The position numbers and the translations under genes are program-made. Below are positions 1 through 41,109 of a stretch of DNA of 41,109 nucleotides, piece after piece. Position 1 is the stretch's first letter; every line of letters begins with the position of its first letter. This stretch comes from Sulfuricurvum sp. (lineage in GTDB: Bacteria > Campylobacterota > Campylobacteria > Campylobacterales > Sulfurimonadaceae). Under the pieces are notes generated by a model, which ran no database searches, was not told the origin of the DNA, and saw only the letters and a list, made by a program, of their open reading frames with translations. Location of the stretch: positions 1 through 41,109 of the forward strand of contig NZ_JAQTYM010000017.1 of NCBI RefSeq assembly GCF_028688295.1. The letters are read 5' to 3'.

Positions 1-84
1 CGGACGATGATAGCTATTATGGAAAACTTCCAACACGAAGACGGAACGATTAGCATCCCTGCTGTTCTTCAAAAATACCTTTAA
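1..84 (+). CDS. serS: Seryl-tRNA synthetase, C-terminal end (partial)
   Basis: Only the last 27 codons are in the window, ending at TAA 82-84. The peptide starts RTMIAIMENFQ and ends with IPAVLQKYL. This matches the closing motif of bacterial seryl-tRNA synthetases (an R-T-x-x-A-x-x-E-N segment followed by a short I-P-x-x-L tail). The enzyme charges tRNA-Ser in the cytoplasm. The next gene starts 18 nt downstream on the same strand, so the two are probably co-transcribed. The call rests on this short C-terminal signature alone. Confidence 0.8.
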   Translation, partial: RTMIAIMENFQHEDGTISIPAVLQKYL

Positions 85-102
85 TCAGGATAAAGATACG
101 CC

Positions 103-2454
103 ATGGCCGAAGAACAAGAAGAGATAATCATTATCGAAGAAGCCGATGCGGCAGGTATGGATACCGCTCCCTCTTCGAGCAATGATACTTCTGAACCGGA
201 TGAGAGCTCAAACAAAAAGAAAAAACTCATTTTTATCGGTGGAGCACTTGCCCTTTTACTACTCGTTGGCGGAAGCAGTTGGGTTCTATTTTTTAGCGGA
301 ACCGATGAGGCTATCACCCAAAACCTCGATGCCCCTATCGCCGATAAAATCAAAAAAACCGATGAAACAATTATCGAACCAAGCGCTTTGGAAAACATGA
401 TCGAACGTGCCAACTATTTGTACACAAACGGCAATCAAACAGAAGCATTAAAACTTTATGAAAAAATCGCCCTCTATTCCGAAGCAATCAGCCAATACAA
501 TCTAGGGGTAGTACAACTCAAAGAGGGAGAACATGCAGGGGCGTTGGAGAACTTTAAACGCTCTATAGAGAGCAGCGAAAATCGATGTGTTAGTGCTATT
601 AATGCGGCAGTCTGCGCTTTACATCTAAAACGGGAAAAAGATTTCAATTATTACATCGATATGGCACAAACGTACCTCCCGAAAGAGGTTAATTCACCAA
701 TGTATTCTTATTATTATGCATTGATAAATTACTATAAAGGACGTTATTTAGAAGCCCTTAGTGCCCTTAAACACCCTACCACCGAAGAATATCTAGAAAC
801 TCAAAATAAACTCCGAGCTAAAATCGGAGCACTTTATGGTGATTATGATGATGCTATCAGTGCCTTAGAAAATCCGTTTCAAGAAGAAGACTCTTTTTCC
901 TTGGGACTGATGTATGCGAACATTGGTGATTTGACTTTGGCTAAAAAGTATTTGAGCGATGCAATGATTCAAAATGACAAACCAATTCAAGAACAGCTTG
1001 CTCTTGCTTTCGTCTATCTAAAATCAGGATTCCAAGGTGATGCCGGTGTACTCATAAAAGATACAACGGATACCTATCCGAATGAAGTTTATACACCTTA
1101 TCCGATTGAAGTTATTTTAAAGTCATCTCTTTTTAATCCGGATGATATACAAAAGGTTTATCGAGATCGTAAGCAAAACAATCGGACAAAAATCTATCAA
1201 ACTCTCTTTTATTTTGCCCCTTACAAAATCTTTAATGCCGATCAAACCATTAGCTATATCCGTAAAGGAAATGCCAACATTTACATTGATGACATAACCA
1301 GTGCAAAAGAGTATTTACAAAAAAGTACCCGTGCTTCCAGCGTTGATTACGGCATAGCACTAGCGATACAAAAAGCCCTTAAATTCCGCCTTCGAGATGC
1401 CAATCAACAACTCTTAGCTCTTCTAAAGCGCAATCCGCAACACTCCATTTTACATTACAATTTAGCACTTACCTACGCACAATTAGGCGATGTGTCTAAA
1501 GCGTATGATCATTTTCTTCGCTCCTACCATCTTGATGCCAATAACTATATGTCCGGAATTTTTGCCCTTATGAGTTCTGAGATGATCGGTAAAAGCAATC
1601 CTAAATTGAGTTCAATTTTAAAAGATAACCTCGCGCAAGAAGCAGTGAAAGAAGAGTTTGAACTTTACCGTTCAATGGTAGATATTACCCAAAACAATCT
1701 CCCTAGTGCAGCGAAATGGCTCGATAATACCTATAAAGAACGACCTCTATATTTAGCATTAAAAATTGCTATTGCTACCGAAATGGGTAAGACTGAGATC
1801 GCTCAAAAAACAGCAAAACGGTTAGCATCACTTCAACCTAACGATATTCTTCCCCACCTAATCGTGATTGATACCCACTTTAGTGACCAAAAAACAAAAC
1901 AGTTCGCCTCTTCTGCTATCAATTATCTCAAAAAACAAACCTTTCAATACGATGATCTTTATTTTGGACCACAACTCACAAGGGACAAGAGTATCTTAAT
2001 GGCGATGATGACTGGACAGCTTGTCCCCTTGATCGAACGTCTTGAAAACCAACTGCAAACGACTACCGATCATGCTGCTGATATTATGGGAGCACTGGCT
2101 CAGGCCTATTTTTACAAGCAAGAGTTTGAAAAGTCTTATACCCTCTACAATCAACTCATTGATACCTACAAAGTACGTGATGAGCATACCCTTTTTATGG
2201 GTGCCTGCGCATCAATCGGCTCAGAACATTATGAAAATGCTATCGCTTTGCTCGAACTTTCAAAATTAAAGAATACAAACTTTTTAGAGAGTCGTTACGC
2301 CCTTGCACTGCTTTACATGCAAGTACGCAATAATCCAGGTGCCATTATTCAACTGAGTAAAATGGGGAATACCGGTTTTGTATCGCGCTATTTTGATTTT
2401 AGAATTGATACCGATAAACTTGCCAATGAGCCTAAAAAATACCACGCCCTATAA
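103..2454 (+). CDS. Membrane-anchored tetratricopeptide repeat protein
   Basis: This 783-residue protein has an acidic cytoplasmic N-terminus (1-37), a KKKK stop-transfer signal, and one membrane helix at about 42-64. A long helical region follows, with TPR-like repeats that are clearest around residues 95-330, 440-480 and 650-760 (A-x-x-x-Y/F-x-x-A-L patterns such as QTEALKLYEKIA). I predict an N-in orientation with the TPR array in the periplasm, acting as a protein-interaction scaffold. No catalytic motif is visible. The ATG follows an AGGA at about 12 nt. The gene lies directly behind serS, and its last 6 nt overlap the oppositely oriented pssA. Its specific partner is unknown. Confidence 0.85.
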   Translation: MAEEQEEIIIIEEADAAGMDTAPSSSNDTSEPDESSNKKKKLIFIGGALALLLLVGGSSWVLFFSGTDEAITQNLDAPIADKIKKTDETIIEPSALENMIERANYLYTNGNQTEALKLYEKIALYSEAISQYNLGVVQLKEGEHAGALENFKRSIESSENRCVSAINAAVCALHLKREKDFNYYIDMAQTYLPKEVNSPMYSYYYALINYYKGRYLEALSALKHPTTEEYLETQNKLRAKIGALYGDYDDAISALENPFQEEDSFSLGLMYANIGDLTLAKKYLSDAMIQNDKPIQEQLALAFVYLKSGFQGDAGVLIKDTTDTYPNEVYTPYPIEVILKSSLFNPDDIQKVYRDRKQNNRTKIYQTLFYFAPYKIFNADQTISYIRKGNANIYIDDITSAKEYLQKSTRASSVDYGIALAIQKALKFRLRDANQQLLALLKRNPQHSILHYNLALTYAQLGDVSKAYDHFLRSYHLDANNYMSGIFALMSSEMIGKSNPKLSSILKDNLAQEAVKEEFELYRSMVDITQNNLPSAAKWLDNTYKERPLYLALKIAIATEMGKTEIAQKTAKRLASLQPNDILPHLIVIDTHFSDQKTKQFASSAINYLKKQTFQYDDLYFGPQLTRDKSILMAMMTGQLVPLIERLENQLQTTTDHAADIMGALAQAYFYKQEFEKSYTLYNQLIDTYKVRDEHTLFMGACASIGSEHYENAIALLELSKLKNTNFLESRYALALLYMQVRNNPGAIIQLSKMGNTGFVSRYFDFRIDTDKLANEPKKYHAL

Positions 2455-3162
2455 AAAACGGCGTAAAAGATAGAATGAGGCTCGCAGTGGACCATAAAGT
2501 AAATAGCCCGCTGCAATAATGGCCATCCCCTCAATCGGGTAAATAAATACACCCAACGCAATCACAATCAATCCAACCAAAAAGCGCATAAAATGAAATG
2601 ATTTAAAGCTGATTTTTTTGAAACTTGGATAGCGTATGTTACTCACCATTAAAATAGACAAAAGGACACTTAAGGGTAAAATAAAAACTTTTAAGTGGAC
2701 AAAATCGCGATATTGTTCCAGTAAAATAATCGCAATTGAGATCATAATAGCCGCTGTTGGAATAGGAAGACCGATAAAAACACTCGGTTCTATCCGTGAT
2801 GTCGTTACATTAAATCGTGCGAGTCGAACCGCCCCAAAAATAATAAAAAGGGCACTCACCACAATCCCTATACGACCATACAAGTCACCGACATAAAAAT
2901 ACAATAACAGAGCAGGAGCAACTCCAAAAGCAACGATATCAGCCAAAGAATCAAACTCTACCCCGAAATGACTGGCAGTGTTTGTCATACGGGCTACACG
3001 TCCATCTAGCCCATCAAAAATAAGCGCCAAAAAAATGAACCAAGCGGCAGAAACGAACTCTCCCTCTACCCCTAAAGAGATAGCAAAAAAACCGGTAAAA
3101 ATTGAAGCTGCGGTAAAAAGGTTAGGGAGAAGATAGGCAATAGGCGGTGGGGGCTGACGCAT
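2449..3162 (-). CDS. pssA: CDP-diacylglycerol--serine O-phosphatidyltransferase
   Basis: This 237-residue polytopic membrane protein makes phosphatidylserine from CDP-diacylglycerol and serine, the first committed step to phosphatidylethanolamine. The CDP-alcohol phosphatidyltransferase signature D-G-x2-A-R-x8-G-x3-D-x3-D is complete from D53 to D75 (DGRVARM...GVEFDSLAD). The hydrophobic segments fit the multi-helix fold of the Gram-positive/epsilonproteobacterial PssA type rather than the E. coli PLD type. The start lies 4 nt after the psd stop, so it is the last gene of the leftward run. Its TAG overlaps the end of the convergent TPR gene. Confidence 0.95.
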   Translation of the reverse strand: MRQPPPPIAYLLPNLFTAASIFTGFFAISLGVEGEFVSAAWFIFLALIFDGLDGRVARMTNTASHFGVEFDSLADIVAFGVAPALLLYFYVGDLYGRIGIVVSALFIIFGAVRLARFNVTTSRIEPSVFIGLPIPTAAIMISIAIILLEQYRDFVHLKVFILPLSVLLSILMVSNIRYPSFKKISFKSFHFMRFLVGLIVIALGVFIYPIEGMAIIAAGYLLYGPLRASFYLLRRFL

Positions 3163-3166
3163 CGAC

Positions 3167-3814
3167 TTACGCTGCGTTTAGATACCCAATAACACTCTCA
3201 CCGGCACGAACCGAAGAACCTGCATTGACGGATAAGCGCGTATCTTGTGGTAAATAAATAATCGTTCGACCTTTAGCTAAAAAACCGTAACGGGTACCTT
3301 CTTTACATTTTTGACTTTTTTCTACCTCGATACCGATAGGAAAACAGCTTTGTTCACTCAAATGCTCGATATAAATTTCATCCCCTTTTGAGGATCGAAA
3401 AGAGAGAACTGCTTTCTCATTTAATGTATCTGCCATTGGGTTATAAAGTGGCAATGAAGCTCCACGACGAATCTTAAACCCTTCAATACTACCATCGAAC
3501 GGTGCACGCAGAATCGATACATCCCACAACGAATTCATAATGGTGAGTTTAGTCATTTTTTGCTCGTCCACCATCGTCTCTTCGATCGAGAGGACAACGC
3601 CATCTACACTGCTGATAATCCCCTGCTCTTCACTTTGGAGTGTATTGCGCTCCGGATTACGAAAGATGATCAATACAGCCAACAATAATGCACCGAATAA
3701 AAATTGAAAAAGGTGCAAACCGGTCATTGTGAAAAATAAAAAAAGAGCGCTCAACACACCCGATAGTAACCATCCTCGGCTAGAAAGGATAAAGGTATCA
3801 CTTTGAACGCTCAT
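3167..3814 (-). CDS. psd: Phosphatidylserine decarboxylase (short family)
   Basis: This 215-residue protein decarboxylates phosphatidylserine to phosphatidylethanolamine at the inner membrane. Hydrophobic segments at about 15-46 anchor it. The pyruvoyl-generating cleavage motif is near the C-terminus (NAGSSVRAGE), with self-cleavage expected between G199 and S200 to leave a small alpha chain. The length and GSS motif match the short Psd-related family rather than the roughly 300-residue E. coli LGST type. A good GGGAG lies 5 nt before ATG 3814. It is placed directly before pssA, so consecutive steps of one pathway are encoded side by side. Confidence 0.93.
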   Translation of the reverse strand: MSVQSDTFILSSRGWLLSGVLSALFLFFTMTGLHLFQFLFGALLLAVLIIFRNPERNTLQSEEQGIISSVDGVVLSIEETMVDEQKMTKLTIMNSLWDVSILRAPFDGSIEGFKIRRGASLPLYNPMADTLNEKAVLSFRSSKGDEIYIEHLSEQSCFPIGIEVEKSQKCKEGTRYGFLAKGRTIIYLPQDTRLSVNAGSSVRAGESVIGYLNAA

Positions 3815-3826
3815 AATATCTCCCTT

Positions 3827-5779
3827 TTATTCGTCAATGACTATTTTTTTACTTGATGGTGTCTCTTTGGGTGCTTCTACTTTTGTTTCAATATTATTTT
3901 CAACTTCAAAAGCTTGAATTATCTCACGAACCTGATTACCACTGATATTCTCTTTTGCATACAAAAGTTCGACGATTTTTTCGATAGCATCACGATATTC
4001 TTCCAATCGCTCTTTGACCGCAATATAACGTTCAGCCAAAGTGGATTTAATGAACTCATCCATCTGTTCAGCCATTTTTTCACTGTACTCTTTTGCCTGA
4101 GTCATACCGCCGCCCAAGAAAGTACTGCGTTGACGTTCTAGTACCATTAGACCTGCGACATCACTCATACCATACATTTGTACCATCGCTTTGAGAATAT
4201 CGGTTGTTCGTTCCAAATCATTGGCTGCGCCGGTAGAAATTTCACCGATAAAGACCTCTTCTGCTGCACGTCCTCCGAGCAATACATCGATTTCAGCGAT
4301 TAATTCATGACGTTGCATCAAATATTTATTCTCTTCAGGGGTATTGAGTGTATAGCCTAATGCTGCCAGTCCACGAGGGACAATAGAAACTTTGGAAACT
4401 TTTTTAGCGCCCTTAGTTGTCTCTGCTAATAATGCATGTCCACTCTCATGATACGCCACGATTCGCTTCTCTTTTTCATCAATACGACGACTCTTTTTCG
4501 ACAATCCGGCAATAGCACGTTCTACCGCTTCACGCATATCAGCTTGACGTACAGTTTTTTGGCTTTTGCGACCTGCAAGTAATGCCGCTTCATTAATAAT
4601 GTTGGCTAAATCTGCTCCGGCAAGACCTGCAGTAAGACGCGCAATCTCTTCAAGATCAACATCTGCATCTTGCTTCACCCCTTTAGCATGAACATTAAGA
4701 ATGTCAATACGCCCTTGGAAATCGGGTTTATCGACCAATACTTGACGGTCAAATCGTCCCGGACGAAGAAGTGCAGGATCGAGAATTTCAGGACGGTTAG
4801 TCGCTGCTAAAATGATGATCGGAGTATCGGTTCCAAAACCGTCCATCTCGGCGAGGAGTTGATTGAGGGTTTGTTCACGCTCATCATTTCCCCCCATCAT
4901 CCCGCCTGCTGCACGGCTTTTACCGATTGCATCGATCTCATCGATAAAGATGATTGAAGGGGCATCTTTTTTTGCTTGCTCAAATAAATCACGAACACGT
5001 GCCGCACCGACACCGACAAACATTTCGATAAAACTCGATCCCGATACTGAGAAAAAGGGCACTTCTGCCTCTCCTGCAACGGCTTTTGCCAATAATGTTT
5101 TACCGGTACCAGGGCTACCGACGAGTAACACTCCTTTAGGAATTTTCGCCCCCAGTTCTACGTAACGATCCGGAGATTTTAAGAAGTCGACAATCTCTAA
5201 AACTTCTTCTTTAGCTTCTTGCGCACCGGCTACATCATCAAATTTCGTTTTCGGTTTTTCGGAATTAATCAGTTTTTTGGAATTTCCCATCCCCAAAATA
5301 CCGCCACCCATGCTTTTTTGCATACGACCTGCAAAAAACATCCAAATAGCAATAATAATTAAGAAAGGAAACAACCATCCAAACATTTCCGTAAACCAGT
5401 TACTCTCTGAAAAGCCGACATAGTTAATCCCTTTTTCATCCAATAACGGGATAAGTGTAGCATCGGGACCAACGATACGAGTGGTATAAGCCACTTTACC
5501 GGTTCCATCGTTTCCAACAGCACGTATGTAGGTTTGTCCGATAGAGACTTTTTCAACCTGTTTATCTTGGATAAGCTTTTTAAGATCAGCGTAACTGATC
5601 TCTTGGGTACGTGTCACATTTTGACCATTTATTTTACCGGTGAGCTCATTTTCATCCCCTATTACAGCTTTGAACAAAATAATAATAACGATTGAAAAAA
5701 TAGCAAAGGTAATTAAAGGATTTTTGTTAAAAAAATTACTGTTTTTATCCGGATTCGGATTCGATTCGTTTTTAGACAT
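3827..5779 (-). CDS. ftsH: ATP-dependent zinc metalloprotease FtsH
   Basis: This 650-residue membrane AAA+ protease degrades membrane and short-lived cytosolic proteins. Two membrane helices (about 21-40 and 133-151) flank a periplasmic domain. The Walker A is at 221-228 (GSPGTGKT), Walker B at about 276-282 (IIFIDEID), the pore loop MFVG at about 253-256, and the second region of homology ends in RPGRFD. The zinc site is HESGH at 444-448, with a downstream acidic ligand in the GAANDLE segment. All hallmark residues are present and the length is normal. The AAGGA ribosome-binding site lies inside the last codons of prmA, which suggests coupled expression. Confidence 0.98.
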
Positions 5780-5783
5780 AGAA

Positions 5784-6617
5784 TTAGTTTCCTTTTTGAG
5801 TAACGACCAGTGTCACCCATTCATTTTCGACGATACGTTCTGTTAATTCAAGCGTTTTGTAAGCGCGTAGAACTTTATCTTCATATTTATCCATTATCCC
5901 TGAGAGGATCAAAATGCCCCCTTCACGTAACCGTTTTTTAAGATCACTCGCAATAAAAACAAGGACATCAGCAACAATATTTGCGATGATCACATCATAC
6001 GTTTCATCACTCTCTTGAACGGGGCCTTCCCAGAGGCGTCGATAAGTAATCTGGTTTTGCTCTGCATTGGCAATTGCATTTTCTACCGAAAGGGGATCGG
6101 TATCACACGCATCGACCATAGCCCCTTTTTTAATTGCAGCAATCGCTAAAATCCCGCTGCCACATCCAACATCCATAACTTCATCGCCTGTTTTAACGTA
6201 TTTGGCTACAGCACGTAAACATGAAGCCGTAGTGGGATGATGCCCTGTTCCAAAAGCAAGAGCAGGATCGATGGCTATGTTTAACATCCCCTCACACGGT
6301 TTTTCCCATGTAGGATGAATGTAAAACGGCTCAATTTTAATCGGTGTTATCCCTTGTTGATACTGCGCAATCCAATCGTCATTTTTCTCTTTAGTAAGGG
6401 TCATATCAACATCAACAACCTCACCTAATGCACGTTGCAGTGCTTCGCTAAACTGCTCGATTCCCCACATAATGGTTTCGAGGTCCTCTTCACTACGAAT
6501 GATAAACCCCTCATCAATCTCTTCAAAACCGACAGGGATAGCATCAACTAAAAAATCGCTAAAAAGTTCTCTATGCGATGATGGCTTAACCACCAACATA
6601 TAATAGTAGTCTTGCAT
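5784..6617 (-). CDS. prmA: Ribosomal protein L11 methyltransferase
   Basis: This 277-residue SAM-dependent enzyme trimethylates ribosomal protein L11. The N-terminal L11-recognition domain (about 1-95) is followed by a Rossmann methyltransferase domain. That domain has AFGTGHHPTT just before motif I (DVGCGSGILAIA), and the NIVADVL motif typical of PrmA in place of NPPF. ATG 6617 shares one base with the stop of the upstream receiver gene, and the ftsH start follows after 4 nt. This is one tight operon. The ftsH-prmA-cheY order is a conserved Campylobacterota arrangement. Confidence 0.95.
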   Translation of the reverse strand: MQDYYYMLVVKPSSHRELFSDFLVDAIPVGFEEIDEGFIIRSEEDLETIMWGIEQFSEALQRALGEVVDVDMTLTKEKNDDWIAQYQQGITPIKIEPFYIHPTWEKPCEGMLNIAIDPALAFGTGHHPTTASCLRAVAKYVKTGDEVMDVGCGSGILAIAAIKKGAMVDACDTDPLSVENAIANAEQNQITYRRLWEGPVQESDETYDVIIANIVADVLVFIASDLKKRLREGGILILSGIMDKYEDKVLRAYKTLELTERIVENEWVTLVVTQKGN

Positions 6618-6991
6618 TAACCCTCAGTACCAAGTACGGCAGCAAGTTTTTCTTTTAAAACTTGAGGAGTGAACGGTTTAACAATGTAATTATTGACCCC
6701 TGCTTTAAGGGCAGTAATAACTTCTGCTTTCCCCCCTTCAGTCGTAACCATAATGATCGGAAGATCGCTAAAACGTGGGTCGGCACGCACTTGCTTAACC
6801 AATTCAAGTCCATTCATCTCCGGCATATTCCAGTCCGTAATCAACATTCCCATATCTGGATTAGCATCAAGAACACTCCATCCTTGCAATCCGTCTTCAC
6901 CCTCTAAAACATCTTCGTAACCAAGTCTAGAAAGAGTGTTTTTGATAATACGGCGCATTGTCGAGCTATCATCTACAACTAATAATTTCAA
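6617..6991 (-). CDS. cheY: CheY-type single-domain response regulator (TTG start)
   Basis: This is a stand-alone receiver of 124 residues from TTG 6991. An acidic pair D7/D8, phospho-acceptor D53 (LITDWNMP), T84 and K105 (YIVKPF) form the full phosphorylation set. There is no output domain, so it should act by binding a partner, classically the flagellar switch (FliM). The start is set by AAAGGA at 6998-7003, 6 nt before the TTG. The longer reading from TTG 7009 would bury that site and add six residues not found at CheY N-termini. The stop overlaps prmA by one base. Chemotaxis CheY is the best fit, given this genomic neighbourhood in relatives. Confidence 0.88.
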   Translation of the reverse strand: MKLLVVDDSSTMRRIIKNTLSRLGYEDVLEGEDGLQGWSVLDANPDMGMLITDWNMPEMNGLELVKQVRADPRFSDLPIIMVTTEGGKAEVITALKAGVNNYIVKPFTPQVLKEKLAAVLGTEG

Positions 6992-6997
6992 AGCAAA

Positions 6998-7003
6998 TCC
7001 TTT
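6998..7003 (-). promoter_or_regulatory. Ribosome-binding site deciding the cheY start
   Basis: The minus strand reads AAAGGA here, 6 nt before TTG 6991. It supports the shorter MKLLVVDD start over the TTG at 7009, which lies upstream of it. Confidence 0.7.
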
Positions 7004-7066
7004 TGTCAATTCTTATTGAGAGAGAATAAATATCCCAATGATAACCTATCCATCTTTGTGAGAAGT

Positions 7067-7765
7067 TTAAAGATATTTTTTGAGATCAATTTTTCCCTCA
7101 TAAAATGCTTTCCCAACGATTACACCGGAGACTTCTTGAGACAGTTGCAAGGCTTCGATATCACTTCCATCTTTAACACCGCCGCTTGCGATCGTTGGTA
7201 TTTTGGAGGCTCTGGCTATTTCAAGGGTAAATTCCACATTGACACCACTAAGAGTACCATCACGCCCTACGTCGGTACAAATAATAGCTTCCACACCCGC
7301 GTCTGCAAAAGCACGTGCCAAATCAGTCGCTCTCATGGAACTTACTTCGCCCCATCCCTCAACAGCAACGTATCCATCAATCGCATCAATGCCAACAACA
7401 ATAGGGTACTTTGCCGCCATTGATTTCACAAATTCAGGATCACGCAGAGCAATCGAACCTAAGATGAGACGATCTATCCCTAATTCCAAATAACGCTGAA
7501 TCGTCGCTTCATCACGAATACCGCCGCCAAGTTGGAGTTTAACATTACAATTTTCACGAATAGCCCGAATTTGTTCCAAATTTTTTGGCTCTCCTGCAAA
7601 CGCCCCGTTAAGATCCACTAAATGAACCCAAGTAGCACCCATCTCTTCAAATGTTTTAACCAATTCCCATGGAGTATCAGAGTAGATTTTAGCACTCTCC
7701 ATAAGTCCTTTAGTAAGACGGACTGCTTTGCCGTCTTTGAGATCGATCGCTGGAAAAATTGTCAT
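7067..7765 (-). CDS. hisA: Phosphoribosylformimino-5-aminoimidazole carboxamide ribotide isomerase
   Basis: This 232-residue (beta/alpha)8 enzyme catalyses the Amadori isomerisation that converts ProFAR to PRFAR in histidine synthesis. The catalytic D8 is in the N-terminal FPAIDLKDG motif. The second half-barrel has [13 protein letters not shown], and phosphate-binding glycines occur at LGGGIRD and ASGGVKD. The length is normal. AAAGGA lies 9 nt before ATG 7765. It is 13 nt downstream of hisH, whose product works at the next step. The gap to cheY (7010-7066 plus leader) shows no clear terminator. Confidence 0.96.
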
Positions 7766-7778
7766 AAAATAAAATCCT

Positions 7779-8390
7779 TTATAGGTTAATAAAATTTTTG
7801 AGAATATTCAAACCGTTTTGATGGCTTTTCTCTGGATGGGGCTGAATTCCCATAACATTTTCATGGGCTACTGCACTTGTAAAACGGTATCCGTAAACGG
7901 ACTCACCAATACTGTCTCTTTCATCTTGACACAGAGCATGATAGGAGTGGACGAAATAAAGATAATGGGCTTCATCGAGTCCCGCAAATAACGGGTGTTC
8001 CCGTGTAAACATCCGGTTCCATCCCATATGGGGAACTTTCAAAGGAGTCTTAAAACGGCTCGTATCAAACGCCACTACTCGCCCCTCTATCAATCCAAGC
8101 CCCTCAGATATTCCGAACTCTTCACTCGATTCAAACAGCAGCTGCATCCCCAAACAGATTCCGAGGAGATATTTTCCGCTCGCGGCATATTCACGTACCG
8201 CTTCATCCATACCCCGCTCTCTCAAATGCTCCATCGCATCTCCAAATGCACCGACTCCGGGGAGGATAATACGGTCATACGTTTTTAATTTTTCAGGATC
8301 AGACTCAACAATAACTTTTTCCCCTAAAAGATCAAATGCATTTTTGACACTGGCAAGATTGCCCATGTTATAATCGACAATTGCTATCAA
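7779..8390 (-). CDS. hisH: Imidazole glycerol phosphate synthase, glutaminase subunit
   Basis: This 203-residue class I glutamine amidotransferase supplies ammonia to HisF for IGP and AICAR formation. The catalytic triad is visible: C79 in LLGICLGMQ, and H185 and E187 in QPHPEKS. The start is a TTG at 8390 (M-I-A-I-V-D-Y-N), preceded by AGGAG at 7 nt. The TTGA overlaps the TGA of the upstream PDC gene, so translation is probably coupled. The HisF partner is not in this window. Confidence 0.96.
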
Positions 8391-9295
8391 CGGCGTTCTC
8401 CTAAATTCGTAAAACGGATATAAATCGCAAGTCCGACGAGAAGCATCGCTACCCCTGCGATTATGTAGATTGCATTTACAATCATGTGCGGCTCGGTCAT
8501 GGCAAATTTGAATACCAACATCAGCGCTTCTATCGAAAGGGCGATGATAATCGAACCTAAAAAGCGGACCATTGTTTTATGGATACTCGAAGCCGGATCA
8601 TTTTTAGGCCTGCCCAACACTTCCTCTTCAAAGAGTGTTTTCACCAAATCGAGTATTGCGAGTGATAACGTCAATAAAATCGTGGCTTCAAAAATATCTT
8701 TAATCTCAATTCGATCAACATGACCAAATCCATACGATAAAAATCCCTCGATACCTTTGACAAACAATAACAACGCAACCAAAGCAAGAACAACGGTAAA
8801 TCCTGCATACGCTAATCTAAAAAAGCGTCCTGCTGCTGATTCAAGTGCCATCGGATGGGCAATTTTCAATACCTCTGCCAACGGCATATCGATACACGCC
8901 ACATAAACGATTTCACCATGTTCGTCAAAAATCGGTTCTGATGCCGTAACAGTAAGTTCATCGTTTAACAACGATGGATAAGGATCGGTAATCGTACATC
9001 TTCGCTCATGCATAGCACGGTAATAATAGGCACGTGTTGAACGACTTTCACCGATATCTTCAGCTTTTTTTCCATTTTTTAAATAGGTAGGCGTGACTTG
9101 ATTCCCAGCAGCATCGAGAAGATACGCGGCTTCTAATCCCTTTAAATCTCCACGGATTTTAAGTAAACGGGCAGTTAGAGCTTCAATCGAAACGGAAGGG
9201 AGGTGATTGGGAAGATTTTTGTGAAACAAATAACAAAAATAGGCTCTTGCTTTTGGACGAATTTCTGCAAACTGCTGAATGTCTTGAATAACCAT
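8387..9295 (-). CDS. PDC/Cache-like sensor protein with four C-terminal membrane helices
   Basis: This 302-residue protein has an N-terminal PDC/Cache-like ligand-binding domain (about 45-145). Its signatures are AAYLLDAAGNQVT, an SRAYYYR-like stretch (STRAYYYRAM), and a final strand VYVACIDMPL. Four hydrophobic helices follow at about 161-179, 200-220, 243-263 and 271-293. No kinase, HAMP, GGDEF or methyl-accepting domain is present. No N-terminal membrane helix or signal peptide precedes the sensor, and an in-frame TAA just upstream excludes a longer start. This is unlike classic extracytoplasmic PDC domains. It is the first gene of the leftward his/cheY/ftsH run. Function is unknown beyond sensing. 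Confidence 0.75.
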   Translation of the reverse strand: MVIQDIQQFAEIRPKARAYFCYLFHKNLPNHLPSVSIEALTARLLKIRGDLKGLEAAYLLDAAGNQVTPTYLKNGKKAEDIGESRSTRAYYYRAMHERRCTITDPYPSLLNDELTVTASEPIFDEHGEIVYVACIDMPLAEVLKIAHPMALESAAGRFFRLAYAGFTVVLALVALLLFVKGIEGFLSYGFGHVDRIEIKDIFEATILLTLSLAILDLVKTLFEEEVLGRPKNDPASSIHKTMVRFLGSIIIALSIEALMLVFKFAMTEPHMIVNAIYIIAGVAMLLVGLAIYIRFTNLGERR

Positions 9296-9329
9296 ATATC
9301 CTAACCCTTTGTCCCTTATTTTGATGGGA

Positions 9330-9335
9330 ATTGTA
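9330..9335 (-). promoter_or_regulatory. Putative -10 element for the PDC-hisHA leftward run
   Basis: The minus strand reads TACAAT 34 nt before ATG 9295. No good -35 is seen at 17 nt, as is common in Campylobacterota sigma70 promoters. It lies back to back with the waaC -10. Confidence 0.4.
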
Positions 9336-9347
9336 ACTTAGTTGCGC

Positions 9348-9353
9348 TATAGT
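9348..9353 (+). promoter_or_regulatory. Putative -10 element for waaC, giving a near-leaderless mRNA
   Basis: TATAGT ends 7 nt before the waaC ATG, and no Shine-Dalgarno sequence lies between. Transcription would begin at or next to the start codon. Confidence 0.4.
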
Positions 9354-9360
9354 TACGCTT

Positions 9361-10353
9361 ATGAATTCAGCTAAAATCCATATTGCTATTGTTCGCCTTA
9401 GTGCGCTGGGCGACATTGTAAACACCGCTGTCGTACTACAGATTATCGCTCATCATTATCCTAATGCATTGATCGATTGGTACGTCGAAGAGGCCTTTGC
9501 CCCTATTTTAAATAATCATCCTCTCATTAACAGCGTGATTCCTGTTCCAATAAAACGGATTCGAAAAACAAAAAGTTTTCTTCTTCTCAGAGAGACTATC
9601 CGCACCTTCCGTTCACATCCGATTTACGATCAAATCATCGATGCCCAAGGGCTCCTAAAATCGGCAATCGTCACCTCTTTTATTAAAGGTAAAGTACACG
9701 GATTTGATCGTAACAGTATACGTGAAAAATTTGCCGCATGTTTTTATGATTCCACCTCTACCATCCCTTATGAAATGAATATCATCAAACGCAATGTTTT
9801 GGTCATTACCGAAGGACTTCAGATCGCCTATGATGAAAACGAGATCCTTCAAAAAGAACCTCTTTTCCCACTAATGGAAAAAAATGATTCTTTACATGGA
9901 GATAAAAATATCGCCTTTGTTATCGGTGCTTCATGGCCAAGCAAGTGCTATCCTAAAGAGCATTTTCTCACGCTCTGTGAAAACTTACCCTATCCATGCC
10001 ATCTAATTTGGGGGACAGACGCAGAGTACCAAGATGCGCAATGGATCGCGGAGCATTCAGAGAATGCGTATATTGCTCCCAAAATGTCACTGAATGAATT
10101 GGTAAGTTTCATCGCGCACTGTGATCTCACGATCGGCAATGATACAGGGCCTACCCATATGGCGTGGGCAATGAATAAAGCTTCCATTACCCTCTTTGGC
10201 CCTACGAATGAGCGGATGATTTTCCCTACCACACGTAATATCGGGATCAAATCCCCCTCTCCTGTCAATATTTTAAAAATTAACCGCAACGACTTTTCAA
10301 TCCGTGATATCGATCCTGAATCGATTCTCCAAAAAGCCAAGGAGCTGTTGTAA
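9361..10353 (+). CDS. waaC: Lipopolysaccharide heptosyltransferase I
   Basis: This 330-residue GT9-family enzyme adds the first L-glycero-D-manno-heptose to Kdo on the inner LPS core, at the cytoplasmic face of the inner membrane. The N-terminus (VRLSALGDIVNT) is the GT9 acceptor-side signature. The C-terminal ADP-heptose site is DTGPTHMAWAMN followed by LFGPTNE. The next gene, a lipid A acyltransferase, overlaps its stop by one base, and the waaC-htrB pair is typical of Campylobacterota LPS loci. No ribosome-binding site precedes the ATG. Heptosyltransferase I fits better than II because of the neighbour and the DIVNT motif. Confidence 0.92.
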   Translation: MNSAKIHIAIVRLSALGDIVNTAVVLQIIAHHYPNALIDWYVEEAFAPILNNHPLINSVIPVPIKRIRKTKSFLLLRETIRTFRSHPIYDQIIDAQGLLKSAIVTSFIKGKVHGFDRNSIREKFAACFYDSTSTIPYEMNIIKRNVLVITEGLQIAYDENEILQKEPLFPLMEKNDSLHGDKNIAFVIGASWPSKCYPKEHFLTLCENLPYPCHLIWGTDAEYQDAQWIAEHSENAYIAPKMSLNELVSFIAHCDLTIGNDTGPTHMAWAMNKASITLFGPTNERMIFPTTRNIGIKSPSPVNILKINRNDFSIRDIDPESILQKAKELL

Positions 10354-11234
10354 TGCTTTTATATCGCCTTTTTTTACTCTTGGATACCTTTTTAATGGCA
10401 TTACCAAGATCGTGGAGAAAAGGATTTTTTACCTCATTAGCCGCACTTGCCCATCAATTTGCCCCCTCTCGCAACAAAGTGATTCAACAAAATCTTGCCT
10501 TTGCTTTTAAAGAAGGATTGAGCGATGCCGACAAAAAAGAGATTGAAGCCTACTGTTATCGTAACTTAGCGCTGAATCTACTCCAAACAATGGAAAATCG
10601 CAGAAATAGTGCCGTAACAATCGCTTCATTCGTAACGTTTCACAATCGCGAAAAAGTCGATTCACTTTTGGCTCAGGGGAGAGGGATTATCTTCGTCTCT
10701 GCCCATTTTGGAAATTGGGAACTCGGAGGGGCTGCCCTCTCTTCACTCATTACACCGGTGGCATCCATCTACAAAGGGTTTAGCCGCCAAGAATTCGACC
10801 CCTATTTATTTGAGGCACGATCCAATCATCGAATGGAACTCGCAGAAAAAAACGGCGCCCTTAAACACATGGCTAAAACGCTTAAAAAAAATGGCTCGGT
10901 ATTGCTCATGATCGATCAAGCTAGCAATGCAAAATATGGTGTATCGGCTGACTTTTTCGGTCATAGTATCTATCATTCTTCAACCGCAGCCCATTTAGCG
11001 AACAAATTTAATGTCCCGATCGTAGGTGTTTACATTACTACTGAGAATGAAGAGGATTACACCATTACGTTTGAAGACCCGATAGAGGTTGAGCAAAATA
11101 GTGAAGAAGCGATTTTGGAAGCGACAATAAAACAAGTAAATGCACTAGAGCGACTCATTAAAGAGCATCCAAAACTCTGGTTCTGGTGCCACAAACGGTG
11201 GAAAGGCGAATACAAAGAGATATATTCGGCCTAA
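10353..11234 (+). CDS. htrB: Lipid A biosynthesis acyltransferase
   Basis: This 293-residue LpxL/HtrB-family enzyme transfers a secondary acyl chain onto Kdo-lipid A at the inner membrane. A short N-terminal hydrophobic anchor precedes the acyltransferase domain. The H-x4-E catalytic motif is in SAHFGNWELGG. Downstream are the LLMIDQASN and PIVGVYITT blocks that shape the substrate site. AAGGAG lies 8 nt before ATG 10353 inside the end of waaC, and TAATG overlaps the two genes. It ends 2 nt short of the convergent dUTPase gene, with no room for a terminator. Confidence 0.94.
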   Translation: MLLYRLFLLLDTFLMALPRSWRKGFFTSLAALAHQFAPSRNKVIQQNLAFAFKEGLSDADKKEIEAYCYRNLALNLLQTMENRRNSAVTIASFVTFHNREKVDSLLAQGRGIIFVSAHFGNWELGGAALSSLITPVASIYKGFSRQEFDPYLFEARSNHRMELAEKNGALKHMAKTLKKNGSVLLMIDQASNAKYGVSADFFGHSIYHSSTAAHLANKFNVPIVGVYITTENEEDYTITFEDPIEVEQNSEEAILEATIKQVNALERLIKEHPKLWFWCHKRWKGEYKEIYSA

Positions 11235-11236
11235 CT

Positions 11237-11923
11237 TTATGCCGGATAAGCGGCTTTAAGTGCGTCGTACAACGCTTCAGGGGTCATATCGGGATTGGTT
11301 TCCCAAGCGCATTTCATCACGACATTATCTTCCAAACCGTTCCACAACTTAATGTAGCTTCCCTCTTTGTAGCCGTGATCTTGCCGGAACTGATTGAGGA
11401 TATTTTTACCGACATACAAACGGTAAAGCTCTGTCGTATTTAACGCTCCCAAATAGGCCAATTCAAAAAATTCCTCGATCAAGGCACCGACCATCTCCGC
11501 TGAGACAGGGATAAGGGAAAGACGCATAACGTTTTCGATTTTAGTCATTAAAAGCGGGTCACTGCCGAATTCAAGAGATGTCGCCGTATTTAATCGTTGA
11601 TATTCCGGAGTCTTTGACATCCGTTCCGCCAACTCTTTAATACTTTCTGCTCCATTGTTATGGGTAAACTCTAGAAGCAAACTCATCACAAAATGCCACA
11701 CATCGACAATCTCGATCTGAAGGTTGGCATAATCGGTCGGCTGTGCAATACTTTTCCAGTGTTTCCATCCGAACGAATCGATCATTTCGGCCGATTCCAT
11801 CGTAATACAACGACGCCAATTGATCGATTTTCCCTCTTTCGTTACCCCTTTTTCCCAACCTAATCCGTTGGTTGCATCATTCAATTTTTGTTGCAGTTCT
11901 ACCATACAGAGCAATTTATTCAT
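11237..11923 (-). CDS. dut: Dimeric dUTP diphosphatase (all-alpha type)
   Basis: This 228-residue all-alpha NTP pyrophosphatase hydrolyses dUTP (and typically dUDP) to dUMP, keeping uracil out of DNA. The magnesium-binding helices carry an E-x2-E followed by E-x2-D (MESAEMIDSFGW and IEIVDVWHF), as in the C. jejuni/trypanosomal dimeric dUTPases. It is not the trimeric Dut fold. The start is set by AAAAGGA about 5 nt before ATG 11923. The in-frame TTG 15 nt upstream would precede that site. A TATAAT lies about 23 nt upstream of the ATG. Confidence 0.92.
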   Translation of the reverse strand: MNKLLCMVELQQKLNDATNGLGWEKGVTKEGKSINWRRCITMESAEMIDSFGWKHWKSIAQPTDYANLQIEIVDVWHFVMSLLLEFTHNNGAESIKELAERMSKTPEYQRLNTATSLEFGSDPLLMTKIENVMRLSLIPVSAEMVGALIEEFFELAYLGALNTTELYRLYVGKNILNQFRQDHGYKEGSYIKLWNGLEDNVVMKCAWETNPDMTPEALYDALKAAYPA

Positions 11924-11946
11924 ATCTATCCTTTTCAATCTTTGAA

Positions 11947-11952
11947 ATTATA
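11947..11952 (-). promoter_or_regulatory. Putative -10 element for dut
   Basis: The minus strand reads TATAAT 23 nt before ATG 11923, just ahead of the AAAAGGA ribosome-binding site. It lies 4 nt from the divergent candidate -10 for the 58-codon gene. Confidence 0.5.
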
Positions 11953-11955
11953 CGC

Positions 11956-11961
11956 TAATAT
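11956..11961 (+). promoter_or_regulatory. Putative -10 element for the 58-codon gene (leaderless)
   Basis: TAATAT ends 7 nt before ATG 11969, with TCCCCTT between and no ribosome-binding site. This is compatible with an mRNA starting at the ATG. Confidence 0.3.
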
Positions 11962-11968
11962 TCCCCTT

Positions 11969-12145
11969 ATGGAAAAAATAAATTGTCATAAATGTATTTA
12001 CTATTTTGTCACATGGGAAGCCAATCAACCGCACGGATGTAAAGCATACGGCTTTAAAGCAAAAATGATCCCCTCAATGGTCGTACAAAATTCGAGCGGA
12101 AAACCGTGCAGCTTATTTCAACTCAAAACTCCCGTTTCCAAGTAA
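11969..12145 (+). CDS. Small cysteine-rich protein, possibly metal binding
   Basis: This is a 58-residue protein starting MEKINCHKCIYYF. It has a C-x2-C pair, a later HGC, and a PCSLF near the end, a pattern suggesting one zinc or Fe-S site. Similar short proteins occur next to housekeeping genes in Campylobacterota, and I recall some being labelled uracil-DNA glycosylase-like, although nothing enzymatic can be seen here. It is divergent from dut with a 45-nt gap, and its last 23 nt overlap the end of the UPF0306 gene on the other strand. No Shine-Dalgarno precedes the ATG. The function is not recognised. Confidence 0.65.
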   Translation: MEKINCHKCIYYFVTWEANQPHGCKAYGFKAKMIPSMVVQNSSGKPCSLFQLKTPVSK

Positions 12146-12530
12146 CCTTTTTACCGAACCCCAAAGTGTTATCGGTCATTTTGACCTCATCGAGCCGTAT
12201 CATCCATAATGTCGGATTCATCACGCGTGCGTAAGGGAACGCATCGAAATAAAGGCTTTTTAACTCATCGGAGCATTTCTCCATTTCCCCTGCAAACTGT
12301 ATCCCCTGAATTTTTCCCACCGTTTTAGTCTCCAGTGCGACCGTTCCTGCGACATGAATATTTTGCGCCACATTCCTCATATGTTCGGTTGTCTCGTCGG
12401 AAGCAACAATAAATGAAACACTCTTCGGGGCATACGCATAAAACATCGAACAGCACCACAACCGCTCTCCCATTGTTGCCAGAGAGAGGAGATGATGCTC
12501 ACCGATGAAGTGTTCTATTTTTTCAATCAT
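12123..12530 (-). CDS. UPF0306 (YhbP-like) split-barrel protein
   Basis: This 135-residue protein of the pyridoxamine-5'-phosphate-oxidase-like split-barrel superfamily resembles E. coli YhbP (UPF0306). Both share an N-terminal LWCCSMFY-like strand, the central IQGIQFAGEME block (YhbP: RGVQFKGEI), and the closing DEVKMTDNTLGFGKK segment, which is nearly identical in YhbP. The superfamily binds FMN, F420 or haem; the ligand of UPF0306 is not established. AAGG lies 6 nt before ATG 12530, and the ATG overlaps the TGA of the upstream PLP-lyase gene by 8 nt. It is therefore the last gene of a coupled three-gene set. The 3' end overlaps the small + strand gene. Confidence 0.85.
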   Translation of the reverse strand: MIEKIEHFIGEHHLLSLATMGERLWCCSMFYAYAPKSVSFIVASDETTEHMRNVAQNIHVAGTVALETKTVGKIQGIQFAGEMEKCSDELKSLYFDAFPYARVMNPTLWMIRLDEVKMTDNTLGFGKKVTWKREF

Positions 12531-13686
12531 TTAAAGCCTTATCTAACCGATCCAACGCATCACTAAGCACCGATGTCGGTACCGCGAAATTGAGCCGCAT
12601 AAACCCGCTTCCCTCTTTACCGAAACTAAGCCCCGGGCTGAGTCCAAGCCCCGCTTTGTGGATAAAAAATTCCCGCAGCTCCCGATCCCCTAATCCAAGC
12701 TCTCGGCAATCAAGCCATCCCAAATAGGTCGCTTCAGGAGGGCGGAATTTAATCGTAGGGTGTTCTGACACCCACGCTTCGATGAGGCTGGCATTAACCC
12801 TTAGATGCTCTAATAGTTTTTGATGCCACTCTCCCCCCTCACGATAAGCGCTTTCAAACGCCACATGAGACAATACCGCGCCATCTCCGAAATGGACGCG
12901 GTGAGCCTCTTGTTCATAAAGCTTTCGTACTTCATCTGAAGCGATACAAACGGTAGAAATCGAGAATCCCGCCATATTAAACGTTTTCCCCGGTCCTATC
13001 AGGGTGATCGTATTATGCAAAAGTGCTTCAGAGAGTGACGCAATAGGGACATGTTGGTGCGGTGCAAAAACGATATCGGAGTGAATTTCATCACTGATGA
13101 TACGAATACCGTGTTCCAGACACAATGTTCCCACTGCGAGAAGCTCATCATGGCTCCATACCCGCCCGATCGGGTTATGAGGCGAGCAGAGTAATAACAG
13201 TTTGGTTTTCGGGGTAATTTGCGCACGTAGACGCTCGATATCAAAACGGTAAACTCCTGCGCTATCTTGTTTCAATGGATGGAGAAGAAGAGAGCGGTTA
13301 TTATCTTTTACCATACTATAAAACGGAGGATAAACAGGATCCATCACAATCACTTCATCACCCGCTTCACTGAATGCACGGATCGCACATCCGATCGAAG
13401 CGACCACGGAGGGGGAGTAACTGAGCCATTCACGCTTTATCGTAAATCCGTGATGTTCTCTCATCCAAGTGATCTGAGCTTCATAAGCGCTATCGCTCAT
13501 GATCTCATATCCTAGTATCGGATGGAGAAGTCGCTTTTGAACCGCGTAAATAACACATTCTGGGGTTGCGACGTCCATATCGGCGACCCACATCGGCTGA
13601 ACCTCTTCGGTATGAAAAAGCTTTTCTCTCAGCGTATATTTTTCAGCATTAGAACTACTGCGGTCAATAAAACGAAACTCATCCAT
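12523..13686 (-). CDS. patB: PLP-dependent C-S lyase, MalY/PatB family (candidate OvoB role)
   Basis: This is a 387-residue fold-type I PLP enzyme. The PLP lysine is K234 in GPGKTFNMAG, with SDEIHSDI (D199) and SPHNPIG (N171) completing the cofactor site. The family cleaves C-S bonds of cystathionine and other S-substituted cysteines. The gene directly follows, and overlaps by 8 nt, an OvoA-type sulfoxide synthase. I infer that it may cleave the histidyl-cysteine sulfoxide, as OvoB does in ovothiol synthesis. The ATG at 13686 is preceded by GGAG at 8 nt. The longer upstream reading would overlap the preceding gene extensively. An ordinary cystathionine beta-lyase role remains possible. Confidence 0.88.
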   Translation of the reverse strand: MDEFRFIDRSSSNAEKYTLREKLFHTEEVQPMWVADMDVATPECVIYAVQKRLLHPILGYEIMSDSAYEAQITWMREHHGFTIKREWLSYSPSVVASIGCAIRAFSEAGDEVIVMDPVYPPFYSMVKDNNRSLLLHPLKQDSAGVYRFDIERLRAQITPKTKLLLLCSPHNPIGRVWSHDELLAVGTLCLEHGIRIISDEIHSDIVFAPHQHVPIASLSEALLHNTITLIGPGKTFNMAGFSISTVCIASDEVRKLYEQEAHRVHFGDGAVLSHVAFESAYREGGEWHQKLLEHLRVNASLIEAWVSEHPTIKFRPPEATYLGWLDCRELGLGDRELREFFIHKAGLGLSPGLSFGKEGSGFMRLNFAVPTSVLSDALDRLDKALND

Positions 13687-15097
13687 ACCGTTTACTCCAT
13701 CGTTCATGCATTTGAACGATAGTAGCGTATTTATCCCTCTCGTTTGCGCCCTCACCGATCACGTATCGAAATCCGGCATGCTGGATAAAATGGCGACGGA
13801 AGGCATATCGGGACTCACGCATAATTTCATTACCTGTAGATATCCACGATCCCCCTTTGATGAGATTATGTCTTCCATCAAATGTAGGCTCTGAAAAATC
13901 GTCATACCATGGATGGGTGATAAAACCCTCAAATCCATCCATCTGTGTTTGGGTCCATTGCCACACATTCCCCACTACATCATACAGCTCACCGTGCGCA
14001 AACATATCTACAGGAACAGAGGAAGCTGCGTGGGCAAGATTGATGTTAGCACGCTCATCATCAAATACCGCTCCATCCATACCGCCCGCTTCTGCCATTA
14101 CTCTCCATTCCGCTTCGCTCGGGAGACGATAAGTTTCCCCCTCTTGAGCACTCTTCCAACGACAGAAGGCTTCGGCTTCGAGAGCATTTACTTCAACGGG
14201 CCAGTTATAAGGCATATCGATCTCATCCGTTAATGAGCGATATTTATAACTCCCATCTTCTTGCAAAATCCAAAACGGCGGACAAGTCGCTTTACGGATT
14301 TGAAGATAACGAAGCCCCTCATCATCCCACCATCGGCTCACGCCGTATCCATTTGCCGCTACGAAGTCCATAAACTCGCCGTTACTTACTAGATATTTAG
14401 AGGTCTGGAACTCCTCTACATGTACCTCTGCACTGCCGTATTCATTATCCCACCCATACAGCCCTTGATCCTCACTACCTTTACCCAGTGTCACATTTGA
14501 TGCGCTAAAATAGACCATACTGTTTTCAGGTGCATCTCCTCGAATCGGACAAATCGGAAAATCGGCATGGTCTCGGATAGACGCTAATGGCATCTGACGG
14601 TGCAATACACTCGATGTCTCGATATGAATACGCTCATGCTCGATCCCCATCCAAATCGCCCAAAATGGATCTTCACTCGTAATAGGGAGTTTCATCGGGA
14701 GGGTTGTGATCATCTCATCCACGAGAGCTCTAACTTTTTGACGGTATGCTCTTACCTCATCGACACTCGGCCATCTCAGTGAATCACTCGAAGCATCCCA
14801 TGTCATTTCATCGACACCCACGGCAAAAAGCTCTTCAAAATGGGGATTTAGTCGCTCTTTTAGCGCACCGGATGCTATTAGTTTATTAACATAAAAAATC
14901 GCCGTATGCCCGAAATAGAAGATCATCGGATGGCGTGTTGGTTCGGATTGAGAATAATAAACCTCATCCGATATCAAAAGTTCAAACAAAGATTCAAAGA
15001 GATCAAAACTCTGATGAAAATAAGCGCTCAGTTCTTCTCTTTTGAGGGCGCCATCTTCTCCGTCCAATCGTACCGATACCATCTGTCTTTGTAGCAC
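13679..15097 (-). CDS. ovoA: OvoA-type 5-histidylcysteine sulfoxide synthase lacking the methyltransferase domain
   Basis: This 472-residue protein (from GTG 15097) has the architecture of the OvoA N-terminal enzyme, a non-haem iron sulfoxide synthase joining cysteine to histidine. The DinB-like N-domain has FYFGHTAIFYVNK (H64). The iron motif H-x3-H-x-E is at 154-160 (HERIHIE). The FGE-sulfatase-like domain runs from about 195 to 446 and ends KGGSWISTGNE...RRHF..HAGFRY, an OvoA hallmark rather than EgtB. Standard OvoA continues for roughly 240 residues of methyltransferase; here it stops about 25 residues later. GTG 15097 is preferred because AAGGA lies 7 nt upstream and a TACAAT -10 lies further up. 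The frame remains open to 15160. Confidence 0.85.
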   Translation of the reverse strand: MLQRQMVSVRLDGEDGALKREELSAYFHQSFDLFESLFELLISDEVYYSQSEPTRHPMIFYFGHTAIFYVNKLIASGALKERLNPHFEELFAVGVDEMTWDASSDSLRWPSVDEVRAYRQKVRALVDEMITTLPMKLPITSEDPFWAIWMGIEHERIHIETSSVLHRQMPLASIRDHADFPICPIRGDAPENSMVYFSASNVTLGKGSEDQGLYGWDNEYGSAEVHVEEFQTSKYLVSNGEFMDFVAANGYGVSRWWDDEGLRYLQIRKATCPPFWILQEDGSYKYRSLTDEIDMPYNWPVEVNALEAEAFCRWKSAQEGETYRLPSEAEWRVMAEAGGMDGAVFDDERANINLAHAASSVPVDMFAHGELYDVVGNVWQWTQTQMDGFEGFITHPWYDDFSEPTFDGRHNLIKGGSWISTGNEIMRESRYAFRRHFIQHAGFRYVIGEGANERDKYATIVQMHERWSKRYG

Positions 15098-15104
15098 AAC
15101 ATCG

Positions 15105-15109
15105 TCCTT
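15105..15109 (-). promoter_or_regulatory. Ribosome-binding site deciding the ovoA-like GTG start
   Basis: The minus strand reads AAGGA, 7 nt before GTG 15097. The codons upstream of it (to 15160) include the likely -10 hexamer, so they are probably untranslated. Confidence 0.6.
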
Positions 15110-15123
15110 ATCACATTTTGGGT

Positions 15124-15129
15124 ATTGTA
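15124..15129 (-). promoter_or_regulatory. Putative -10 element for the ovoA-like operon
   Basis: The minus strand reads TACAAT, ending about 26 nt before the GTG start. No clear -35 is seen. It sits in the 149-nt divergent region shared with the M29-like gene. Confidence 0.45.
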
Positions 15130-15195
15130 GCAAATTTGATGCTAAAAAAGAGGTTCTCACACAAGCGCATTCAGCCCTAACCAGTTGGATTTCGC

Positions 15196-15201
15196 TAAAA
15201 T
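15196..15201 (+). promoter_or_regulatory. Weak candidate -10 element for the M29-like gene
   Basis: TAAAAT lies 45 nt before ATG 15247 in the divergent intergenic region. No -35 element could be matched. Confidence 0.25.
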
Positions 15202-15246
15202 ATCTCTTTACATAGACAAAATTGCATCCCTATTAGCGAGAATACG

Positions 15247-16290
15247 ATGAACGAAAATGTACCCTCTTCCCAAAATTATGAACCGCTCATTCTAACCGCT
15301 CAAACCTATCTCACAGAACTTTTACACGAAGTATTTCATCACACCAATAAAGAAAATGCAGTGATTGTTTATGATACACGTTCACTCTTATCGACTATTT
15401 TAATGGAGGGGTATAAGCGCTCTTTAGATCACGCGCAACTGATTAATTTTGATGAACATCCCCCACAAGAGGTTCGAGAAAGATTAGAGGCACTTCATCC
15501 TTCCGATTTAGTTGTATTGATCCAATCTACTAGTTTTCGACTCGATGCCTTTCGCCTACGCGTTGAGTTGTTTAAACTCAAATTAAAAGTGATCGAGCAT
15601 CCTCATTTAAGCCGTATGGCTGATGATGAAGCCTCGTATTTCATCGACTCCTTAGCGTATGACAAAACCTATTACCGACATGTAGGACGTACCCTTCAGC
15701 ATAAAATCGATAATGCACCCATCGGGGTACTCGATAGCGGAGGGGAGATTTTAGTGTACGATTCACCGTTTGAACCCTCAAAAGTCAATATCGGAGATTA
15801 TACCGGCATGAACAATTGGGGAGGTCAATTTCCCCTCGGCGAAGTATTTACCGAAGCTCAGAATTTAAGAGCCGTTCATGGACGGGTAAAAATTTATTGT
15901 TTCGGTGACGTAACGTATAAGATCAACACCCCTGAAGTGCCCATTACCCTTATTATTGACGAGGGTCAGGTAGTCGGGTGCGAAAATTCAACGGCGGCAT
16001 TTGATCTCATCCTCTCTAACATACGCAGGGATGAGGGGGGAGTTGTTTGGATACGTGAACTCGGTTTTGGGCTCAACAGAGCTTTTAGTAAAACGCGAAC
16101 CGTAGCCGATACCGGAACGTATGAACGTATGTGCGGTGTCCATATATCACTGGGTGCCAAACACGGTACATACGGTAAGCCAGGCTTTAAACGACGTGAT
16201 GGGTTTTACCATGTTGATGTTTTTGCCGATACCCATACTTTTTTCCTTGGAGATGAAGTTGTTTATCGAGACGGAGCATGGATTGTCTAA
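15247..16290 (+). CDS. M29 (aminopeptidase T)-like metallopeptidase family protein
   Basis: This 347-residue cytosolic protein has no signal peptide. Its C-terminal half keeps the spacing of M29 aminopeptidase metal ligands: E199 (GEVFTE), E271 (RELGFGLN), H299 (GVHISLGAKHG), then H322-x-D324 (YHVDVFADTH). The N-terminal half (1-150) looks like the Rossmann-like first domain of M29 enzymes (VVLIQSTSFRLDAF). I infer a dinuclear-metal aminopeptidase or a relative, but substrate use is not established. The start has only a weak GAG 6 nt upstream. The following pgeF overlaps by 8 nt. Divergent orientation to the ovoA-like operon leaves a link to thiol or peptide metabolism open. Confidence 0.7.
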   Translation: MNENVPSSQNYEPLILTAQTYLTELLHEVFHHTNKENAVIVYDTRSLLSTILMEGYKRSLDHAQLINFDEHPPQEVRERLEALHPSDLVVLIQSTSFRLDAFRLRVELFKLKLKVIEHPHLSRMADDEASYFIDSLAYDKTYYRHVGRTLQHKIDNAPIGVLDSGGEILVYDSPFEPSKVNIGDYTGMNNWGGQFPLGEVFTEAQNLRAVHGRVKIYCFGDVTYKINTPEVPITLIIDEGQVVGCENSTAAFDLILSNIRRDEGGVVWIRELGFGLNRAFSKTRTVADTGTYERMCGVHISLGAKHGTYGKPGFKRRDGFYHVDVFADTHTFFLGDEVVYRDGAWIV

Positions 16291-17041
16291 ACCCACTCAC
16301 ATCAAACCCATGCAGCTATTAACACATCCTAACGTTAAGGCTTGTTTTACAACGCGTCATGGAGGAGTCTCCACTGCACCTTATTACAGTGCCAATCTTG
16401 CTTTCCACGTGGGAGATAATCCCAATGATGTTTTACAAAATCACGATCTCCTCGCACATGCACTTGGGTATGATCGCCAATCGCTCATACACATGCGTCA
16501 AATCCACTCAGATCGAATTGTCATCGTCAACGAAAAATTGACCTTTGATACTCCTCCCGAATGCGACGCCCTTATCACTAACCGCCCAAATACTCCACTG
16601 ATGGTTATGAGTGCCGATTGTACAGGGATATTGATTTACGATCCTATCCAAAAGGTGATTGCAGTAGTACATGCGGGACGTGCAGGAGCACTGAATCATA
16701 TCCTCCCTAAAACAATTCGAAAAATGGAAGAAGCGTTCGGTTCATTATCTAAAAACCTTCAGATTGTATTAGGACCTTCTATCCATGGATGCTGTTATGA
16801 GATCAATAAAACGATAGCCTCAGAGTGTGAGGAAAAGGGATATGGCTCGGCATTGCGAAAAGAAAATAAAAAAGTATTTTTGGACGTTAATACGATTTTA
16901 TTAGAGCAGTTAAAAGCGTTGCTCATAAAAAATGTAGAAGTCCTAAAGCACTGTACATCATGCCAATGTGATGAGTATTTTTCCTATCGCGCCGAGGCCC
17001 AGCACACAGGACGCCTCGCTGGGGTGATTATCCTTGGATAG
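16283..17041 (+). CDS. pgeF: Multicopper polyphenol oxidase/purine nucleoside phosphorylase family (YfiH/PgeF-like)
   Basis: This 252-residue protein of the YfiH/DUF152 family has the three-residue zinc site: the histidine in QIHSDRIV, the cysteine in SADCTGILIYD, and the histidine in GPSIHGCCYE. HAGRAG lies between. Family members act on purine nucleosides (adenosine and inosine phosphorolysis or deamination), and E. coli YfiH has been assigned a peptidoglycan-editing role. TTG 16283 is preferred: GGAG at 16273-16276 lies 6 nt upstream, whereas ATG 16310 has no ribosome-binding site. The TTG start gives an 8-nt overlap with the M29-like gene. The last 14 nt overlap the end of dxs on the opposite strand. 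Confidence 0.9.
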   Translation: MSKPTHIKPMQLLTHPNVKACFTTRHGGVSTAPYYSANLAFHVGDNPNDVLQNHDLLAHALGYDRQSLIHMRQIHSDRIVIVNEKLTFDTPPECDALITNRPNTPLMVMSADCTGILIYDPIQKVIAVVHAGRAGALNHILPKTIRKMEEAFGSLSKNLQIVLGPSIHGCCYEINKTIASECEEKGYGSALRKENKKVFLDVNTILLEQLKALLIKNVEVLKHCTSCQCDEYFSYRAEAQHTGRLAGVIILG

Positions 17042-18842
17042 AGTGTGCTAACTGCTCCGGTAAAAGTCCCAGTGACTCTTCAACAAGCTTCGTATTGCCA
17101 TGTTTGATAAACGCATCACCGTACTCGAAACTCACTACCGATACATCAGTAATTTTCTCTTCCGATAGCCATTCAAGCAAGGCACTTCCAACTCCCCCCA
17201 TACGAGAAGAATCACTAAATACATACCATTGTTTATATTTTTGTGCCATTTGCCGTAACATCTGAGAATCAAGAGGTTTCACAAAACGTAAATCAAGTAA
17301 TGATGGTTTCTCTTCCATCAACATGATTGTTTGCGCTGCACGTCCAACCCCGTTTCCATATCCGATAAAGAGTTTACCGGAATCATTGGAGATCAAAAGT
17401 TGTGATTTCCCGCTCTCATACGGAACCGATTCGATGAGATCAGCATCTATGAAAGAACCTCTCGGATAGCGGATAGCACAAGGGTGTTCATACCCCGATA
17501 CAAACTCAATAATCTGGTGAAATGAGAGTTCGTCACGTGGAGCACAAAGGGTCATATTAGGGATCAAACGCAAAAAGCTGATATCGTATGCGCCCTGATG
17601 GGTTTCACCGTCTTCACCGACGATTCCGGCTCGATCCAGTGCAAATACAACCGGCAAGTCCATGAGACAAACATCATGGATCACTTGATCAAACCCTCGT
17701 TGCAAAAAGGTCGAGTAAATCGTACAAAACGGTTTGAATCCCTCTTTGGCCAATGCTCCCATCGAGGTTACGGCATGCTGTTCGGCAATCGCGACGTCCC
17801 AAAATCGCTCAGGATATTTTTCCATCAACGCACTCAAACCGGTTCCACTTGGCATCGCAGCCGTAACCCCGACGATTTTATCGTTTTTATCTGCTTGATT
17901 CATCAGTGCATCGGCATAAATTTGGGTGGCACTCTTGGCTGAACTCTTAGCGTTTGCCGTACCGCTTTTAAGATCAAAAGGGGAGACGCCATGCCATTTT
18001 TCATGTTTTCCCTCTGCGATCTCGTAGCCTTTCCCCTTAATGGTCTGGATATGGACCAATACCGGTTTGCCCATCCCTTTGGCAATCTCAAACGTCTCAA
18101 TAAGTGATTTTAAATCATGCCCATCAATCGGCCCGATGTATTCAATTCCCATCTCTTCAAATAATATCCCTGGTGTAATGAGTTTAAAAGACTCTTCAAA
18201 CCGCTTCGCGAGATAATGGGCACCTTCACCGAAGTTATCGACAAACTGCTCTGTTTTACGCTTAAAGCGTTGATAAAAAGGGCTAGCCATTGCAGAGCTT
18301 AGCATTCGGCTAATCGCACCTATTGGCTTAGCAATACTCATCTCATTATCATTGAGGATAATAATCATCGGATATTTACGATCCCCTAGCTCATTCATTG
18401 CTTCATACGCCATCCCTGCCGACATTGCACCATCACCGATAACGACGATGGGAATACGACTATCCTGCTCATTTTTAAGGGCAATTGCTTTTGCGGCACC
18501 AACGCCGAGAGAAATAGAGGTCGAACTGTGCCCTGCCACAAAATAATCGCTTGGTGACTCGGAAGGTTTGGTATATCCGCTTAATCCGTTAAATTGACGC
18601 AGTGTAGTAAACTCTTCCCAACGATTGGTCAATAATTTATGGGCATACGATTGATGGGAAACATCAAAAATAAAAGGATCTTTGGTAGAGTCAAAAACTT
18701 TATGCATGGCAACAATAATTTCTGTAGCACCCAAAGTTGAACTAAGGTGCCCACCGTTAGTACTAACTACTTCTAAAATACGATCCCGTATCTTTTGAGA
18801 GAGTTCTTCTAACTGTGGCAAAGTAAATTTTTTGATATCCAT
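17028..18842 (-). CDS. dxs: 1-deoxy-D-xylulose-5-phosphate synthase
   Basis: This 604-residue thiamine-diphosphate enzyme condenses pyruvate and glyceraldehyde 3-phosphate, the entry step of the MEP isoprenoid pathway and of thiamine and pyridoxal precursor supply. Visible are FDVSHQSYAHKLL, the ThDP/Mg motif GDGAMSAGMAYEAMN...LNDNEMSI, the EQHAVT catalytic glutamate region, and the DRAGIVGEDGETHQG block of the transketolase-like pyrimidine domain. The ATG at 18842 gives the normal N-terminus MDIKKF; an earlier TTG adds seven unlikely residues. The gene follows fliF-fliG-fliH, as in Campylobacter, with a 73-nt gap holding a promoter-like element. Confidence 0.96.
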   Translation of the reverse strand: MDIKKFTLPQLEELSQKIRDRILEVVSTNGGHLSSTLGATEIIVAMHKVFDSTKDPFIFDVSHQSYAHKLLTNRWEEFTTLRQFNGLSGYTKPSESPSDYFVAGHSSTSISLGVGAAKAIALKNEQDSRIPIVVIGDGAMSAGMAYEAMNELGDRKYPMIIILNDNEMSIAKPIGAISRMLSSAMASPFYQRFKRKTEQFVDNFGEGAHYLAKRFEESFKLITPGILFEEMGIEYIGPIDGHDLKSLIETFEIAKGMGKPVLVHIQTIKGKGYEIAEGKHEKWHGVSPFDLKSGTANAKSSAKSATQIYADALMNQADKNDKIVGVTAAMPSGTGLSALMEKYPERFWDVAIAEQHAVTSMGALAKEGFKPFCTIYSTFLQRGFDQVIHDVCLMDLPVVFALDRAGIVGEDGETHQGAYDISFLRLIPNMTLCAPRDELSFHQIIEFVSGYEHPCAIRYPRGSFIDADLIESVPYESGKSQLLISNDSGKLFIGYGNGVGRAAQTIMLMEEKPSLLDLRFVKPLDSQMLRQMAQKYKQWYVFSDSSRMGGVGSALLEWLSEEKITDVSVVSFEYGDAFIKHGNTKLVEESLGLLPEQLAHSIQG

Positions 18843-18880
18843 TATGATGCACTGTCCTAACAATAATTATGTATTCAAAT

Positions 18881-18886
18881 ACTATA
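18881..18886 (-). promoter_or_regulatory. Putative -10 element for dxs within a 12-bp palindrome
   Basis: The minus strand reads TATAGT, inside the perfect palindrome ATACTATAGTAT at 18879-18890. TTTGTA lies 17 nt upstream as a possible -35. It could give dxs expression independent of the flagellar genes. Confidence 0.35.
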
Positions 18887-18915
18887 GTATAAAAGTGAAC
18901 GCTTACAAAAATGCT

Positions 18916-19701
18916 TTACGATTCAAGTAACAAAGAACGTTTAAGGCGTTCGTAACGCTTTTTAATCTCCGAATCGATGTTTCCGGCATCACTAATAGCG
19001 ACTACGCCGCCAGGGCTGATAGCTCGATCAGACAACACCTCTACATGCGCGAGTGAACCCACCTTTTCAGAGATAAATCCATGATCGGCAGGATTCACCC
19101 GCAAAGTAATTTTAGAAGCATCTTTCAACTCTTCAATCAAGTCACTCGAAAGTTTAGCCGCTATTTTAGAACTATGTTCATTCGTCTCAATCCCGATCAC
19201 CTCTTTGGCAATCTCTAAAGCGGTATGGGTAAGCTCTTTTTGAATAGCCCCAAGAGCCACTACGAACTCTTCGGCAGCATTTTCGAGGGTCTTAATCGAT
19301 TGAGACAATTGTTCATGTGATTTAGCACTTTGACCATCGTTCGTCACTTTTTCTTGGGCGATTCCAGCAGCAAGCCCCTCAGCGTAACCCATTTTTTTGG
19401 CTTCATCAAGTGCAGCTGCGTGTTCTTCTTGCATGGTTTCTAAACGCATCTGCATTTTAATAACATTTGAACTCATCTCATCCGCTTTTTTCAGTAGCGA
19501 TTCAATCAATTCATCTTTAGAAGAACTACCGCTCTCTCTTCGTCTCTCGCCTACCGGTTCATTATAAACGGGTTCAGATGCATGACTCAACTCATGTGCT
19601 GCTTCAGCGATACTTGAACCGCTCAGGGAAGAGAGTATTTTAAACTGATATTTACTAATGGTATGAGCAGCAGAGCGATTGTGTTGAATAACAACGTCCA
19701 T
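18916..19701 (-). CDS. fliH: Flagellar assembly protein FliH
   Basis: This 261-residue cytoplasmic regulator of the export ATPase FliI links it to the export gate and the C-ring. A long charged helical central part (about 60-150, K/E/A-rich with heptad-like spacing) is followed by a conserved C-terminal domain (ALEIAKEVIG, then ITLRVNPADHGFI and GGVVAISDAGNIDSEI). That domain is characteristic of FliH and the related V-type ATPase E subunit/YscL family. It starts 5 nt after the fliG stop. FliI is not in the window. The length is normal for the phylum. Confidence 0.93.
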   Translation of the reverse strand: MDVVIQHNRSAAHTISKYQFKILSSLSGSSIAEAAHELSHASEPVYNEPVGERRRESGSSSKDELIESLLKKADEMSSNVIKMQMRLETMQEEHAAALDEAKKMGYAEGLAAGIAQEKVTNDGQSAKSHEQLSQSIKTLENAAEEFVVALGAIQKELTHTALEIAKEVIGIETNEHSSKIAAKLSSDLIEELKDASKITLRVNPADHGFISEKVGSLAHVEVLSDRAISPGGVVAISDAGNIDSEIKKRYERLKRSLLLES

Positions 19702-19706
19702 TGAAC

Positions 19707-20732
19707 TTAATCCACCATCTCTTCAGATTCGCCCAACTGTAGAATTCCCTGCTCAGCCAAAGCTTGAACCGCATCAACAATTTTACGCTGAGCCCCTTCA
19801 ACCTCTTTAACTTTAACCGCACCCAAAAATTGCATCTCTTCAACAAATGCATCTTTGGCACGTTGTGACATGTTTGCATAAAACTTCTCTTTAAGCTCAT
19901 CTGCTGAACTTTTAAGTGCTAACATAAGATCATTTTTATCGACTGCTTTAAGAATTTCACGAATACTGTTTGCGTCCAAATCAACCATATCTTCGAAGGT
20001 AAACATCATCTCTTTGATTGATGAAGCCAACTCTTGATCAAGCTGCTCGATTTGCGCCAATGTTGCTTTAGAAACTTTCGCACCCAAACGATTGAATACG
20101 TCAGCAACAGAACGCGGACCGCCCACTTCCACTTTATACGTCGCAAGTGCTTCAAGTTTGGATTCAAGCACCGCACTGACACGCTTGATAATCGATGGTG
20201 AAATATCCCCAAGTTTCGCCATACGCATCGCCACTTCAGCACGTAAATCATCCGGAAAAATATAGAGCGTTTCGGCAGCTGCTGATGGGTCCATATGGGC
20301 CAAAATGAGCGCGATTGTTTGTGGATGCTCGGTCATAATAAAATCAGCTAATTGCTGTGGTTTTATTTTGGATAAATAGGCAAAATTTTGCGTATTTTGC
20401 ATCGTTTTACTTAGTTTTTCTAATACTTTTTTAGCCTCGTCAGATCCAAGTGCTTTGTAAAGAATTTCACGCGCATATTCCATACCACCAGTATTTAAAT
20501 ATTGATTAGATTGGATGATCGCATAAAATTCTTCTAAAACTGCCGCCCCTATACTTTTTTCGATAGAGCGATTATTGGCAATGTATTTGGATATCTCGGT
20601 AATCGCATCCACATTCATCCGCGAAAAAAGTGTTGTTGTAACATCTTCCCCCAGTTGAACTAAAAGAATGGCAACTTTTTGTGTCATCGTCATTTCATCA
20701 AAATTTGCTTGCTGCGAAGGTGTTAAATTCAT
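19707..20732 (-). CDS. fliG: Flagellar motor switch protein FliG
   Basis: This 341-residue C-ring protein couples stator contact to rotation and binds FliF at its N-terminus. The middle-domain EHPQTIALILAHM motif is intact. The C-terminal torque domain carries the charged helix around VDLDANSIREILKAVDKNDL, with the expected conserved acidic and basic residues. It lies 9 nt after fliF and 5 nt before fliH, so the three form one transcription unit in the order FliF, FliG, FliH. This mirrors the physical contacts MS ring to C ring to export ATPase regulator. Confidence 0.97.
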   Translation of the reverse strand: MNLTPSQQANFDEMTMTQKVAILLVQLGEDVTTTLFSRMNVDAITEISKYIANNRSIEKSIGAAVLEEFYAIIQSNQYLNTGGMEYAREILYKALGSDEAKKVLEKLSKTMQNTQNFAYLSKIKPQQLADFIMTEHPQTIALILAHMDPSAAAETLYIFPDDLRAEVAMRMAKLGDISPSIIKRVSAVLESKLEALATYKVEVGGPRSVADVFNRLGAKVSKATLAQIEQLDQELASSIKEMMFTFEDMVDLDANSIREILKAVDKNDLMLALKSSADELKEKFYANMSQRAKDAFVEEMQFLGAVKVKEVEGAQRKIVDAVQALAEQGILQLGESEEMVD

Positions 20733-20741
20733 CGTATGTTC

Positions 20742-22460
20742 CTATCTCTTGCTTGCATCATTCGGGATACTCTCTTCATCAATCAACGTTTGAATCAGCG
20801 AAGCAATCTCTTCTGGATGCTCTTCTGCTATTTCACGCACTTTTTCGAGTAATACATCATATTTAAGCTCATCTTCGTTGAAATTATCCCCAAGTCCAAG
20901 TTGATTTTCCACTTTTTTACGCATTTGTTGTACTTTTTCGGCCAAATCTTCATCTTCATCATCAGCGATCTCAAGATTTGGTTTATCAAATTCTTCTTCT
21001 TCACGGCTAAATTCAAGCATACGCTCTGCAAACGGAATAATAATTTTCTTGTAAGCGATAAATAAAATGATAAGCACAAAAAGATACTTAAACACCGGTG
21101 CAAAAGGTGCTAAATACATATCCACAAACTCGGTTGTTTTCGAAGCAGCATCTTTAGGTTGCATTCCAGCCCTAGAAGTTTGAAATTCAAAATTTCGGAT
21201 ACTCACTAGATCGCCGCGTTCTTCATTAACTCCAATGGACTGCTTGACTAATGCATCAATAGCCTGCAGTTGTGTCTCGTCTAATGCGATGTATTCTACT
21301 TCTTCCGTTGCTACCCCATTAGGGTCTTTTTTCGGTTCATATTTTCCATCAACGACAACCGCTGCACTCATCCGTTTAATACGTGCGAATTCCATTTTTG
21401 TGGTTGACACTGTTTTTGATATTTCGTAGTTCGTTGTACCCGTTGTTTTCTCGAACTTTTCTCCTCCACTGCCACTGGCAAGTCCCTCTACCGGTCCTAC
21501 ATTGCTCACTGCACCAGGAACTCCCCCTACTGGAGCAGGAGCAGCACCTTCGCGCTTCTCTTCAGAAGTTTGTTCGCTTCGGACAACGCTTTCAGGATCG
21601 TATTTTTCAGAGGTGGAACTTTGTTCAGAAAAATCATACTCTATCGTTACTTTCGCCACTATACGATCTTTACCGCCAATAAAAGGGGCAAGAACATTAA
21701 CAATCTTCTCTTCTTGCTTTTTCTCTTCTTTGGTTTTATACTGCTGTTGCATAGCAGAGAGTTCACCCATCGCCGCTGCTGCGTCATCATCTCCAAGGGC
21801 TTCCCCCTCAGAATCGATCAATGTCACATTTTCAGGGGTCAATTTAGGGACCGCTGCGGCAACCAATTTTTTAATCCCGCGGATTTGTTTCGAGGTTAAT
21901 TTTCCACCATCTTTGAGTTGAACCATAACCGATGCAGAAGGAGGTACTTCTTCAGAAACAAATAGTGTCTCTTTTGGCAATGCCAAACTAACACTTGACT
22001 TCTCAACTGGACTCAGCGAATCGATAGATCGAGCAAGTTCACCCTCAAGGGCACGTCGAAACTTAACTTCCTGATCAAAATTGGTAGCACCGAATTCTTG
22101 CTTATCAAACAACTCAAATCCGACATGTCCCTCTTTAGGAATCCCCATAGAGGCGATTGTAATACGCTCTTTATAGACAACATCTTTAGGAACTTCGATC
22201 ACATTGTCGCGGGGAATTCGATAAGGAATTTTGTCTTTTTCAAGTTGTTCTATCACTTTTGCGGCATCTTCAGAACTAAGCTGATCAAAGAGCACTTGAT
22301 ATTCACCTCCGCTTCCGCCGGAACCCTCAGAAGTATACACCACCAAAAAAATCAAAAAACCAACTATTCCTGCTACTGCTGCACCGATAATAGTTTTTTG
22401 TGCTTGGGTGAGCTTTCCGAAAAAAACAACAAGTTGCGAGAAAAGGGCCTTAAAATCCAT
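20742..22460 (-). CDS. fliF: Flagellar M-ring protein FliF
   Basis: This 572-residue inner-membrane protein forms the MS ring. The first membrane helix is at about 23-43 and the second lies near the C-terminus (FKYLFVLIILFIAYKK). Between them are ring-building motifs (LSSEDAAKVIEQLEKDKIPYRI, GFELFDKQEFGATNFDQ and EGELARSI) and a low-complexity Gly/Pro/Ala loop. The acidic C-terminal tail, which binds FliG, ends in VREIAEEHPEEIASLIQT. AGG lies 6 nt before ATG 22460. A 139-nt gap with four hairpins separates it from hisC upstream. Confidence 0.97.
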   Translation of the reverse strand: MDFKALFSQLVVFFGKLTQAQKTIIGAAVAGIVGFLIFLVVYTSEGSGGSGGEYQVLFDQLSSEDAAKVIEQLEKDKIPYRIPRDNVIEVPKDVVYKERITIASMGIPKEGHVGFELFDKQEFGATNFDQEVKFRRALEGELARSIDSLSPVEKSSVSLALPKETLFVSEEVPPSASVMVQLKDGGKLTSKQIRGIKKLVAAAVPKLTPENVTLIDSEGEALGDDDAAAAMGELSAMQQQYKTKEEKKQEEKIVNVLAPFIGGKDRIVAKVTIEYDFSEQSSTSEKYDPESVVRSEQTSEEKREGAAPAPVGGVPGAVSNVGPVEGLASGSGGEKFEKTTGTTNYEISKTVSTTKMEFARIKRMSAAVVVDGKYEPKKDPNGVATEEVEYIALDETQLQAIDALVKQSIGVNEERGDLVSIRNFEFQTSRAGMQPKDAASKTTEFVDMYLAPFAPVFKYLFVLIILFIAYKKIIIPFAERMLEFSREEEEFDKPNLEIADDEDEDLAEKVQQMRKKVENQLGLGDNFNEDELKYDVLLEKVREIAEEHPEEIASLIQTLIDEESIPNDASKR

Positions 22461-22491
22461 TGTTACCTATTTTTTATATTTTAATATTATG

Positions 22492-22518
22492 CACTTTCTG
22501 GGCAAAGCCCATAAAGTG
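22492..22518. repeat. Inverted repeat, hairpin 1 of 4 between fliF and hisC
   Basis: CACTTT pairs with AAAGTG and GGGC with GCCC around an AAA loop. With one T-A pair and one C/T mismatch between the blocks, the stem is nearly continuous. There is no T-tract after it on either strand. Confidence 0.7.
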
Positions 22519-22520
22519 GC

Positions 22521-22536
22521 AGGGACAAATGTCCCT
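22521..22536. repeat. Inverted repeat, hairpin 2 of 4 between fliF and hisC
   Basis: AGGGAC and GTCCCT form a perfect stem around AAAT, extendable by one A-T pair. It sits 2 nt from hairpin 1. Confidence 0.7.
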
Positions 22537-22553
22537 ACATCCCCCTAAAGCTA

Positions 22554-22574
22554 CCCGCATCTTTCGAATGCGGG
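22554..22574. repeat. Inverted repeat, hairpin 3 of 4 between fliF and hisC
   Basis: CCCGCAT and ATGCGGG form a perfect 7-bp stem around a 7-nt loop. It is GC rich but not followed by a T-tract. Confidence 0.7.
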
Positions 22575-22582
22575 AGATAAGC

Positions 22583-22598
22583 TGATCTTGGAAGATCA
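22583..22598. repeat. Inverted repeat, hairpin 4 of 4, directly after hisC
   Basis: TGATCTT and AAGATCA form a 7-bp stem with a GG centre, starting 1 nt after the hisC stop. It may stabilise the hisC mRNA 3' end. No U-tract is present, so it is not a canonical terminator. Confidence 0.65.
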
Positions 22599-22599
22599 A

Positions 22600-23694
22600 C
22601 TATACTAAAGTATCTATGAGTTCAAAAAAACGATCGTTTTGGACTGAGGTTCCGATTGTAACGCGAATCGCATTCAATCCGTAACTGCTTAAATCACGTA
22701 CAATCATACCCTTTTTTAAGAGTTCTTGCGCAATTTTTGATGATTTTTTTTCTTCAGGAAGCAATAAAGTGACGAAATTGGTATAACTTTCAATCACATC
22801 GATCCCCTTGGCATGTGCAAACCCTTTATAACGATCCATCTGCATAAAATTATCGGCGATACATTCTTGAACAAACGTTTCATCTTCCAAGGCTACCGAA
22901 GCCGCTTCAAGAGAGAGGGTTGTGATATTAAACGGTGGACGCACTTTATAAAGGGCTTCAATAATAGACGATTGGGCAATTCCGTACCCCACGCGCATCC
23001 CCCCTAATCCGTACGCTTTCGAAAATGTCCCAAGAAAAAGAACATTATCAAACTTCTCAATTAACTCTTTCGGCTCAATCGCATAGTCGGGATTTTTAAA
23101 ACGGGCGTATTCCATATAGGCACCATCAACAATGACAAGAGTATCACTATCCACTTTGGCGATAAAATCAACCATTTCTTGAGCAAGAAGGCCATCTCCT
23201 GTTGGATTATTCGGTGTGCAGAGGAAAACAATAGTGGGTTTATGCTCTTGGTAGAGAGCATAAAACTCTTCCATTTTATGCTCTCGTGACGCAGTTCTGA
23301 TAATCTCAGCTCCTACCTGCTTGGCGTAAATCTCATACATTGCGAATGTCACGCTATTCATCAGTACTTTACCGCCATGATGTGCTTTCGCATGAATCGC
23401 AAATTCGATAACTTGATCACTTCCGGCACCGATAATAAGCTCATTACTTTTAATACCGTACTTGTTTGAGAGTGCTGATTTGAGTTTCACCATCGAATCA
23501 TCGGGGTAAAGGGACATATTATCAATAATAGCACGAACTGCCTCTTTGACCTTAGGAGAGCACCCAAATGGATTCTCATTGCTTGCCAGTTTCACAATCG
23601 AATCTTTATCAATACCATATTCACGAACAACCAATTCAATCGGTTTACCGGCTTCGTAAATTTTAATTGATTCTAACGCTTGATTGAATTTCAT
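22600..23694 (-). CDS. hisC: Histidinol-phosphate aminotransferase
   Basis: This 364-residue class I/II PLP aminotransferase makes histidinol phosphate from imidazole acetol phosphate; related enzymes also transaminate aromatic keto acids. The ASNENPFG motif is at the N-terminus. [20 protein letters not shown] and the PLP lysine in [14 protein letters not shown] are all present. ATG 23694 overlaps the pheA stop as ATGA; an upstream in-frame start would run into pheA. Placement directly behind pheA suggests it could serve phenylalanine as well as histidine synthesis. I infer this from context only. Confidence 0.94.
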
Positions 23695-24773
23695 AATTCT
23701 CCCTTTATGTAGCTTCCAAGCCATGTTACTTCATCAGTATGTTTTTGTATGAGTGATTGGATCCGATCTTCATCAATATGACCAAAGAAATCGATAAAAA
23801 ACCAGTACCCAAACCCATCATCATCGCGCGAAGGGCGACTCTCAATTTTACTGAGATTGATATCCGCATTATTGAAATCTTCCAAGAAATGGACTAATGC
23901 TCCCGCTTTTTGCGCATCTTTAAGTCGAACCAAAATAGAGGTTTTATCATCACCGCTGACGCCATTTTTAAAATCACTGAGGATAAAAAATCGGGTCGCA
24001 TTATTTTGAGTATCTTCAATGTTCTCAAAGAGTGTTGGAACGCCGTACAATTTTGCGGCGATGTGTGAACAAATAGCAGCCGCTTCAGGATCCTTGCAGG
24101 CTAAAATAGCCGCTTTTGCGGTAGATTCTACCGGAATATGCTCAATGGTATCCAATCCGTGCTCTGCCAAGAATTCTCTACATTGACCGAACCCTTTGTC
24201 TTTCGAATAAATCCGCTTGATATGGTGTATCTTCTCGGCTTTGGTCGCAAATGCCATATGGATTGGCATATACAGTTCGGCTACAATTTTTACGTTGCTT
24301 TTTCCTAATAAATCAAGCGTTTCACCAACAACGCCATCACGAGAATTTTCGATCGGAACAACACCAAACTTTGCACGTCTTGCTTCGAGGGTTTTAAAAA
24401 CCGCTTCAATGGATCCGAGTGAGAGATAATCGCTCATTGCACCGAAACGTGATTCTGCTGCCTGATGGGTAAAGCTTCCCTCCGGTCCCAGATAAGCAAT
24501 TCGCTCAGGAAGTTCAAGATTGCGAGCAACGGCAAAAATCTCCAAAAAAACCGCTTCAATTGCAGCCGCATTGAGTAGTCCGCCGGATCCTTCACTAATT
24601 TTTGTGAGACGATTAATAATCGATTTTTCACGTTCTGGACGATAGATAGCCCCATTGCTTTCATGTTTGATCTCGCCAACACGGCGTACCACCTCCATAC
24701 GGCGGTTCAAAAGTTCTACAACTTCATTATCAATCTCATCAATACGTGCTCTGCACTCTTCTAATGTATTCAT
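23691..24773 (-). CDS. pheA: Bifunctional chorismate mutase/prephenate dehydratase (P-protein)
   Basis: This 360-residue enzyme converts chorismate to prephenate and then phenylpyruvate. The AroQ chorismate mutase domain is at about 1-85 ([18 protein letters not shown]). The prephenate dehydratase domain is at about 92-270 ([14 protein letters not shown], and the catalytic NNATRF motif). The regulatory ACT domain at about 280-355 carries the ESRPSR motif that binds phenylalanine in feedback inhibition. GGAG lies 5 nt before ATG 24773. The gene overlaps both neighbours by 4 nt (ATGA), so HAD-pheA-hisC are translationally coupled. Confidence 0.97.
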
Positions 24774-25549
24774 AAACGCTCCAATATTGCTTGCATATCA
24801 GGATAAATTTCTGCCGGTCGTTCGGAAATTTTCAATGACGGAATAATCTCATCAGCATTTCTGATTTTTCCGCTGAGGACAAAGACACCTCTCATCCCCA
24901 ACGCCTGCGCACCAATGAGATCCCCTTTAACATCGTCACTAATAATGGTTATCTCACTGAACACCGAGCCCGCTTTTTGTCTCTGAAGTCGGGACAATGC
25001 CTCTTCGAAAAATGGAATACTCGGTTTACCGACAACGCTATAGGGCGTAGATGTTGCAAACTCTAACATTTTCAAAATCGCACCCACACCGGGATAACGT
25101 TTATGGTTTTTCGCATAAAGCGTTGTCTCATGCATCCCAACAAGCTCGGATCCTGCGAGGAGAAACTCGATCATCTGAGCATACTCATCGGGGGTAAAAT
25201 CCTCTTTGATTGCCACTAAAACAACATGAGGAGAGGTATAATCAAGAGTATATCCCATAGAATGCAGTACTTTCAAAAAAGGTTCTGATCCGTATGCCGC
25301 AATCTTTTTATGTTTATCAATGTGGCTCTCTAACATCATCAGAGGATCGAGATAATGTTCATGCGGAATATTCAACCCTATTGTGTTTAGATACCCTAAA
25401 AACTCATTGCTCGGGTTTTTGGTGCTATTGGTAATCACCATATAAGGGATGTTGTGAGCGTTAAGATAATCGATAAAAGCAACTGCTCCACGGGTAGGGA
25501 GTTTGGTATTATCATCGATTAATGTCCCTTGCACATCCACAAAATACAT
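24770..25549 (-). CDS. HAD-IIA (NagD-like) family protein with altered motif I
   Basis: This 259-residue protein of the haloacid dehalogenase superfamily has NagD/p-nitrophenylphosphatase-like organisation. Motif I is FVDVQGTL: the nucleophile D5 is present, but the usual second aspartate is Q7. Motif II (VITNSTKNP), motif III (VVGKPS) and motif IV (ISDDVKGDLIGA) are intact, with a type IIA cap between. Most HAD phosphatases need the second Asp as general acid/base, so phosphatase activity may be weak or specialised. It overlaps pheA by 4 nt and follows lysA. The lysA-HAD-pheA order is one I recall from Campylobacter. Confidence 0.85.
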   Translation of the reverse strand: MYFVDVQGTLIDDNTKLPTRGAVAFIDYLNAHNIPYMVITNSTKNPSNEFLGYLNTIGLNIPHEHYLDPLMMLESHIDKHKKIAAYGSEPFLKVLHSMGYTLDYTSPHVVLVAIKEDFTPDEYAQMIEFLLAGSELVGMHETTLYAKNHKRYPGVGAILKMLEFATSTPYSVVGKPSIPFFEEALSRLQRQKAGSVFSEITIISDDVKGDLIGAQALGMRGVFVLSGKIRNADEIIPSLKISERPAEIYPDMQAILERL

Positions 25550-25558
25550 AGCTAATCC

Positions 25559-26761
25559 CTACAGGTAGTCGCGCTCTAACGCGATAACATCATCATACGT
25601 TTCACGACGTCGAATAAGGCGCACATTGGCCGCTTCTACCGCGATTTCAGCAGAACGGCCACGGGTGTTATAGTTGCTTCCCATTCCAAAACCATACGCT
25701 CCGGCACTGTGAACCACAAGAATATCGTTATGTTCCATCGCAGGAAGTGGATAATTTTTAGCCAAGAAGTCACCGCTCTCACATACCGGCCCTACGACAT
25801 CAGCTGGTGTTGTCTCACCCTCTTTATCTAATGCTTCGATACGGTGATACGCTTTGTATAAGCTTGGTCGGATAAGATCGTTCATGGCACCGTCCACCAT
25901 TACAAAACGCTTTGCTCCGTTGTTTTTCTCATAGAGTACTTTGGTCAAAAAATAGCCTGCATTTGCCGTTAAAAAACGTCCCGGTTCACAAATGATCGTC
26001 ACGTCGATCCCTTTAAGAGCCGCGAGGATTGCTTGAGCATAATCATACGGTTCAATCGTCGTTTCATTATCATAACGGACACCTAAACCGCCACCGATAT
26101 CGAAGAATTTGAGTTCGATATCTATCGCTTGAAGTGAGCGGAGCAAATCGGCTACGATTACCGCCGCCTCGTAAATCGGTTCCAACTCAGTCAACTGACT
26201 TCCGATATGAAAATGGATCCCGACTGGGTCAAGATGATCAGAATTTTTTGCTTGGATATACATCCGTTTTGCCGCTACGATCTCAACACCAAATTTATTG
26301 TCGTGTAACCCAGTAGAAATATATGGATGGGTTTTAGGATCGATATTTGGGTTAACGCGGATACTAATACGTGCTTTAGTATTCAGTTCACGCGCGATCA
26401 TTTCGACACGCCCAAGCTCTGCTTCACTTTCGACGTTGATGTAAAGGATATCGGCTTCGATCGCTTCGCGGATCTCATCATCACGTTTACCGACACCACT
26501 GAAAAGGATACGGTATTTCGGTACTCCCGCCATCAAGGCACGGCGTACTTCACCGATCGACACGCAATCCGCACCAGAACCCTGCGCTGCAAAGTGTTTA
26601 ACAACACTAAGATTTGAGTTCGCTTTAACCGCGTATGCAAGAATCGATTTACGCCCGCGAAATGCCTCTTTTAACGATTCAAATTGCGTTTTCATCGCAT
26701 CAAAATCATACACATACAAAGGTGTTCCGTAGGTTTGCGCCAGAGCTTTAAAATCGATCAC
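25559..26761 (-). CDS. lysA: Diaminopimelate decarboxylase
   Basis: This 400-residue fold-type III PLP enzyme performs the last step of lysine synthesis, decarboxylating meso-diaminopimelate. The PLP lysine is in LAYAVKANSN. The barrel carries HFHIGSQ, the glycine-rich phosphate site GGGLGV, and the EPGRFLTANAG segment. The C-terminal beta domain has the catalytic cysteine in VCESGDFLAK and the tyrosine in AGAYGFGMGSNYN. The start is GTG 26761 (M-I-D-F-K), supported by GAGG 7 nt upstream. The length is normal. Confidence 0.97.
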   Translation of the reverse strand: MIDFKALAQTYGTPLYVYDFDAMKTQFESLKEAFRGRKSILAYAVKANSNLSVVKHFAAQGSGADCVSIGEVRRALMAGVPKYRILFSGVGKRDDEIREAIEADILYINVESEAELGRVEMIARELNTKARISIRVNPNIDPKTHPYISTGLHDNKFGVEIVAAKRMYIQAKNSDHLDPVGIHFHIGSQLTELEPIYEAAVIVADLLRSLQAIDIELKFFDIGGGLGVRYDNETTIEPYDYAQAILAALKGIDVTIICEPGRFLTANAGYFLTKVLYEKNNGAKRFVMVDGAMNDLIRPSLYKAYHRIEALDKEGETTPADVVGPVCESGDFLAKNYPLPAMEHNDILVVHSAGAYGFGMGSNYNTRGRSAEIAVEAANVRLIRRRETYDDVIALERDYL

Positions 26762-26777
26762 TCATAATCCTCTTTGA

Positions 26778-27866
26778 TTAGTTTTGTCGCGATTTTACCC
26801 TAACTCTCCTTAGGGGATTTCCAAGTCGCCATAACATCACGAATACAAGAGCTACTATCGGGGCAATTATCCCTATTTCAGGTGCAAGTGTTTTGTTATT
26901 TGAAAGTTCACCCATCATAAATAAGATCCCCCAAACAATCAAAGTTACTAAAATTGCCCCAAAACTAAATAAGGATAAATTTAAAAATCGACTGCTTATA
27001 GGGGCATAAGTGAAAAAAATCACCATCAATATCGGGGCGAACCAAGGGGTAATAAACATTCTGTACAAAGCACTTTTTATTTTTGCAACATCAACATTTT
27101 GATTTTCCAGTAATTTCAAAGCATCTAATCCATCACCTATCGTAAAATTCGCTTTTCCTTCGTATACTTGATCCAAAATCTTAGGTTTAAAATCGCGTAA
27201 AACTCGAATATTTTTACCCTCTTGCGTAACGAACCCTAAGCCTTTAACGTCAAAGGTTTCTGGTGGACGAAGAATATGTGCTTTTTCAATTTTCCAATAT
27301 CCGTCATCGTAAATTGCTTCACTTGCATTTAAGGCTTCTTTCAAATGCCCCTCTTTAAAGGTAAAAATTCGAATGTCTTCTGCCCGTTTACTAAGTGGAT
27401 AAAGGTTGCCAAAATAAATATAGTTCCCCTCATGGGTAAAAAACAGATTACTGGTAGGACGAATAAACTGCGAGGTTTCTCGAAGGTTATCAGCAAATTC
27501 GTTGGAACGGGCAAAATTAGTGGAATGCATCGCAATATAGATTAAGATCAAACTTCCTGATACACTTAAAAATGGGGCCATAATACGCACTTTTGAGTAC
27601 CCAAGGGCAAAGTACGCCGCTAATGCATTCGAACGGATGAGTTCAACCAACGAAATGACAATGGCAAAAGTTAGTGAAATAGGAAGCATCATATCAATCG
27701 CGTAAAAAAATTTATACATGATGTAAATTAGTACAAGATTTGCGGAACTTGGAAGTTCTGAAGCATTTTCCATTAAATCGAACCCAACCATGAAACTGCT
27801 CAAAGCAATCAAAACAATCGAGAAATAGCGTAAATAAAGTAGTGATAAAGTATTAAATGCGAGCAT
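26778..27866 (-). CDS. lptG: LptF/LptG-type permease (YjgP/YjgQ family)
   Basis: This 362-residue inner-membrane protein of the LPS export ABC transporter works with LptB and LptC to extract LPS. It has about three N-terminal membrane helices (to about residue 120), a beta-jellyroll periplasmic domain (about 130-260; strands such as NYIYFGNLYPL and IRIFTFKEGHLKE), and three C-terminal helices. This is the standard LptF/G topology. F versus G cannot be settled from sequence alone; G is used as the likelier label. A TACAAT -10 lies upstream and AGG lies 5 nt before the ATG. Confidence 0.85.
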   Translation of the reverse strand: MLAFNTLSLLYLRYFSIVLIALSSFMVGFDLMENASELPSSANLVLIYIMYKFFYAIDMMLPISLTFAIVISLVELIRSNALAAYFALGYSKVRIMAPFLSVSGSLILIYIAMHSTNFARSNEFADNLRETSQFIRPTSNLFFTHEGNYIYFGNLYPLSKRAEDIRIFTFKEGHLKEALNASEAIYDDGYWKIEKAHILRPPETFDVKGLGFVTQEGKNIRVLRDFKPKILDQVYEGKANFTIGDGLDALKLLENQNVDVAKIKSALYRMFITPWFAPILMVIFFTYAPISSRFLNLSLFSFGAILVTLIVWGILFMMGELSNNKTLAPEIGIIAPIVALVFVMLWRLGNPLRRVRVKSRQN

Positions 27867-27894
27867 AAGAGCCTAAAATAAAAAATTGGAGTTT

Positions 27895-27900
27895 ATTGTA
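27895..27900 (-). promoter_or_regulatory. Putative -10 element for the lptG-lysA-HAD-pheA-hisC run
   Basis: The minus strand reads TACAAT 28 nt before ATG 27866, in the 56-nt gap after pth. No clear -35 is visible. Confidence 0.4.
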
Positions 27901-27922
27901 CCCAATTAAACCTGCAAAATTT

Positions 27923-28471
27923 TCACAGCCCCTTGAGAGAGCACTTTGCAGCTACATCACTGCAATTTTGTGTCAAAAGCATTTCAACCGCATCCGCTGC
28001 GGCACAAATCCAATGCGACAACTTCGATTGCTCTTCAGGGTTAAACGGATGCAGGACATAATCGGCAACTTGGGACTTATGTTCTGGCTTTCCGATTCCT
28101 AGTCGAACACGGGTATACTCTGAAGAGATGGCTGCATCCGCTGATTTCAGACCATTATGTCCGCCATGCCCACCACCAATTTTAAACCGCATCGCGCCAA
28201 AAGGGAGATCCAAATCATCATGAACAACAATGATTTCATCAATTTTGTAAAAATTTTTAACCGTGAGGATAGAGCGACCGGAAAGATTCATGTAAGTAGT
28301 AGGTTTAAGGAGAAAGTGTGCTCCCATTTTAAACAACTCCCCTTCGAAGGAGCTCTTTGAAATGTTTTGCACGCTGTGACGCCGACAAAGTTCATCAATT
28401 ACCATAAACCCAACATTGTGTCGAGTTGACGCATACGCCGGGCCAGGATTGCCCAGTCCGACGATTAGCAT
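27923..28471 (-). CDS. pth: Peptidyl-tRNA hydrolase
   Basis: This 182-residue enzyme releases tRNA from peptidyl-tRNAs dropped by ribosomes. The N-terminal GLGNPGPAYASTRHNVGF motif contains the catalytic histidine (H19, in TRHN) and the substrate-binding asparagines. LLKPTTYMNLSG, VVHDDLDLPFG (catalytic Asp) and GGHGGHNGLKS follow in the expected order. It starts 2 nt after the rplY stop, with only a weak ribosome-binding sequence, so it is probably coupled to rplY. The rplY-pth pairing is widespread. Confidence 0.97.
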   Translation of the reverse strand: MLIVGLGNPGPAYASTRHNVGFMVIDELCRRHSVQNISKSSFEGELFKMGAHFLLKPTTYMNLSGRSILTVKNFYKIDEIIVVHDDLDLPFGAMRFKIGGGHGGHNGLKSADAAISSEYTRVRLGIGKPEHKSQVADYVLHPFNPEEQSKLSHWICAAADAVEMLLTQNCSDVAAKCSLKGL

Positions 28472-28473
28472 AC

Positions 28474-29010
28474 TTATTTCGCTTTGATGATACTAAGAAC
28501 CGATACACGGTCTGAATCAGTAAAGGTAACGTTTTCAACACGTGGAAGATCACGAACCAATACAGAATCACCCAAATCGAGTGGAGCAACATCAACAGTG
28601 ATAGCAGCTGGCAAGTTTTCAATTGCCGCTTTTACACGAAGACGTTTTTTAGCAACAAACAACATACCTTTGTTTTTCAAACCGATAGGAGTTCCTACTG
28701 TGTTAACCGGAACATGATAGTGAGTGACAACACCTGGTTGTGCAACCATTAAATCAACGTGTAACAAGTTACCTGAAACCGGATGAGACTCATACCCTTG
28801 AACTACAAGGTTCATCTCGTTGCCAGCTACATTTACAGCAAATGCTACGGTCTCTTTGTTGCGCACAGTACGGATAAAATCGTTCATTTTGAACGCAGCG
28901 TGAATATTTTCAAGCCCTTTTCCGTAGATGTTGGCAATAAGATAACCATCACGGCGGTACGCTTTTGTTGAACGTTTGCCAATACTCTCTCTTACGATGC
29001 CTTCTAACAT
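28474..29010 (-). CDS. rplY: 50S ribosomal protein L25/Ctc
   Basis: This 178-residue 5S-rRNA-binding protein has an N-terminal L25 domain (about 1-95: GIVRESIGKRSTKAYRRDG) and the C-terminal TL5/Ctc beta domain (about 100-175). The start ATG 29010 lies 7 nt after AAGGA. The ATG two codons upstream is only 1 nt from that site and can be excluded. A TATAAT about 30 nt upstream marks a likely promoter for the rplY-pth pair. Confidence 0.95.
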   Translation of the reverse strand: MLEGIVRESIGKRSTKAYRRDGYLIANIYGKGLENIHAAFKMNDFIRTVRNKETVAFAVNVAGNEMNLVVQGYESHPVSGNLLHVDLMVAQPGVVTHYHVPVNTVGTPIGLKNKGMLFVAKKRLRVKAAIENLPAAITVDVAPLDLGDSVLVRDLPRVENVTFTDSDRVSVLSIIKAK

Positions 29011-29039
29011 AATCATGTCCTTAAAATAAAATGGGACGG

Positions 29040-29045
29040 ATTATA
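29040..29045 (-). promoter_or_regulatory. Putative -10 element for rplY-pth
   Basis: The minus strand reads TATAAT, 29 nt before ATG 29010, in the gap after pilT. The flanks are AT rich and there is no clear -35. Confidence 0.5.
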
Positions 29046-29077
29046 CTTAAATACAGCTAAAAATATCCTAAAGCTTT

Positions 29078-30283
29078 TTATTCTTTTAGCCCGATATATT
29101 CCTCTTCCTTAAATTCCTTAGGACCATCATCTACACCCAGCTTCCCTTTTTCAACAGTAGTACTAAGCCCTTCCATTCGAAGTTTTAAGTCCGATGGAGA
29201 CGTTGCAAATGCAAACGCGTCCTCTTTAGAAATTCGCCCTGAAAGATATAAATCCAAAATTCCCTGATCAAAGGTTTGTGATTTATAAAGTTCTTTTCCC
29301 TCTGCAATTGTATCGGGGATTTCAATATCACGATTTTCAGCAATAAGCTGTTCAATGCGTGGAGTCCGAACCAAAATTTCCAAAGCTGCCGTCCGTTTAC
29401 CATCCACGGTAGGAATCAAACGTTGTGAAATCACCCCTTTAAGGACCGATGAAAGCGTCATACGAACACGGTTCTGCTCAGCCGTCGGAAATACTGAAAT
29501 AATACGGTTTACCGTCTCTTTCGCATCCAAAGTGTGTAGCGTTGAAAAAACCAAATGTCCCGTATCCGCCGCATGAAGCGCAATCTCAATTGTTTCCATA
29601 TCACGCATCTCCCCGACTAAGATAATATCAGGGTCTTCACGTAACGCCGCACGAAGGGCTGAACCAAAACTATGGGTATCTTGCCCGATACTGCGTTGAT
29701 TAACGATACATTTACGATCTTTATGAACAAATTCAATCGGATCCTCAATAGTGATAATATGTTTACGACGCTTCCAATTTATTTCATTTATTAATGCCGC
29801 TAGCGTTGTCGATTTCCCGCTTCCAGTAACTCCCGTCACCAAAACAAGCCCCCGTTCCATCTCCGCAAAACTGTGCACAATTTCGGGCAATAGCAACTCA
29901 TCTACCGTTAAAATTTTGATTGGAATCAGACGAAAAACCGCAGATATTCCCTCCATTTGAAAAAAGATATTGATACGAAAGCGAGTGTTATCATCAAAGG
30001 GATACACCAAATCCAATTCTTTTTTCTCAACTAACTCAGGAAAACGGGTACGAAGCAACTCTTTTGCAAAAATAAGGGCATCATCTTTGGAAAAAATTTC
30101 ACCCGATAATGGGATAATTTCTCCATTAATACGCGCACGAACGACGGCATTCGCCTTAATGTGCAAGTCACTTCCACCAGCATCGATCATACGGCGCAAA
30201 TAACCACGAATTTTTTTCAATACTTCAAAATTGAGTTCTCCCAAGTCCGGTTGATGGACGCTGTGATGTATATCTTGGCTCAT
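29078..30283 (-). CDS. pilT: PilT-type twitching/retraction ATPase
   Basis: This 401-residue hexameric ATPase of the secretion superfamily powers type IV pilus retraction. The N-terminal PAS-like domain contains GGSDLHIKANAVVRARI. The Walker A is GVTGSGKSTT, the Asp box ITIEDPIEFVH, the Walker B ILVGEMRD, and the His box TGHLVFSTLHT. The C-terminus has an EFKEEEYIGLKE tail beyond the usual PilT length. No pilin, PilB or PilC gene is nearby, so it sits apart from other pilus genes. It follows tal by 6 nt. The ribosome-binding site is weak. Confidence 0.92.
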   Translation of the reverse strand: MSQDIHHSVHQPDLGELNFEVLKKIRGYLRRMIDAGGSDLHIKANAVVRARINGEIIPLSGEIFSKDDALIFAKELLRTRFPELVEKKELDLVYPFDDNTRFRINIFFQMEGISAVFRLIPIKILTVDELLLPEIVHSFAEMERGLVLVTGVTGSGKSTTLAALINEINWKRRKHIITIEDPIEFVHKDRKCIVNQRSIGQDTHSFGSALRAALREDPDIILVGEMRDMETIEIALHAADTGHLVFSTLHTLDAKETVNRIISVFPTAEQNRVRMTLSSVLKGVISQRLIPTVDGKRTAALEILVRTPRIEQLIAENRDIEIPDTIAEGKELYKSQTFDQGILDLYLSGRISKEDAFAFATSPSDLKLRMEGLSTTVEKGKLGVDDGPKEFKEEEYIGLKE

Positions 30284-30289
30284 ATTTCT

Positions 30290-31267
30290 TTACTCCAATT
30301 CACTCAAAATTTCACTAAAAGCTACTTTAAAGGCATCTAATCCTTCACTGATTTGCTGATCAATGATAGCATCCATATCGACCCCTGCATCCGCTACTTT
30401 ATCTCTATGAGTTTTGATAATCTCATCCTTTATCGGTAGTTTTAACACCCTGTCTCCACCCTCAACAAAAGCATCAATCGTCGCAATAGGAGCAGTATTG
30501 ACACTATTAGAGGCCAAAAGTTCATCAATATAGTATGATCCCCTAAACTCAGAGCCTTTCACTCCTGTACTGGCAAATAAGACGCGGCACTTTGGGACAC
30601 TCAGCGCTTCAACAAGGTTATAAATATCTGCCGCATTCAAAATTCCCATTTGACCGGTTTCAACACCAGCTAGACGGAGTGTCTCGTCGATAGCTCGATC
30701 AATCCGGCTGACAAATACACTGATGACGGTATCAACACTCGCTTTATGAGATGCCCGTTCAAATGCCCTCGCACAGTTCAATGCTTGCTCAAGCGAAAAA
30801 ATCAGCGTCGCATTAACAGCAATCCCCTCGGAAGCCAATGTTTCCATTGCACTATAGCCTGCCTCAGTTGCTGGAACTTTAATCATAACATTGGGTCGGT
30901 TAATACTCTTGTGGAGACGTCTCCCCTCTGTTAGCGTTGCTTCTGCATCATCACACAAAAATGGATCGACTTCGATACTCACGTATCCATCATCTCCCGC
31001 ATCATACAAAGGACGCAAAATATCTGCCGCTTTTTGGATATCAAAGATTGCCAATGCTTCGTATTTTTCTTTTGGAGAGAGATGTGTGAGGGTAGCGAGC
31101 TGTTCTTTATACGCAGGTGATGTCAAAATTGCATTTTTAAAAATTGCGGGATTGGAGGTTGCTCCATTAATAATCCCCTTTGCAATCAGTTCTTTAAATC
31201 CTTCATCCAAAAATGTTCGTTCAATAAAATCGGCCCAAAGGGCAAAACGCGCTTCCGCTAAATACAT
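30290..31267 (-). CDS. tal: Transaldolase
   Basis: This 325-residue (beta/alpha)8 enzyme of the pentose phosphate pathway exchanges dihydroxyacetone units between sugar phosphates. Visible blocks are GATSNPAIFKNAI near the N-terminus, SIEVDPFLCDDA, and the Schiff-base lysine in NVMIKVPATEAGY, followed by NATLIFSLEQA and SVFVSRIDRAID. The length and motifs match the longer bacterial transaldolases of Campylobacterota. GGAG lies 5 nt before ATG 31267, and pilT follows after 6 nt. Confidence 0.94.
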   Translation of the reverse strand: MYLAEARFALWADFIERTFLDEGFKELIAKGIINGATSNPAIFKNAILTSPAYKEQLATLTHLSPKEKYEALAIFDIQKAADILRPLYDAGDDGYVSIEVDPFLCDDAEATLTEGRRLHKSINRPNVMIKVPATEAGYSAMETLASEGIAVNATLIFSLEQALNCARAFERASHKASVDTVISVFVSRIDRAIDETLRLAGVETGQMGILNAADIYNLVEALSVPKCRVLFASTGVKGSEFRGSYYIDELLASNSVNTAPIATIDAFVEGGDRVLKLPIKDEIIKTHRDKVADAGVDMDAIIDQQISEGLDAFKVAFSEILSELE

Positions 31268-31311
31268 AAAAACTCCGAAACATAAATTAGGACTATTATG
31301 CCAAAAAATAA

Positions 31312-33108
31312 TTAAAAATAGAGGTTCACCCCTAGTTTGAAACGATCTTCTCTATAATCTTGATCGATTCCTTCATAACTGCACTGTACTCCCCCCAGCG
31401 GACTCCATTGCCACCCTTGAGAAATCATAATGCGGCTTCGATCTTCACCATCTAAATAGAATATATAAGATGTGTCTATATGGCTCTTCATCCGATTGCC
31501 CCAATTGATTGCAGCCCCTGCAGTGAGTCCTAATCCGACATCGGCATGAAATCCTAATCTCACTTCCGGTTCGCTCAATACATATCCGAACAGCTGATCA
31601 TTTCCAACAGACGCACCGGCACCCACTCGGGTAACAAAACTGAGCCGGTCATCTGCATAATCACGGTCCCACCCACTTTTCATCCGCCAAGAAAACGGTT
31701 TAAAAAAATGGGTAACCGGAGTAATGGAAGCCAAAGAGAGAATACTCAATTTTTCCAAACGTACATTACTTTGATCAACCCCGATAAGGAGATCGAGAAA
31801 TTCGATCTGCGCTCCGCTAAGATGCCCTGTATCATCTTCACCTAAGTCATGGAAAGCAGGACGTATCCCTATTAAAAGCGGAGATCTATTTTCATACCAC
31901 CCTTGAGATATAGATACTCGTGCAGAGCGATGAGCGGAATCGGGATTTGATTTAAGAGGTACATTCAGTATATCCCCCGAGCCTAATGCAGCACGTTGTG
32001 ATAATAGTGCGTGATAACGGGAGGTATACTCCTCTTTGGAAATTTTTCTCTCAATATACTCATATTCAACCAACTCAGCTGCTGCTTCAAGAATATACCG
32101 GCTCTCTTGAGGGGAATTCTTTTGATTATTGAATGAAGCTGGATTAATCTCACCCGAACTCAGAGCTTTAACTGCATAAAGCCCTTGAGGAGAGAGATTC
32201 GCTTCATACGCCAATAATTTTGTCCGTTTAGAAGGGCGGAAATGTTTCTCTCCTACCAATCCCTCCTCCTCATAAGCGCGAACCGTATCGGGCGGAATGA
32301 CATAATAAAAAAACTGATCTCTCAATCGGACTGTCGGACGGGCAATTTCAGTGAGCCAAAGCATATGATATGAGCAGTTCTCATCAAAAAAATAATACCA
32401 TGAATGGATATGTTGCAGTTCCCAGATATGACGTACCATTGCCATCACCTCATCATGGGTCAAATTCAAATCATATTCCCATACATCTCGGGATTCACTG
32501 TCTCGATACTCTTTCAGTTTCTCATAATAAGGGAGCATCGAGTAGTATCCGTAATAACCGCCGAGTACCCCTTTATAGGCGAACCTCAATCCGCTGGTTT
32601 CATCCGTCTGCGCCGCATAATTGATGGCATAAGACATAAGACGGCTTTCCATGGAAGAATCAATCCGCAAAAAGGTATGTCCAAACATCGATGCGGGGGA
32701 GTTGATGTGAGCACTGGGGAAAACCAACGTCACACTCTGAGGATCCATTTTGGAAACTAATTGATCGTACTCACTGCATTCACCTTCACCAAAAGAGGTA
32801 TTAAGCTCTTGTTCGAGCCATGCACGTCGAGCCGGAAAACGGCAAAAAGGGCTCTCATTACTTCGATTTGATTCATCAGTGAGGTAACGAAGAGTTGCAT
32901 CCAGTTCTGCTGAGAGGTTGTGTTTCCCCTCAGGTGAGAGAAAAAATGTATCATCGTCGATTTCACTCTCGTCAGTCGGAGCGTGCATCAACAAATGCCA
33001 ATAGCGAGAGTCAGAAAGTTTTTGTGTGTGAGCTTGTGCAATCAGTTCATCGGTCGTTACAGCATAAAGCGATAAACTCAGTACACATATTAAAAGAAGA
33101 AATGGCAA
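31312..33108 (-). CDS. DUF4105 outer-membrane protein with probable C-terminal beta-barrel
   Basis: This is a 598-residue protein from TTG 33108 (AAGG 6 nt upstream). A hydrophobic signal-like stretch (LLLICVLSLSLYA) leads into the DUF4105/Lnb_N-like domain, with FPSAHINSPASMFGHTFLRID and an FDENCSYHMLWL cysteine/histidine block. The last roughly 180 residues alternate polar and hydrophobic residues and end in VNLYF, the terminal aromatic expected of BAM-assembled barrels. The TTG start gives a signal peptide without a basic n-region, whereas an ATGATGAAA just upstream lies in another frame. The gene follows the DUF3015 gene across a hairpin. Function is not established. Confidence 0.75.
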   Translation of the reverse strand: MPFLLLICVLSLSLYAVTTDELIAQAHTQKLSDSRYWHLLMHAPTDESEIDDDTFFLSPEGKHNLSAELDATLRYLTDESNRSNESPFCRFPARRAWLEQELNTSFGEGECSEYDQLVSKMDPQSVTLVFPSAHINSPASMFGHTFLRIDSSMESRLMSYAINYAAQTDETSGLRFAYKGVLGGYYGYYSMLPYYEKLKEYRDSESRDVWEYDLNLTHDEVMAMVRHIWELQHIHSWYYFFDENCSYHMLWLTEIARPTVRLRDQFFYYVIPPDTVRAYEEEGLVGEKHFRPSKRTKLLAYEANLSPQGLYAVKALSSGEINPASFNNQKNSPQESRYILEAAAELVEYEYIERKISKEEYTSRYHALLSQRAALGSGDILNVPLKSNPDSAHRSARVSISQGWYENRSPLLIGIRPAFHDLGEDDTGHLSGAQIEFLDLLIGVDQSNVRLEKLSILSLASITPVTHFFKPFSWRMKSGWDRDYADDRLSFVTRVGAGASVGNDQLFGYVLSEPEVRLGFHADVGLGLTAGAAINWGNRMKSHIDTSYIFYLDGEDRSRIMISQGWQWSPLGGVQCSYEGIDQDYREDRFKLGVNLYF

Positions 33109-33127
33109 TAAAAACCTTGAATTTTCA

Positions 33128-33154
33128 TCATTCTCGGACTTAATCCGGGAATGA
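33128..33154. repeat. REP-like palindrome between the DUF3015 and DUF4105 genes
   Basis: An 11-bp inverted repeat (TCATTCTCGGA and TCCGGGAATGA around CTTAA) has a single non-Watson-Crick position. It resembles the short palindromic elements with a TCATTCCCGG core that are scattered between genes in many proteobacteria. One arm overlaps the out-of-frame ATGATG ahead of the DUF4105 gene. Confidence 0.6.
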
Positions 33155-33178
33155 CTGGAGATAATTTTAGATTTAAAC

Positions 33179-33625
33179 TTATCCAGCGATAGTAGATACG
33201 TTATCGAGAACGGTTGCCATATCGGCTTTTTCACTGGTATAGATAGCATTATAATTAGCTTGAAGTGCTGATGCAAATTCTGCTTTGTTTTCAACATTTA
33301 AAAGTTCTGCCAACGTTGAAACACTTTCACCTTGACCGATAGCGATCTCACGAGAGAGTTGATCCATATTTGATGCCACAAACTCTGCCGCACGCTCATT
33401 CATAACAAATTTCGCTTTTTTACACCCTGATGTACCTGAAGTGATACCAAATGTTTGGCTTCCAGAAGTACCGTTTGTTGTTGCTTGAAGTGCCAACATT
33501 ACTGCTGAACTGTCATCTTTGATGATTTGTGATCCAAGACCACATCCTGTCTGAGAATTAACCGTTGCCAAACCTGCTGTAGCGAGTGCAGCAACCGCTG
33601 CGATACTGATCAAAACTTTTTTCAT
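33179..33625 (-). CDS. DUF3015 family secreted protein
   Basis: This 148-residue protein has a clear Sec signal peptide (MKKVLISIAAVAALATAGLA, cleavage near 20). The mature part contains the DUF3015 hallmarks: TGCGLGS near the N-terminus, a GITSGTSGCKK segment giving a conserved second cysteine, and a helical C-terminal half. It is probably periplasmic with one disulfide. The ribosome-binding site AAAGGGG lies 5 nt before the ATG. The neighbouring DUF4105 gene lies 70 nt downstream, and I recall the two families often occurring together. No biochemical function is known. Confidence 0.85.
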   Translation of the reverse strand: MKKVLISIAAVAALATAGLATVNSQTGCGLGSQIIKDDSSAVMLALQATTNGTSGSQTFGITSGTSGCKKAKFVMNERAAEFVASNMDQLSREIAIGQGESVSTLAELLNVENKAEFASALQANYNAIYTSEKADMATVLDNVSTIAG

Positions 33626-33656
33626 ATAAACCCCTTTTTCATTAAAATTAACAAAT

Positions 33657-33662
33657 AGTATA
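33657..33662 (-). promoter_or_regulatory. Putative -10 element for the DUF3015/DUF4105 pair
   Basis: The minus strand reads TATACT 31 nt before ATG 33625, in the 49-nt gap after aat. There is no obvious -35. Confidence 0.4.
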
Positions 33663-33674
33663 GGTAAATAGAGC

Positions 33675-34355
33675 TTAAAATTCGCTCATATTCCAAAGCA
33701 TCTCACCTGATGGAGGAGTAGATGCACTAGAAAGTCGTTGTAAAAAAATGTTTCTTGACACCTCTTTAGCCCCTAAACTTTTAAGATGATTGGTGGGAAC
33801 CTGGCAATCGATAAAATCATATCCCCATTCTCTCAATCGGTTCACCAGAACGGCAAAAGCAACTTTAGAAGCATCGGAGACTTTGGCAAACATCGACTCG
33901 CCGCAAAACACCCCTCCGACACTCACCCCATAAAGCCCTCCAACCAAAATACCATTTTGATACGTTTCGACACTGTGAGCATACCCTAGTGCATGAAGCT
34001 CCTCATACGCCTCAATCATCTCCGGAACAATCCAGCTTCCACTTTGTCCAGTGCGCGGTGCAATTGAACATTCACGGATTACTGACGAAAAAGCAGTATC
34101 AAAACGAATCTCAAACTGAGGAATTTTTTTACGTAACGACCGACTGAGTTTAAACTCATCCAACTCTAATATCAGTCTCGGGTTAGGTGACCACCACAAA
34201 ATCGGATCTTTTGCACTGTACCATGGAAATATACCCGAACGATACGCTAGCATCAAGCGTGAGGGGGAGAGATCACCGCCGTAAGCAACAACCCCCTCCT
34301 CGGAAGCATCAAGAGGGTTGGGAAACGAGAGATGATAGGTAAGTTTCGGAATCAT
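33675..34355 (-). CDS. aat: Leucyl/phenylalanyl-tRNA--protein transferase
   Basis: This 226-residue enzyme adds Leu or Phe to proteins with N-terminal Arg or Lys, creating N-degrons for ClpS/ClpAP. The motifs GIFPWYSAKDPILWWSPNPR, GYAHSVETY and GGLYGVSVGGVFCGESMF are all typical. The ATG overlaps the clpA stop as ATGA. Upstream lie clpA and clpS, so adaptor, unfoldase and degron-writing enzyme are encoded together. This is strong functional context. Confidence 0.96.
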   Translation of the reverse strand: MIPKLTYHLSFPNPLDASEEGVVAYGGDLSPSRLMLAYRSGIFPWYSAKDPILWWSPNPRLILELDEFKLSRSLRKKIPQFEIRFDTAFSSVIRECSIAPRTGQSGSWIVPEMIEAYEELHALGYAHSVETYQNGILVGGLYGVSVGGVFCGESMFAKVSDASKVAFAVLVNRLREWGYDFIDCQVPTNHLKSLGAKEVSRNIFLQRLSSASTPPSGEMLWNMSEF

Positions 34356-36532
34356 ACCGCATAATCGAAGAGCAGCTCATCGGCATAATCAACCGACACT
34401 TTCCCACCCTGTGCCAAACGCCCAAAGAGCATCTCATCCACCAGCGGATCTTTAATTTTGTCCGAGATAACACGTGAGAGGGGCCGTGCCCCCATCGCTT
34501 TGTCATAACCGATTTTCGCAATATAAGCTTTTGCTTTCTCACTGAGAGTTACCGTCACTTTTTTAGGTTTGAGCTGCGTATTGAGCTGTCGAATAAATTT
34601 ATCGACGATTCCCTCTACCACACTCATCGGTAATGCGGCAAATTCGATTACCCCATCAAGACGGTTACGAAACTCCGGGGTAAAAAACGATTTAAGTGCT
34701 TCATGCCGCGAGATTGAACTATCGCTATTAAATCCCATAACACTGCGCTCAGTAGCTCCAATGTTGGATGTCATAACGAGGACAACATTGGAAAAATTGG
34801 CTTTAAATCCCGTATTATCGGTCAACGTTGCACTGTCCATTACTTGAAGCAAGACATTAATCAAATCAGGGTGAGCTTTTTCGATCTCATCGAGCAGCAA
34901 TACCATGTACGGATGTTTTCGCACCGTCTCGACCAGTAATCCACCCTGCTCAAATCCAACATATCCCGGAGGGGCACCGATGAGACGGCTAAGGGCGTGT
35001 TTTTCCATGTATTCGGACATATCAAACCGCTCAAAATAGATCCCCAATGTTTCGGCCAATGATTTCGCAAGTTCTGTCTTACCTACTCCTGTAGGACCGG
35101 AAAATAAAAAAGAAGCAATCGGTTTTTGCGGTGCACTAAGGCCTGCGTATGAGCGCTTAATCGATTTAGCCACTTGTTCAATCGCACCGTCTTGCCCAAT
35201 AACCAGTGCTTTTAGATCACTCTCTAGTGAAGCGAGCTTTTCACGCTCATCCACACCCATTTTAGAAGTAGGTATACCTGTCATTTTTGCGATGACCGTC
35301 TCGATATCATGAGGAGTTATGGTAGTACGTTTGTGCGTTTTAAGATGAAACGACGCACCAGCCTCATCGATCAGATCGATAGCAACATCGGGTAAAAAAC
35401 GATCCGTAATATATTTTTTTGAGAGTTCTACGGCTGAGCGCAATGCTTTATCGCTGTATTTTACCCCATGGTGTTTCTCATACCGTGCACGTAACCCCTT
35501 GAGGATTAAAAAACTCTCCTCTTCGCTCGGTTCACCCACCTCAATACGGGCAAAACGGCGGCTAAGGGCACGATCTTTTTCAAAGACACTTCGGTATTCG
35601 GCATGCGTTGTTGCCCCCATACATTTGAGTACACCCGAAGCGAGTGCAGGCTTGAGCTGATTAGAAGCATCCATACTCCCACCCCCTACGGCACCCGCAC
35701 CAACAATCGTATGAATCTCATCGATAAACAAAATGGCATTCGGGTGTTCTGAGGCTTCATCCATCACCGCTTTGAGGCGTTTCTCAAAATCACCCCGATA
35801 TTTGGTTCCTGCGAGCATCGCCCCAAGATCAAGGGCAAATATTTCGGCATCTTCAAGCAATGCAGGGACATCACCGGAAAGGATACGCAACGCCAACCCC
35901 TCCGCAATAGCTGTTTTACCAACTCCAGGTTCACCGATCAGGAGCGGATTGTTTTTCTTACGACGACACAGTGTTTGAATGGAACGTTCAATCTCATTTA
36001 CCCGTCCGATAACGGGGTCAATTTTCCCTTTTTTTGCTTGTTCAATGAGGTTAATCGCATATTTTTGGAGGGCTCCCTCACTACGAGAATCATCCTGAAC
36101 ACTTTCAATATCTCGATGAGATATCGCTTCAAGTACATCAACACGGCTGATACCGTACTCTTCTAAGAGCATACACGCATAGGTATGGTGTTCTTCATAC
36201 ACTGCCGCGATGAGATCTCCCACATCGGCATACTCTTTTTGAGCACTTCGGACATGATGCATCATCCCATCAATCATTCTTGCGAGAGCTACCGTCTCAA
36301 ATGGTTCTTGCTCTGCATCATCCGGTAACGGTTCCATCGTCTGCATCAAATACGCACCCAGCGATTCTCGAATGATCTCTACATCTGCACCACAATTTCG
36401 GATGATCGATTCCCCATCAGGAGAATTAAGGAGGGCCAGCATAACGTGCTCAATCGTAAGGTACTCATGCCGCTGATGTCGTGCAAACGCAATCGCTTTT
36501 TGGAAAATTGCATTAAGTTCTGTACTCACCAT
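34352..36532 (-). CDS. clpA: ATP-dependent Clp protease ATP-binding subunit ClpA
   Basis: This 726-residue Hsp100 unfoldase feeds ClpP. The N-terminal Clp repeat domain (about 1-140) is followed by AAA domain 1 (Walker A GEPGVGKTAIAEG, Walker B ILFIDEIHTIVGAG) and AAA domain 2 (Walker A GPTGVGKTELAKS, Walker B VLLLDEIEKAHPDL), with the C-terminal D2-small domain. There is no ClpB-type middle coiled coil, which fits ClpA rather than ClpB/ClpC. The GGAGG ribosome-binding site lies in the last codons of clpS, about 10 nt before the ATG. Confidence 0.96.
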   Translation of the reverse strand: MVSTELNAIFQKAIAFARHQRHEYLTIEHVMLALLNSPDGESIIRNCGADVEIIRESLGAYLMQTMEPLPDDAEQEPFETVALARMIDGMMHHVRSAQKEYADVGDLIAAVYEEHHTYACMLLEEYGISRVDVLEAISHRDIESVQDDSRSEGALQKYAINLIEQAKKGKIDPVIGRVNEIERSIQTLCRRKKNNPLLIGEPGVGKTAIAEGLALRILSGDVPALLEDAEIFALDLGAMLAGTKYRGDFEKRLKAVMDEASEHPNAILFIDEIHTIVGAGAVGGGSMDASNQLKPALASGVLKCMGATTHAEYRSVFEKDRALSRRFARIEVGEPSEEESFLILKGLRARYEKHHGVKYSDKALRSAVELSKKYITDRFLPDVAIDLIDEAGASFHLKTHKRTTITPHDIETVIAKMTGIPTSKMGVDEREKLASLESDLKALVIGQDGAIEQVAKSIKRSYAGLSAPQKPIASFLFSGPTGVGKTELAKSLAETLGIYFERFDMSEYMEKHALSRLIGAPPGYVGFEQGGLLVETVRKHPYMVLLLDEIEKAHPDLINVLLQVMDSATLTDNTGFKANFSNVVLVMTSNIGATERSVMGFNSDSSISRHEALKSFFTPEFRNRLDGVIEFAALPMSVVEGIVDKFIRQLNTQLKPKKVTVTLSEKAKAYIAKIGYDKAMGARPLSRVISDKIKDPLVDEMLFGRLAQGGKVSVDYADELLFDYAV

Positions 36533-36534
36533 GT

Positions 36535-36834
36535 TTATGCTTCCTCCATTATCGCTTTAAGAGGAAACCCGTTTTCACGTGAGAGTGTCCCCACTTGATG
36601 AACTTTCGTTTCCGCCACTTCATACGGATAGGCTCCGCATAGACCACGACCATTCTGATGTACTTCGATCATAATACGGTGGGCATCCTGAAAGTTTTTA
36701 CGAAATAGCTTCATCAAGATATCGACCACAAAATCCATCGAGGTGTAATCATCATTAAGCAAAAAAACCTTGTACTGCTTTGGATGTTCTACTAAATTAT
36801 CTAACTGCGTCGAGTGCTCGTGTTTTGTCGCCAT
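36535..36834 (-). CDS. clpS: ATP-dependent Clp protease adaptor ClpS
   Basis: This 99-residue adaptor delivers N-degron substrates to ClpA. The NDD motif (VFLLNDDYTSMDFV) and the HQNGRGLCGAYPYEVAE block, with the alpha-amino-binding histidine, are intact. ATG 36834 gives the normal length. Longer in-frame readings run into the end of the upstream metZ-like gene. No ribosome-binding site precedes the ATG. Instead TGGTATAGT, an extended -10, ends 6 nt before it, so a leaderless message is plausible. Confidence 0.94.
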   Translation of the reverse strand: MATKHEHSTQLDNLVEHPKQYKVFLLNDDYTSMDFVVDILMKLFRKNFQDAHRIMIEVHQNGRGLCGAYPYEVAETKVHQVGTLSRENGFPLKAIMEEA

Positions 36835-36840
36835 GAATGA

Positions 36841-36846
36841 ACTATA
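36841..36846 (-). promoter_or_regulatory. Putative extended -10 element for clpS-clpA-aat (leaderless)
   Basis: The minus strand reads TGG followed by TATAGT, with only TCATTC before ATG 36834. No ribosome-binding site fits between. Confidence 0.45.
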
Positions 36847-36856
36847 CCAAATCTTT

Positions 36857-38095
36857 TTAAATTTTTGCCGCGTTAGCAAAATCATCGATGATTGCTTCAG
36901 CACTTTCCAAGCCAATCGAAATACGAATCAATCCAGCCGTAATCCCCAAAAACTCTTTGGTTTGATCGTCAAAATCACGGTAAATAGTTGAAGCCATATG
37001 AAGACCTAACGTACGACTATCTCCAATATTTGCAGTAATGGTAATGAGTTTTGAACGGTTTAAAAACTCAAAAGCTCTCTCTTTAGATCCCATATCAATC
37101 GTGAAAATACTTCCGCATCCATTGGCAAATTGACTCCGATATCGCTCATGATGAGGGTGCGCTGCTAAAGAAGGGTGATTGACATTAAATCCTCTCTCCT
37201 GCAAAGCACAAACCACCGTCTCAACCGTTGTCACAATCCGATCAAGGCGAAGCGGTAATGTCTCCAATCCAAGCATCGTCAAGTAACTTCCAAACCCATT
37301 GGCCGACATTCCAAAATCACGCAATGCCCGCTTTTTAGCAACCCCGATTAATGCCATTGCCCCCATCTTTTTGATAAACGGATGGATATCGCGGTAACGA
37401 TCCCCCTTCAATTTATCCTCACCCTCAGAGATAGCGCGGTAAATAACGGCTCCACCCAATGCAGAAGCATTCCCGGTAATGATTTTAGTGGTCGAATAAA
37501 CAACAATATCTGATCCTAAAGCTATCGGGGCTACACTAAGAGGTGTGCAGGTATTATCCACTATCAATACAATCCCATGAGCGTTAGCGATCTGTGCAAT
37601 TTTAGAAATATCAGGAAGGCGCATATTTGGATTTCCGACACTCTCCAAAAAGATGATTTTTGTTGCCGTGTTGATCGCTTCTTCGATACCTGCCAACTCA
37701 TCCACATCGAAGAAATGGGTCGTAATTCCAAAACGCGCTAAAGTCTCCGTAAAATAAGAGTAAGTTCCTCCAAAAAGTCCCCCAATACTGATGATCTCAT
37801 CACCTGATTTTAGTAAACTAAGGGTTGCCATGGCGATGGCACCCATCCCTGTTGAGGCAACAACTGCACCAATACCACCATCCATAGAGGCTAAAATCTG
37901 CTCCAATTGGGCTGATGTCGGGTTTCCGACACGGGCGTATAACGGTTTTTTAACCGATCCATCAAAAATACCCTCACCACTCTCACAATTGCCGTATCCA
38001 AACGAGGCGGAATTGACCATTACGGGGCTAATTGCCCCCTCTTTTTTTCCCACTTGCTGAACAATGCGGGTTGTAAACTCTTCAAAGCGATTCAT
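36857..38095 (-). CDS. Cys/Met-metabolism PLP enzyme (O-acetylhomoserine sulfhydrylase or methionine gamma-lyase type)
   Basis: This 412-residue gamma-subfamily PLP enzyme has YARVGNPTSAQLE near the N-terminus, IFLESVGNPNMRLPDI, VDNTCTPLSVAPI, and the PLP lysine in YSTTKIITGNASALGG. Members form homocysteine from O-acetyl- or O-succinyl-homoserine or degrade methionine; sequence inspection cannot separate these. The start is taken at ATG 38095, 7 nt after TAGG; ATG 38098 and TTG 38101 are in the same frame. It is divergent from bioD and 22 nt upstream of clpS. Confidence 0.85.
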   Translation of the reverse strand: MNRFEEFTTRIVQQVGKKEGAISPVMVNSASFGYGNCESGEGIFDGSVKKPLYARVGNPTSAQLEQILASMDGGIGAVVASTGMGAIAMATLSLLKSGDEIISIGGLFGGTYSYFTETLARFGITTHFFDVDELAGIEEAINTATKIIFLESVGNPNMRLPDISKIAQIANAHGIVLIVDNTCTPLSVAPIALGSDIVVYSTTKIITGNASALGGAVIYRAISEGEDKLKGDRYRDIHPFIKKMGAMALIGVAKKRALRDFGMSANGFGSYLTMLGLETLPLRLDRIVTTVETVVCALQERGFNVNHPSLAAHPHHERYRSQFANGCGSIFTIDMGSKERAFEFLNRSKLITITANIGDSRTLGLHMASTIYRDFDDQTKEFLGITAGLIRISIGLESAEAIIDDFANAAKI

Positions 38096-38121
38096 CATCA
38101 AACCTATATTAAAATGGGGTA

Positions 38122-38127
38122 ATTATA
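38122..38127 (-). promoter_or_regulatory. Putative -10 element for the metZ-like gene
   Basis: The minus strand reads TATAAT 26 nt before ATG 38095, in the 50-nt region shared with the divergent bioD. Confidence 0.45.
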
Positions 38128-38145
38128 ACCTAAAAGGCTCTTTCC

Positions 38146-38799
38146 TTGTCTAAACGCATTTTCATCACCGCGACCAACACCAATATCGGCAAAACTCATA
38201 CCTCTAAATTACTCATTGAAGCATTCACGAAACTAGGGATGCGCGTAGGTGTCTACAAACCGATCGAAACCGGTGTTACAACGTTACCAAGTGATGGAAA
38301 AGCCCTTTTTGAAACGGCATTAATCCATAATCCAGCACTCGAATCTCTATCATTGAGTGATATTGTTACCCTGCAACTTCCCCTACCCGCTGCCCCCTTT
38401 GTCGCCAATAAAGGGGATAAGGTAGAGCTATCTCTTTTTGAGAGTGCATTAGCTAAAATTGAAGCACTCTGTGACATTGTTATTATCGAAGGGGCTGGAG
38501 GATTGATGGTTCCGATTGATAGTGAGATCATGATGATAGATTTGGCTCGCCACTTTAATGCCGTGACCCTGCTCGTAACCCACTGCAATCTCGGCTGTAT
38601 TAACGATACCCTACTGAGTATAAAAGCCCTAGAAGAGACTAAAATCCCTTTTATATGGGCTCTTAACTGCCGACATGAAGATACCGATTTTGAAACGACA
38701 TCGCTCCCTTATTTCAACTATCGGTTTGAAACACTCTACCGAATCGATCACAATATCGATACCATTGCCAAAGCACTTTTAGATACAATATCATCATAA
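38146..38799 (+). CDS. bioD: Dethiobiotin synthetase
   Basis: This 217-residue ATP-dependent enzyme closes the ureido ring of dethiobiotin from diaminopelargonate and CO2. The P-loop ITATNTNIGKTHTS is at the N-terminus. KPIETGV, IIEGAGGLMVPID and LVTHCNLGCINDTL follow, all hallmark blocks. The start is a TTG at 38146, with AAAAGG 8 nt upstream. No other biotin gene is in the window, so it is separated from bioA, bioB and bioF here. pyrB follows after 15 nt. Confidence 0.93.
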   Translation: MSKRIFITATNTNIGKTHTSKLLIEAFTKLGMRVGVYKPIETGVTTLPSDGKALFETALIHNPALESLSLSDIVTLQLPLPAAPFVANKGDKVELSLFESALAKIEALCDIVIIEGAGGLMVPIDSEIMMIDLARHFNAVTLLVTHCNLGCINDTLLSIKALEETKIPFIWALNCRHEDTDFETTSLPYFNYRFETLYRIDHNIDTIAKALLDTISS

Positions 38800-38814
38800 A
38801 TACGAGGAAATATT

Positions 38815-39684
38815 ATGAAACATCTTATCCGTACAGACGATTTTACCACTGAAGAGATTCATCAGGTATTACAAGATGCTGAACACTATTTGAGAGGACA
38901 ATTCGACCCGATCCTCAAAGAAAAAATTATTATTACCCTCTTTTTCGAAAACTCAACCCGTACCAAAAGTTCGTTTGAAATCGCAGCCAAACGTCTAGGT
39001 GCCGAAGTCGTTCATCTGGATGTTCAAAAAAGCTCTACCCAAAAAGGGGAAAGTCTCGTCGATACGGCGGCCAACCTCGATTCGATGGGACCACACGCGA
39101 TGATCGTCCGCCATGCCCATGCCGGAGTGCCCAATATCCTCGCACAACATACCCAAGCTTCCATTATTAATGCGGGTGATGGTGCACATGCCCATCCAAC
39201 GCAGGCACTCCTTGATCTCTTTACCCTCAGCCGCCATTTTGGAGATCTCAAGGGTAAAAAAATCGCCATTGTCGGTGACATTAAAAATTCTCGTGTCGCC
39301 AACAGTAATATCGAACTTTTAACCCGTTTCGGGATGGATATCACCCTTGTGGCACCTCCACATTTTCTCCCTGAATGTAATCTCAAAATGACCCATAATC
39401 TTCATGATGTTATCGATAATGTCGATGCAATTATGTCTCTACGAACCCAAACAGAACGCCATTCACACCAAACCTACGGTTCACTCAAAGATTACGCCAG
39501 TGATTTTTGTATCACCCAAGAACTCGTAGCTAATCGTGATCTCATCCTCCTTCATCCAGGACCCGTACACCGTAATATCGATATAGATGATATGATGCTG
39601 CGTGACCCTCGCTGCAAAGTACTAGAACAAGTACGAAACGGTGTTGCCATCCGTATGGCAGTCCTAAAAGCTCTTATCGCCTAA
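38815..39684 (+). CDS. pyrB: Aspartate carbamoyltransferase catalytic subunit
   Basis: This 289-residue enzyme makes N-carbamoylaspartate in pyrimidine synthesis. The carbamoyl-phosphate site is [15 protein letters not shown]. The lysine loop is [21 protein letters not shown] is present, and the aspartate-domain closure is [12 protein letters not shown]. It is slightly shorter than the roughly 310-residue E. coli chain but fits Campylobacterota PyrB. GAGG lies about 7 nt before the ATG. The stop overlaps the pabB start by one base (TAATG). No regulatory pyrI is seen. Confidence 0.97.
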
Positions 39685-40619
39685 TGATTCAGAGTTTTAG
39701 CTCCCTCGTCTCTTCGGGGGTTCCTTGCTTTTTTTATACCGATTTTACCGGAGAAACTCTCCATTACTATACCCTTGATGAACTCAAAGGCGAAGATATC
39801 GAATTTGCCTTTAAAAGTGATTCTGATAGTAGCAACTCCCCTCATAAACCCATATTTAGCCCTGTTTCGTTAGAAAATTATCGACAGAAATTTGCTTCAG
39901 TTCAAGAGCATATTCGGTGCGGTAATACCTATCTGCTTAATTTGACACAGCCAACCCCTATCAAGTCGCCCTACACACTCAAAGAGATCTATACGATGTC
40001 TCATGCTCCTTATAAACTACGAGTAAGAGACGAGTTTGTTTGTTTCTCTCCCGAGCCGTTCATTACTATTGAAAACAACACCATACACACCTATCCGATG
40101 AAGGGGACTATTGATGCATCACTCCCAAATGCGGTTGATACCATACTCAATGATCCAAAAGAGTTTGCCGAACATACAATGATTGTCGATCTCTTACGTA
40201 ACGATTTAGGAATTGTTGCAAACACTATTAAAGTCGAAAAATTCCGTTACATTACCACCATCGATACCGGAGAAAAAAAATTGCATCAAGTAAGTTCTCA
40301 TATATCGGGTTCATTAAAGAGCAATTGGAAAGATAATGCTGAAGGATTGATTTTGACTTTGTTACCGGCAGGAAGCATCAGCGGAACACCAAAACGGAAA
40401 ACACTCGAGATTATCCAGAATGTTGAAGAGTATAATCGAGGCTATTTCACAGGTATCTTCGGCCACTTTGACGGAGAAAATCTCTACAGTGCTGTAGCGA
40501 TACGGTTTATTGAAAAAACCGATGGTAAACTCTTATACAAAAGCGGTGGCGGTATCACCGCGGATAGTATATGTGAGAATGAGTACAAAGAGATGATCGA
40601 TAAAATTTATATCCCTTAG
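39684..40619 (+). CDS. pabB: Aminodeoxychorismate synthase component I
   Basis: This 311-residue chorismate-binding enzyme of the TrpE/PabB family forms 4-amino-4-deoxychorismate for folate synthesis. The core C-terminal half carries YPMKGTIDAS, IVDLLRNDLGIVA, and PAGSISGTPKRKTLEII with the closing YNRGYFTGIFGHFD. The N-terminal half is shorter than in E. coli PabB. PIKSPYT replaces the usual tryptophan-binding LLES region, which argues against TrpE. The ATG overlaps the pyrB stop. The 3' end overlaps the convergent comEA-like gene by 4 nt. Confidence 0.92.
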   Translation: MIQSFSSLVSSGVPCFFYTDFTGETLHYYTLDELKGEDIEFAFKSDSDSSNSPHKPIFSPVSLENYRQKFASVQEHIRCGNTYLLNLTQPTPIKSPYTLKEIYTMSHAPYKLRVRDEFVCFSPEPFITIENNTIHTYPMKGTIDASLPNAVDTILNDPKEFAEHTMIVDLLRNDLGIVANTIKVEKFRYITTIDTGEKKLHQVSSHISGSLKSNWKDNAEGLILTLLPAGSISGTPKRKTLEIIQNVEEYNRGYFTGIFGHFDGENLYSAVAIRFIEKTDGKLLYKSGGGITADSICENEYKEMIDKIYIP

Positions 40620-40858
40620 CGAACACTCACTTGTGATTTTAATTTCTGGAGCGTTTTAGGTCCAATACCCTTAACATTTACGAGTTCATCTGCTGTTTTA
40701 AATCCACCATGCGCTTTACGGTATTTCATAATCTCTTGTGCTTTTGTAGGTCCAATGCCACTAAGTGATTGTAATTGTGCGGAGTTAGCTTTATTGATAT
40801 TGACTACCCCAAAAGCAAGTGAAAAAAATAGAAAAAGGGCTGTGATTATTTTAACCAT
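40616..40858 (-). CDS. comEA: ComEA-like helix-hairpin-helix DNA-binding protein
   Basis: This 80-residue protein from ATG 40858 has a Sec signal peptide (about 1-18, ending SLAFG) followed by NINKANSAQLQSL and two helix-hairpin-helix units with the GIGPTKA and GIGPKTL hairpins. This is the compact periplasmic ComEA form that binds incoming double-stranded DNA in natural transformation. GAGG lies 6 nt before this ATG. The ATG four codons upstream overlaps that site and is rejected. The upstream promoter matches the sigma70 consensus closely. PilT elsewhere in the window fits a DNA-uptake capacity. Confidence 0.9.
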   Translation of the reverse strand: MVKIITALFLFFSLAFGVVNINKANSAQLQSLSGIGPTKAQEIMKYRKAHGGFKTADELVNVKGIGPKTLQKLKSQVSVR

Positions 40859-40885
40859 ATCTAACCTCATAAAATAAAGTATTAG

Positions 40886-40914
40886 ATTGTAGCGGGTAAA
40901 AAATGGTTTGTCAA
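40886..40914 (-). promoter_or_regulatory. Sigma70-type promoter of the comEA-like gene
   Basis: The minus strand reads TTGACA (40909-40914), a 17-nt spacer, then TACAAT (40886-40891), about 27 nt before ATG 40858. It is the only promoter found here with both hexamers at consensus spacing. The rest of 40915-41000 is AT rich and shows no clear terminator. Confidence 0.75.
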
Positions 40915-41000
40915 TTTTTTGTTGATAATTTATATTGTGATAAACTAGAAATTTGGATTGTAAATATTTGGGAGTAGTATTAAGAAGGATAAATTCTGAA

Positions 41001-41109
41001 AGCCAGGCGGCGACCTACGTTTCCACACCTGAAAGATGCAGTATTATGAGCGATGAGGGTCTTAGCTTCCGGGTTCGGAATGGGACCGGGCGTTTCCCCC
41101 TCTCTATAG
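41001..41109 (-). rRNA. rrf: 5S ribosomal RNA (5' end beyond window)
   Basis: The reverse complement carries the 5S core: AAACGCCCGGTCCCATTCCG, then GAACCCGGAAGCTAAG, an ACCCTCATCGC stretch, GGTGTGGAAACGTAGGTCG, and the 3' stem CGCCTGGCT. About 109 nt are visible and roughly the first 10 nt lie past the right edge. As the usual last gene of an rRNA operon, it suggests 23S and 16S genes further right on the same strand. The exact 3' end (about 40999-41003) is uncertain. Confidence 0.93.

Follow-up and report, generated by a model that had tools for sequence, protein, structure and literature searches.

The window analysed here is the whole stretch of 41,109 nucleotides of contig NZ_JAQTYM010000017.1 (assembly GCF_028688295.1) of a Sulfuricurvum sp., and its reverse strand carries a run of six genes headed by a reading frame for a 302-residue protein of the PDC/Cache type (Table 1). 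The start of this frame is fixed, because the nearest in-frame upstream stop, a TAA at 9338-9340, lies 14 codons before the ATG and no ATG, GTG or TTG occurs between the two, with further stops beyond; an earlier, sequence-only reading of the same DNA had held that this stop bars an N-terminal extension, and rightly so. The gene is real and conserved: a match, orthologue or paralogue, is present in 56 of 60 related genomes, and the orthologue alignment finds a match at E <= 1e-40 in 223 of 298 genomes of the class that are at least 95% complete. No relative was found on viral contigs. Elsewhere on the reverse strand of the window, at 12523-15160, a 5-histidylcysteine sulfoxide synthase (TIGR04344, 637.7 bits, cut-off 400) is followed in an overlapping frame by a PatB-family C-S lyase (TIGR04350, 543.6 bits, cut-off 340), a pair that we take to be of the ovothiol-synthesis type, and a dUTPase of epsilonproteobacterial type lies at 11237-11938 (243.5 bits, under the curated cut-off of 300).

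Table 1. Coordinates in the window of the target gene, its parts and its downstream neighbours.
Feature	Position	Strand	Remarks
PDC/Cache and four-helix membrane protein, apparent PglG-family orthologue	8387..9295	-	302 aa, ATG start
Residues 2-150, PDC/Cache domain, cytoplasmic by prediction	8846..9292	-	
Residues 151-302, four-helix membrane domain	8390..8845	-	
TM1 core, residues 161-181	8753..8815	-	boundaries chosen by us from hydropathy and model
TM2 core, residues 202-222	8630..8692	-	holds D216 and K219
TM3 core, residues 244-264	8504..8566	-	holds E256 and K263
TM4 core, residues 274-294	8414..8476	-	
R88 codon	9032..9034	-	aligned to the residue altered in KinD R131A entries
D136 codon	8888..8890	-	counterpart of the end Asp in Tlp3 and PctC; KinD has Gln here
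TTGA, four-base overlap	8387..8390	-	stop TGA of target gene, TTG start of hisH
hisH	7779..8390	-	TIGR01855 equivalog
hisA	7067..7765	-	TIGR00007 equivalog
cheY-like response regulator	6617..7009	-	
prmA-like gene	5784..6617	-	synteny marker; name presumed
ftsH-like gene	3827..5779	-	synteny marker; name presumed

Residues 4 to about 150 of the protein have a PDC/Cache fold. By itself the protein matches the Pfam families dCache_1 (6.4e-7) and MCP-like_PDC_1 (PF22673, 7.7e-6), both under their curated cut-offs (29.6 against 45 bits and 26.7 against 27 bits), and the Campylobacter-like orthologue at locus L148 clears that of PF22673 with 34.9 bits. A profile of 28 orthologues finds the solved sensor domain of KinD of Bacillus subtilis (PDB 4jgo/4jgp) with an E-value of 2.5e-9, and PctA and Tlp3 with values near 1e-4. 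In an AlphaFold2 model built from 27 sequences (pLDDT 82), residues 2-146 follow the order H-H-E-E-E-H-E-E-H, with four long helices afterwards. Model residues 4-150 resemble the solved domains of KinD, WalK, YkuI and amino-acid chemoreceptors, and KinD, the best match by structure as by profile, aligns over 138 residues at 3.6 A with a Z of 15.2. The sequence-only reading would have been refuted had residues 45-145 proved not to be a PDC fold, and the outcome favours it. The model is used for its domain folds, since the full-length pTM of 0.52 makes the relative placement of the two halves unreliable. Likewise borne out is the claim that an output domain is missing: neither Pfam nor NCBIfam scans recognised a signalling output domain in the 302-residue protein. 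The sensor domain of KinD is extracellular, lies between two helices and has a kinase as output; such flanking helices and kinase are absent here. The C-terminal domain of YkuI (PDB 2bas) also has a Cache-like fold (Z 13.7 to the model), in a soluble protein that carries an EAL domain, which the same scans did not find in the 302-residue protein. Direct YkuI_C hits in two of 27 members (best 6.5e-4) were dropped as evidence, although they agree with the fold.

Among the extracellular sensors of prokaryotes, Cache domains are described as the main kind: 78% of them are confidently predicted to lie outside, and their first helix, a long one, is an extension of the first membrane helix; two small families are given as mainly inside, nearly all families as having members with known output domains, and YkuI_C is named as principally intracellular, a precedent for an intracellular Cache domain (all from the available portion of PMC4822843). 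The predicted arrangement of the present protein departs from the usual setting, outside the cytoplasm and between two transmembrane helices. Across 65 sequences (49 orthologues, the window protein included, and 16 paralogues), no 19-residue stretch within residues 1-150 exceeds a Kyte-Doolittle value of 1.62, the highest usually falling on the last strands near residue 128, whereas the maxima of the four segments that come later range from about 1.5 to 3.1. Fifteen of these sequences had been trimmed to a start matching that of the window protein, and in the trimmed extensions (up to 256 residues of mechanically called reading frame) together with the first 30 residues hydropathy does not rise above 1.55. 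Homologues with a conserved N-terminal helix would have told against the sequence-only reading; none of those examined had one, and among the matches listed those to the orthologue alignment begin at model position 1-3. With loop boundaries chosen by us, lysine and arginine average 7.10 on the side of the N-terminus against 1.76 on the opposite side, which predicts an N-in topology in 41 of 42 sequences, the remaining one being a tie.

The Cache domain therefore apparently faces the cytoplasm, with no helix before it and four after it, the latter agreed upon by hydropathy and model alike. On these predictions the earlier suggestion of a cytoplasm-facing sensor that acts through its membrane part is supported. 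That the domain is instead exported in the N-out orientation customary for its superfamily, without a cleaved signal, has in its favour the high proportion of extracytoplasmic members just cited (PMC4822843, available portion); we regard it as very improbable here, given that neither a signal nor a helix precedes the domain and that the charge bias runs almost uniformly the other way.

What such a domain would bind is suggested by its pocket. Residues were counted in 125 orthologues and 34 paralogues, identical sequences once, many of them from Sulfuricurvum and Sulfurimonas. Position 88 is arginine or lysine in 124 of the orthologues and all of the paralogues, and position 136 is aspartate in 123 and 33, respectively. 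R88 stands where KinD has R131, the residue exchanged in the entries labelled R131A, and a complex with pyruvate is named in the title of one KinD entry. D136 corresponds to the end aspartate of Tlp3 and of PctC, where KinD has glutamine. PMC10104139, as far as its text was available, describes R126 of PctA as touching the carboxylate of the ligand and names D173 as a key residue, and by sequence alignment these two positions of the dCache_1AA motif are kept as R88 and D136. However, the amino-acid motif is incomplete in the family. The position of W128 is occupied by Y90 (tyrosine in 122 of 125 orthologues), as is likewise the case in Tlp2 according to the accessible text of PMC9769880, and in the same alignment the middle aspartate of the pocket (Tlp3 D169) is replaced by S108 (serine in 119 of 125). 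In our judgement the ligand probably bears a carboxylate, but to call the protein a standard amino-acid sensor would go beyond what the pocket residues suggest. Two cysteines of this domain, which is expected in the cytoplasm, are also typical of the orthologues: C100 (8996-8998, reverse strand) is kept in 123 of 125 and C134 (8894-8896, reverse strand) in 120 of 125, each being present in a single one of the 34 paralogues; for this pair a redox or metal role was considered.

The membrane half is the better conserved of the two. In a selection of 24 orthologues and 14 paralogues, identity among orthologues is 51.8% in the membrane half against 42.7% in the sensor, and between orthologues and paralogues 34.3% against 17.2%. 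Among 35 positions inspected, F202, T209, A213, D216, F245, A252, E256 and K263 are invariant in 159 of 159 sequences, and position 219 is lysine in 156 of them. At least one copy of the family is present in 51 of 61 Campylobacterota genomes sampled, and the 60 matches to the membrane domain listed for that sample come from reading frames of 279-431 codons, a length with room for the sensor as well.

Outside the phylum the membrane domain occurs both with the sensor and by itself, a spread visible only through plasmid records, because the scan of genome contigs took 80 of 536 relatives. Acidithiobacillus caldus WP_004867800, labelled 'PDC sensor domain-containing protein', has the same architecture, with a Cache domain from residue 42 onwards that passes the dCache_1 cut-off (45.9 against 45 bits), the membrane domain in common (137.9 bits) and no further domain preceding these two parts; its gene is on a plasmid, in another phylum, and a hypothetical gene and a transposase gene separate it from glnL-ntrC nearby. 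By contrast, Thiodictyon WP_100922665, a free-standing protein of 167 residues (68.4 bits), and relatives on six other plasmid records lack a sensor domain. The Burkholderiales relatives, on plasmids of Cupriavidus, Paraburkholderia and a Comamonadaceae strain, are like it annotated as 'hypothetical protein' of 166-167 residues, and four of the six score 53.5-73.7 bits against the family profile. A plasmid search with the paralogue of the amtB-linked type found nothing. The Thiodictyon protein (L225:5902-6402, forward strand, plasmid NZ_CP020371.1) keeps E256, K263 and the EEEV motif and differs at F202, T209 and A213; D216 and K219 are both glutamine, so in this one sequence they may have changed together as a pair.

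Because the membrane domain is the better conserved half and also occurs alone, we read it as a module with a function of its own and the sensor as its regulator. No relative of known structure was recognised: a Foldseek search of the domain against the PDB returned no match at E <= 0.001 (best 0.21), and since no known membrane fold was recognised, a passive anchor with a soluble partner is also possible. The best VIA-align matches, to SNX1-SNX5 at a Z of 11.0, are to generic helical bundles and are uninformative, no proof of a new fold. Comparison of residues 148-302 with UPF0114 and PsiE, from small alignments, gave hhalign probabilities of 6.9% and 0.4%, against 0.2-0.7% for controls (four unrelated multi-helix families) and 100% for the family itself. 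The value for UPF0114 exceeds those of the controls, but a likeness to UPF0114 seen by eye is not claimed, because the alignment covers 29 columns and pairs the last helix of the family with another. Set aside were hits of DUF4870, DUF2975, FliQ, PsiE and SLATT on the membrane part (one or two of 27 members each), of Gram_pos_anchor (six of 27, best 0.082) and of BchF (three of 27, best 1.6e-4).

The gene had been described as heading a his operon to which it is coupled by a TGA/TTG overlap. The overlap is confirmed, and hisH and hisA do follow directly, but these are the only his genes there, and cheY comes next, ahead of the prmA-like and ftsH-like genes. A survey of homologues beside hisH upheld the adjacency in part. 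In 77 of 80 named loci hisH is the next gene, within 100 bases, the three exceptions being a contig end (L086) and two loci with other neighbours (L102 and L124), but among 19 loci from 17 other families it is next in 12 and not in seven. The adjacency is also absent from the Campylobacter-like and Helicobacter-like loci read. This order has been retained in part of the phylum, and a link to histidine is not general. This bears on the proposal that the sensor detects histidine, glutamine or some metabolite akin to them and that it adjusts the synthesis of histidine by way of its translational coupling to hisH. The shared four bases, the frequency of the adjacency and the nature of HisH as a glutamine amidotransferase all speak for it; it is nonetheless improbable, as the orthologue is kept, with no hisH next to it, in the Campylobacter-like and Helicobacter-like loci and in the seven others, and no his genes were seen by eye beside the paralogues in the loci read.

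A second neighbourhood points to the identity of the family. In a genus (g29) that we take on gene order to be Campylobacter, the orthologue has a PglF-like gene before it and cheY-prmA-ftsH after it in all nine loci (L148-L156). Typing by Pfam covered the pgl genes of L148 and confirmed them, with three domains in the case of PglB. The reading frames encode 297-310 residues with 45-48% identity to the window protein (eight shown). At least seven other genomes of the genus, among those listed, are without a match at 1e-40, and two of these (G077 and G105) have none at 1e-20. This is the place of pglG in Campylobacter, directly after the pglF-like gene and ahead of cheY-prmA-ftsH. We take Campylobacter PglG to be Cj1119c. 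From gene order, that identification and the available part of PMC11389370, the target protein appears to belong to the PglG family of Campylobacter. An orthologue in a Helicobacter-like genome, beside a shikimate kinase gene, is presumably HP0158, as supported by gene order and by the accessible text of PMC4280198. Within the literature searched, from which subscription papers were mostly excluded, we found PglG nowhere described as a Cache protein.

Unlike Campylobacter pglG, the window gene sits before hisH-hisA, and the PglB of its genome is on another contig. Other arrangements exist: L039 has, in one run, pglB-A-C-D-E-F, the orthologue and hisH-hisA-cheY-prmA-ftsH; in L036, PglF and PglB precede the orthologue and hisH-hisA; in L157, PglB does so; and L158 has pgl genes and hisA, with hisH gone. 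Since L039 holds the pgl run, the gene and the hisH run together, pglG seems to be a long-standing neighbour of hisH, and we infer that its older neighbourhood was hisH-hisA-cheY-prmA-ftsH rather than the pgl locus. In the simplest history the pgl genes would have been placed next to a run that was already there, and hisH-hisA would later have left that run in the Campylobacter-like genus.

The name PglG implies a part in protein N-glycosylation. The gene closes the pgl run in every Campylobacter-like locus read, PglB lies beside it in L036 and L157 too, and HP0158 of H. pylori is annotated from sequence as 'N-linked glycosylation' (PMC4280198, accessible text). Against this, pglG has no known function, and its mutation left reactivity with the lectin soybean agglutinin unchanged, according to the available part of PMC11389370, which cites Kelly 2006. 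The distribution of the gene argues in the same direction: it is present in 17 of 20 PglB-less genomes listed (19 further PglB-less genomes exist) and is missing at E <= 1e-40 from at least 15 genomes with PglB, among those listed (55 further genomes lack the gene). We consider a role in glycosylation extremely improbable.

The paralogues offer a different lead. The genome of the window itself has three of the same architecture (L055:5883-6749, forward; L055:13218-14120, reverse; L056:5827-6708, forward). We read 32 paralogue loci, 13 outside the window's own family and 19 inside it; neighbours other than nitrogen genes were judged by eye. A nitrogen gene adjoins six of the 13, in four of seven families, and none of the 19. 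In L061, L062, L214 and L215 amtB is directly upstream, preceded by glnB in L061, L062 and L215; in L211 amtB is divergent from the paralogue, and in L165 glnA is directly upstream. Nine of these nitrogen genes were confirmed by Pfam, the amtB of L215 having been read by eye. The paralogues may report nitrogen status, but the adjacency is a lead rather than a test, because the class of genes was chosen after the first cases had been seen. In family f16, a gene set (ATPase-like fragment, PAS-like, exonuclease-like, as judged by eye) recurs after the amtB-linked paralogue at L214:3945-4625, L215:4415-5095 and L061:5382-6044, all on the reverse strand.

The amtB and glnA neighbours also speak for a mechanism in which the membrane domain is a scaffold that binds another membrane protein and the cytoplasmic Cache domain switches the contact. 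In some paralogue loci the partner would perhaps be the ammonium transporter encoded next door (amtB in families f16 and f13, divergent in one f9 genome, with a paralogue after glnA in one f6 genome), and the protein itself has four helices and no transporter fold that we could find. We regard this as unlikely, though as the most serious of the alternatives. A constant partner is not apparent, the orthologue lying beside hisH, a pglF-like gene or aroK and, by eye, hemA and others, and the lone membrane domain on plasmids has no constant neighbour in the four regions read.

The interpretation that we favour, with some reserve, is that of an inside-out Cache sensor for a metabolite, with its own membrane domain as the means of action and with ligand and output both putative. 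The N-terminal Cache domain would bind a small carboxylate metabolite in the cytoplasm, an amino acid or a keto or other organic acid, by way of R88, nearby aromatic residues and D136. Binding would alter the linker helix of residues 139-150, which runs into TM1, and this change would shift the state of the four-helix membrane domain. The latter would be the output, either moving a solute or ion or binding a membrane partner, with D216, K219, E256 and K263 as charges within its helices, and the sensor half would be an exchangeable regulator. A wider proposition, which we offer tentatively and would sooner expect to fail than to hold, is that there is a new, inside-out and metabolite-gated class of membrane protein, in which a widespread four-helix effector, free-standing in some Pseudomonadota, gained a cytoplasmic Cache gate; the orphan pglG would be among its members, having been named after neighbours with which it did not start.

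What emerges is apparently a gene family already known, though so far without an explanation, which can now be viewed as a cytoplasm-facing Cache domain on a conserved membrane module. If this is true, a Cache fold on the inside, with no preceding helix and a membrane module as its output, would widen both the uses of the fold and its ways of signalling, and PglG would gain a function that can be tested and that lies outside glycosylation, in the phylum to which Campylobacter and Helicobacter belong.
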